This document shows positions 1 to 50,764 of a DNA stretch of 50,764 nucleotides, in pieces. This DNA comes from Thermoanaerobaculia bacterium. GTDB lineage: Bacteria > Acidobacteriota > Thermoanaerobaculia > Gp7-AA8. The DNA lies in assembly GCA_017883235.1 (NCBI GenBank), contig JADGNY010000037.1, forward strand, positions 1 through 50,764, read 5' to 3'. Position numbers and translations under genes: made by a program. Numbering within the stretch: position 1 is the stretch's first letter; each line of letters begins with the position of its first letter. The notes below the pieces were generated by a model. That model was not told the origin of the DNA. It did not search any database and saw nothing but the letters and a program-made list of their open reading frames with translations.

Positions 1-70
1 ACCGCCACCGCCCCACCCGCGCGCCTTCGGCGCGGATGATGTCGCCGTCCTCCACCCGACGACAGTTCAC
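1..70 (-). CDS. possible partial ORF at the left edge
   Basis: An open frame begins at a GTG (70-68) five bases after the stop of the preceding minus-strand gene and runs off the window edge without a stop. The 23 visible residues include RRVEDGDIIRAEGARVG. Only position and openness support it; the ribosome binding site is weak and no family can be recognised. It would be the third gene of a minus-strand cluster starting at 544. Confidence 0.25.
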   Translation of the reverse strand, partial: MNCRRVEDGDIIRAEGARVGRWR

Positions 71-74
71 TTCT

Positions 75-254
75 CTACGGGTTCTGGTGATCGGCGACAG
101 GCTGACCTTCCGGCCACGTCATGAGGTGCACTTCCGAGCAGGCTTCAGTGAGCGCGCCGGAGCTGTCCGAGGCGTTGATCCACCAATCGGCGAACGTCTC
201 GCCTTGCTTGCGAGTCACCTTTTCGACGATGCGAAGCTCCGGCGGGCGAGTCAT
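75..254 (-). CDS. small hypothetical protein (59 aa)
   Basis: This ORF starts with an ATG whose ATGA overlaps the stop of the upstream HTH gene (251-544), so the two are probably translationally coupled. The product is 59 residues, soluble and Trp-containing (FADWWINAS), with no signal peptide or membrane segment. I do not recognise the family. Being the second gene behind a small HTH protein suggests a partner role such as one half of a regulator or toxin-antitoxin pair, but that is inference from layout alone. Confidence 0.5.
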   Translation of the reverse strand: MTRPPELRIVEKVTRKQGETFADWWINASDSSGALTEACSEVHLMTWPEGQPVADHQNP

Positions 255-544
255 GGCGCTTTTCTTTTCTCCAACAGCGCCAGATAGACCGTTTCATCAG
301 AGGCGGACAGTTCGAAGAGTTCGACCATGTAGACGGGACTCTCGCGCATCAGGGTGGCCGTCTCGGTGAGCGCGACCATGACGCGGCGACTCGGCTCCGC
401 GTCACCTTTGCGAAGCCGCAGGAGATGCGGACGGCTTATCCCTGAGCGCCGCGCGAACGCGGACGACATCACGCCCCACTCCCGCATGTAGGTATCGAGT
501 CGAGTCGTACCGTCAGCGTTTACTACCGGTCTCTTCCTGGCCAT
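251..544 (-). CDS. small HTH (XRE/Cro-like) DNA-binding protein
   Basis: A 97-residue protein. The ATG at 544 was chosen over the longer frame to 604 because AGGAGG lies four bases upstream, and because the longer frame would run across the palindrome at 566-577. Residues about 20-65 have a helix-turn-helix pattern (FARRSGISRPHLLRLRKG, then SRRVMVALTETATLM). It is divergent from another HTH gene at 616-852, and the gap between them carries two matching palindromes, so mutual or auto-repression is likely. It is coupled to the 59-aa ORF downstream. The family is inferred from the pattern; the target is unknown. Confidence 0.65.
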   Translation of the reverse strand: MARKRPVVNADGTTRLDTYMREWGVMSSAFARRSGISRPHLLRLRKGDAEPSRRVMVALTETATLMRESPVYMVELFELSASDETVYLALLEKRKAP

Positions 545-565
545 GCATCCTCCTCGCATCTGTGC

Positions 566-604
566 TTGCCACGGCAAGTGGTAGGGTAATGCTTGCCGTG
601 GCAA
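566..604. promoter_or_regulatory. two palindromic operators between divergent HTH genes
   Basis: TTGCCACGGCAA (566-577) and its exact reverse complement TTGCCGTGGCAA (593-604) lie 27 bp apart centre to centre. Both extend to CTTGCCRYGGCAA. They sit between the starts of the divergent HTH genes, the usual place for operators bound by HTH dimers. Assignment to one or both regulators is inference. Confidence 0.6.
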
Positions 605-615
605 AGTACAAGGTG

Positions 616-852
616 ATGCCGCCGAGGAAGGAGAAAGCGCCGGAAGCTATCGCGTTCGGCGCGAAGGTCCGCGAGGTCCGCACGAAGCGGAAGCTGACGC
701 AGGAATCACTTGCCGAGGCCGCAGGTATCGCGTCGATTCAGGTCGGTTTCATCGAACGCGGGTACAACGTTCCGAAGTTGACGATGATCCTCTTGCTCGC
801 CCGTGCTCTCGACGTTCGTCCAGGCTCGCTGATCGATCATATTGACATCTGA
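616..852 (+). CDS. XRE-family HTH transcriptional regulator
   Basis: A 78-residue protein that is almost entirely one Cro/C1-type HTH domain: KVREVRTKRKLTQESLAEAA, then GIASIQVGFIERG and PGSLIDHI. The frame is open from 562, but starts at 562 or 589 would place the start within or before the second operator. The ATG at 616 gives the usual N-terminus, though its ribosome binding site is weak, so the start is uncertain. It is followed 14 bases later by a small basic protein gene, probably in one operon. Likely represses the divergent promoter pair through the palindromes at 566-604. Confidence 0.75.
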   Translation: MPPRKEKAPEAIAFGAKVREVRTKRKLTQESLAEAAGIASIQVGFIERGYNVPKLTMILLLARALDVRPGSLIDHIDI

Positions 853-866
853 GGTAGACTTGCTCT

Positions 867-1109
867 ATGCCTACACGAGCAAGCAAGAAGCCTCCAAAGG
901 AAGATGAAGTTCAGGCCGCCGTCCGCGTGATCCGCACCGTCGTCGAGAGGACGGAGCGCGTCGTCGATCCCGCCGTGAGTGCCGCAGCTTCCGCGCTGTC
1001 GAAGCTGGGGGCGTCGAAGGGTGGAGAGGCGCGGGCAGCCAGCCTGAGCAAGAAACGGCGATCGGAGATCGCGAAGAAGGCGGCTGAATCACGCTGGATG
1101 AAACGGTAG
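867..1109 (+). CDS. small basic hypothetical protein
   Basis: An 80-residue, Lys/Arg/Ala-rich protein beginning at the ATG at 867, with a GAGGTAG-like ribosome binding site about eight bases upstream. The C-terminal half (GGEARAASLSKKRRSEIAKK then AAESRW) matches a motif common in small uncharacterised bacterial proteins encoded next to HTH regulators and toxin-antitoxin genes. No enzyme motif is present. It probably forms an operon with the HTH gene upstream. Function unknown. Confidence 0.6.
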   Translation: MPTRASKKPPKEDEVQAAVRVIRTVVERTERVVDPAVSAAASALSKLGASKGGEARAASLSKKRRSEIAKKAAESRWMKR

Positions 1110-1110
1110 C

Positions 1111-1166
1111 TTGACAGATTCGAGGCATGTGATACGATTCCTTTACGTTCAATGAACGACGTAAAG
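1111..1166 (+). promoter_or_regulatory. sigma70-type promoter with overlapping palindromic operator
   Basis: TTGACA (1111-1116) and TACGAT (1133-1138) are separated by 16 bp. Directly downstream a nested palindrome occupies 1141-1166: outer arms CTTTACGT/ACGTAAAG and inner arms CGTTC/GAACG. Its position over the expected transcription start suggests an operator for the HTH-ImmA protein of the same operon (1840-3027). Confidence 0.65.
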
Positions 1167-1174
1167 GAGCGGAG

Positions 1175-1843
1175 ATGCTGAATCAAGCTGAGCCGATTAT
1201 TCGAGCCTTCTGGGCTAGCGTGCCGGTCGATTTTGTGACCGATGCTTTTGGCGCATTATTTGACCAGTACCTCGCTGGATACGAAACATGCGAGTCCATG
1301 ATGGACGCGTCCGAGCGGCATGACGTGCTTTCCGCAATACGTCGCGCTCTGATCGAAACAGAAATCCGAAACGTAGGCCGCCGATATCATCCTACCGCCG
1401 AAGTTCAAACGCTGATGAACCGGCGACAGACGAGTCACTTTTCGCTGATCAAGTTCGGCGCGGTAGATCTAACGTTCGCGAAATCCGGCTCTCCCAAGCT
1501 GCTGCCTCGTCCGGCCATCCATCGGATGAATCTGTTTGAAAGGGCACAAGCGACGCTCTTCGACCGCGAAGTCGAGAAACCCGGCGACCGCCTTTACGGA
1601 ATACTCATTCATGGCCATGCTAGGCGCAAGAAGTGTGACGAAGATGTCGCGATCGCCAATCCTAAATTCCCCTCTTTCGCCAGAATCGCGTTCCCTGATC
1701 ACGATGGAAAGATCCTCGCGAATATCGATCTCTTCCGCGACTTTCGTTTTGTCGTACAAAGATATATGCCGGCCGTCGAGCGTGTCGAGAACGCTGATCC
1801 GAAGCCGCTCCGCATCAGGAAGAGGAAGGAGGATGACGAATGA
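1175..1843 (+). CDS. uncharacterised protein coupled to an HTH-ImmA/IrrE gene
   Basis: A 222-residue protein. The ATG at 1175 follows a good GGAG ribosome binding site. No signal peptide, membrane segment or catalytic motif that I can name; the C-terminus is strongly charged (RIRKRKEDDE). Its stop overlaps the ATG of the HTH-ImmA/IrrE gene by ATGA, so the two products are probably made in fixed ratio. Small proteins coupled to ImmA/IrrE peptidases often form toxin-antitoxin-like or phage-response pairs. That reading is inference, and this protein may be the effector, the substrate or neither. Confidence 0.6.
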   Translation: MLNQAEPIIRAFWASVPVDFVTDAFGALFDQYLAGYETCESMMDASERHDVLSAIRRALIETEIRNVGRRYHPTAEVQTLMNRRQTSHFSLIKFGAVDLTFAKSGSPKLLPRPAIHRMNLFERAQATLFDREVEKPGDRLYGILIHGHARRKKCDEDVAIANPKFPSFARIAFPDHDGKILANIDLFRDFRFVVQRYMPAVERVENADPKPLRIRKRKEDDE

Positions 1844-3027
1844 GGGCAGGCATCCCTGGATTCGTGCCCGAAAGGTTGAGGCGAGCCCGCGAAGCACGCG
1901 CGCTCACCATCAACTCTCTAGCTGAGATGATTGATGTGTCGCGGCAGTCGCTTTCTGCGTACGAGAGCGGCAAGCAGAATCCCGGACCAGAGGCGCTCGA
2001 TCGCCTCGCTCAGATTCTCAACGTCCCTGCTAGGCACTTCACGACGCCGATGCCGGCACAGCGACCATTCCGATTCTCGTATCGCTCCCTGAATGCCGCT
2101 ACGAAACGGTCGCGGTCCAAGGCTGAAAATAGGTTTTATTGGTTCGATGAGATTTTGGCGTGGGTTGAGTCGGCCATCGAGTTCCCGCCTTCAGATATCC
2201 CTCAATTTGATATTCACGATCCGCTCTCGCTGAGCAATCACGATATCGAAGACCTTGCTGCGGAGACGAGACGCAAATGGGGTCTTGGAAACGGGCCGAT
2301 CGGAGACATGATCGCGCTGCTGGAGAGTCACGGCGTTATCGTGACGAAGTTCCCTCTGGACTCAGACCACCTCGATTCATTTTGCGCACATGGTCACGAT
2401 CTGCCGTCGTATATTGTCTTGAATTCCGAGAAGGAGTCGGGGGTGCGGCTGCGCCTAGATGCTGCCCACGAGCTTGGGCATGCAGTCATCCACCGCGGAT
2501 GCTCATTCAACGCCGGGGACCACAAGCGCGCAGAAGCGCAAGCGTTCCGTTTTGGTGCCGCTTTCCTGTTCCCGGAGGTTTCGTTTCTTCGCGAAGTCGT
2601 CTCGGTCTCGCTGTCTTCTTTCTTCGCGCTAAAGCGCCGATGGGCTGTCTCCGCCGCGATGATGCTGAAACGCGCAGGTGACCTAGAGTTGCTGCAACCA
2701 GATCAAGCCGAGCGGCTATGGCGTTACTACTCCTCGAAAGGGTATGCCCGCCATGGTGAACCGTACGATGACGTGATCCCGCTTGAACGTCCCCGGCTTC
2801 TCAGCCGAGCATTCGAGATGATTCTCAGCGAGGGGATTTCGACAAGAGAGCAGATACTCGAAGCGATACCGCTCTACTCCAACGAGATCGAAGAGTTGTG
2901 CTCCCTTGATCGCGGGTTTTTAAAGTTGACCGTGCCCGTGGCGGAACTCAAACCGCGCCAGAGTGGATTCTCCGGCGGCTTCGGAGATGGGGGGACGGTC
3001 GTTCCTTTTAGAGGTCAGAAAGAGTGA
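1840..3027 (+). CDS. XRE HTH domain fused to ImmA/IrrE zinc metallopeptidase
   Basis: A 395-residue two-domain protein. Residues about 8-65 are a Cro/C1 HTH (RLRRAREARALTINSLAEMI, then SRQSLSAYESGKQNPG). Residues about 140-250 are an ImmA/IrrE (COG2856-like) peptidase with the zinc motif HELGHAVIH and a downstream EAQAFRFGAAFLFP segment. In characterised family members such as ImmA the peptidase cleaves an HTH repressor to derepress a mobile element; in single-chain versions the HTH targets the protein to DNA. It is the second gene behind the promoter/palindrome at 1111-1166 and ends in a perfect hairpin terminator. Likely autoregulatory; the inducing signal is unknown. Confidence 0.85.
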   Translation: MRAGIPGFVPERLRRAREARALTINSLAEMIDVSRQSLSAYESGKQNPGPEALDRLAQILNVPARHFTTPMPAQRPFRFSYRSLNAATKRSRSKAENRFYWFDEILAWVESAIEFPPSDIPQFDIHDPLSLSNHDIEDLAAETRRKWGLGNGPIGDMIALLESHGVIVTKFPLDSDHLDSFCAHGHDLPSYIVLNSEKESGVRLRLDAAHELGHAVIHRGCSFNAGDHKRAEAQAFRFGAAFLFPEVSFLREVVSVSLSSFFALKRRWAVSAAMMLKRAGDLELLQPDQAERLWRYYSSKGYARHGEPYDDVIPLERPRLLSRAFEMILSEGISTREQILEAIPLYSNEIEELCSLDRGFLKLTVPVAELKPRQSGFSGGFGDGGTVVPFRGQKE

Positions 3028-3053
3028 AAGCCTCGCGATCAGGCGAGGCTTTC
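3026..3053 (+). terminator. hairpin at the end of the HTH-ImmA operon
   Basis: A perfect 11-bp stem, GAAAGCCTCGC (3026-3036) and GCGAGGCTTTC (3043-3053) with a six-base loop, overlaps the stop codon at 3025-3027. There is no long T-run, so termination strength is uncertain. It ends five bases before the tRNA gene. Confidence 0.6.
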
Positions 3054-3057
3054 ATGC

Positions 3058-3133
3058 GCCCTCGTAGCTCAGTGGAAAGAGCAGTCGACTACTAATCGAC
3101 TGGTCGCAGGTCCGAATCCTGCCGGGGGCGCCA
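3058..3133 (+). tRNA. tRNA with Arg-like body and anticodon ACU (CCA encoded)
   Basis: A full cloverleaf can be folded: acceptor GCCCTCG/CGGGGGC (7 bp), D arm GCTC/GAGC, anticodon stem GTCGA/TCGAC (5 bp) with loop CTACTAA, a short five-base variable loop, T arm GCAGG/CCTGC with loop TCCGAAT, discriminator G and encoded CCA. Loop positions 34-36 read ACT, which would decode AGU (Ser). However, the short variable arm rules out a normal tRNA-Ser, and the body and loop resemble tRNA-Arg(UCU), whose loop is CTTCTAA. T55 is replaced by C. It lies between a mobile-type operon and a transposase, so it may be a divergent, mobile or non-decoding tRNA. Confidence 0.75.
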
Positions 3134-3189
3134 CTTCCTTTCGGACGCAGAAAGTTTACTCCCGAAAGCGCTTTTTGTCGTGTTACAGC

Positions 3190-3218
3190 TTGACTTCTTT
3201 CCCGAGCAAGCATAAGAT
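3190..3218 (+). promoter_or_regulatory. near-consensus sigma70 promoter of the transposase gene
   Basis: TTGACT (3190-3195) and TAAGAT (3213-3218) are separated by exactly 17 bp and end eight bases before the transposase ATG, implying a very short leader. The -35 is part of a TGTTACAGCTTGAC motif that recurs near 5328 and 5439. Confidence 0.6.
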
Positions 3219-3225
3219 CCTGTGC

Positions 3226-4101
3226 ATGAACAGTCTGAGCCCTGAAGTCCGCGCCCGCATCGTCGCCGCCCTCGTGGAAGGCGTCTCGATCTCCTCGATC
3301 GTCCGCATGACCGGCGTCGCGAAAACGACTATCCTCCGGCTCCTTCGCGAGGTCGGAACCGCCTGCGCGCAGTTCCATGATGAGCAAGTCCGCAACCTCG
3401 CTACCGAGCGCGTGCAGGCCGATGAAGTGTGGAGCTTTTGCAGTATGAAGCAGAAGAACGTCCCCGCCGAGTTGCAGGAAACCATCGGCATCGGATCAAT
3501 CTGGACTTGGACGGCGATCGACGCGGACTCCCGGCTGATCATCTCGTGGCTCGCGAGTAACCGCAGTCCCGAGCCGGCGAACGCGCTCCTTCATGATCTC
3601 CAGTCCCGCACGTCGAAGCACCTGCAAATCTCCTCGGATGGCCTGCCTCACTACATCGACGCGGTCATGCAGAGCTTCACTCCCGGCAGCGCGTCACTCG
3701 GTCAGGTCGTCAAGACGTACGCGACCAGCGCCCCGCAGCCGGGGATGAACCCGAACAGTGCGGCGAGTAGGTACTCACCGGGACGGTTGCTCTCCATCGA
3801 GAAGACGGCTCCCCTCGGAACGCCTGACATGAAACACGTTTCGACCTCGTACATGGAGCGTTGGAACCTCACCCTCCGCATGGGCAATCGGCGCTTCACC
3901 CGGTTGACGAATGCGTTCTCAAAAAAGTTCGAAAACCACTGCCACATGCTCGCTCTGACCGTCGTCTTCTACAACTACTGCCACGCGCACAAGTCGCTCG
4001 GCGGGAAGACTCCGGCGATGGTCGCGGGACTCACGGACTACCGGTGGACGGCTGCCGACATGCTCCGGCTGGACATGTGGTCAGAGGCGAAGGCAGCCTG
4101 A
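3226..4101 (+). CDS. IS1-like DDE transposase
   Basis: A 291-residue protein starting at the ATG at 3226. The N-terminal 50 residues form an HTH (IVRMTGVAKTTILRLLREVG). The catalytic core follows the IS1-type DDE plan: first Asp in QADEVWSF, second in TAIDADSRLIISW, and Glu in TSYMERWNLTLRMGNRRFTR, with the conserved YNYCHAHKSL near the end. Such single-ORF IS1-like genes are common in environmental genomes. I could not define terminal inverted repeats, so whether it is part of a complete mobile element is open. It lies directly downstream of the unusual tRNA. Confidence 0.85.
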   Translation: MNSLSPEVRARIVAALVEGVSISSIVRMTGVAKTTILRLLREVGTACAQFHDEQVRNLATERVQADEVWSFCSMKQKNVPAELQETIGIGSIWTWTAIDADSRLIISWLASNRSPEPANALLHDLQSRTSKHLQISSDGLPHYIDAVMQSFTPGSASLGQVVKTYATSAPQPGMNPNSAASRYSPGRLLSIEKTAPLGTPDMKHVSTSYMERWNLTLRMGNRRFTRLTNAFSKKFENHCHMLALTVVFYNYCHAHKSLGGKTPAMVAGLTDYRWTAADMLRLDMWSEAKAA

Positions 4102-4232
4102 TCGCACACCAAGATTAGTGGTAGGGAATCCACGCCTTCAAGTCCCTCTACCTTTGGAGATGACGCTTTACTCTGACTCTGTGACCGAGTACGATCAGGT
4201 GACTCCCCATCAACTTGCGAGAGGTGTCGGAC

Positions 4233-4586
4233 GTGCCGAACGGTGATCCTTCGTTCTTTCGTCTATTCGACAGGTCGTTCTACGTCCGTCTACTTCTACC
4301 GTGGACAGTTCCGCTAATTCTTTGGCAAACAAGGGGTTCCGCTGCCATCACCAGTGAACTTCTAGCCGGGATGGCCGTAATACTCTCGGCCAGGCTTTTC
4401 GCTGATGAGAGCTTTCGGGGTATCGTGCAGGGAATTTTCTGCGTAGCCCCGTTTGCTGAGGGTGTTTTGGTTCTCGGCGCAGGCACGAGATTTCAGTACC
4501 CCCTCGTGGCTGGTCGAGGTTGCTATTTGGTGGCGGCGATCGGCACCGTGTTTGCGGTGATTTCAGAAGCTAGGCAACGACGGTGA
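4233..4586 (+). CDS. small integral membrane protein
   Basis: About 117 residues from the GTG at 4233, chosen because GAGAGG lies eight bases upstream (TTG 4215 and GTG 4224 are alternatives). Hydrophobic stretches near residues 18-34, 42-58, 68-84 and 88-108 suggest three or four membrane helices. No motif identifies the family. It lies 31 bases upstream of a membrane-anchored GAF-like protein, with which it probably forms an operon. The pair may be a sensor/effector unit, but nothing in the sequence proves this. Confidence 0.55.
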   Translation: MPNGDPSFFRLFDRSFYVRLLLPWTVPLILWQTRGSAAITSELLAGMAVILSARLFADESFRGIVQGIFCVAPFAEGVLVLGAGTRFQYPLVAGRGCYLVAAIGTVFAVISEARQRR

Positions 4587-4617
4587 GCGGAATCGCTAGT
4601 GGAAGGGGAGACATCAC

Positions 4618-5298
4618 ATGTTACTCATTCTCGGCAACGTAGCACTCGTGCTCGTTGGTGCTTTTCTGTGGTTTCGGCGCGAATCACGTCTCGACTATGC
4701 CGTGCCGGATGGTGGCGTCAACCCGAAGGTGTACCGCCTGCTAGAGCGGGCAAGAAGAGGGATTTTCCATGGCCGGGATGCGGTCCGATTCACGATCTTC
4801 GGGATTGATCACGAGAACGCTAATCAACTAAGACCGATAGCGCGCCTTGGGTGGGGTCGCGCCTCACGTAACAGCGAAGTACGATTCCGGATCGGAGAGG
4901 GACTTGCCGGTACGGCATGGTTGACGCAAGGCTACATCATCGTCGCGCGCGTTGACGCCCCATCTACTGACACCGCCCGCGAGGAGAATGAAAAGCTCTT
5001 CAACCTTCGACCAGAAACGGCGGATGGATTGAGTGATGAACAACTTAGCTCGCGTGCACTCATTGCGGTCCACCTAGCAAGCGCCAGCGGTCAGTTTCGC
5101 GGGGTTCTGTGCATCGACTCCAAAGACGCAGCGCTCGTACCAGCCGTGAACCAAGGAGAGGAGTTTTGGTCGGCCGTAGATCAGCTGGCGACGGCTTTGG
5201 CAGCTGCCCTAGTAGATGCTGGGTCTCACGTGAGCATCAGCGAAAACGAAATGACAGCAACGGACGACGCAAGGCTATTCCAACTTAAGGTAGCCTGA
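4618..5298 (+). CDS. membrane-anchored GAF-like protein
   Basis: A 226-residue protein. The ATG at 4618 has a strong GGGGAG site eight bases upstream. Residues 1-20 form one membrane helix, followed by FRRES. Residues about 38-205 have the pattern of a GAF domain: VRFTIFGID, RFRIGEGLAGTAW, then SSRALIAVHL and FRGVLCIDSK. GAF domains sense small ligands or redox state and form dimers. No output domain is present, so the signal is probably passed to another protein, perhaps the membrane protein just upstream. Confidence 0.65.
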   Translation: MLLILGNVALVLVGAFLWFRRESRLDYAVPDGGVNPKVYRLLERARRGIFHGRDAVRFTIFGIDHENANQLRPIARLGWGRASRNSEVRFRIGEGLAGTAWLTQGYIIVARVDAPSTDTAREENEKLFNLRPETADGLSDEQLSSRALIAVHLASASGQFRGVLCIDSKDAALVPAVNQGEEFWSAVDQLATALAAALVDAGSHVSISENEMTATDDARLFQLKVA

Positions 5299-5327
5299 GC
5301 GTTCGCCCGGAAGCGCGAACAGGGACC

Positions 5328-5461
5328 TGTCACAACCTGACATCAAACGTCTCCCGCTGGGTAATGGTCTAGTTTGCTGTTACAACCTCCCGTTTGGGGT
5401 CTGGACACGAGGCGCTTCCCCTCAGCGCCGCCCGGCGTTGTTACAACTTGACCCTCAAACG
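5328..5461 (+). repeat. imperfect repeats of TGTTACAACYTGAC
   Basis: TGTCACAACCTGAC plus ATCAAACG (5328-5349), TGTTACAACCT followed by CGTTTGGGGTC (5378-5401), and TGTTACAACTTGACCCTCAAACG (5439-5461). A fourth related copy, TGTTACAGCTTGAC, precedes the transposase at 3181. In the middle copy the second half is close to the reverse complement of the CTCAAACG half. These may be remnants of transposon ends or protein-binding sites. No gene is visible between 5299 and 5812. Confidence 0.4.
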
Positions 5462-5471
5462 CTACCACTAC

Positions 5472-5553
5472 CGAAACGATGCGCACGAGGGGTCGAAACG
5501 ATGCGCACGAGGGTCAAAATGAAGCGCGCGAGGGTCAAAATGAAGCGCGAGGA
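5472..5553 (+). repeat. 21-bp tandem repeat, four copies in two subtypes
   Basis: Two copies of CGAAACGATGCGCACGAGGG are followed by two of TCAAAATGAAGCGCGCGAGG at a 21-bp period. An open frame crosses the repeat (5438-5677), but its sequence is the repeat itself, so I do not call a gene. Confidence 0.6.
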
Positions 5554-5599
5554 ACGGGAACAGGGGTGGGAAACTCATGAAAACACGCAACTTCAGCGC

Positions 5600-5663
5600 G
5601 AGAACCGCCCTCTCATCCGCCTTCGGCACCTTCTCCCCCCGCAAGAAACCGCGGGGGGAGAAG
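5600..5663. repeat. REP-like element with 13-bp hairpin
   Basis: CTTCTCCCCCCGC (5630-5642) and GCGGGGGGAGAAG (5651-5663) form a perfect stem with an eight-base loop. The preceding CTCATCCGCCTTCGGCACC is the usual flank of REP-type intergenic elements in many high-GC genomes. Without a T-tract it is more likely a dispersed repeat than a terminator. Confidence 0.6.
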
Positions 5664-5760
5664 GACTCTCGACGTAGGGAGGCGCAAGTCGTTCAAGGAG
5701 AATGTGAGAATGCGGGCTAGGAGTCTGCGCGGCAGAACGATCGAACGGAGATGGTGGCCA

Positions 5761-5796
5761 AGCCTTGGGCAACCAGCGCCGCCGGCCGTGCCGGCC
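5761..5796 (+). repeat. 36-bp dispersed repeat, copy 1
   Basis: Starts AGCCTTGGGCAACCAGCG and ends in GCCGGCCGTGCCGGCC. It matches 42911-42946 at 34 of 36 positions. The 3' half can fold as GCCGGC-CGT-GCCGGC. It lies between the REP-like element and the zinc-ribbon gene; nothing else is recognisable in 5664-5812. Confidence 0.65.
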
Positions 5797-5812
5797 TAGC
5801 GCGCTCGCTGAA

Positions 5813-6049
5813 TCACCCGGCCATCGACAGATGGGAGAAGAACGTCTGCGTCGTCCCGCACTCGCGGCAGAGGAAGTGCAGCGTGTCACGCCGCTTCCAC
5901 GGATTGGGGGCGTCGCAGACGGTGCAGAGGGTGTCCTGCTGCGGAAACGGCCGTTCGCAGTGATCGCAGGCGACAGGCTTGCCGGCCGCGTTCACGTCAT
6001 CTTCGCAACTGACTTCACCGCAACTCGGACAACGCCAGCAAACAGCCAT
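5813..6049 (-). CDS. small zinc-ribbon protein
   Basis: A 78-residue protein starting at the ATG at 6049; the longer frame to 6094 lacks a reason to be used. It contains four CxxC knuckles (CWRCPSC, CDHC, CTVC, CREC), enough for two zinc ribbons, in a body without other domains. Proteins of this kind commonly mediate protein or nucleic-acid contacts. It is alone on its strand between a repeat-rich gap and glnS. Function unknown. Confidence 0.6.
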   Translation of the reverse strand: MAVCWRCPSCGEVSCEDDVNAAGKPVACDHCERPFPQQDTLCTVCDAPNPWKRRDTLHFLCRECGTTQTFFSHLSMAG

Positions 6050-6133
6050 CGCGCGCGACCCCTTCGAAAAAGATGGACGATTGGACGGCTGCAAGAATAG
6101 CAGATGAAAAACAATGATGATTAAAGATTCCCA

Positions 6134-6188
6134 GGGTCTCGCGGTTGCGGAGTCTCGCGGCGGGGTTGTAATCGAAACGCCGCGAGAC
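6134..6188. repeat. G-rich inverted-repeat element behind glnS
   Basis: GTCTCGCGGCG (6152-6162) is perfectly complementary to CGCCGCGAGAC (6178-6188). A related GGTCTCGCGGTTGCGG lies just before. The stem begins nine bases after the glnS stop and could end glnS transcription, but it belongs to the same style of element as those at 34158, 45009 and 49282. Confidence 0.5.
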
Positions 6189-6196
6189 CGCGTGTA

Positions 6197-7837
<1,641 letters not shown>

Positions 7838-7892
7838 GGGGCTGGACCGTATACATCACCGCGTGGCGAGTCAACAATGGCACAATCCCGTC

Positions 7893-8558
7893 ATGCGAAA
7901 ACTCGCCATCCTCGCCGCGCTCCTTCTCGCCGCTACCGCACGCGCTCAGTCGCTCGATGACGTCGTCTCGAAGGTCATGAAGGAGTACGGCGGGCAGGCG
8001 GCCTGGCAGAAGGTAACGTCGCTGCGCGAGAGCGGCACGGTCGTGCCGATGATGCGCAAAGGCGACGGCAAGACGATACGGTTCTGGCAGAAACCGGACA
8101 AGCTGCGCGTCGAGATCGTCTATCCGACGGGAACCGAGCTACGCGTCATCGACGGAGACCGTGGAACGCGCAATGGCAAAGAGGTCGCCGGGGATCAGCT
8201 CGAATCGATGAAGCAACAGGTTGCGCGGCTGGCCTTGCCGCTTCTCCTCGTCGAGAAGCGCGCCTCGCTCCACGACCTGGGCACGAAAGACGGCGTCTGT
8301 ACGATCGAGATCCCCCTTTCAGCGTCGCTGATGTTGACGGTCACTATCGATACGAAGACGTCGCACATCCTCCGGTCGACCGGGAAAGCGTCAGGCCTCG
8401 AATTCGTCGTCGACTACAGCGACTTCCGCCGCGTCAACGGCCTGCTCTTCCCGTTCGCGGAAGCGGGCATGGCGCAGGGGATGCCGACCGCGAACACGAA
8501 GCTCGATTCGATCGAGATCAATGCCCCTTCAGCGCAGCCTCCGCCTGCGGCAAAATGA
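7893..8558 (+). CDS. secreted LolA-like outer-membrane lipoprotein-sorting family protein
   Basis: A 221-residue protein from the ATG at 7893. The N-terminus MRKLAILAALLLAATARAQS is a classic signal peptide with cleavage after ARA. The mature part has beta-rich lipoprotein-carrier features (WQKVTSLRESG, IRFWQKPDKLRVEI, GTELRVIDGDRG, VVDYSDFRRVNGLLFPF), as in LolA/LolB-like or DUF4292-like periplasmic proteins. A role in lipid or lipoprotein handling is a family-level guess. Its last 41 bases overlap the end of the convergent SGNH hydrolase gene. Confidence 0.65.
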   Translation: MRKLAILAALLLAATARAQSLDDVVSKVMKEYGGQAAWQKVTSLRESGTVVPMMRKGDGKTIRFWQKPDKLRVEIVYPTGTELRVIDGDRGTRNGKEVAGDQLESMKQQVARLALPLLLVEKRASLHDLGTKDGVCTIEIPLSASLMLTVTIDTKTSHILRSTGKASGLEFVVDYSDFRRVNGLLFPFAEAGMAQGMPTANTKLDSIEINAPSAQPPPAAK

Positions 8559-9168
8559 TCCTGACCCACTCGGCGTACATCTTTGCGCTGGGATGGAGGC
8601 CGTCGGGCGCCACGAGCGCCGCGTCGATGGCGGCATGGCGGGAGACCGGCGTGATGTCCGCGTAGCGGGCACCGGCTCGTTTCGTCTCCTCGGCGTTGAT
8701 GGCGTTGAAGTGATCGATCTCGGCGCCGATCTTCGCCCGGTCGCGGCCGGCGGCGAAAGGCGTGACGCCCCAGTCGGGGATGGAGACGACGAGTACACGC
8801 TTCGGATCGTTCCCGGCGAACGCGATGGCTCGCTGTAACAGCACGACGAATTCCTTTCGATACTGCTCGGCATCGCGACCGCGGTATTGATTGTTGACGC
8901 CGATCAGCAGCGTCACGAGCGCGTACGGTCCGTGTGGCTTCGCCGCATCGATGGCCGATGACAGCTCGTCCGTCGTCCAGCCCGTTTTGGCGATGATCTC
9001 CGGATAGGCGATGTCGATCCCATTCTTGCGTAGCTGGAGCGCGAGCTGATTCGGCCAGCGGTCAGCGGTGGCGACGCTCTCGCCGATCGTGTAGGAATCG
9101 CCGAGGGCGAGAAAACGGGGTGATGGCGTCATCACGAGCATGAGAACGGCGGCGAAAGCGCTCAGCAT
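8518..9168 (-). CDS. SGNH/GDSL-family hydrolase (secreted or membrane-anchored esterase)
   Basis: A 216-residue protein with a short hydrophobic N-terminus (MLSAFAAVLMLVM) that may be a signal peptide. The SGNH blocks are visible: block I LALGDSYTIGE (nucleophile Ser near residue 25), block III GVNNQ (Gly/Asn), and block V DGLHPS (Asp and His near residue 190). The family hydrolyses esters or thioesters of lipids or carbohydrates; the substrate here cannot be told. The start ATG at 9168 is divergent from the DUF4097-like gene, and the 3' end overlaps the neighbouring gene by 41 bases. Confidence 0.85.
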   Translation of the reverse strand: MLSAFAAVLMLVMTPSPRFLALGDSYTIGESVATADRWPNQLALQLRKNGIDIAYPEIIAKTGWTTDELSSAIDAAKPHGPYALVTLLIGVNNQYRGRDAEQYRKEFVVLLQRAIAFAGNDPKRVLVVSIPDWGVTPFAAGRDRAKIGAEIDHFNAINAEETKRAGARYADITPVSRHAAIDAALVAPDGLHPSAKMYAEWVRIILPQAEAALKGH

Positions 9169-9236
9169 CCCCGAAGTCTACCCGCTGCTAACCTTTCGGC
9201 CTCCACGGCGTACTTACTCTGCACAGGAGGCACACC

Positions 9237-10217
9237 ATGAAGCGCATCCGCAGTGCAGTGCTCGCGGCCGTGCTTGGGCTCGTATCGATTTCGGCCGCGT
9301 ATGCCGCGATCGATAGCCCCATTCACCGCAATTTCAACGTCCGTCCCGGCGGGACGATCACCATCGACGCCGACATCGGCGACATCAAAGTCACCTCGGG
9401 TGCCGCCAACGTCAGCGTCGACGTCATCCGTCGCGCCAGGACGTCGAGCCGCTCGCACGCGGACGAGCTCTTCAAGGACCTCGACGTCAGCTTCGCCCAG
9501 GAAGGAAACGACGTCCGCATCCGCTCGCGCTACAACCATCCCACGTCGTGGTTTCACTGGAACACGGACCTCGACGTCCATTACGTCGTCAACGTTCCGT
9601 CTCAGTACAACGTCGACCTGACGACCTCGGGCGGCGACATCACCGTCTCCGATCTGAACGGACAGGTGCGGGCCAAGACATCTGGCGGCGACGTTTCACT
9701 CGGACGGATCAATGGCCTCGTCGACGCGCACACCTCGGGCGGTGACGTCTCGATGGCCGGCTCGCACGCGAACGCGATGCTTTCCACCTCGGGCGGCGAC
9801 ATCAAAGTCGGCGACGCCGCCGGTTCGCTCAGCGTGAAGACCTCGGGTGGCTCGATCGATATCCGACGCGCCGGGTCCGACCTGAAGGCGCACACATCCG
9901 GCGGCTCGATCGAGATCGGCGATGCCGGCGGAGTCATCGACGCTTCCAGTTCGGGTGGATCGATCCGGGCACGCCTGTCGCGGCAACCGCATGGCGATTC
10001 GACGCTGTCGACGTCCGGAGGAGGCATCACCGTTTCCCTCGCTCCGAATGTGGCGCTCGACATCGACGCGCATACGAGCGGCGGCGACGTGGCCTCGGAT
10101 GTTCCGGTGACGATTCTCGGCAAGCAGAACGATTCGTCACTGAACGGAAAGTTGAACGGCGGCGGCCCGAAGCTCGTGCTCCGCAGCTCCGGCGGCGACA
10201 TCCGGCTCCAGAAGTAA
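9237..10217 (+). CDS. secreted DUF4097-like beta-repeat protein with 'TSGGD' repeats
   Basis: A 326-residue protein; the ATG follows AGGAGG at ideal spacing. A signal peptide ends near AYA (residue 23). From residue about 125 the sequence consists of about ten repeats of roughly 16-20 residues containing TSGGDI or TSGGSI, which is typical of the DUF4097/YvlB right-handed beta-helix family. These proteins are usually in the envelope and uncharacterised; adhesin or stress-response roles have been proposed. The repeats are also visible in the DNA, which may allow recombination. It is followed two bases later by a convergent oxidoreductase gene. Confidence 0.8.
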   Translation: MKRIRSAVLAAVLGLVSISAAYAAIDSPIHRNFNVRPGGTITIDADIGDIKVTSGAANVSVDVIRRARTSSRSHADELFKDLDVSFAQEGNDVRIRSRYNHPTSWFHWNTDLDVHYVVNVPSQYNVDLTTSGGDITVSDLNGQVRAKTSGGDVSLGRINGLVDAHTSGGDVSMAGSHANAMLSTSGGDIKVGDAAGSLSVKTSGGSIDIRRAGSDLKAHTSGGSIEIGDAGGVIDASSSGGSIRARLSRQPHGDSTLSTSGGGITVSLAPNVALDIDAHTSGGDVASDVPVTILGKQNDSSLNGKLNGGGPKLVLRSSGGDIRLQK

Positions 10218-10218
10218 T

Positions 10219-11505
10219 CTATCCAGCCGCGAGGATTGCCTTCGCGGCGGCACGCGCGCTGGCGAAGGCGGCGTCCGACAGGATGCCGCCTTCATCCACC
10301 CAGTCACCGGCCACGTAGAGACCGCGTACCGGCGTCACGGCGCGCATTCGCGAGGATCGGCCCTCCGGCTCGACGAGTGCATTGGACACCGTCATGGCCG
10401 GCAGGAACCGGCGGTGGACGATGAGCTCGCGCCAGCCGGGCTGCATCTCGTCGACGAGCGTTTCGAGCTCCCCCTCCGTTCCTTCGCCATATTTCATTGC
10501 GTGGAGGAGAGCGCCGCCTTTCGGCGTCAGTTGCGCCCATTTCGAGTGCACCGAGTAGTAGAGCGGCTTGTCGATGCCGAGGGCAAACGTGTTCCGCGGC
10601 TCGGGAAGTTTTGACAGGGCGATATCGAGGCAGGCGGCGGTTACCGCACTCGACGTTGGCCAGTCGAGGTCGGGAGCGAGCTCGCGGGCGGTGCTGGGAT
10701 CGACCGCCATAAGGACGGTTTCAGCCGGGATGAGCGTCCCTTTGTCCGGATCGGTCATGTCCGGCATCGCCAGCGACATGGTGTCGTTGCGGACGTCGAC
10801 TTCGAGTCCGCCGAGCTCCACGCCGCGAACCGAGCCTCCGTCGTGATGGACGCTCACGACGCGCGAGCTGGTCACGAAATTGACGCCCGACGCGACCGCG
10901 GCACTATGCAGTGAGTCGACGATCTTCTGCCACCCTTCATCGACGTAGACGACTCCGCGGATGGCCAGCCGCAAATGGGCCAGCGCCGCGCTGGCGCTCT
11001 GGAGGTCGGCACGGTCGCTGTAGGTAGCGAGGCGGAACATGGCCTCCAGTACCTGCCGCAGGCGCTCTTCGGACGCGTTCGCGTCGATCCATTCGCGGAC
11101 GGTCATCGAAGCGTAGGGTTTCGGGTCGATGCGCCGGATGCGAAGCAGAAGCATGGCCGCCTTTGCCTTCGCTTTCGGCCCGAAGATCGACGTCGTGAGC
11201 AGCGACCAGGGGTTGGTGGGAAGTTTGTATTGCTCGCCGCCGAGGATGGCCACGCCGCGCGGCTTCGGAATGCCGCCGCGCACCGGGATGCCGAGCTCCC
11301 GCAGAACGTTCCAGCCGAGGCCGTTGCGGTAAAACGCGTGCGGCCCGAGATTGAACCGGTAGCCGTGGCGGAGATGCGTCACCGCCCGGCCGCCGAGGTA
11401 ACGGCGGCGCTCGAAAATCGTCACGGTGCGTCCGGCGCGCGCAAGGAACACCGCTGCCGAGAGCCCAGCCAGGCCGCCGCCGACGATGATGACGTTCTTT
11501 GACAC
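10219..11505 (-). CDS. FAD-dependent amine oxidase / phytoene desaturase-like oxidoreductase
   Basis: A 428-residue flavoprotein starting at a GTG at 11505. The N-terminal dinucleotide-binding motif VIIVGGGLAGLSAAVFLARAG is followed by the family element FERRRYLGGRA. The C-terminal FAD motif GLYVAGDWVDEGGILSDAAFASARAAA is typical of the amine oxidase/protoporphyrinogen oxidase/carotenoid desaturase superfamily. No other carotenoid genes are near, so the substrate is open. It is divergent from the proline-rich TPR protein gene. Confidence 0.8.
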   Translation of the reverse strand: MSKNVIIVGGGLAGLSAAVFLARAGRTVTIFERRRYLGGRAVTHLRHGYRFNLGPHAFYRNGLGWNVLRELGIPVRGGIPKPRGVAILGGEQYKLPTNPWSLLTTSIFGPKAKAKAAMLLLRIRRIDPKPYASMTVREWIDANASEERLRQVLEAMFRLATYSDRADLQSASAALAHLRLAIRGVVYVDEGWQKIVDSLHSAAVASGVNFVTSSRVVSVHHDGGSVRGVELGGLEVDVRNDTMSLAMPDMTDPDKGTLIPAETVLMAVDPSTARELAPDLDWPTSSAVTAACLDIALSKLPEPRNTFALGIDKPLYYSVHSKWAQLTPKGGALLHAMKYGEGTEGELETLVDEMQPGWRELIVHRRFLPAMTVSNALVEPEGRSSRMRAVTPVRGLYVAGDWVDEGGILSDAAFASARAAAKAILAAG

Positions 11506-11645
11506 GGTTGAGGGCGGATGCTACCGCGAATTCACAGCTCAGGTGGATGAAGTGTGGCACAATTTCCTTCGGTCAAACTCCCCAGGATGAAATGTGTGTG
11601 GTTCCACTGTTCTCGTGGCCGGTTACGGCACGAGTGCAGTAACAC

Positions 11646-12917
11646 GTGCCTTCAACCGGAGAAACGTCCCTGCGCAAACTGGCGGTGTTGCTGTGGTTGC
11701 TGCTCATTCCCGTCGCGGGATACGCCGCGTCCGGCGATGAGTTTTACCAACGCCTCTATCAGCGGGGACTGGCGCACTTTGCCGCCGGCGATTACGCCAA
11801 TGCCTTCACGGAGTTGCGTAAAGCCGCCTTTGGTTTCGTCGAGCAGGTCGATCAATTCGAGAACGCGCAAGCCTACGCGATCATCGCCGCCCACCGGCTC
11901 GGGCACGACAACGACGCGCGCGACTCGCTGATGCGCATCGTCGCGGCGGAGAAGGTTCAGCCGCACTTCCGCTCGGTCACGCTTCCTGTTGATGTGCGCG
12001 CGGAAGTCGATACTGTTGCCGCCGCACTGTTGACGACGGAGGAGTGCACGCTCCTCGGCGTTCCCGAGCAGGTACGGCGGGCAGGGGCCGCGGCAAAGCC
12101 ACCGGTCGTGGTGCCGACACCGACGAAGCGTCCGAATGTTGCCGTGACGGCGCCGCGCGAAAAAGAGGCCACCGACGACACCGCGCACCACGCTACCCAG
12201 CCGAGAGCAACCCCGCAACCGGTTGCGCCGGTGCCTCAGCCGAGGACCGTTGCACCCCAACCCGTGGTTCCGAATCCGCAGCCTGCCGTTCCCACTCCAC
12301 AACCTGTTGAACCGGTGCCTCAAACGCCGCAGCCGGTCCAGCAACCGCAACCGGTCGCGCCGGTGCCGCAGCCGAGGACCGTTGCGCCGCAACCCGTGGT
12401 TCCGAATCCGCAGCCGGTCGTTCCCACCCCGCAACCTGTTGCGCCGGTGCCCCAACCGTCGCTACCGCTCCCCCAACCGGTTGCACCGCCGAAGCAGGAG
12501 ACGGCTCCTCCGCGTCCGCGGCCCGGGACGCCGGATCCAGTGCCGCAGCCGGTGGCGAAGAATGCGGACGCAAGACTCGCCGAGGCACAGCGGGCAGTCG
12601 ACGACGGTGAGATCGGCCGCGCGCGGTCGATCTACATCGCGCTCCTGAGCGGTCCTCCGCTCTCGCACCCAGCGGCGCTACGCCTCGCCGAGGGGTTGTA
12701 TCGCGTGCGTGACTTCCCGGACGCCGCGCGCGCCTTCGCACGTGCAGGTACCCTCGTCCACGGCGAGGAGCAATACCACTACTACTACGCTGTGACCTTG
12801 TACGAAACGGGCCGCTACGCGGAAGCAAAGCGCGAGCTTGCCGTCTCACTTCCCTACATCGCCGCGACGACGGAAGTGGCGCGTTATCGCGCGAAGATCG
12901 AGGGAGCGATCGAGTAA
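11646..12917 (+). CDS. secreted TPR protein with proline/glutamine-rich linker
   Basis: A 423-residue protein from a GTG at 11646. A hydrophobic segment (KLAVLLWLLLIPVAGYAASG) serves as signal peptide or anchor. Two helical TPR-like parts, residues about 30-130 and 310-420, flank a low-complexity linker rich in QPV, APVPQP and PNPQP. Part of the linker is a 132-bp (44-residue) duplication, first unit from about 12213 and second from about 12345. The linker probably spans the periplasm or cell wall. No enzyme motif. Confidence 0.7.
   Translation: MPSTGETSLRKLAVLLWLLLIPVAGYAASGDEFYQRLYQRGLAHFAAGDYANAFTELRKAAFGFVEQVDQFENAQAYAIIAAHRLGHDNDARDSLMRIVAAEKVQPHFRSVTLPVDVRAEVDTVAAALLTTEECTLLGVPEQVRRAGAAAKPPVVVPTPTKRPNVAVTAPREKEATDDTAHHATQPRATPQPVAPVPQPRTVAPQPVVPNPQPAVPTPQPVEPVPQTPQPVQQPQPVAPVPQPRTVAPQPVVPNPQPVVPTPQPVAPVPQPSLPLPQPVAPPKQETAPPRPRPGTPDPVPQPVAKNADARLAEAQRAVDDGEIGRARSIYIALLSGPPLSHPAALRLAEGLYRVRDFPDAARAFARAGTLVHGEEQYHYYYAVTLYETGRYAEAKRELAVSLPYIAATTEVARYRAKIEGAIE
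12213..12476 (+). repeat. 132-bp tandem duplication in the proline-rich linker
   Basis: The unit beginning CCGCAACCGGTTGCGCCGG at 12213 recurs at 12345 with a few substitutions (CCGCAACCGGTCGCGCCGG). The period is 132 bp, so the frame is kept. Copy number is likely to vary between strains. Confidence 0.6.
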
Positions 12918-13018
12918 CGACGCAATCTCTTGTCTATCTGACACATCCCTTTGATAGAATCGCCAAAATCCGTTTGAGTGAGTCGCCCAAAATCCGCGAG
13001 CGTCTTCGAAAGGCTGAC

Positions 13019-13483
13019 ATGAAAAAACTTGCCGTTGCTATCGCCCTGATGCTGTTCGCGATCGTCGGATATTCCGCCGAACGAGCGACGACGCCCGAGA
13101 TCACGCCGCCCGCCAACGGCGAAGAGTTCCTGCGTCTGAGCAGCACCGAGAAGTTGTTCTGGTCGATTGGCTATTCACAGGGTTATCTCGACGCCCTGAA
13201 CAAGATCGACGTCGCCGCCGGACCGAATTCAGCCTGTGCCAGTCTGGCCGCGCGCACGGAGCGGCAGAGCTCGACCGCGGGCAAGATGTCCGGTTTCGAG
13301 CTGGTCTCCGGCCTCGAGAAGTTCTATGCCGATCCGGCCAACACGCTGATCCCCGTCGGAAGCGCCATCCGCATCTACATGCTGCAGGCAGCCGGCAAGG
13401 ACCAGGCCACGATTCAAGAGCTGATCGAGACCGCGCGTGCGCTCGGCGCCGAGAGTTCCCGCCGGCCGATGGCCGGCAAGTAG
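13019..13483 (+). CDS. small secreted hypothetical protein
   Basis: A 154-residue protein. The ATG at 13019 gives MKKLAVAIALMLFAIVGYSA, a clear signal peptide; the upstream TTG (12974) only adds a charged leader. The mature protein includes FWSIGYSQGYLDALN and a pair of Cys-free helices. I do not recognise the family, although the SxGYxxGY pattern resembles small Rap1a/Tai-like immunity folds. It is followed 43 bases later by another secreted protein. Confidence 0.6.
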   Translation: MKKLAVAIALMLFAIVGYSAERATTPEITPPANGEEFLRLSSTEKLFWSIGYSQGYLDALNKIDVAAGPNSACASLAARTERQSSTAGKMSGFELVSGLEKFYADPANTLIPVGSAIRIYMLQAAGKDQATIQELIETARALGAESSRRPMAGK

Positions 13484-13526
13484 TCGGGTTTTCCTTCGGA
13501 AGCACAACTGCAGGTGGAGGGGCGCA

Positions 13527-14006
13527 GTGGATTCGCTTCGGTCCATGCTTTCAGTGGCCGCGGTGTTCTGCGTGATCCCTGTTCTGAGTGCTTCAGCGAT
13601 CACCAAAAAGACGCTTCCTCATCGATTGCCGGCAGTGGTGTCGGCAATCGCGCTCACCGCGCTCCGCGATTCGAATGAGACGAACGACTTCCGCCGCTTC
13701 GAGGCCGCTCTCGCCGTCGCGAAGTCGCTCGCGGACCTGATGCCGCTCGGAGCGGCACGCAACGCTCTGCGGCGCGCCATCCTCGTCTATGAGGATGTCG
13801 ACGCGGTCTGGAGCTTCGCGGTGCGCGATCGCTACGGCGCCTATTTCAACGACGATTCTCTGCCCGGCTTGCACGACCGGCTCAATGCCGACTATCCCGG
13901 CTACGACGACTTCATCGCCGACTACCGCGTCGCCGACCGCAAGGGGAACGTCCTCTATCCGACCGCGGAAACGCGAACGTTCCTGTTGAAGCAGCTCGCA
14001 CCGTAG
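13527..14006 (+). CDS. secreted hypothetical protein
   Basis: A 159-residue protein from a GTG at 13527 preceded by GGTGGAGGGG. The N-terminus (LRSMLSVAAVFCVIPVLSASA) is a signal peptide. The rest is helical and acidic (SLPGLHDRLNADYPGYDDFIADYRVADRKG), with no motif I can name. The C-terminus lies 18 bases from the end of the convergent sensor kinase gene. Confidence 0.55.
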   Translation: MDSLRSMLSVAAVFCVIPVLSASAITKKTLPHRLPAVVSAIALTALRDSNETNDFRRFEAALAVAKSLADLMPLGAARNALRRAILVYEDVDAVWSFAVRDRYGAYFNDDSLPGLHDRLNADYPGYDDFIADYRVADRKGNVLYPTAETRTFLLKQLAP

Positions 14007-14023
14007 CGTGTTACTACTTTGTT

Positions 14024-17000
14024 TCAATTGCGCTGCCACTTCGAGGCCGCGAGCACGCGTTCGCCCGGCGGGATCACCGTGCCGTCGATATTGATGATCG
14101 GGCTGGGAATGGTCGTTCCGGCGAAATGAACCGGAAGCGTGAAGGTGAAGGTGCTCCCTTTTCCGACTTCGCTGGCCACGGTGAGCGTCCCGCCCTGTAA
14201 CTCGACGAACTTCCGAACGAGTGAGAGTCCCAGCCCGGTCCCGCCATATTGCCGGTTCAGCGTGCTGTCGACCTGGCGGAACTCTTCGAAGATCAGCGTC
14301 AGATTTTCCTGTGCGATGCCGATGCCGTGGTCGATGACCTCGATGCTGACCGACTCCGGCCGGTCGTCGGTCGCCCCGATCCGGCGCGCATGGATGGTGA
14401 CGATCGAATCGCTCGGCGAGAACTTCACCGCGTTCGACAGCAGGTTGTAGAGGATCTGCTTGAACTTGGCCTGGTCGGTCTCGATCGCGGTAACGCCCGG
14501 GGTGATCTCCACGGCGAACGTGATCGCCTTCCGCGCCGACATGCCGCGCATCACCTGGCAGACGCCTTCGATTGCGCTCCTGACCGGAAACGTTTCGGGC
14601 AGCAGCTCCATCTTGCCCGCTTCGACTTTCGAGAGATCGAGGATGTCGTTGATGATCTCGAGCAGGTTCTTGCCGGAGCTGAGGATCGAGCGGATGAAGT
14701 TGATCGACTTCGCGTCGATCTGCGTCTCGAGCCGCTCGATGAGAATCTCCGAGAAGCCGATGATGGCGTTCATCGGCGTCCGCAATTCGTGGCTCATGTT
14801 GGCGAGGAACCGGCTCTTGGCCTGATTCGCCTCTTCCGCTTCGCGGTTCTTGAGCTGCAGCTCGCGAAGGATGCGCGCCTTGGAGATTGCCGAGATGGCA
14901 TGCTCGCGCACGCGCGCCAGCTTGCGAAGGTCGCTGCGGCTGAAGGCGCCGGGATCGGTGAAATTGTCGAAGATGAGAAACCCTTCGATACGGCCGCCGA
15001 GCGAGACCTCCATGGCCAGCATCGACTTGGGAACGCGAAAGTGCTTCGTCTGCTCGCTGCCCGCGAGCTCGTGAAACACGTCTCCCTTGATGAGATACAC
15101 GCCTTCTTCGAGCAGCTCTGCCCGTTCCGAATAACGCCGTGTGGCCTCCTCGGGAGTCAGGCGGACGTCGCTGAACGACTCCGTTTCGTAGCCGAGCTCG
15201 GCCACAACCTCCGTGCGGTGCCGTTCGTGATCGAACTGCAGGAAAGCTGCTGCTTCCGCCTGTGGGAAAAGCTTCATGCCCTGATCGAGAAGGCTGCGGA
15301 ACACATTCTCGAGCACCAGCTCGCGGTTGATGACCTCGACCATCTTGTCGAGCGCTTCCAGCTCGTGGGTACGCGCGGAGACGATCGCCTGGAGCTCGCG
15401 ATTCCGGCGCTCGAGACGCCGCACACGAAGACGGTTGGCGAGGCTGGCCAGGGCGACGATGAGCGCGATGTATGCGATCAGCGCCCACCAGCGCAGCCAC
15501 CACGCCGGAAGGACGGAAAACTCATAGAGCTGCGGCAATGACCACACGCCGTCGCTGTTCCGGGCCATCACGCCGAAGCGATACGACTTGGGGAAGAGGT
15601 AGGCCGGCAGGTTGGTGTAGCGGATCTTGGCGTCGGGCCGCGCCGCCGACCAGCCGTTGTCGTAGCCGAAGAGGCGCGTTCGATAGACGACGCGCGATTC
15701 GTCGCTGAAGGTCAGCGCCGCGTACGCGATCGAGATCTCGTTGTTGCCGCTGCGGTCTTCGTGAAACGCGACGTCGCGGAATCGGACGATGGGCGGTTCC
15801 GCGTTCGGCTCGCGCAATGCCGGGTTGAAGATCGATACACCACTCGGCGTGGCCAGGTAAACGCGGCCGTCGTCGCCAACGGCGAGCGGGTCATACGCCC
15901 ACGCCTCGTCGTCGATCAGGCCATCCGCCTTCGAAATGCGTGCGCGGACGTGGAAGTCGCGCAGGTCGACCTCGGCCAGTCCCGCATTCTGGCTGACCCA
16001 TACCGACTGTCCGTTTGGCGAGGGCATGAGTCCGGCGACCATGCTGCCGCCGAGGGCTGCGTCGGGAAGAGTTGCCACGGTGTGGAGGGGCTTGGTATCG
16101 AGAATGGCCAGACCATTGGCCGTGCCGCTCCAAAGCTTCCCGCCGGCCCACAACAGCGTGCGTACGGAGTCGGTGCGCGCGCCGGTGGCATGCGACCACG
16201 CCGGCGCGAAGAATTTCTTCTCGTCAAGCGGAGGCGCGGCTGCCGGACTAAACGGCGCGAGACTGCGAAGCAGGCCGCTGTCCGGCGTGCCGGCCCACAC
16301 GTAACCGTCGTCGTCGACCGCCACCGCGGTGGTTCCTGCCGGCGGGAGCCCGGCGCGCGTGCCGAAGGAGAACCATTGTCCGCCAGCAAGACAGTTGAGG
16401 CCGTGAATGCCGGCCAGCCAGATCGTTTCCGCACCCTGGATCGTGAACGGCTGCACGAGATAGGTCGTGTCGACCGGGTACGAAGTGTTGACGGCCGGTA
16501 CGCCCGCAATCGTGATGCTCTTTCGCGTTGACGCCGCCATCATCGACGGTGCATCGGCAACCGTCGAAAGGCAGTTCACCCCGCCGACGGTACCGATCCA
16601 GATGCGTCCCTCGGCATCGCGAGCGAGCGAATAGACCGAGTTGCTGAGCAATCCCTCGCTGACGCGCAGGAGCGTTCTGGTTCTGTCGGGAGCGAACATC
16701 GCCAGGCCGCCGCCGGTGCCGATGAACATCTGATTTGCCCACGGTCCGCGAGCGCCGGCCTCGCGCGCCAATATGCAGAATGCACTCGGGTCGGGAAGTG
16801 CCGGCTGCTCGCCGGAATGGGAGTGGCCGGTCAGCGCCTCGAAGGCGCGGTAGTCCTTGCGCAGCCTGGATATGCCGCCGTTCTGCGCGAACCAGATGTT
16901 TCCTTCGCGGTCTTCGAAGAGCGCCCAAAGCGTATCGCCGAGGAGATTGCTCGTCCTGTTCACGACGAGGCGGTCGGCGACGTTCCGGCCGTCGATCCGC

Positions 17001-17842
17001 ACCGCTCCGGACCCGAGGCTGGCGATCCACACTTCGCCGCGCGACGTCTCGAGGATCGACACGATCCGCTCGCTGAGATCGTGATTGACGATGTCGTAGC
17101 GTTCGCCCAGTCCCCGCCAGACGACGCCATTCGTGCATCCTCCCCACAGCGCGCCGTCGCGCGCTTCGGTCAGCGCACCGGTTACACACGGCGGCAGGCC
17201 TTGCAGCGGTCCTCGAAACTTCCCTTCGCGGTCGAACTGGAGCACCGATCCGTTGTTGAGCCCGACCAGTACAGTCCCGTCACGCCGAATCAGCATGCAG
17301 GCGATGCCCGCGGTCATCGGTACGGAGTCGATCGTGCCGCGCTCGAGCGTGTCTCCACGAAAGCGATAGCGCAGGAGCCGGTCCTGCACGCCGGCCCAGA
17401 TCCAGCCGTCGATGCCCGTGACCAGACAGTTGCGCCGGACGCGCATCTGCGGCAGCCGCTCGCTACCGACGGCGCTTACGAATTTCACTCTTTTGCCCGG
17501 CTCGTAGACATCGAGCGGTTTTTCGGAAACGACCAGTCCCGATTCCGAGCCCACCCAGAGGTGATGCGTACCGTCTTCATCAACCTCGCGGATCGTCAGA
17601 TCGCGGAGGCCGTCATCCGTTCCGTATTCCTCCATGGCATGACCGTCGTAGCGCGTCAGGCCGGACGAGTAGAAGGCAAACCAGATGTAGCCGAGGTGAT
17701 CCTGCGTCACCTTCTGGACGCTGGCCGAGGAAAGCGGGTTGACCTGATCGCTCGAGGTGAAATGGCGGAATGGGAGCTCCTCCGCGGCGAGAGGAAGGGT
17801 CACGAGGAGCGCTGGGAGGAGGCACCGCACCCATCGGAGCAT
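14024..17842 (-). CDS. beta-propeller (Reg_prop/Y_Y_Y) sensor histidine kinase with GAF domain
   Basis: A 1272-residue membrane sensor kinase. Signal peptide at residues 1-20; about a dozen two-component-propeller repeats at residues 30-690 ([45 protein letters not shown]); a Y_Y_Y domain about 690-760; one membrane helix about 775-797; a coiled coil; a GAF domain about 815-985; HisKA with the phospho-acceptor in [16 protein letters not shown] (His about 1017); and HATPase_c with GIGIAQENL and [10 protein letters not shown]. Unlike classic hybrid HTCS proteins it has no receiver or AraC output. Its ligand is probably extracytoplasmic. The divergent SpoIIE phosphatase 54 bases away may share the pathway. 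Confidence 0.9.
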
Positions 17843-17896
17843 CGGCGGAGTTTACAGCCGCCGAACCCGACCGCTACTTCTACGTACAATCGAGTA

Positions 17897-19000
17897 GTGG
17901 CAGAGCTGCACGACTGGGTCAACCTGGGGAAAGATACGTTCTCGTCGCTGAAGACGAAGGACGTCACGAACCTTTACGCGCTCGAATGGCCCGAGACGCG
18001 GAAGATGCTGATCGCCGACTACCAGTCGAAGATCGACGGCGATCCGAAACGGTTACGGCGATTCCTCAGGACGCGCAGCGCGATCCTTCTCGGGCTGGCG
18101 AAACGGCTGGCGCCGCATCGCCGCGTTTTCTTTCTCGTCGGATTCGTCTGGTTTTTCTTCTCTCTGCTAGCCGCCTTGAGCTATCACCGCCACTTCAGCG
18201 CGTGGCCTCTAGTCGAAATGACCGCGTCGTTCATGATCATCGTTCTCCTGCTGGCGATGGAGCTGATCGACAAGATCAAGTACCGCGATGAGCTGGAGCT
18301 CGCCCGCGACCTGCAGGCCGACCTGATTCCGAAGTCGCCGCCGCAGACGGACGCGTACGAGATCGCGGCGTTCAACCGCATCGCCAACACCGTTGGCGGC
18401 GACATCTACGACTTCGTCCCTCTGCCCGATGGCCGGCTGGCCGTCCTGTTCGGCGACGCCTCCGGGCATGGGATGGCGGCCGGGCTGGTGATGGCGGTCG
18501 CGCACGCGGCGTGGCGGACACAGCTCGACGTCGATCCGTCGCCGCCGCCGATCATCGGCTCGCTCAACCGCATCCTTTGCCGGACCGGCGGCCCCAGATC
18601 GTTCTTCTCCTGCTGTTACGTTCTCCTTGACCGTGACGGCAGCTTCACCGCCACCGTAGCCGGCCATCCGCAGATCGTGAAGATTGCATCCGGAAAGGTC
18701 GTCGACCGCATCGGCACCGGCTCCTATCCCCTCGGCGTGAAGACGGGGATGAAGTGGGAGGAGCTGCAGGGATCACTCGCGCCCGGCGAGCGTTTGCTCT
18801 TCCACTCGGACGGCCTGACCGAGGCCCGCAACGCCAACGAGAGAGAATTCGGCGATTCCTTCGTCGACGCCATCGTCGGCTGGAACAACGCCGCCTCGGC
18901 CGCCACCCTCGTCGAAACACTCATCGGCGAATGGAACCTGTTCACGGGTGGCCGGGCGCCGGAGGACGATGTGTCGATCGCGGTGATCGCGCGGCGGTAG
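17897..19000 (+). CDS. membrane SpoIIE/RsbU-type PP2C phosphatase
   Basis: A 367-residue protein from a GTG at 17897; the open frame extends much further upstream, but that part is antisense to the kinase. Residues about 75-125 hold two membrane helices (VFFLVGFVWFFFSLLAALSY; FMIIVLLLAMELI). The catalytic PP2C domain follows, with metal-binding motifs GGDIYDF, FGDASGHGMAAGL, HSDGLTEA and EDDVSIAVI. RsbU-like phosphatases dephosphorylate anti-anti-sigma factors; no STAS or RsbW partner is in the window. A hairpin terminator follows the stop. Confidence 0.85.
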   Translation: MAELHDWVNLGKDTFSSLKTKDVTNLYALEWPETRKMLIADYQSKIDGDPKRLRRFLRTRSAILLGLAKRLAPHRRVFFLVGFVWFFFSLLAALSYHRHFSAWPLVEMTASFMIIVLLLAMELIDKIKYRDELELARDLQADLIPKSPPQTDAYEIAAFNRIANTVGGDIYDFVPLPDGRLAVLFGDASGHGMAAGLVMAVAHAAWRTQLDVDPSPPPIIGSLNRILCRTGGPRSFFSCCYVLLDRDGSFTATVAGHPQIVKIASGKVVDRIGTGSYPLGVKTGMKWEELQGSLAPGERLLFHSDGLTEARNANEREFGDSFVDAIVGWNNAASAATLVETLIGEWNLFTGGRAPEDDVSIAVIARR

Positions 19001-19010
19001 AGACCACGGA

Positions 19011-19032
19011 GCACAGACAGAGGGGTCTGTGC
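19011..19032 (+). terminator. hairpin after the SpoIIE phosphatase gene
   Basis: GCACAGAC (19011-19018) and GTCTGTGC (19025-19032) form a perfect 8-bp stem with a six-base loop, ten bases after the stop. There is no T-run. The interval to 19178 holds nothing else recognisable. Confidence 0.5.
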
Positions 19033-19177
19033 AACATCGGTTCGGGTTGTGCCCCAGACCGCCGTGATTCATCACCTCTGCAACGTGGCCGCCTTCAGGC
19101 CCTTTATCGCTCGCTGGCTTCGTTTGAGGAGGCTTGACTGTCCTCTCTTGCAAAACATGATCTTTCTCAGTTCTAAC

Positions 19178-19768
19178 TCAGCGTGTCGAGCGGCCGGGGC
19201 GCATCGCCGTACGGCGTGCGAGTTGCCGTTCGACGCCCGTCGTGTTCAGGCGGAAGGTAAGGAGATCGCGACTCACCCCAAAAAGTTCGCAGAGATCTTC
19301 TGCCGGAGTGCGGCGCGAACGATGCACCACGAGCGCCTGCCGCGGCAAGAGGAGTGACGCGCTGAGCCAATTTGCTTCGTCTTCCTGATTCTTGTCGTAG
19401 CTGCGGATGAGCAACCCCTTGGTCGGGTCCATGAAGCTCATGTTCGGCGTGTGCTTCAAGATCAGATGGGAGAGTTCGTGCATCAGGTCGTTCGACTGGC
19501 GCGCTTTGGAGTGCGACGAGTTATAGACGACGAGATGCCGATCGCCGGCGGAAATCGTGACGGCAGACCAGACGGCACGGTGCTGAATAAGCAGGCGGTT
19601 GAGAACATCTGGTGGGACGCCGCTCAATTCTCCGGCAGGAATGAGGCGCACCCCCAGTCCCTCCGCCACAACAGACGGAGGCAACGGGGCAGTTGGCGCG
19701 AGATCGTTGTCGCACCGCAACGTCGTCGCGATCTGTTCGCACCACGCCTTGAAGCCGCGTCGGAACAT
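19178..19768 (-). CDS. ImmA/IrrE-family zinc metallopeptidase (CapP-like)
   Basis: A 196-residue protein. The zinc motif HELSHLILKH lies at residues about 96-105, followed by the DEANWLSASLLLPRQAL segment typical of ImmA/IrrE (COG2856). It starts five bases after the stop of the HTH gene, so the two form an operon transcribed away from the CBASS genes. In characterised CBASS systems the CapP peptidase cleaves the CapH repressor in response to single-stranded DNA and so induces the operon. This pair has the same two components beside a CBASS operon; that it works the same way is inference. Confidence 0.8.
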   Translation of the reverse strand: MFRRGFKAWCEQIATTLRCDNDLAPTAPLPPSVVAEGLGVRLIPAGELSGVPPDVLNRLLIQHRAVWSAVTISAGDRHLVVYNSSHSKARQSNDLMHELSHLILKHTPNMSFMDPTKGLLIRSYDKNQEDEANWLSASLLLPRQALVVHRSRRTPAEDLCELFGVSRDLLTFRLNTTGVERQLARRTAMRPGRSTR

Positions 19769-19773
19769 CTCAC

Positions 19774-20118
19774 TTATGCCTTGACGCGCCGAAGCTCTTG
19801 GTCGGCGGCGAAGATCAACGCCCCTAGATCGGCCGCCGCTCCCGGATCAAGCACTTGGTCAGCTTTGAAATGGACGGATGCGACCGGTGGCGCCGACGCT
19901 TCGGTGGCGCGCTTCGCCGCAACATCGACCTGCAAGATCTCGGCGGGATCGAGCTCCAAGTACGAACAGATCTTCGAGAACGTATCGAGATCGGGCAGCT
20001 TCCCGTTCTCGATGCGAGACAGGGTGGCAGGGCTGATGCCGAGATCGCGGGCGAACTCACGGATGCCGTGACCACCACGCCGATCGGCGAGTAGCTTCCC
20101 CAGGCTGAGCAGGGTCAT
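19774..20118 (-). CDS. XRE-family HTH repressor (CapH-like)
   Basis: A 114-residue protein with a GGAGGC site upstream of the ATG. Residues about 18-65 are a Cro/C1 HTH (IREFARDLGISPATLSRIEN, then GKLPDLDTFSKICSYLEL). A Pro/Ala-rich linker and a C-terminal helical tail (PGAAADLGALIFAADQELRR) could mediate oligomerisation, as in CapH. It is divergent from the CBASS operon with 115 bases between the starts, the natural place for its operator. It probably represses both directions until cleaved by the adjacent peptidase. Confidence 0.8.
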   Translation of the reverse strand: MTLLSLGKLLADRRGGHGIREFARDLGISPATLSRIENGKLPDLDTFSKICSYLELDPAEILQVDVAAKRATEASAPPVASVHFKADQVLDPGAAADLGALIFAADQELRRVKA

Positions 20119-20233
20119 AGAAGCCTCCGTTTAGTTGATGAGAAAAGGTTTGACAAGAGAGACGCCAAGATAATACCATTGTCTCAGGATCGAGAATCTG
20201 TTTCACGAACCGATCAGTTGATGGAGGTCTTCG
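20119..20233. promoter_or_regulatory. divergent promoter region of the CBASS island
   Basis: On the plus strand TTGACA (20150-20155) is followed by candidate -10 elements TAATAC (20171) or TACCAT (20174); the latter gives an 18-bp spacer. The reverse strand carries TTGTCA with a 17-bp spacer and also TATTAT. GAGAC and GTCTC flank a 17-base core across these elements, and AGTTGATG occurs as a direct repeat (near 20132 and 20216). These are candidate operators for the HTH protein. Confidence 0.5.
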
Positions 20234-20404
20234 ATGGCTACAAATCCCCCGACCGGTGACGGCCACCGCAACGGAGCAGTCCGTGAGCGGTCGCAGACCT
20301 ACAACCCGCGGACGGACCATTGGGTGAAGCGGGATACGACGAACGGACGATTCATCGACCAGAAGTCGGATGACAAGCCGTTCAAAGGTATTCGCAAAGA
20401 GTGA
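20234..20404 (+). CDS. 56-aa basic protein in the CBASS leader
   Basis: A short ORF with an excellent ribosome binding site: GGAGGT, five bases before the ATG. The product begins MATNPPTGDGHRNGAVRERS and contains TYNPRTDHWVKRD, GRFIDQ and KPFKGIRKE. It is basic and hydrophilic, with no membrane segment. Spacing to the patatin gene is 39 bases, so it is probably the first gene of the CBASS transcript. From memory this sequence type is a widespread unnamed small-protein family, but I cannot verify that here. Function unknown. Confidence 0.7.
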   Translation: MATNPPTGDGHRNGAVRERSQTYNPRTDHWVKRDTTNGRFIDQKSDDKPFKGIRKE

Positions 20405-20443
20405 AGCCGAGCGCGAGCGCACAGCCGCTTACAGAAATGACGT

Positions 20444-21487
20444 ATGACCACCCAGGCCGCAACCCCCTTTAAGACGAACCACAGGCCCTTCAAGATCCTG
20501 TCACTGGATGGTGGTGGCTATAAGGGGTTGTATACGGCGTCTGTTCTCGCGGAGATTGAGCGGTTCAATAAGCCGCTCACGCAGCACTTTGACCTTCTCT
20601 GCGGAACGTCCATCGGCGGCCTTATCGCGCTCGCGCTCGCTGCGGGGAAAAGCGCCGCAGACGTGAAGCAGTTCTTCCTCGACTGGGGTGATCGGATCTT
20701 TCCGCGCGGCTCTCGGTGGCAACGGCTCCGGCGGGCCATCGGTCAAATCGCCGGCGACGGGAAGTACGTCGATACCGAACTGCGCGAGGCCTTGAAAGAC
20801 GTGCTTGGCGACGCGCGCATGGGCGACGCCAACTCTTACCTCTGCATCCCTACCCTCAACCTCCCGACGCTGTCGCCCTGGGTCTTCAAGACCGATCACG
20901 ATCCGGCGCTCACACGGGATAGTGATTGGCTCATGCGCGATGTCGCCCGCGCCACATCAGCGGCTCCGACCTTCTTCCCCGTCGCGGAGATCGAAGGCCT
21001 CCCCGGCCGGCAGTTCTGCGATGGCGGTCTGTGGGCCAACAACCCGACACTCGTCGGGCTCGTAGAGGCTTTCCGCTTCTTCGCAGGACCGGACCGCCCC
21101 TACGATTCGGTGCGCGTGCTCTCCATTGGCACCGTTGACGACTGTAAGCCGCGATCGGTGACCCGGCACACCGCGCTCTCCGTAATCACTGGCGGTCGCG
21201 AGATCCTGACGGCCACACTCGCCGCGCAGGAGCGCGCAACCGCGCGCCAGGTTGAATTTCTCCGCGATGCGTTCAAGGTGCCCGTTGAGATCGTTCGGAT
21301 TCCGTCCCCGACGATTTCGCCGGACCAACTCCCCGACATCGGCCTTGATGTCGTAACGGACGCGTCGAAGAAGACGCTGCTCATGTACGGCGAGCAAGCC
21401 GGCCATGAGTGGAATCGCGCTGCGTCCATTACCGCGTTCTTCTCCGAGGAGGCTGCTCCCCCTCGTTTCCGCCAACCCACTAATTAA
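20444..21487 (+). CDS. capV: patatin-like phospholipase, CBASS effector (CapV-like)
   Basis: A 347-residue patatin. The oxyanion-hole motif DGGGYKG (residues 22-28), nucleophile elbow GTSIG (Ser56) and catalytic DGG (Asp193) are all present. In CBASS the CapV effector is switched on by a cyclic dinucleotide and degrades inner-membrane phospholipids, killing the infected cell before phage release. It is the first of four tightly packed genes whose order (effector, CD-NTase, Cap2, Cap3) defines type II CBASS. Its stop is 15 bases from the CD-NTase start. Name by context and motifs; the activating nucleotide is unknown. Confidence 0.92.
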   Translation: MTTQAATPFKTNHRPFKILSLDGGGYKGLYTASVLAEIERFNKPLTQHFDLLCGTSIGGLIALALAAGKSAADVKQFFLDWGDRIFPRGSRWQRLRRAIGQIAGDGKYVDTELREALKDVLGDARMGDANSYLCIPTLNLPTLSPWVFKTDHDPALTRDSDWLMRDVARATSAAPTFFPVAEIEGLPGRQFCDGGLWANNPTLVGLVEAFRFFAGPDRPYDSVRVLSIGTVDDCKPRSVTRHTALSVITGGREILTATLAAQERATARQVEFLRDAFKVPVEIVRIPSPTISPDQLPDIGLDVVTDASKKTLLMYGEQAGHEWNRAASITAFFSEEAAPPRFRQPTN

Positions 21488-21502
21488 TTAGCAGGTACAT
21501 CG

Positions 21503-22498
21503 ATGGCCAACTGTGACGATCTGTTTCAAACCTTCGACGAGAAAATCTCCGTCTCCTCCGCCCGCAAGAAGATGTTGCGGAAGTCGCGGAACGCAATCCG
21601 GGATCGCATCCGCAAGCACTTCAAGGAAGTGCTAAAGGTGACGGTGCCGAAATTCCACGGGCAGGGTTCATACAGCATGGACACGCTCGTGAATCCCCCC
21701 GAAGGCTGCGACTACGACATCGATGACGGCGTGTATTTGAAACATCTCGGAGACGATCCCGCGAAGTGGCCAACGGCTGCTAGGGTGCACCAGTGGATCG
21801 TCGATGCCACGACCGGCTACACGGATCAGGATCCGCAAGATCGTCCCCGGTGCGTTCGCGTGATCTACAAGGGCGACCCTCCCTACCACGTCGATCTGCC
21901 GTGCTACGTGATGTCTGCCTCGGACGTTCCCTTGCTCTTCGACAAGAGCCGGGAAAACGCATCCTCTGCGCCCGTGAGTCCCTACGAGAGCGACCCTCGG
22001 GGTATGACCGACTGGTACTGCGAGAGGGTTGATGAGGATGACCAGCTCCGCCGGACCGTCCGCTATTCGAAGGCCTGGAAGGACTATCAGCGTGACCGCG
22101 GCGCTGGCGTGGCGAAGGGGCTTGCGCTCACGATCCTTGTGACGGAGACGTTCGTCTCCGATACCCGCGACGACATCGCGTTCGTGAAGACGGTGAGCGC
22201 AGCGTACACACGGCTCAGCACGAACATCTCGATCAGGAAGCCGCTCACGCCGTTCGAGGATCTCACCGCTGCATGGACGACGAAGCAGCGCGAAGACTTC
22301 CTTGAACGGCTCAAGCAACTCCGTGACCGCGGCAACGACGCGCTCGACGAAGAAGACAAGGAGAAGGCGGCGAAGATTTGGCAGAAAGTGCTTGGCGACC
22401 GCTTCCCGGACGCGAAGCCCGAAGATGACACGAAGAAGGAGAAGGCTCTCCGTACCTCCGCGCCGGCAATCATCGGAAGCGATGGCCGATCCGCCTAA
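21503..22498 (+). CDS. CD-NTase cyclic oligonucleotide synthase (CBASS)
   Basis: A 331-residue DncV/cGAS-like nucleotidyltransferase. The nucleotide-binding GS motif lies in FHGQGSYSMDT (Gly55-Ser56), the metal-binding pair in DYDIDDGVYL (Asp72, Asp74) and the third carboxylate in YHVDLPCYV (Asp131). On phage infection the family makes a cyclic di- or trinucleotide that activates the effector. The C-terminal tail is charged and flexible and ends GSDGRSA, a possible substrate for ligation by Cap2. The CD-NTase clade cannot be assigned by eye. Its 3' end overlaps the start of cap2 by 17 bases. Confidence 0.92.
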   Translation: MANCDDLFQTFDEKISVSSARKKMLRKSRNAIRDRIRKHFKEVLKVTVPKFHGQGSYSMDTLVNPPEGCDYDIDDGVYLKHLGDDPAKWPTAARVHQWIVDATTGYTDQDPQDRPRCVRVIYKGDPPYHVDLPCYVMSASDVPLLFDKSRENASSAPVSPYESDPRGMTDWYCERVDEDDQLRRTVRYSKAWKDYQRDRGAGVAKGLALTILVTETFVSDTRDDIAFVKTVSAAYTRLSTNISIRKPLTPFEDLTAAWTTKQREDFLERLKQLRDRGNDALDEEDKEKAAKIWQKVLGDRFPDAKPEDDTKKEKALRTSAPAIIGSDGRSA

Positions 22499-24293
22499 CG
22501 TCGCCCAGTCTGTCGTCGAGGCGGTCTACGCGGAGGCGGTAGCTCGGGCACGACGCGAGGTCGCGGCGGCGTTCGATCTAGGCGAGGTTCCCGTCAGCGT
22601 TCTCCCGGTGACGGCGCAGCGCCGACATCGGGCCGTCTGGCGGATCGAGCTCGAGGACCGGTCGTTGCCAGTGCCCCACCTCCTCGTCGCCGTGCCGTGG
22701 ACATTTCCGGATGAACTGCCGGACGTATACCTGCCCGAGAACGTTACCTATCAGGGGATGCGCATTCCACACCTCGACGAGCACCGCCAACTCTGCACAT
22801 TCGACGATGCTGCAGCGTGGCCCAACGTGGAACGTGCCGGCGAGTCGGTCATCGCGGTCATTCAGCGAGCGGAGCAGCTTCTACGGGACGGCGTCTCGGG
22901 CGCGAACGTAGGGGACTATGCGAACGAATTCGAAGCCTACTGGCTCGACGGCGCGCTCAAGCCGGAGACAGCATTCTCGATCGTGCGGCCGGAGGGTCCG
23001 CACCGGAGGGTTGTGTCAGTTCGCCTCTCTACGCCCGTAGGACTGCACACGCGCATCTTTGCCGAAGATGAACCAGCGGCGCTGGAGTTCTTGGACGGCA
23101 TCGGGCGTAAGCCCACGAAGCCTGACCCGCAGCCCTCGCTCTATCTCCACCTGGACGAACTCCGGATCCCGAACCTCGCCACGAATGCTGACGCCTACCG
23201 TTTGGTTAGCGAGGACGAAGCGGCACGGGAGGCGCTGATGGATTTCCTCGGAGACACCGCACGGCCATCCACGATCCTGTTCTCGATCCCGGTGCGCTCG
23301 GAGCGGGTTTTCGGGGCATGGATCCATCCACGCTTCGGCATGGATGTCTATCGCGGCAAACGCAGCCGTCGGGAGATGGATCAGGCACCTGGTTTTCGGC
23401 CGGGACGCCTGCCGCCCGAGGTGGAACTCACGCGCTCCTTCGCGAGCCTTCGGGTTGACCGGGTCATCGTCGATCGCGCGGACGACGCGCGGCTGACTAG
23501 CCGTACCGCGGGAGTGATGCAAGAGCGGATGGGGGCGGTGAACATCATCGGTTGCGGATCGCTCGGCGGGTTCATGGCAGATACCGTGCGCCACGCTCGA
23601 CCATCGCTGCTCCGCCTCGTCGATCCCGAGCACCTCGAGGTTCATAACGTTCCGCGCCACTACTGCGACTTCACGGCCGTGGGTAGGAACAAGGCGGAAG
23701 CTGTTGGAGCGGCGCTGCGGCGTTTCGATCCTGCCCTTCAGGTTCGGGCAGTTGAGAGCGACGTACTTGAGGTTCTGCGATCAGCGCAGGCAACGTTAGA
23801 GCCCGCCGTCTACACCTTCGTCGCCGTTGCCAGCGTCCCGGTCGAACGCCGGCTCAACGCCGTGTCGCAGCGGCTTCAGGTCGGGACCGTCGTCTACGTC
23901 TGGGTTGAACCCCATGCTGTTGCTGGCCACGCGGTCGTCGTCCCTGCATCCGCGCAGGGATGTTTTGAGTGTCTCCTCGATTCGAACTTCCGCCTTGGCA
24001 TTCGGGTGCTGGCGAACGCAGACCAATTTGAACGAGCCGATGCCGGGTGCCGGGGCGCGTATCTGCCGTACAGCGGGGCAGACGCACAGACCTTTGCGCG
24101 CACGATCACGCGCGCAGCTCTGGAGTATGGCGATAGCACGAGCTGCGTATTCACCTGGATTGGAGATGTCGCTCGCGCGCGGCGCGAGGGTTGGGAAATT
24201 CATCCCGACTGGGCGAATGCGGAGCCGTTTACCCTGCACAAAAACCCCATCATTCACCGGCCTGATTGTCCGGTATGTTCTCCCGCCGGATGA
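22482..24293 (+). CDS. cap2: Cap2: E2-E1 fusion that primes the CD-NTase
   Basis: A 603-residue protein. The ATG at 22482, overlapping the CD-NTase end, was chosen; the frame is open 60 codons further upstream, but that part is a low-complexity shadow of the CD-NTase gene. N-terminal E2-like domain with candidate catalytic Cys105 in HRQLCTFDDA; C-terminal E1 adenylation domain with VNIIGCGSLGG (357-362), HNVPRHYC and candidate catalytic Cys523 in AGCRGAYLPY; CxxC pairs at 494-497 and 596-599. Cap2 conjugates the C-terminus of the CD-NTase to a target through a ubiquitin-like mechanism, which raises signalling. Length matches known Cap2 (about 600). Confidence 0.93.
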   Translation: MADPPNVAQSVVEAVYAEAVARARREVAAAFDLGEVPVSVLPVTAQRRHRAVWRIELEDRSLPVPHLLVAVPWTFPDELPDVYLPENVTYQGMRIPHLDEHRQLCTFDDAAAWPNVERAGESVIAVIQRAEQLLRDGVSGANVGDYANEFEAYWLDGALKPETAFSIVRPEGPHRRVVSVRLSTPVGLHTRIFAEDEPAALEFLDGIGRKPTKPDPQPSLYLHLDELRIPNLATNADAYRLVSEDEAAREALMDFLGDTARPSTILFSIPVRSERVFGAWIHPRFGMDVYRGKRSRREMDQAPGFRPGRLPPEVELTRSFASLRVDRVIVDRADDARLTSRTAGVMQERMGAVNIIGCGSLGGFMADTVRHARPSLLRLVDPEHLEVHNVPRHYCDFTAVGRNKAEAVGAALRRFDPALQVRAVESDVLEVLRSAQATLEPAVYTFVAVASVPVERRLNAVSQRLQVGTVVYVWVEPHAVAGHAVVVPASAQGCFECLLDSNFRLGIRVLANADQFERADAGCRGAYLPYSGADAQTFARTITRAALEYGDSTSCVFTWIGDVARARREGWEIHPDWANAEPFTLHKNPIIHRPDCPVCSPAG

Positions 24294-24748
24294 CGATTTA
24301 CGACCTTGATTCCGAACGGCAATTGCGGTTCAGCGACGAGGCGCTCCGCACCTTTGATGCCCACCGCACTGGCAAGGTCGAGGCTGGGGGTGTTCTCCTT
24401 GGACGTGTGTATCCCAAGGAGATCCTCATCGAGGCTGCGACGACGCCGAGTCCTGCTGACAAGGCAGGCCGGTACTTCTTCGAGCGTTCACGAACGGTGG
24501 CGCAACGGGCAGTGGACTCGGCGTGGAAGGCAAGCGTAGGAGAGCAGATCTACTTGGGTGAGTGGCACTCGCATCCATCCCATACGGCCGAGCCGTCGAA
24601 TCGTGATCGCGACATGATTCTAAACAACCTGCGAGAAGCGAAGATGGAGATTGATTTCCTGGTGCTGGTTGTGTTGGGCCGACGCATGGACTGGGTGGGC
24701 CTTGCGAAGGAGGGAAGGCTTCATCGTCTGAAACGCACCGCCGAATAA
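24290..24748 (+). CDS. cap3: Cap3: JAMM/MPN isopeptidase of type II CBASS
   Basis: A 152-residue JAB/MPN peptidase. The ATG at 24290 overlaps the cap2 stop as ATGA; TTG 24266 and ATG 24275 are in-frame alternatives. The zinc motif is complete: Glu31 in VEAGGVLLG, His93 and His95 in EWHSHPSH, then Ser103 and Asp106 (HxHx7Sx2D). Cap3 cleaves the CD-NTase conjugates made by Cap2 and so resets the system. It is the last gene of the operon; 161 bases separate it from the end of the convergent TPR gene. Confidence 0.93.
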   Translation: MTIYDLDSERQLRFSDEALRTFDAHRTGKVEAGGVLLGRVYPKEILIEAATTPSPADKAGRYFFERSRTVAQRAVDSAWKASVGEQIYLGEWHSHPSHTAEPSNRDRDMILNNLREAKMEIDFLVLVVLGRRMDWVGLAKEGRLHRLKRTAE

Positions 24749-24909
24749 CCATTCAGGTGATGCGCGCTCGTATGGAGGATTCTCGGCGACGACGTGGAGC
24801 ATCGCCGGACGGGGAGCGCACGTCGGCAACGCCGCGAACTGTGATGTGCAGTACGCGGCTATCAATCCGCCCATTGTCGTGACGATCTCAGCGCGTGGGG
24901 CCTCGAGTA

Positions 24910-27534
24910 TCAGCCAGGTTTGCGCTTGCGGGATCGGAACCATTGAGATGGTCTCTTCTTCAAAAGACGAAGATTGTGTTGCGATTGCTCGTCCTTCGGA
25001 TCTAGCGCGACAGCGCGCTCAAGCAGGGGCATAGCCTCATCAAGCGCTCCTCGTCGGCCGAGGATCGCTCCGAGTTGCGCCAAGCACCGCTGATGATTCG
25101 GACCCAAGCGATGTCCTTCACGAAAGGCTTTTTCGGCCTCCTCCATGCGATCGAGTCCAACGAACGATCCCCCCAACAATGAATAGATGTCGGGGCTCTT
25201 CTTGAGTTCGAGCGCCCTTTCAAACGCGGCGACCGCCGCGCTCTGGTTGCCTTGGCGCGCCCGATACAGCCCAAGCTCCACGAAGGCGTCGACATCTGCA
25301 CTGGGCACCGTGGTGGCCGTCTCAAAGCACCGGTTGGCCTCTTCCTCTTGGCCCATGTGCTCAAGTAGCCGGCCCAGTTTGAACAGCGCTAGAGTATTCT
25401 CCGGGTTTGCTGCGAGAACTGCCTGAAAGAGCGAAATCGCCTGCGCAATGTCCTCGTTTGTCTCCGACAAGGCGACTGCCAGGTTGCGCTGAAACTCAAG
25501 ATTGGTCGGTTCCAGACTCAATGCACGGCGAAACTCCCCAACCGCATCCGTCTTTCGCCCGAGTCGGAAGAGACCTATCCCGAGCGCGGTTCGCCTGCCC
25601 CCCGACTCGGGTTCCAACGTGACCGCTTGCTGTAGGTGCTCGATAGCCTCCTCGTGGCGCCCCACCTCGCCCAGCACTCCGCCCCACACACCGTGTAGCG
25701 TTGGCCCTGAGAAGCCGAGAGCGCTAGCTCGCTGCACCACTTTGATGGCTTCCACCCAGCGACCCTGCTGCGCATATCGGTAGGCAAGTTCAGCGTAAGT
25801 CTCCTCTTTGGCTGGTTGATCGTGCGTCGATCGTTCCAGTTCCGCGATTCGCTTCTTAATAGTCTCCGTGTCCGGAGTGCTTATCGTGAAGATGTAGTCC
25901 TTCTCTTCGGCGCTGCCCCGAAAGCTCTTCGGCTCTCCCGGATAGAAGGTGATGCCCTGGCCAGAGGATCCCGAGCGACCGATTCTGCCCTTGAATTTCC
26001 TCGATCCCGCCGGCTCCTCTGTCCAATGACGCATGTATTGTCTGAAGAACATCTCGAGAAGTTGTCCCCCGGCGAATCCTGTGCCGAGCATCATCCTCTC
26101 GCCCATGGGTAGGCCTAGTTCGTGATCGGCGACAGCGAACCCTTGTATCGCGTCCAGAACTCCTGACTCCGAGGAGGCTCTAGCATCAAATGAGAAGCCT
26201 TCGCCATGAAAGATAAACTCGAACTCCTCGACTCCAACATCAAATGCTCGCGCGGGGAGTGAGAAGCCGAACTCGCTAACACGGGAGAGATCCTGTAGGA
26301 GTTGGACCCCTGACGGAGCGACTGCTTGCCAGTCTACCGAGAAGTTGATGCCAGCCACCCGGTCTGGCCTCTCCGGCGCGCCTGGGCCGCGACGCGTTAC
26401 CCAGAACCCCTCTTCCCTCTCGTACATAGTCCAGTATTCGGGACCGCGCTCGCCATCCGGTTTCCCATGCCCGTGGGACTCACGCGAGGCAGCCACGAGA
26501 TCGCCTATGCAGTGTTCTCGAACGGCCGGCCTATGGCGATCGAACGACACATAAGCGTCTGCCAGCATGCTGTCGAACCACGGGCCGCCAACGTCGCCTT
26601 TCAAGATAAGAAAGAACTCCAGCGTGCGGAATGGATGGGAGAGGAGATACTCCCACTGCCGCTCACCTTGCCTGCGCTTCTCCTCTGCCTCCGAGTTGGT
26701 GCCGGTGCGATGGGAGAGTGCTTGACTCGGCGCCGGACCGCTTCTGATGAGGGTCAGCGCGAACGCGGCCGCAGCATCGCACGCGTATGCTCGCCAGGGC
26801 GCTGTCTCCGGATCGTGCTTGTCCCGTCCGAAATCGGACACCCCTTTGACCATGAGGAACTCTGGACGTTCGGGAGTCTGGTAGACGCCGGCCGCGACGC
26901 CACCGGACTCCATTTCAATGCCGATCAGCTTGGGCCACGCTTTCGAGTACGTAGCAAGGATCTCGTCGTCCTGGATGACGTCGCCTCCAGAGGCGACGAC
27001 GCCGATGTGGTGCGCTGGGTCACCGCTCCCCGGACGCTCGACGGCGATGCTCTTGAGCCACAGTCCACCGAGGTCGTGGACGCTATCGAGCAGTGACACG
27101 CCACAAGGGTGGACATCCCAGTTGATCTTCCTGGCTCCGCCTTCCTGCTTGCCGACGGTGTAATCCGCAACCTGCGAGGCGACGATGACGTCGCCGTGAC
27201 TCACGGAGCCTTTGATCCCACAGGCGATTCCGACGAGCATTACGAAACGCGGCTGCCATCTCGTCACGACCGAAACTGTCTGGGCGGTAGCCGTGATCGG
27301 CCCGATCTTCACCAGGCACGTGATGATGACGTTGTATTCGGACCGGTCCCTGCGCCGGGTTTTTACCTGGGCCGTGTAGAAGGTGTGGAGATCTCTCGCC
27401 CCCTTGTCGAGCTTCCGGGCACCAGGGAGCTTCGTGAGGATAGCGTCACGCTCCTCGGGAAGCGCCGTGACGATCACGAAATCGACGGGGGGCTCGGGGA
27501 CCTGGTGCCCACCACCTTGCTTCTTCCGGGTCAT
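24910..27534 (-). CDS. nucleoside-phosphorylase-like / unknown domain / TPR protein, probable defence gene
   Basis: An 874-residue protein. The ATG at 27534 (MTRKKQGGG) was preferred; upstream codons to 27777 are low-complexity. Residues about 17-265 are a purine-nucleoside-phosphorylase/MTA-nucleosidase-like domain (VDFVIVTALPEERDAI, VGIACGIKG, GIEMESGGVAAG, VKGVSDFG). Residues about 275-560 form a domain I do not recognise. Residues about 560-865 are TPR repeats (KEETYAELAYRYAQQGRW, AIEHLQQAVTLEPES, NTLALFKLGRLLEHMGQ). Phosphorylase-superfamily domains joined to sensor repeats occur in bacterial NLR-like defence proteins. It lies convergent to CBASS inside the same island. The function is inferred. 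Confidence 0.8.
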   Translation of the reverse strand: MTRKKQGGGHQVPEPPVDFVIVTALPEERDAILTKLPGARKLDKGARDLHTFYTAQVKTRRRDRSEYNVIITCLVKIGPITATAQTVSVVTRWQPRFVMLVGIACGIKGSVSHGDVIVASQVADYTVGKQEGGARKINWDVHPCGVSLLDSVHDLGGLWLKSIAVERPGSGDPAHHIGVVASGGDVIQDDEILATYSKAWPKLIGIEMESGGVAAGVYQTPERPEFLMVKGVSDFGRDKHDPETAPWRAYACDAAAAFALTLIRSGPAPSQALSHRTGTNSEAEEKRRQGERQWEYLLSHPFRTLEFFLILKGDVGGPWFDSMLADAYVSFDRHRPAVREHCIGDLVAASRESHGHGKPDGERGPEYWTMYEREEGFWVTRRGPGAPERPDRVAGINFSVDWQAVAPSGVQLLQDLSRVSEFGFSLPARAFDVGVEEFEFIFHGEGFSFDARASSESGVLDAIQGFAVADHELGLPMGERMMLGTGFAGGQLLEMFFRQYMRHWTEEPAGSRKFKGRIGRSGSSGQGITFYPGEPKSFRGSAEEKDYIFTISTPDTETIKKRIAELERSTHDQPAKEETYAELAYRYAQQGRWVEAIKVVQRASALGFSGPTLHGVWGGVLGEVGRHEEAIEHLQQAVTLEPESGGRRTALGIGLFRLGRKTDAVGEFRRALSLEPTNLEFQRNLAVALSETNEDIAQAISLFQAVLAANPENTLALFKLGRLLEHMGQEEEANRCFETATTVPSADVDAFVELGLYRARQGNQSAAVAAFERALELKKSPDIYSLLGGSFVGLDRMEEAEKAFREGHRLGPNHQRCLAQLGAILGRRGALDEAMPLLERAVALDPKDEQSQHNLRLLKKRPSQWFRSRKRKPG

Positions 27535-27783
27535 CGCTGTTCGCGCTCCGATGTCGGCTTCGCAGGCCCTACCTCTAGGTGTTCTCCACTGGACAGGTTC
27601 AGCTCCACAAAACGGCACCGCGAGTTTACGCCGGAGCAGTCCACTATCGCTTAGTGCACGTCGATCAGGATGTCGGCCATGTGCAGGAATCGAAGGTGGG
27701 TCTGAAACGAGTTGACGGTTTTGGGGAGAAGCGGAAACTCCTGCGCAGAATCGACTAATGGCGCAGTCAACCAACAATCGCGG

Positions 27784-31512
<3,729 letters not shown>

Positions 31513-31524
31513 TCGAATCTCCTG

Positions 31525-31558
31525 AAAAAAGAAAAGCCCCGCTGAAATTGCGGGGCTT
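31525..31558 (-). terminator. intrinsic terminator in the metH leader
   Basis: In transcription order AAGCCCCGC (31558-31550), a seven-base loop, GCGGGGCTT (31542-31534), then TTCTTTTTT. This is a strong rho-independent terminator ending two bases before the metH ribosome binding site. The upstream GCGGGGCT at 31627-31620 is identical to its 3' arm and could pair with the 5' arm as antiterminator. Confidence 0.85.
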
Positions 31559-31586
31559 CAGTCGGAGTCGAACGCGATCTGCTGCC

Positions 31587-31640
31587 GGCTCTTTAGCTTT
31601 TTTTAACCTGGTTGCAAGCAGCCCCGCAAATCAGTCCAGG
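31587..31640 (-). promoter_or_regulatory. SAM-II-type riboswitch aptamer upstream of metH
   Basis: Read on the minus strand: P1 arms CCTGG (31640-31636) and CCAGG enclose ACTGATTT, a GC-rich segment GCGGGGCTGC and TTGCAA; after P1 comes an A-rich linker, then GCTAAAGAGCC. The order CTGATTT, TTGCAA, P1, A-rich linker, GCTAAA is that of SAM-II, and GGCT in the loop can pair with AGCC to form the pseudoknot. The loop strand used for the pseudoknot overlaps the antiterminator, so ligand binding should favour the terminator. A -35-like TTGACA (31677-31672) and TACCCT (31653-31648) lie upstream. Confidence 0.75.
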
Positions 31641-31699
31641 AGCGAGGAGGGTACGGCAGGCCCGGCAAAGTTGTCAAACGGAATCCCAGGACCAATTGC

Positions 31700-32295
31700 C
31701 TATCGACTCAGTTGGATGATCAGCGGATCGATGTCGAACGAAGCCCAGCATGTCTTTGCTAGTTGATGACCCCAGCTGTTCCATGTTGCGTTGATTACCT
31801 TCAGCCCTTGTCCTGAATCTTTTCTACGGCAGGGACCATATCCGCATCGCTGCTGACAAGAATTGCTACTTCGTATGCTTGTTCCCAGGCGAGTGAGAAC
31901 ATATCGGTGAGGATGGCGGCATCCACGCCCTTCTCGGCCGCTCGCTCGAATTTCGCATGGCAGTGAGGACACTCATGGGTTTCCAGGCCACATTCGCGGC
32001 AACGGATCGGTTGGACACGAGACTTTCGCTCTCGGATAAAAACACGAAATCCCGGCTGGCGATCCAGAAAGGTCTCGAGCCAGTTACGAAGCTTTCCGTC
32101 ATTGGGCCGATCGGCATTAACCGAAGCGTAAACGCGAATGTCATCCAGACGAAGAGAGCCGAACTGGGGCGCGATTGCAGCGGCAGACGCCACCAAGGCA
32201 TTCGGGAGCTTTGACCAGTCGCACCCCTTCTGTGATCGACGGTTCCACTGAAGCTGGAAGTTCCAGTAATCGATGAAGATGCGCGCGGCGGTCAC
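31700..32295 (-). pseudogene. NYN-domain protein gene broken by a one-base frameshift
   Basis: The first part (GTG at 32295 to TGA at 31801) encodes 164 residues of a PIN-like NYN nuclease domain: ARIFIDYWNFQ, a CxxC pair of zinc knuckles (CRECG, CPHC), KGVDAAILTDM and SSDADMVPAVE. At KIQDKG the frame stops, but the next frame continues without a break as LKVINATWNSWGHQLAKTCW to a TAG at 31700. One extra G in the GGG at about 31803-31805 would restore a 198-residue protein. NYN proteins are metal-dependent RNases. Either a real recent inactivation or a homopolymer sequencing error. Confidence 0.75.
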
Positions 32296-32316
32296 TCAGA
32301 GATCCTAGCACTTGGA

Positions 32317-32343
32317 GAAAAAAATGAGGGGGCGCAAGCCCCC
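32317..32343 (-). terminator. intrinsic terminator behind the ICMT-like gene
   Basis: On the minus strand GGGGGC, loop TTGC, GCCCCC, TCA and seven T. It follows the gene at 32480-32992 and lies just before the NYN gene start. The region between 32344 and 32479 shows no gene. Confidence 0.75.
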
Positions 32344-32479
32344 TGGGTTTTAATTCGGTCCGCCAGAGGTAGCGGCCGGTAGGTCGATGCGTAGGGGCTG
32401 AAAAATGCACCCTACGGTGGTATGATGAAGCGCTTATACGTCTCACGCCTCGAGTTTGTCAACGGGGATAGAAAAACTG

Positions 32480-32992
32480 CTATTCCGGCCTTGATTGCCT
32501 CACCGGAGGGATAGGCGAGACCCGCGGAATCCACCGGCGGACCTGCTTGCAGTACTCGATGTAGTCCTCGCCGAACTTCGTCCGAAGTACGGGCTCCTCG
32601 AATCCGATGATGAAGAGCGACGTGGCACACCAGAGGACGGCCATCATGACGAGCATCGGGATCGTCAGCCGATTGAACGTCACGGCCTCGCCGAGCAGGA
32701 CGACGCCCATTCCCAGGTACATCGGATTGCGTACCCAACGATAGAGGCCGCTGACAACCAGTCGCCGCGGTGGGTCGAACGGCGCCGGAGTTCCAATGCC
32801 CCGCCATGCGAATTCGAACACGCACCAGATGGCGATCACGCCGCCGCACGCGATGGCGATCCAGCCCATGGGGCGAGAGTTGGCGAACGCCCCTGTGCCG
32901 ACAATCCATCGCGGCAGAAACCAAGTCCAGATCGAAATGAATACGGGGCCAACGATGAGCGAACGAACGATGGCGAAGAGGCGTGCCGGCAT
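32480..32992 (-). CDS. ICMT/PEMT-family membrane methyltransferase
   Basis: A 170-residue integral membrane protein with about four helices. The C-terminal half carries the isoprenylcysteine carboxyl methyltransferase signature: LVVSGLYRWVRNPMYLGM, then the last conserved segment FGEDYIEYCKQVRRWIPR. Bacterial members methylate small lipids or remain uncharacterised, and use SAM. ATG at 32992. It is divergent from the Lrp-like gene (33021), with only 28 bases between the starts. Confidence 0.85.
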   Translation of the reverse strand: MPARLFAIVRSLIVGPVFISIWTWFLPRWIVGTGAFANSRPMGWIAIACGGVIAIWCVFEFAWRGIGTPAPFDPPRRLVVSGLYRWVRNPMYLGMGVVLLGEAVTFNRLTIPMLVMMAVLWCATSLFIIGFEEPVLRTKFGEDYIEYCKQVRRWIPRVSPIPPVRQSRPE

Positions 32993-33020
32993 GGAATCAA
33001 CATGCTATCTTCGAAGCGCT

Positions 33021-34154
33021 ATGTCCCCCGTTGCCGAACTTCCGATTGCCCACACTGATCCCATCAATGCCAGAATTCTGTCGGTCTCCGAGGACCGCAT
33101 CCAGGGGTTTGTGCGCGACCCGATCGGCGTCATCGCCGAGCAGTCCGGCGTCGACGCGGAGACGGTCATCGAACGCGTGCGCGCCATGATGCGCGCCGGC
33201 ACCATCCGGCGCGTGCGGCAGACGCTGATGGCGACGAACCTCGCCGAGGGTGCGCTCGTGGCGTGGCAGTACCCGGAGGGAAAGCTGGAGGCGGCCTTCG
33301 ACTACATGGTGAAGGACGACCCGTTCTCCGGCCATGTCGTCATCCGCTCGACCGATGCCGCGACACCCGGATCGAAATACCGCCTCTGGACGACGGTGAA
33401 AGTGCCGCAGGGTTATTCGATCGAAAAGCACTGCGCGATGATCGGTGGCCTTACCGGCGCGGAGCATTTTCGCGTGATGCCTGCCAACCGTATCTTCGCC
33501 TTGGGCGTAGGCCACGTCCGCCGGAAGGGGATGGAACCTGGTTCTAAATCGGATGCTCTGGCCGAGGAGAAGGACACGACGAAGGCCGTGCTGAGCGAGC
33601 TCGATTGGCGCGTCCTGACGGCGCTCAAGCGCGAAGTGGAGCCGGACGAGTTCGCGCGTGATCTCTGGCGCGCCCGCGCCGCCGAGGCCGGTGTTCCGCT
33701 GGAGACGTTCCACGAGGTGGCCGAGTCGCTCAACGCACGCAAGGTCATCGGGCGATTTTCGACCTTCCTCGAGCATGTGAAGCCGCTGCAAAGCGGCGAA
33801 CGCGTCACGCGCTTCAACGCTCTCTTTCACTGGGCGGTGCCGACCGGCCGGGAGATCGAGGCCGGACGTGAAGTGGGACGGTTTCACATCCTCACGCATT
33901 GCTACTGGCGCGAGGGAGGAGCGGAGTTCCGCAACGTCAACATCATGGCCGTGGCGCACGGGACGGAGAAAGATGCGGTGCTCGCTCACAAGGCCGCCAT
34001 CGACGCCCATCTCGCCGCGATCGGGATCCCGGTGTCGTACACGAACGTCTTCTGGGGCGGACGCAGCGAGATCAAGCCGTCCGAGATCTCGCCGCTTGCC
34101 TACGTTGATTTCTGCCGGAGCCTCGGCGTCGATCCGGAGACGATGAGGGAGTGA
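33021..34154 (+). CDS. tandem Lrp/AsnC-like protein resembling fused AhbA/AhbB
   Basis: A 377-residue protein from the ATG at 33021. Two halves each contain a winged-helix-like segment followed by an Lrp/AsnC ligand-binding-like segment: first IGVIAEQSGVDAETVIERVR with IRRVRQTLMATN and YRLWTTVKVP; second FARDLWRARAAEAG with IGRFSTFLEHV, FNALFHWAVP and THCYWREG. Siroheme decarboxylases AhbA and AhbB have this fold, so a fused heme-pathway enzyme is possible, but a regulator fits equally well. No ahb, nir or hem gene is nearby. The next gene starts inside its stop (GTGA overlap). Confidence 0.55.
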   Translation: MSPVAELPIAHTDPINARILSVSEDRIQGFVRDPIGVIAEQSGVDAETVIERVRAMMRAGTIRRVRQTLMATNLAEGALVAWQYPEGKLEAAFDYMVKDDPFSGHVVIRSTDAATPGSKYRLWTTVKVPQGYSIEKHCAMIGGLTGAEHFRVMPANRIFALGVGHVRRKGMEPGSKSDALAEEKDTTKAVLSELDWRVLTALKREVEPDEFARDLWRARAAEAGVPLETFHEVAESLNARKVIGRFSTFLEHVKPLQSGERVTRFNALFHWAVPTGREIEAGREVGRFHILTHCYWREGGAEFRNVNIMAVAHGTEKDAVLAHKAAIDAHLAAIGIPVSYTNVFWGGRSEIKPSEISPLAYVDFCRSLGVDPETMRE

Positions 34155-35827
34155 GTGTGTCGGGAGCCGGGAGTCGGGAGTCGGGGGTCGGAGAAAAAAA
34201 AGCTCCATCTCCGACCCCCGACCCCCGACTCCCGACCCCCGCTATTTCGCTTGGTCTCGCGATAGTCGTTCTCGCTGTCGCAGCGATCGCTTTCATCCAG
34301 TCCTACGCCCGCTGGCTCGATCCGATCATCGATACCGGACGTGATCTCTACATTCCCGAGCAGATTGCGAAGGGAGCAAGGCTCTATCGCGACATCCGTT
34401 ACCAGTACCCGCCGCTGACTCCGTATCTTCTGGCGTTGATCACAGGGGGGATCGGGAACTCGCTGGCCGCGTACATGGCGATCGGGATCGCGCAGTCGAT
34501 GACGATCGCGGCGTCGCTGTGGGTTGCGCTGCGGAAACCGCTGCCGGCGTTCGCGGCAACGCTGACATTCGTAGCGATCTGCTTCTGTGGCGCGTCGACG
34601 TGGGGAGCGAACTTTCTGTTTCCGTACAGCTACGGCGCGACGTTTGGGATGACGTTGCTCTGCATCGCGCTCGCCGCGTTCGTGCACGCGCGCAACGTCG
34701 TTGCTATCGCCGCACTGGTGCTGGCGTCGTGGTGCAAGGTGGAGTACGCGGTTGCGGCGCTGGTGATCGTGGTCATCCTTGCCGTGGCGCGGCGGATCAC
34801 GGTGCGGCAGATTGCCGCGTATGGCGCGGGGATGGGGCTCAGCATCGCCGCGGTTGCGTTCTACTTTCGCGATACGCACTGGTGGAGCGAGAACGTCTTT
34901 GCCGCCTGGCAGCATGGCGCGCGGGCGGCACGCTTTTTCGCCGTCGTCTCCGGATTGGCTGGCTGGCGTGACCATGCCGTGCAGATCGCGATCGGTCTCG
35001 CCGGGATCGCGGCGATCTTTTTCCTGCAGCGATGGAGACACTGGCTGGCCGCGGTGGCCATCATCGTGGCCACGGTCCTGATCGCCGACCATTCGTTTTT
35101 CCGCGCCTGGGCTGTACTGCAATGGGTAGCCCTCGTATGGGGGCTCGTCCGCGACCGTGAGAGCCCGCTGGTGATCTTCGCGGCCTTCTCCGTCGCCACG
35201 ACACTGCGAATTCCGTTGAACGTTTCGCCGTCGTGGTACGGCTTCGTGCTGACCGTGCCGGCGATCGCGCTGGCGGCATATACGCTGTTCTGCTATCTGC
35301 CGCGACGCAATGTCATGGCGCTGTTCTGGCTCGCACCGTTTGTCGCCAACGCCGGTGCCGATCTCTGGCAGCAGCATCAGCGCTATGCGCAGAAGCAGTA
35401 TGCGATCGTCTCGCCGCGCGGTACGTTCTACGACTGGAATCGCGACCGCGCCGCGATCCTGAATCGGGTGATCGCCACGGTTCCTGACGGCACGCTCGCC
35501 GTCATGCCGGAAGGGATCACCATCAACTACCTGACGCGTACGCGCACGCCGCTGACGTTTCACACCTTCACGCCGGTCGAGACGGCCGATGCGGCTGTCG
35601 AAGATGAGATCGTGCGGGAGTTGACCGCTCATCCCCCCGATCGAGTGCTGCTCGTGAGCCGCGATGTGCGCGAGTACGGCTCGCGCGGATTCGGAATCGA
35701 CTACGACCTGCGCGTCATCGGTCTGCTGCGAGCCCGTTATGGCGTTGAGCAGGTTTGGCACGGCGAACGGTTCGAAGCGATGCTCTTTCAAAACGCAAAA
35801 ACGCATCGAAGGAACGCGAACGACTAA
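34151..35827 (+). CDS. polytopic membrane protein, GT-C glycosyltransferase-like
   Basis: The open frame gives 558 residues from a GTG at 34151, but residues 3-32 are encoded by a repeat element (GSRESGVGEKK, PTPDPRLPTPA), so the true start is uncertain. The first genuine membrane helix is ISLGLAIVVLAVAAIAFI. About ten helices follow, then a soluble C-terminal domain of about 140 residues (GTFYDWNRDRAAILNRVI, GTLAVMPEG, HPPDRVLLVSRDV). Loop 1 holds DTGRDLYIPEQIAKGARLYRDI, like the acidic loop of GT-C (PMT/ArnT-like) enzymes that use polyprenyl-phosphate sugars. Acceptor unknown. Confidence 0.7.
   Translation: MSVSGAGSRESGVGEKKAPSPTPDPRLPTPAISLGLAIVVLAVAAIAFIQSYARWLDPIIDTGRDLYIPEQIAKGARLYRDIRYQYPPLTPYLLALITGGIGNSLAAYMAIGIAQSMTIAASLWVALRKPLPAFAATLTFVAICFCGASTWGANFLFPYSYGATFGMTLLCIALAAFVHARNVVAIAALVLASWCKVEYAVAALVIVVILAVARRITVRQIAAYGAGMGLSIAAVAFYFRDTHWWSENVFAAWQHGARAARFFAVVSGLAGWRDHAVQIAIGLAGIAAIFFLQRWRHWLAAVAIIVATVLIADHSFFRAWAVLQWVALVWGLVRDRESPLVIFAAFSVATTLRIPLNVSPSWYGFVLTVPAIALAAYTLFCYLPRRNVMALFWLAPFVANAGADLWQQHQRYAQKQYAIVSPRGTFYDWNRDRAAILNRVIATVPDGTLAVMPEGITINYLTRTRTPLTFHTFTPVETADAAVEDEIVRELTAHPPDRVLLVSRDVREYGSRGFGIDYDLRVIGLLRARYGVEQVWHGERFEAMLFQNAKTHRRNAND
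34158..34243. repeat. heptamer-based inverted-repeat element inside the ORF start
   Basis: Runs of CGGGAGT-type heptamers (34160-34195) are followed after AAAAAAAAGCTCCA by the complementary run TCTCCGACCCCCGACCCCCG... to 34243. The element can fold into a long hairpin. It is translated in the predicted N-terminus of the GT-C-like protein, which is more likely an annotation artefact than a real extension. Confidence 0.7.
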
Positions 35828-35850
35828 ATCTGGTAACCAGGAGGCGATGG

Positions 35851-36108
35851 TTTGCCTCCACGAGGCAAAGTTTTGGCTCCACAAGGCAAACATCTGCCTC
35901 CACGAGGCAAACATTTGGCTCCATGAGGCAAAGATTTAGCTCCACGAGGCAAAGATTTGGCTCCACGAGCCAAAGATTTGGCTCCATGAGGCAAAGACTT
36001 GGCTCCACGAGGCAAACATTTGGCTCCACGAGGCAACGATTTGCCTCCAGAAGGCAATGAATTACTCCAGAAGGCAATGAATTACTCCAGAAGGCAATGA
36101 ATTACCTC
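35851..36108. repeat. 21-bp palindromic minisatellite, about 12 copies
   Basis: The unit ATTTGGCTCCACGAGGCAAAG repeats about ten times at 21 bp, then about two and a half degenerate 20-bp units (AATTACTCCAGAAGGCAATG) end the array. Within units, TTGCCTC-CAC-GAGGCAA or TTGGCTC-CAC-GAGCCAA can pair, and both perfect forms exist. It fills most of the gap between the GT-C-like gene and prfC. No spacer structure and no cas genes, so not CRISPR. Short ORFs in it are translations of the repeat. Confidence 0.85.
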
Positions 36109-36212
36109 CGGGCGGTGCGCCGCACTACCGGAATTGGTGGTTTGCCAGTTACACGTTCAAATGGGCGACCGGTTTGAGCCCGTCATCCCGTCCGTGATCC
36201 CAGAAACGCGAG

Positions 36213-37835
36213 TTACGCTGCGGAGAGGAACGCCACCTCGGGGTTTTCCTTTTCGGCGTAGTCCAGCTCCCACTGCGAGCTGAAGAGCACGACGGCGCGG
36301 CCGGCGCTGTCGACGGCGATCCTGGAGCGGCTGGGGAGATTCAGTTTGGTCGCCACTTCATCGACATCGCGATCGATCCAGCGGGCCAGCGTATACGGCA
36401 GCGTCGTCACCGTGGTCTCCACGTTGTACTCGCTCTCGAGCCGCGACTTCATGACGTCGAACTGCAGTTCGCCGACGACGGCCAGAATCGGCTCGCTGCG
36501 CAGCCCCTCGTGCGGCGAAAGCACCTGCATGACGCCCTCTTCCTCGAGCTGTGCCAGTCCCTTCTGGAACTGCTTCTGCCTTGTCACCTGCCTGGCGCGG
36601 AGCGTGGCGAAGTGCTCCGGCGCGAAACGCGGAATCGGCGCGAACTCCACCGGGGCGCCTGATGACACGGCGTCGCCGATGTGGAAGAGCCCGGGATTTA
36701 CGAAGCCGATGACGTCGCCGGGATAGGCGCTTTCGATCGTCTCGCGCTCGCGGGCGAAGAGGCGGTGCGGGCGCGTCATGCGTACCTCGCGGTTCAGGCG
36801 CGAGTGATGGACGAGCATGTCCTTTTCGAACACGCCGGAGCAGACGCGCATGAAGGCCAGGCGGTCGCGGTGACGCTTGTCCATGTTTGCCTGAATCTTG
36901 AAAACGAAGCCGGTAAATGTCTCGCTTGTGGCCTCGACGATCATCTCTTCGCCGCCGACGTGTGCGATGTGCGGGGCGGGCGGCGGCGCGAATTCGAGCA
37001 GCGCATCGAGAAACGGCTGGACCCCGAAGTTGTTGATGGCACTTCCGAAGTAGACCGGGATGACGCGTCCGCGTCCGAAGGATTCCGCGGTGAACGCCAC
37101 GCCCGCGCCGTCCAGCAGTTCCGCGGCTTCGCGCAGATCGTGCCAGGCCGTCGGACCGATCTCGTCTTCGAGCATCGGATCATCGAGGCCTCCGACGGTC
37201 ACCGCCGCCACCGACGCTCCGTGCGCGGCCCGCGCGAACCGCAGCACCTGCTGTTTGCGCAGGTCGAACACACCCTGAAAGTTCGGCCCGTTGCCGATCG
37301 GCCAGTTCATCGGCACCGCGCCGACGTGCAGTTCCTTCTCGATCTCGCTCAACAGCTCGAACGGATCGCGTCCCGGATGATCGAGCTTGTTGATGAAACA
37401 GATGATGGGAATCTGCCGTATGCGGCAGACCTCGAACAGTTTCCGCGTCTGCGGTTCGATGCCTTTGGCCGAATCGAGCACCATCACCGCGCTGTCGGTC
37501 GCGGCCAGCGTGCGATAGGTATCTTCGCTGAAGTCCTCGTGGCCGGGCGTGTCGAGAAGATTGAGGCAATAACCTTCATATTCGAACTGCAGCGCGGTCG
37601 AGGTGATGGAAATACCGCGCGTCTGTTCCATCGCCATCCAGTCCGAGGTGGCGTGGCGTTGGCCTTTGCGCGCGCGGACGGCTCCCGCCATCTCGATCGC
37701 CCCGCCGTAGAGGAGCAGCTTCTCGGTGAGGGTTGTTTTGCCGGCGTCGGGGTGCGAGATGATGGCAAAGGTACGGCGGCGCGCCACCTCACGGCCGAGC
37801 TCTGTGTTCGCTGGATCGGTCGGAAGTGCCGTCAT
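36213..37835 (-). CDS. prfC: peptide chain release factor 3
   Basis: A 540-residue translational GTPase that removes RF1/RF2 from the ribosome after termination. G1 motif SHPDAGKTTL, switch II LLDTPGHEDFSEDTYR, G4 NKLDHPGRDPFEL; RF3-specific MAMEQTRGISITSTALQF and the C-terminal domains (VGELQFDVMKSRLESEYNV) are present. The distinctive 40-residue insert around RARKGQRHATSDW separates it from EF-G. Length is slightly above the E. coli enzyme (529). ATG at 37835. Monocistronic. Confidence 0.96.
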   Translation of the reverse strand: MTALPTDPANTELGREVARRRTFAIISHPDAGKTTLTEKLLLYGGAIEMAGAVRARKGQRHATSDWMAMEQTRGISITSTALQFEYEGYCLNLLDTPGHEDFSEDTYRTLAATDSAVMVLDSAKGIEPQTRKLFEVCRIRQIPIICFINKLDHPGRDPFELLSEIEKELHVGAVPMNWPIGNGPNFQGVFDLRKQQVLRFARAAHGASVAAVTVGGLDDPMLEDEIGPTAWHDLREAAELLDGAGVAFTAESFGRGRVIPVYFGSAINNFGVQPFLDALLEFAPPPAPHIAHVGGEEMIVEATSETFTGFVFKIQANMDKRHRDRLAFMRVCSGVFEKDMLVHHSRLNREVRMTRPHRLFARERETIESAYPGDVIGFVNPGLFHIGDAVSSGAPVEFAPIPRFAPEHFATLRARQVTRQKQFQKGLAQLEEEGVMQVLSPHEGLRSEPILAVVGELQFDVMKSRLESEYNVETTVTTLPYTLARWIDRDVDEVATKLNLPSRSRIAVDSAGRAVVLFSSQWELDYAEKENPEVAFLSAA

Positions 37836-37965
37836 TCGAGCCTCTTAGAACATACCGGCGAATTGAACATTCCTTTTGCTGACCGTCAGCGGCGAGCGCC
37901 AGTTCGAGCGGAAGGATAACCGCAATCCCAACCGAGAACCGACTACCGACAACGGGCAAAGCGCA

Positions 37966-38856
37966 TCACTTGCGTATGTTCACGTTGCGTCGCCGGAAGA
38001 GGTTGAGCTCCGACCGGTAGTGGCGTTCTTTCGGCGAGAGCTGGGATGCTTTCTCGTAGTAGCCACGCGCTGCGGCGAGATCGCCGATCGCCTCGGAGAC
38101 TGCGGCGAGATTGAAGTAGAGCGGGGCGGAATCGCGATGACGGACCGCCGCGGCCTGCCAGATGGCGCGGGCATCTTCGAGACGCTCGGAGCCGATCATC
38201 GAGAAGGCTTCTTCGAATGAGGGCGCATGTTCGTCGAGCTCGATCGTCTCGCGCACCGTTCGCGGAGTGATCGCATCCGCGGCGATGACCGCGGCGTAGC
38301 GCGCGGCTTGTTCGTACGCGACGTCGCGCTCGTCTTCCGTGAGCGCCGTCGATCTTGGTGACGTTCCCTCGCCCCGCACGGTATAGGAGAACATCTTTTT
38401 TCCGTCGCCGTTCAATACGTCGATGCGCGCCGAGCAGATCGCGTCGATCCAATGATGCATTCTTTTCACGCGCTCGCCGTTCTCGAGGTATTCGCTCCCT
38501 TCGCCGCTCTTCTCGACGCCGGAGCAGGAGAAGCGATTGATACCGAGGTACGCGTCGGCGTGAAGCTCGCGCCGGACCGCGCGCAGCGACGGCTCGTCGA
38601 CGATGAGATGGTGATTGTTCTCGACCGCGTTGGCGATGCGCAGCACGCCCGCGCGCGATACGAGATCGACAAAGTGCTCGACGAACGCCTCGATCTTGGC
38701 GCTGTCGCCGATCGCGTAGATCACGGCCAGGCGCTCGGCCGGAGCGAGGTCGTGTGCCGGTGCCATCGTTCTCGTGAACGAAAGCCGTGGCGGGCTCGCC
38801 AGCGCGGCCGTGGCCTGCACCAGGAGCGCCGCGGCGAGAAAGCATCGTGATTTCAT
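37966..38856 (-). CDS. secreted TPR-containing lipoprotein-like protein
   Basis: A 296-residue protein with a signal peptide (MKSRCFLAAALLVQATAALA). A middle region contains DAYLGINRFSCSGVEKSGEG and WIDAICSARIDVLNGDGKKM, as in DUF6340-like outer-envelope proteins. The C-terminal part (residues about 215-285) has one or two TPR units (ARAIWQAAAVRHRDSAPLYF, AARGYYEKASQLSPKERHY). It probably acts in the periplasm or outer membrane. Divergent from arcA. No more specific role can be given. Confidence 0.65.
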   Translation of the reverse strand: MKSRCFLAAALLVQATAALASPPRLSFTRTMAPAHDLAPAERLAVIYAIGDSAKIEAFVEHFVDLVSRAGVLRIANAVENNHHLIVDEPSLRAVRRELHADAYLGINRFSCSGVEKSGEGSEYLENGERVKRMHHWIDAICSARIDVLNGDGKKMFSYTVRGEGTSPRSTALTEDERDVAYEQAARYAAVIAADAITPRTVRETIELDEHAPSFEEAFSMIGSERLEDARAIWQAAAVRHRDSAPLYFNLAAVSEAIGDLAAARGYYEKASQLSPKERHYRSELNLFRRRNVNIRK

Positions 38857-38945
38857 CGTGACGCCGGAATCTTACTAGACCGTGTCAGATACGCACGAGC
38901 CGTTGCGGCCGGATGCCTGAACGCGCGGGATAGAATGCCGGTCGA

Positions 38946-40205
38946 ATGCGTCTCAACGTGACGAGTGAGATCGGCAGGCTCAAGAGCGTGCTGGTCCACC
39001 TGCCCGGGCGGGAGATCGACGTGATGATCCCGCCCATGATGAACCAGCTCCTCTTCGACGACATCCTCTACGGTCAGGTCGCGCGCGAGGAGCATCGCCG
39101 GTTCCAGCAGCTCATCCGCTTCATCGCCCCCGAGGTCATCGACGTGCAGGACCTCCTGGAGGAAGTGCTCGAAGCCCCCGACGTGAAGCATCTCATCATC
39201 CGCGATCTCGAAACGCGCAAGATCTTCGGCCGAAAACTGGCCGGGGCGCTTCGCGAGCAGCCGGCGGCCCTGCTCGCGCAAACCCTGATCGGCGGAATCC
39301 CTCACGAGAAAGACGGCAAAGGGGAGCTTCCGGCCTTCGACCTGTTGCCGGTGCCGAATTACTTCTTCATGCGCGATCCGCAGGTGGTCATCGGCGACGG
39401 CGTCGTCATCTGCGGAATGGCCACCCAGGCGCGCCGCCGCGAGTCGCTCCTCTCGCGGTATGTGTTCAAGTACCACCCGCTGTTCCGCGACAGCGTTTGC
39501 TGGACGGATTTCATGTCGGGTGAGGAACCGGGCCATCGCCGCATCCCGACGATCGAAGGAGGCGATATCCTCGTTCCGTCGCGCGACCTTCTCCTCGTCG
39601 GCGTCACCGAACGAACGAACCGCGCCGGCGTGCGCCAGCTCGCAACGGCGTTGCGCGATGCCGGCAGCCCGGTGAAGACGATCATCGTCGTCGAGCTTCC
39701 TCGGCAGCGCTCCTTCATGCATCTCGATACGGTTTTCACGTTCACCAGCCGTACGGAGTGCCTCATCTATCCGCCCGTGATTCTTCCCGGGGGAAGCCAG
39801 GCCGCGACCGTCACGACGATCGATCTGACGAAGAGGGGGATTTCCTATGCGCCGCAGAAGTCGTTGCTCGGCACACTCAAAAAACGAGGGTTCGACCTCG
39901 AGCCGATCTACTGCGGAGGCAGGAGCGCGGTCGATCAGCAGCGCGAGCAGTGGACGGACGGCGCCAACGCCTTCACGCTCGCGCCCGGAATCATCCTTCT
40001 CTACGAGCGCAATGTCCGTACGGCCGAAGAACTGTCCGCGCACGGGTATCACATCGTCGATGAGGATGACCTCCTGCTCGGCCGCACGGAGCTGGAGACG
40101 AGGACCGATACCAAGTACGCGATCCAGATGGCCGGCCACGAGCTGTCGCGTGCCCGCGGCGGGCCGCGCTGCATGACCATGCCGCTCGAGCGCGAGGAGC
40201 TGTAG
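38946..40205 (+). CDS. arcA: arginine deiminase
   Basis: A 419-residue enzyme that converts arginine to citrulline and ammonia. Family motifs: FMRDPQVVIGD, EGGDILVP, HLDTVFTF with the catalytic His, and the nucleophilic Cys near the C-terminus in GGPRCMTMPLER. The length is standard for ADI (about 410). It starts at 38946 with a short leader after a TAGAAT-like -10. carbamate kinase follows after one base, but no ornithine carbamoyltransferase (arcB) gene or arginine/ornithine antiporter is in the window, so the pathway is split. Confidence 0.95.
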   Translation: MRLNVTSEIGRLKSVLVHLPGREIDVMIPPMMNQLLFDDILYGQVAREEHRRFQQLIRFIAPEVIDVQDLLEEVLEAPDVKHLIIRDLETRKIFGRKLAGALREQPAALLAQTLIGGIPHEKDGKGELPAFDLLPVPNYFFMRDPQVVIGDGVVICGMATQARRRESLLSRYVFKYHPLFRDSVCWTDFMSGEEPGHRRIPTIEGGDILVPSRDLLLVGVTERTNRAGVRQLATALRDAGSPVKTIIVVELPRQRSFMHLDTVFTFTSRTECLIYPPVILPGGSQAATVTTIDLTKRGISYAPQKSLLGTLKKRGFDLEPIYCGGRSAVDQQREQWTDGANAFTLAPGIILLYERNVRTAEELSAHGYHIVDEDDLLLGRTELETRTDTKYAIQMAGHELSRARGGPRCMTMPLEREEL

Positions 40206-40206
40206 C

Positions 40207-41157
40207 GTGGCCGATCCGAGAAAGCTCGCCGTCGTCGCGTTCGGCGGCAACGCGCTGTTGCGCCCCGAGGACCGCGGTACGCAGGAAGAACAGATTGCCC
40301 GCGCCAAACAGGCCGCGCGCTGGCTGGCCGAGATCGTCCGCCACGACTACAAACTGATCGTCGTCCACGGCAACGGGCCACAGGTTGGCAACATCCTGGT
40401 GCAGGCGGAAGAAGCGTCGACGAAGATCCCGCCGCAGTCGCTCGATGTCTGCGTGGCGCAGACCGAGGGGTCGATGGGGTTCTTGCTGCAACAGGCGATT
40501 CGCAACCGGCTCGACAGCATCGGCATCGGCGGCGACGTTGCGACGATCCTGACCGAGGTGGAGGTCGATCCGGTCGATCCGGCGTTCAAGCGGCCCACCA
40601 AACCAATCGGCCCATTTTTCACCCGCTATCGCGCCGAGGCGCTCGAGCGCGACCTCGGGTGGACGATGCGCGAAGACGCGGGACGCGGCTGGCGCCATGT
40701 CGTCCCCTCGCCGCGCCCGCTGCGCATCCTGAACATCGAGACGATCGTGCACATGCTCGAAAGCGCCGCGGTGGTGATCGCCGCGGGTGGCGGCGGCATC
40801 CCGGTCGTCCGCGGCCGCGACAGCCAGTGGCGCGGCGTCGAAGCGGTGATCGACAAGGACTTCTCATCGTCGCTTCTCGCCTCGGAACTGAAGGCCGAGA
40901 TGTACGTCGTCCTCACGGGCGTCGCCAAGGTGGCCATCGATTTCGACAAACCGTCGCAGAGAATGGTCGACCGCCTCACCGTCGTCGAGGCGCAGCGCTA
41001 TCTTTCGGAAGGCCAGTTCCCTGCCGGATCGATGGGCCCGAAGATCGAAGCCGCCATCCAGTTCGTCACCCACGGCGGCAAGCAGGTTCTGATCACCGAC
41101 GTCGAGCACCTCCGCGACGCGCTGGCGGGGCGGGAGGGGACGCTGATTCTTCCCTGA
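40207..41157 (+). CDS. arcC: carbamate kinase
   Basis: A 316-residue amino-acid-kinase-fold enzyme that makes ATP from carbamoyl phosphate and ADP. It starts at a GTG one base after the arcA stop, so the two are translated together. Motifs: VVAFGGNALLRPED, VVHGNGPQVGNIL, GGGGIPVVRG, and FPAGSMGPKIEAAIQFVTHGGKQVLITD near the end. ArcB, which would supply carbamoyl phosphate from citrulline, is not adjacent. The last 65 bases overlap the end of the convergent BrnT-fusion gene. Confidence 0.95.
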   Translation: MADPRKLAVVAFGGNALLRPEDRGTQEEQIARAKQAARWLAEIVRHDYKLIVVHGNGPQVGNILVQAEEASTKIPPQSLDVCVAQTEGSMGFLLQQAIRNRLDSIGIGGDVATILTEVEVDPVDPAFKRPTKPIGPFFTRYRAEALERDLGWTMREDAGRGWRHVVPSPRPLRILNIETIVHMLESAAVVIAAGGGGIPVVRGRDSQWRGVEAVIDKDFSSSLLASELKAEMYVVLTGVAKVAIDFDKPSQRMVDRLTVVEAQRYLSEGQFPAGSMGPKIEAAIQFVTHGGKQVLITDVEHLRDALAGREGTLILP

Positions 41158-41890
41158 GTCGCTTGCCCTCCGCGTACCACTCCTCATCCGAGACGAAGTG
41201 CGGAATCCGTCCCTCGCGGATCAGCATTCGCAGCGCGCTGTTGACCTCTTCTGAGGTGCGGAAAACGACGTAGACATCCTCGTCCAGAGTCGCGGTACCT
41301 TTTACCAAGGGAATGTAGTGGAGACCGCGCACGGCCTTACTCCAGTCGAAGTGCGTGGCTTCATCGTCGACGGCTTCGATCGGCTCGTCATAAATCGTCT
41401 GTTCTTCGTCCATGTAGGATCTCCTTTCAGACCTTGTTGCCAGACGTGCGCTGATCAGTCGCACATGCATCTCCCGCAGCGTGTAGCAAACGAACAAAAC
41501 TCTGCCGGAAGCGGCCGAGCCAAAACTGATATATCGATCTTCGTCGTCGGAATGAGTGTCATCGTTCTCCGTCGCCCGGAGCGGGTCGTTGAATACTTCG
41601 CTCGCCTCGTCAAAAGACACACCATGTTTCTTGAAGTTCTCTCCAGCCTTGACGCGGTCCCATGAAATTCGAAGCGTCACATCGCTGGGCGCGCGGCCTT
41701 CAGCGACGAGCTCCCGAAGGGCGGCGTTGACGAGCTCCGGTGACGAGTAGTAGCGCGCTACATCTTTCTCGATCGTCACCCGGATGGGAGATTTTCCGGG
41801 CCGGTAGTACTTGCCACGAACGCCGTTGCTGAAGTCGTACTCGGGCAGAATGTCGTCATCCTCGTCGGCTGGGTCTTTCGGTTTGCTCAT
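41093..41890 (-). CDS. BrnT-like toxin domain flanked by two antitoxin-like modules in one ORF
   Basis: A continuous 265-residue frame with three modules. Residues 17-66: YDFSNGVRGKYYRP with LVNAALRELVAEGR, as in small BrnA/VRGKY-type antitoxins. Residues 72-159: BrnT (DUF497) ribonuclease toxin pattern (WDRVKAGENFKKHGVSF, YISFGSAASGRVLFVCYT, RLISARLATRSERRSY). Residues 179-232: second antitoxin-like module (FDWSKAVRGLHYIP, VNSALRMLIREGRIP). Met160 (ATG at 41413) has its own AGGAGA six bases upstream, so the last module may also be made separately. BrnT is normally an independent protein; this in-frame arrangement is unusual. Confidence 0.75.
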   Translation of the reverse strand: MSKPKDPADEDDDILPEYDFSNGVRGKYYRPGKSPIRVTIEKDVARYYSSPELVNAALRELVAEGRAPSDVTLRISWDRVKAGENFKKHGVSFDEASEVFNDPLRATENDDTHSDDEDRYISFGSAASGRVLFVCYTLREMHVRLISARLATRSERRSYMDEEQTIYDEPIEAVDDEATHFDWSKAVRGLHYIPLVKGTATLDEDVYVVFRTSEEVNSALRMLIREGRIPHFVSDEEWYAEGKRLREESASPPAPPARRGGARRR

Positions 41891-42006
41891 GCTGAATGTC
41901 TAGTGCGCGTACTTCGCCGCGCGGTCTGAACTGCGTCCGTCCCCGAGGATACCTCGGTGTTCCTTTTCTCAGTACCCCACAGAATTGGCTACACTGACAC
42001 TTATCC

Positions 42007-42870
42007 GTGAGAGTCAAGTTCATCTACAACCCCGCCGCGGGGCGGGGGCGCGCGTTGCGGCATCATGCCGAGGCGGAGCGGCATCTGCGTGCGCTTGGTG
42101 CTGACGTCGATGCGCACGCCAGCAGCAGTCCGGCTGACCTAACCCGTGCCGCGGCCGAGGCATCGCGAGGAGGTTACGACCGCGTCATTGTCTCCGGCGG
42201 AGACGGGACCCTGCACCTTGCCGTCCGCGACTTCGATCTGGCCGGCGGCACGCTTGCGCTCGTTCCGCAGGGTTCCGGCGATGATTTCGCCAAGGTCCTC
42301 GGCATCCCTCGCAACCTCGGCGACGCCTGCGCGCTGGCGTTGCGTGGGGCGACGCGCGAAGTCGACGTCGCGGTTGCCAACGGTATCCGCTACCTCGGCG
42401 TCGCCGGACTCGGGTTTGATTCCGAGGTCGCGCGCTATGCGAACGACAACGTCAAGCTACTGCGCGGTTCGCTCGTCTATCTCTACGCCATCCTGCGCGT
42501 CCTGCCTCGGTTCACGCCGCACCGCGTAACCATCGACGGGATCCGCAACGAAGAGATCATGTTCGCGACGGTCGGCAACTCGCGGCAATACGGCGGCGGT
42601 ATCCGCATCGTGCCGGAGGCGCTGATCGATGATGGCCGCCTCAACCTCTGCGTCGTCCATCGGACGTCCCGTTTCCAACTCCTGAAGACCCTGCCTCGGG
42701 CCTATACCGGCGCGCATGTGAAGAGCCCATTTGTCGAGACCGGCCACGGAACCTCATTCACATTTGCGTCCGAGCGGCCGATGGACGTCTACGCCGATGG
42801 CGAGCGCATCACGGCGACGCCGGTGGAGTTTTCGCTGGCCGGCGAACGGCTGCGCATCATCGCGCCTTAG
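42007..42870 (+). CDS. diacylglycerol kinase-family lipid kinase (YegS/BmrU-like)
   Basis: A 287-residue protein from a GTG at 42007. The N-terminus VKFIYNPAAGRGRALRHH and the nucleotide-binding SGGDGTLHLA motif define the DAGK catalytic family; GSGDDFAKVLGIP is the second conserved block. The C-terminal beta domain ends YADGERITATPVEFSLAGERL. It phosphorylates a lipid (diacylglycerol or a sphingoid base; substrate unknown). It is followed by a dispersed repeat and clpP. Confidence 0.9.
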   Translation: MRVKFIYNPAAGRGRALRHHAEAERHLRALGADVDAHASSSPADLTRAAAEASRGGYDRVIVSGGDGTLHLAVRDFDLAGGTLALVPQGSGDDFAKVLGIPRNLGDACALALRGATREVDVAVANGIRYLGVAGLGFDSEVARYANDNVKLLRGSLVYLYAILRVLPRFTPHRVTIDGIRNEEIMFATVGNSRQYGGGIRIVPEALIDDGRLNLCVVHRTSRFQLLKTLPRAYTGAHVKSPFVETGHGTSFTFASERPMDVYADGERITATPVEFSLAGERLRIIAP

Positions 42871-42910
42871 GCGTTGGTACGTCTGGGCCATCTCTACGCG
42901 TCTGTTGACG

Positions 42911-42946
42911 AGCCTTGGGCAACCAACGCTGCCGGCCGTGCCGGCC
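42911..42946 (+). repeat. 36-bp dispersed repeat, copy 2
   Basis: Same element as at 5761-5796 (two differences), in the gap between the lipid kinase gene and clpP. The copies are 37 kb apart and in the same orientation. Confidence 0.65.
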
Positions 42947-43032
42947 GAAATCCCTACCCAAACGGTCAGGATGCGCCGAGGAATTAGGCGCTAGACTCCG
43001 GGCATTGAAGCGGCTCCAGGAGAAATAACCGA

Positions 43033-43620
43033 ATGGTTCTCATCCCCATGGTGGTCGAGCAGACGAGTCGCGGCGAACGCGCCTACGATATCTACTCCCG
43101 CCTTTTGAAAGACAACGTGGTTTTTCTCGGTCAGACGATCGACGACACCGTCTCGAACCTGATCATTGCGCAGCTCCTCTTCCTCGAAGCGGAGAACCCG
43201 GAGAAGGACATCTCGGTCTACATCAACTCGCCGGGCGGATCGATCACCGCCGGCCTGGCGATCTACGACACGATGCAGTACGTGAAACCCGACATCCAGA
43301 CTATCTGCATCGGCCAGGCGGCGTCGATGGCGGCGGTTTTGCTCGCGGCGGGAAAGAAGGGGAAGCGCTTCGCATTGCCAAACTCTCGCGTCCTCATCCA
43401 CCAGCCGCTCATGCATGGGCTCGGCGGGCAGGCGTCGGAGATCGACATCCACGCCAAAGACATCATGCGGATGAAGGCGCGGATGAGTCAGATCCTGGCC
43501 AACCACACCGGCCAGCCGTTCGAGAAGGTCGATCGCGACACGGACCGCGACTACATCCTGCAGGCTCAGGAAGCGGTCGAATACGGATTGGTCGATCAGG
43601 TCATCGCAAAACGGGAGTGA
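43033..43620 (+). CDS. clpP: ATP-dependent Clp protease proteolytic subunit
   Basis: A 195-residue serine peptidase that forms a two-ring 14-mer chamber. Catalytic Ser in [11 protein letters not shown], His in [11 protein letters not shown] and Asp in KVDRDTDRD; the [20 protein letters not shown] block is present. ATG at 43033. It is followed by clpX and lon on the same strand, the classic order, but no trigger-factor gene (tig) precedes it here: a lipid kinase takes that place. The 116 bases to clpX hold no further gene. Confidence 0.97.
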
Positions 43621-43736
43621 GTAAGGCGTGAAATAGGAGTTTGTTACGGAAAGTGTAGGAATGCTCTCGCGACGGCTTCACGTTCACGAAAGCGCGGCGT
43701 AGAATCTAACGACCTCGTAAAGGATCCAAGCACCTC

Positions 43737-44987
43737 ATGTCGAAAAAGGGGAACAGCGGCGACGTTCTGCGTTGTAGCTTCTGCAACAAGAGCCAGCGCG
43801 ACGTCAAGAAGTTGATCGCCGGCCCGACCGTCTACATCTGTGACGAGTGCGTCGACATCTGTCTCGACATCATTGCTGAGGACCGCAAAGACGAGCCGGG
43901 AACGATGGAAGGTTCCGGCCAGTTGCCGAAGCCGAAAGAGATCAAAGAGTTCCTCGACCTCTACGTCATCGGCCAGGAACGCGCCAAGAAGAAGCTCGCC
44001 GTCGCCGTCTACAACCACTACAAGCGCATCGACTATCACACGCGCAACAACCGGCAGGATGTCGAACTGCAGAAGTCGAACATCCTCCTCATCGGTCCGA
44101 CCGGCACCGGCAAGACCCTTCTGGCACAGACGCTGGCGCGCATGCTCAGCGTTCCCTTCACCATCGTCGACGCCACCACCCTCACCGAGGCCGGCTACGT
44201 TGGCGAGGATGTCGAGAACATCATCCTCAAGCTCTACCAGGCCGCCGGCAACGACAAAGACAAGACCCAGCGCGGCATTGTCTACATCGACGAGGTCGAC
44301 AAGATCTGCCGCAAGGGCGATAACCCCTCGATCACGCGCGACGTGAGCGGCGAAGGCGTCCAGCAGGCGCTCCTCAAGATCCTCGAGGGAACTGTTGCCA
44401 ACGTTCCGCCGCAGGGCGGACGGAAGCATCCGCACCAGGAATTCATCCAGATCGATACGACGAACATCCTCTTCATTTGCGGCGGCGCATTCGTCGGGCT
44501 TGAGAACGTCATCGAGAGGCGGCTGTCATCGACCTCGATGGGTTTCGGCGCGAAGATCGCCACGAAGAAAGAGAAGCGCACCGGCGAGCTGTTGGCGCAG
44601 GTTCATCCCGAGGATCTCATCAAGTTCGGCCTCATCCCCGAGTTTGTCGGGCGCCTGCCGGTCGTCGCTACGCTCAATGAGCTCGACAAAGGCACGCTGA
44701 TCGAGATCCTCCGCGAGCCGAAGAACTCGCTCGTACGCCAGTACCAGACCATCATGGGTTTCGAGAACGTCGCGCTCAAGTTCCACGACGACGCCCTCGA
44801 AGCCATTGCCGAGGAAGCGCTGAAGCGCAACGTCGGCGCGCGTGGCCTCAAGATCATCATCGAAGAGTTGATGCTCGAGATCATGTACACGATCCCGTCG
44901 CAGGACGCGATCAGCGAATGTGTCATCACCCGTGAGGTCGTCATCAACCGCAGCCAGCCCATCACGATGTACCGGAAAGCGGGATAG
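43737..44987 (+). CDS. clpX: ClpX unfoldase (ATP-dependent Clp protease ATPase subunit)
   Basis: A 416-residue AAA+ protein. Zinc-binding domain at residues 10-40 ([15 protein letters not shown] and CDECVDIC); Walker [11 protein letters not shown] near residue 120; Walker [11 protein letters not shown] near 185; sensor and C-terminal motifs complete ([14 protein letters not shown]). It unfolds tagged proteins and feeds them to ClpP. ATG at 43737. A G-rich hairpin element separates it from lon. Confidence 0.97.
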
Positions 44988-45008
44988 GTGAAGAAGGTTG
45001 CCGGGTTT

Positions 45009-45058
45009 CCAGGTTGCCCGGTTGGCCTGAAACAGATGCGGGCAACTCGGCAACCTGG
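45009..45058. repeat. inverted-repeat element between clpX and lon
   Basis: CCAGGTTGCC (45009-45018) pairs with GGCAACCTGG (45049-45058); GGTTGCC-type heptamers recur at 44997 and 45011, with complementary GGCAAC at 45041. Same style as elements at 6134, 34158 and 49282. No T-run, so it is probably not a strong terminator. Confidence 0.55.
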
Positions 45059-45095
45059 CCACGCTGCAACCCATAGGACGAAGAACTAACCCACA

Positions 45096-47489
<2,394 letters not shown>

Positions 47490-47500
47490 GTCTCTGAGGT

Positions 47501-47531
47501 GTAGTGTTCGCGGGCAGCCCGCGGACACTAC
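47501..47531. terminator. bidirectional hairpin between lon and proS
   Basis: GTAGTGTTCGCGGG (47501-47514) and CCCGCGGACACTAC (47518-47531) pair over 14 positions with one G-T and a three-base loop. It overlaps the proS stop codon. It could end transcription from both convergent genes, though it lacks a T-tract. Confidence 0.6.
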
Positions 47532-49240
47532 ACCCGTGCCTTGCGCACCTCGTCGATCACCCGCGCAACCACTTCCCCTGCTGCGCCGAGCTGTTTCGCC
47601 CGGTCTTTGCGGAAGCTCCACTCGATCTGGCCGTTGGCGAGACTCTTGGCGCCGATGCCGATGCGGAGCGGGAAGCCGATCAGATCAGCGTCCTTGAACT
47701 TTACGCCCGGGCGTTCGTCGCGATCATCGAGGAGTGCGTCGATGCCGGCGTCGCGCAACTGCCGGTAGATATCGTCGGCGGTTGCGCGGACGATCTCTTC
47801 CTTCCCGATCTGCGTCACGACGACCTCGAACGGCGCGATCGGCATCGGCCAGATGATGCCGTCGTCGTCATGGCTCTGCTCGATAGCGGCGGCGACGGTA
47901 CGTCCGATGCCGAGGCCGTAGCAGCCCATGATCATCGGCTGGCGGGAGCCCTTCTCGTCGAGGAACGTGCAATTCATCGGTTCGGAGTACTTCGTTCCGA
48001 GCTTGAAAACGTGGCCGACTTCGATGCCGCGGTGGATTTGCAGACTCGTCGCGCAGCGCGGGCAGGGATCACCCGCGAAGACGGTGGTGAAATCGCCATA
48101 CTCCGGCTCCGAAAAATCGCGGCCGGGATTGGCACCGGACAGGTGCGTGTCGCGCTTGTTGCCGCCGACGACCCAGTTCACCTGTCCCTTGAGCGAGATG
48201 TCGGCGAGAACGCGCTTGGCGTTCGTGCCGACAGGACCGCAGTAACCGACCGGACCGCCGGTAGCCTCTTCGAAACGCGTGTCCGGCATCATCTCCAGGA
48301 ACTGCGCGCCGAGGTGATTCTTGATCTTGACCTCGTTCCCATCGCGGTCGCCGCGTACCAGCACCATCACGCAACCGTTGTCGGTGTCGAAAACGAGCGT
48401 CTTCACGAGGTGCAGCGTCGGTTTGCCGAGGAACTTGCCGACGTCGTCGATCGACTGCGTGCCCGGTGTGTGGATCGGCGCGAGCTCGGTCATCGGCGCC
48501 GGTTCCGGCTCGTCGAGAAAGAACTTCGACGTCGCCTTCTCGATGTTCGCGCCGTAGCTGCAGTTCGGGCACGACACCACGGCGTCCTCGCCCGACTGTG
48601 CCAGCACCATGAACTCGTGCGACGCGGAGCCGCCGATGTTGCCTGTGTCGGCGTCGACCGCGACGTGGTCGAGTGCGCAGCGGTTGAAGATCGCGGTGTA
48701 TGCCACTCGCATCTTCTCGTACGTCTCATCGAGCGACTCGCGTGTGGCGTGGAACGAGTAGGCATCCTTCATGACGAACTCGCGGCCGCGCATCAGGCCG
48801 AAGCGCGGCCGCACTTCGTCGCGGAACTTCGTCTGGATCTGATAGAGATTCACCGGCAGGAGTCGATAGGAGTTGATGGCGTCGCGGACGGTGTCGGTGA
48901 TGACTTCCTCCGCGGTCGGAGCGTAGACGAAGTCGCGCTCGTGCCGGTCTTTGACGCGCAGCAGCTCCCTGCCATAGCGCTCCCAGCGCTTCGATTCCAT
49001 CCACAGCTCTGCCGGCTGGATCGTCGGCATCGACAACTCGACCGCGCCGGCACGGCCCATCTCCTCGCGCACGATGGCTTCGAGTTTCTGCATCGAGCGA
49101 AGGCCGAGGGGAAGGTACGTGTAGATGCCGGCCGCGACCTTGCGGATCATGCCGGCGCGCATCATCAGTTTCTGACTGATGACGTCGGCGTCGGCGGGAA
49201 CTTCGCGCAACGTATTGATGAAGTATTGGCTCCAGCGCAT
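47528..49240 (-). CDS. proS: prolyl-tRNA synthetase (bacterial type)
   Basis: A 570-residue class II synthetase with the editing insertion typical of bacterial ProRS. The ATG at 49240 (MRWSQYFINTLREVP) was chosen; the open frame to 49324 only translates a G-rich intergenic repeat. Class II motifs: motif 1 in GLRSMQKLEAIVREEMGRAGA, motif 2 in FRDEVRPRFGLMRGREFVMKDAYSF, and motif 3 in GCYGLGIGRTVAA. The insertion domain has the Cys/His cluster CPNCSYG. It charges tRNA-Pro and clears Ala-tRNA-Pro. Confidence 0.96.
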   Translation of the reverse strand: MRWSQYFINTLREVPADADVISQKLMMRAGMIRKVAAGIYTYLPLGLRSMQKLEAIVREEMGRAGAVELSMPTIQPAELWMESKRWERYGRELLRVKDRHERDFVYAPTAEEVITDTVRDAINSYRLLPVNLYQIQTKFRDEVRPRFGLMRGREFVMKDAYSFHATRESLDETYEKMRVAYTAIFNRCALDHVAVDADTGNIGGSASHEFMVLAQSGEDAVVSCPNCSYGANIEKATSKFFLDEPEPAPMTELAPIHTPGTQSIDDVGKFLGKPTLHLVKTLVFDTDNGCVMVLVRGDRDGNEVKIKNHLGAQFLEMMPDTRFEEATGGPVGYCGPVGTNAKRVLADISLKGQVNWVVGGNKRDTHLSGANPGRDFSEPEYGDFTTVFAGDPCPRCATSLQIHRGIEVGHVFKLGTKYSEPMNCTFLDEKGSRQPMIMGCYGLGIGRTVAAAIEQSHDDDGIIWPMPIAPFEVVVTQIGKEEIVRATADDIYRQLRDAGIDALLDDRDERPGVKFKDADLIGFPLRIGIGAKSLANGQIEWSFRKDRAKQLGAAGEVVARVIDEVRKARV

Positions 49241-49281
49241 GGGGCGGGGATTGTAATCGAGGTTGCGGGGTCGCGGGGTTA

Positions 49282-49350
49282 CGCGGTCTCGCGGGTGCTG
49301 GTTGGAAGGTTGCAAGGTCGGCAACCCTGAAACCCCACCCCGAGACCGCG
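49282..49350. repeat. G-rich inverted-repeat element between proS and a small membrane protein gene
   Basis: CGCGGTCTCG (49282-49291) pairs with CGAGACCGCG (49341-49350); further GGTTGC/GCAACC pairs lie between. It resembles the element at 6134-6188. It makes the longer open frame read through for proS. Confidence 0.55.
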
Positions 49351-49369
49351 AAACCTATACTTCACACCC

Positions 49370-49819
49370 ATGTCCCGCATCCTCAAATTCGACCGCACGC
49401 CGGTGGCAAGATTGATCTCCTGCGCGGCTTCGTTCGCATCGGCGGCGCTGTTGTTCGACTACCTGTCAAAGGGTGAAAAAGAGATCGAGGCGCTGCCGAT
49501 CGTGGCGCTCATCCTTCTTTTTCTCGGCACGCTGGCTGCCGCCGCCGTGCAGTACGGCGATCACATCTACCTCAGCGACGATGGCCTGATGTACGAGAAC
49601 TGGGTTCTGAAGCAGTTCGGCAGGCGCGGCAAATGGATGCGGTGGGAAGACATCGTCGAAGTCCGCGAGATCAAGCGAAAGGTTCTGATCCTCTTCTCCC
49701 ACGACGGCCGGCGGATGCTGGTCGACGCCATCCTGGGCTATGCGATCGCCAGGAACGAGATCATCAAGCGCGCCCCTCAGGCGGTTTTCTCGGGGACCTT
49801 GCCGAAAGAGGAGGCGTGA
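49370..49819 (+). CDS. small membrane protein with PH-like domain
   Basis: A 149-residue protein from an ATG at 49370. One or two membrane helices near residues 10-55 (LISCAASFASAALLFDYL; LPIVALILLFLGTLAAAAV) are followed by a PH-like (bPH) pattern at residues about 60-125: DHIYLSDDGLMYENWVLK, WMRWEDIVEVREI and KVLILFSHDGRRM. Such proteins are common and uncharacterised. It lies between proS and the defence-like gene at 49882. Confidence 0.6.
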   Translation: MSRILKFDRTPVARLISCAASFASAALLFDYLSKGEKEIEALPIVALILLFLGTLAAAAVQYGDHIYLSDDGLMYENWVLKQFGRRGKWMRWEDIVEVREIKRKVLILFSHDGRRMLVDAILGYAIARNEIIKRAPQAVFSGTLPKEEA

Positions 49820-49881
49820 AAACTCGTAGTCACTCCTCTTGCCCGAGTACAAGCGGTGGGATTCAGCCTGAGACGAGCAGG

Positions 49882-50502
49882 CTACTCGGCGAGCAATGGC
49901 AGGTAGCGCCGAGCTGCTTCGCTGGCGATAAAGATCAATTCCGCGAACGGCTTCGTATCGAAGAGATCGAGTGAGTAGCCCCTTTTGATACCTCGCGCAC
50001 TTCTCTCCACCTCGTCATAAACGTTCATCAGGTCTGCAAACGTCGGTCGGTCGGTCAGTCGTCCGAGGACGTTCATCAAGGCTCGGAGAACGCTTTCCGG
50101 CGATCGATCGTGGATCCGTGGCCGTATCCCACCGAGATCGCTCAACGCTTTATCGAGGCGATAAGGGACTGTGTCGAAAACGAACCATTGATGGTTTGCG
50201 CCAGCAGCCCGACTGACCGCTACAGCCAGTCCCAGCTCAAACGCCATGTTCAACCGCGGTGTCTGAGGTGATTGCCGATCAAGCGACATGAATGAGAGGT
50301 CGTGAAATGAATACTGCGCCGCCGCGATCAGCTCGTAGATTCGTTCGAGCTGAAAGCGGCTCGATGGATCGCGAACGGCTGCCGCAGGTACGAGTCCGTA
50401 CGCGGAAACGCCGGCGATGAAGGCGAGGTATACGCGCTCGTATCGTTTTGAATAGGGAACGTTGATGAAGGCGATCGGCGGCTCCGGTGTTGTTGCGGCC
50501 AC
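49882..50502 (-). CDS. TIR/nucleoside 2-deoxyribosyltransferase-like protein
   Basis: A 206-residue protein from a GTG at 50502. The N-terminal half follows a TIR/NDT-like Rossmann plan: FINVPYSKRYERVYLAFIAG, GLVPAAAVRD, RIYELIAAAQYSFHDLS, then PRLNMAFELGLAVA, whose Glu (NMAFELGL) occupies the position of the catalytic Glu of NADase/NDT enzymes. The C-terminal half is helical and unrecognised. It starts 12 bases after a small HTH-like gene, probably one operon. Homologues are often annotated as uncharacterised or defence-linked; the activity is inferred. Confidence 0.6.
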   Translation of the reverse strand: MAATTPEPPIAFINVPYSKRYERVYLAFIAGVSAYGLVPAAAVRDPSSRFQLERIYELIAAAQYSFHDLSFMSLDRQSPQTPRLNMAFELGLAVAVSRAAGANHQWFVFDTVPYRLDKALSDLGGIRPRIHDRSPESVLRALMNVLGRLTDRPTFADLMNVYDEVERSARGIKRGYSLDLFDTKPFAELIFIASEAARRYLPLLAE

Positions 50503-50514
50503 CGTTGTACGACC

Positions 50515-50730
50515 TCACCGCTTTGAGCTAGTGACTTTGCGCCGAGCCGAAGGTTTTCTGCTGGCGCCCTGCGGGCCGCTCCTCTTGCGATTTCCCTTCG
50601 ACGCCTTGTCCGCGCGCATGTCATCCATCATTTGCCGTAGCTCAGCAACACGCTTCGCGGGGATCTTGTAATACGCGGCCACCTCATCCGGAGTCGGGAA
50701 CGGGGTGGTGATGATGACTTTGCCAGACAT
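50515..50730 (-). CDS. small HTH-like basic protein, partner of the TIR-like gene
   Basis: A 71-residue protein starting at an ATG at 50730, close to the window edge. Residues about 10-35 look like an HTH or recognition helix pair (TPDEVAAYYKIPAKRVAELR), and the C-terminal 30 residues are very basic (KGNRKRSG, PSARRKVTSSKR). It is upstream of and probably cotranscribed with the TIR-like gene. It may bind DNA or regulate its partner; no direct evidence. Confidence 0.55.
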   Translation of the reverse strand: MSGKVIITTPFPTPDEVAAYYKIPAKRVAELRQMMDDMRADKASKGNRKRSGPQGASRKPSARRKVTSSKR

Positions 50731-50764
50731 GATCGTATCTATTCTAACACCGCAATGCCATTGG

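Follow-up and report, generated by a model that had tools for sequence, protein, structure and literature searches.

The window, by which we mean the whole stretch of 50,764 nucleotides that was analysed, is from an Acidobacteriota genome and carries a single open frame in which a BrnT toxin module stands between two antitoxin-like modules, here called AT1 and AT2 (Table 1). The first-pass annotation had described a stop-free frame of 265 residues with this order, and its description is borne out by the reading of the frame together with a Pfam match to PF04365 and a partner-protein profile that matches both flanks; the AGGAGA and ATG that it had assigned to the third module are likewise present at Met160, with the AGGAGA 6 nt upstream of the ATG. 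In what follows, G000 is the window's genome, G001 and G002 are of the same genus, G016 and G010 represent two other genera of the family, and G009 belongs to the genus of G016.

Table 1. Features of the AT1-BrnT-AT2 locus (window positions).
Feature	Position	Strand	Basis or remark
AT1-BrnT-AT2 open reading frame	41093..41890	-	ATG start, 265 codons and stop
AT1, antitoxin-like module, residues 1-70	41681..41890	-	alignment with BrnT partner proteins
BrnT toxin module, residues 71-159	41414..41680	-	PF04365, Foldseek, conservation
AT2, antitoxin-like module, residues 160-265, in the usual downstream antitoxin position	41096..41413	-	partner-protein alignment
GTG at start of BrnT module	41678..41680	-	aligned at the DNA level with the start ATG of BrnT-AT2 in G002, where it is a separate gene
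AGGAGA Shine-Dalgarno within the 3' end of BrnT	41420..41425	-	Shine-Dalgarno energy -8.7 kcal/mol
Internal ATG (Met160), start of AT2	41411..41413	-	invariant in five fused orthologues
Inverted repeat CCGAGGTATCCTCGG	41943-41957		between divergent genes

The toxin module belongs to the BrnT family by Pfam's own threshold: residues 77-155 cover the full PF04365 profile (1-77 of 77; E 6.9e-26) and score 90.8 bits against a gathering cut-off of 34.5. Its modelled fold is that of BrnT (RelE-like), matching in Foldseek both 7vd7_A, the toxin of a Salmonella toxin-antitoxin complex (TMt 0.85, E 1e-8), and 3u97, the BrnT of Brucella (TMt 0.75, E 4e-5). K88, H89, F100 and E155 occupy the positions of the Lys-His pair, the Phe and the C-terminal Glu reported to be essential in Aave_1720/BrnT, the positions being paired by motif in a conserved alignment and not by structure superposition. 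By this pairing the residues reported essential are intact, and the module is a putative ribonuclease toxin.

The motif [EH]-[YF]-D-[FW]-S-x-x-V-R-G occurs in both AT1 and AT2, and a segment containing V-N-x-A-L-R comes after it; in AT1 the motif reads EYDFSxGVRGKY and precedes a predicted beta-alpha-alpha, ribbon-helix-helix-like element. The same motif is characteristic of small proteins whose genes lie immediately downstream of BrnT in Cyanobacteria, Chloroflexota, Planctomycetota, Acidobacteriota and other phyla, and both modules match a profile built from BrnT-adjacent partner proteins of many phyla. Because it draws on both the family resemblance and the gene position of these partners, the assignment of a putative antitoxin function to AT1 and AT2 is well founded. 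A Pfam search of the window's protein gave no antitoxin model above cut-off for either module, and BrnA (PF14384) was not listed for them; PF14384 matched weakly in 3 of 32 relatives, at best with E 0.0075, and by Pfam's rule the family is not BrnA. A profile search of the PDB with the antitoxin family returned mainly designed helical repeats, which were not meaningful, and an alignment of free antitoxin rows with the 265-residue protein was dropped when the rows fell on the toxin. The idea that AT1 was recently copied from AT2 found no support: AT1 lies nearest to canonical partners and AT2 nearest to that of G016, in an alignment whose 49 columns resolve little.

AlphaFold2 models BrnT well and gives AT1 and AT2 each a strand-helix-helix of low confidence, as expected for a ribbon-helix-helix protein (for AT1, DSSP assigns E36-40, H42-45 and H51-64). 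The arrangement of domains in the 265-residue model is unreliable (pTM 0.47). In the model of the G010 fusion (pTM 0.62), the last BrnT helix continues into the antitoxin and the conserved antitoxin motif is unresolved; this motif has a pLDDT below 50 in the models. Neither the model of the 265-residue protein nor that of the G010 fusion contained a confident toxin-antitoxin interface or inhibitory contact.

A frame of this kind could be the product of an assembly or sequencing error that took out a stop codon, as the first-pass annotation had itself allowed, and indeed the assembly to which the window belongs is a draft in 246 contigs, and the related genomes are metagenome-assembled. However, G001 carries the same three-module frame (267 residues, 73% identity) with no stop, so the concern does not apply to this locus. 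Between G000 and G001, dN/dS is 0.18 for AT1, 0.09 for BrnT and 0.14 for AT2, and by these ratios purifying selection acts on all three modules, most strongly on BrnT. The indels that separate the two sequences are 3, 12, 6 and 3 nt long, each a multiple of three, with that of 12 nt in the AT1-BrnT linker. Since BrnT and AT2 are in addition fused in five genomes, we reject an error as the cause of the frame and regard it as extremely improbable; the comparison confirms the antitoxin-toxin-antitoxin frame as real and under selection.

The two fusions differ in how widely they occur. BrnT and AT2 are fused in all five intact orthologues (G000, G001, G002, G016 and G010), which span three genera and occupy the same chromosomal place, and the Tyr-Met at the BrnT-AT2 junction is invariant among them. 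By contrast, AT1 is limited to one genus and is joined to BrnT in two of its three genomes, G000 and G001; in G002 it is a separate gene of 81 residues whose stop and the start of a 178-residue BrnT-AT2 fusion overlap in ATGA, and G016 and G010 have the BrnT-antitoxin fusion alone. The original claim of a fusion thus holds for the presence of three modules in one frame, but it joined two events of different spread: on the orthologues compared, the BrnT-AT2 fusion is the more widespread and general at the locus. The orthologous loci all adjoin a carbamate kinase-like gene; those of G002, G016 and G010 also have a truA-like gene and a small conserved gene as neighbours (the carbamate kinase and truA names are from reading translations). 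In a sixth orthologue, that of G009, BrnT is gone and AT2 is kept with its ATG at the same place; this orphan antitoxin (L067:1792-2031) is preceded by QERRRY, the end of the vanished BrnT, and the locus reads as a natural toxin deletion that retained the antitoxin start. Elsewhere in the window's genome there is a tandem BrnT-antitoxin-BrnT-antitoxin array (L002, C108:23512-24672), in which loss of the first toxin would leave the order antitoxin-toxin-antitoxin.

The earlier proposal that one transcript gives both a fusion and a free antitoxin is supported by the internal start. All five fused orthologues retain the Met160 ATG together with its Shine-Dalgarno. The orphan antitoxin of G009 has the equivalent of Met160 as its first codon, and in relatives with a separate antitoxin gene that gene starts at the corresponding position. 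The energy of the anti-Shine-Dalgarno duplex at the internal ATG is -8.7 in G000, which places it in the top 1.7% among Met codons that lie internally and in frame in genes of the window, and -6.5, -7.9, -8.7 and -5.6 in the other four, as compared to +0.5 and +1.9 at the starts of the whole frames of G000 and G001. The internal start thus looks stronger than the start of the frame, and free AT2 would accordingly be expected to outnumber the fusion. Rare Arg codons preserve the Shine-Dalgarno: at the three positions before the junction Tyr, 8 of 9 Arg codons are AGA or AGG, while in the remainder of these frames 11 of 108 are (Fisher p 9e-7, an optimistic value since the test takes related sequences as independent), and AGA and AGG make up only 9% of Arg codons in the window's genes. 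Against this, the Shine-Dalgarno coincides with codons that specify a conserved E-R/K-R/K motif, and unfused pairs have purine runs like it.

We took a census of 109 distinct BrnT/antitoxin pairs, with 80 loci drawn from many phyla and the others from the family and class. Outside this locus, all 104 pairs are separate genes, in agreement with the first-pass statement that most BrnT systems are two genes; the objection it had raised against itself, that homologues might consistently be separate, is right for homologues elsewhere and does not apply to the orthologues at the locus, which are fused. In 78 of the 104 separate pairs, the last Tyr codon of the toxin and the antitoxin ATG overlap out of frame as TATG, the ATG starting from the second base of that codon, while the five fusions have their ATG directly after the Tyr codon and exactly in frame (TATATG or TACATG). 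From this junction pattern we infer that BrnT and AT2 were formerly overlapping genes, as in the relatives, and that a 2-nt shift at TATG, for example a duplication of AT, may have set the AT2 ATG in frame with the ribosome-binding site and start kept. The BrnT tree (85 columns) neither rejects nor demonstrates that BrnT and AT2 became fused only once (p-AU 0.25). Among 20 further BrnT loci, picked mainly for long open frames, there was one more BrnT-antitoxin fusion, L195 (G114 C172), which is separate from that described here, comes from another family of the class and has a degenerate toxin end that has lost the C-terminal ERR-Tyr. No fusion was present among the 17 best new BrnT matches from 396 genomes of the phylum. 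The 745 plasmid records that matched included none covering more than 80% of the query, PADLOC gave no match for the locus, and scans of genome contigs and viral contigs with the bare protein gave no matches.

Upstream of the frame, a promoter scan revealed no sigma-70-like site. An inverted repeat, CCGAGGTANCCTCGG, precedes all six orthologues and was considered as a dedicated operator, but we rejected this because it is a dispersed repeat, with 1 to 16 copies each in 10 of 11 related genomes; the reversed control was absent from the 11 genomes searched. In G000 and G010 its other copies lie on contigs without BrnT hits.

Taken together, these features suggest, with a probability that we put at about 0.6, a chromosomal type II toxin-antitoxin locus that yields a self-neutralised fusion and a free AT2 acting in trans; that the output is such a fusion plus additional free AT2 is, as a part of this reading, likely. 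One could envision that Met1, which has no Shine-Dalgarno, would give a small amount of the full-length protein, in which the toxin would be kept inactive by its own antitoxin domains, while initiation at Met160 would supply an excess of AT2 neutralising in trans. By forming ribbon-helix-helix dimers, the free AT2 would help to repress the locus, and toxin would be freed only on cleavage or destabilisation of the antitoxin domains or linkers. Toxicity, inhibition in cis and in trans, autoregulation and proteolytic release are all predictions of this scheme. A further elaboration, which we think rather unlikely, is that AT1 and AT2 pair within one chain as a ribbon-helix-helix pseudo-dimer, forming a single-chain repressor that encloses the ribonuclease, toxicity then depending on how much full-length protein there is relative to AT2 started at Met160.

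Alternatively, the locus may be losing its toxicity and have been domesticated as a regulator, with the toxin silenced for good by its covalent antitoxins and serving only as a co-repressor or structural part. The deletion of BrnT in G009 with retention of AT2 would fit such a course, as would the degenerate BrnT end of the unrelated fusion L195; however, constraint among the three modules is strongest on BrnT (dN/dS 0.09), and the K, H, F and E reported to be needed for activity are all in place, so that we consider domestication unlikely. The functional protein could also be BrnT-AT2 translated from the GTG at 41680, the joining of AT1 then being a neutral accident in the linker and the 265-residue product having no distinct role. 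In G002, AT1 is indeed a separate overlapping gene and BrnT-AT2 starts at the aligned codon, and AT1 is fused in just two genomes; yet in neither of these is there a stop after AT1, so any ribosome translating AT1 goes on into BrnT, the indel in the linker preserves the frame, AT1 is itself constrained, and the aligned start in G002 has no good Shine-Dalgarno upstream. We therefore judge this account quite improbable and favour the self-neutralised fusion with free AT2.

The locus is a real and, on the comparisons made here, unusual variant of a common toxin-antitoxin pair, and the fusion of BrnT to BrnA is itself already known. Like BrnT-BrnA of Brucella abortus (PF04365/PF14384), it combines the BrnT fold and the residues reported essential with a downstream antitoxin predicted to be ribbon-helix-helix-like; unlike that system, its putative antitoxins fall below the Pfam cut-off for BrnA, toxin and antitoxin are joined, and an extra antitoxin-like domain stands in front. 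The part of a recent report drawn on here (mBio 2025, PMC11980606) counts 28 prokaryotic and 4 eukaryotic BrnT-BrnA gene fusions, which share with our locus the toxin-antitoxin order in one gene and, mostly, an RHH antitoxin domain; in that part they are described as two-domain proteins, whereas the locus here has the antitoxin-toxin-antitoxin order and a conserved internal antitoxin start. In EzeT of E. coli (PMC4826407) a toxin is known to be quenched in cis by its covalently attached antitoxin; there, however, a single N-terminal antitoxin domain is linked to a zeta-toxin-like kinase, rather than a putative RNase, and here action in cis is predicted. An AT-T-AT organisation is mentioned for E. 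coli (PMC10790755), with the toxin flanked by antitoxins on both sides as here, but as separate genes and not as one polypeptide. For an antitoxin-toxin-antitoxin polypeptide we found no report in a search that covered the main text of open-access papers.

The relatives lay out a traceable route from a two-gene operon to a multi-domain toxin, in which the genes first overlap, then fuse in frame with the antitoxin retaining its start, and a second antitoxin is afterwards added and fused. Because separate, half-fused, fully fused and toxin-less states all exist among them, one can test directly what each step does to toxicity and regulation. At its 3' end the frame overlaps the convergent carbamate kinase-like frame by 65 nt (window 41093-41157), and its last 29 codons have a dN/dS of about 1.4, in contrast to the values for AT1, BrnT and AT2.
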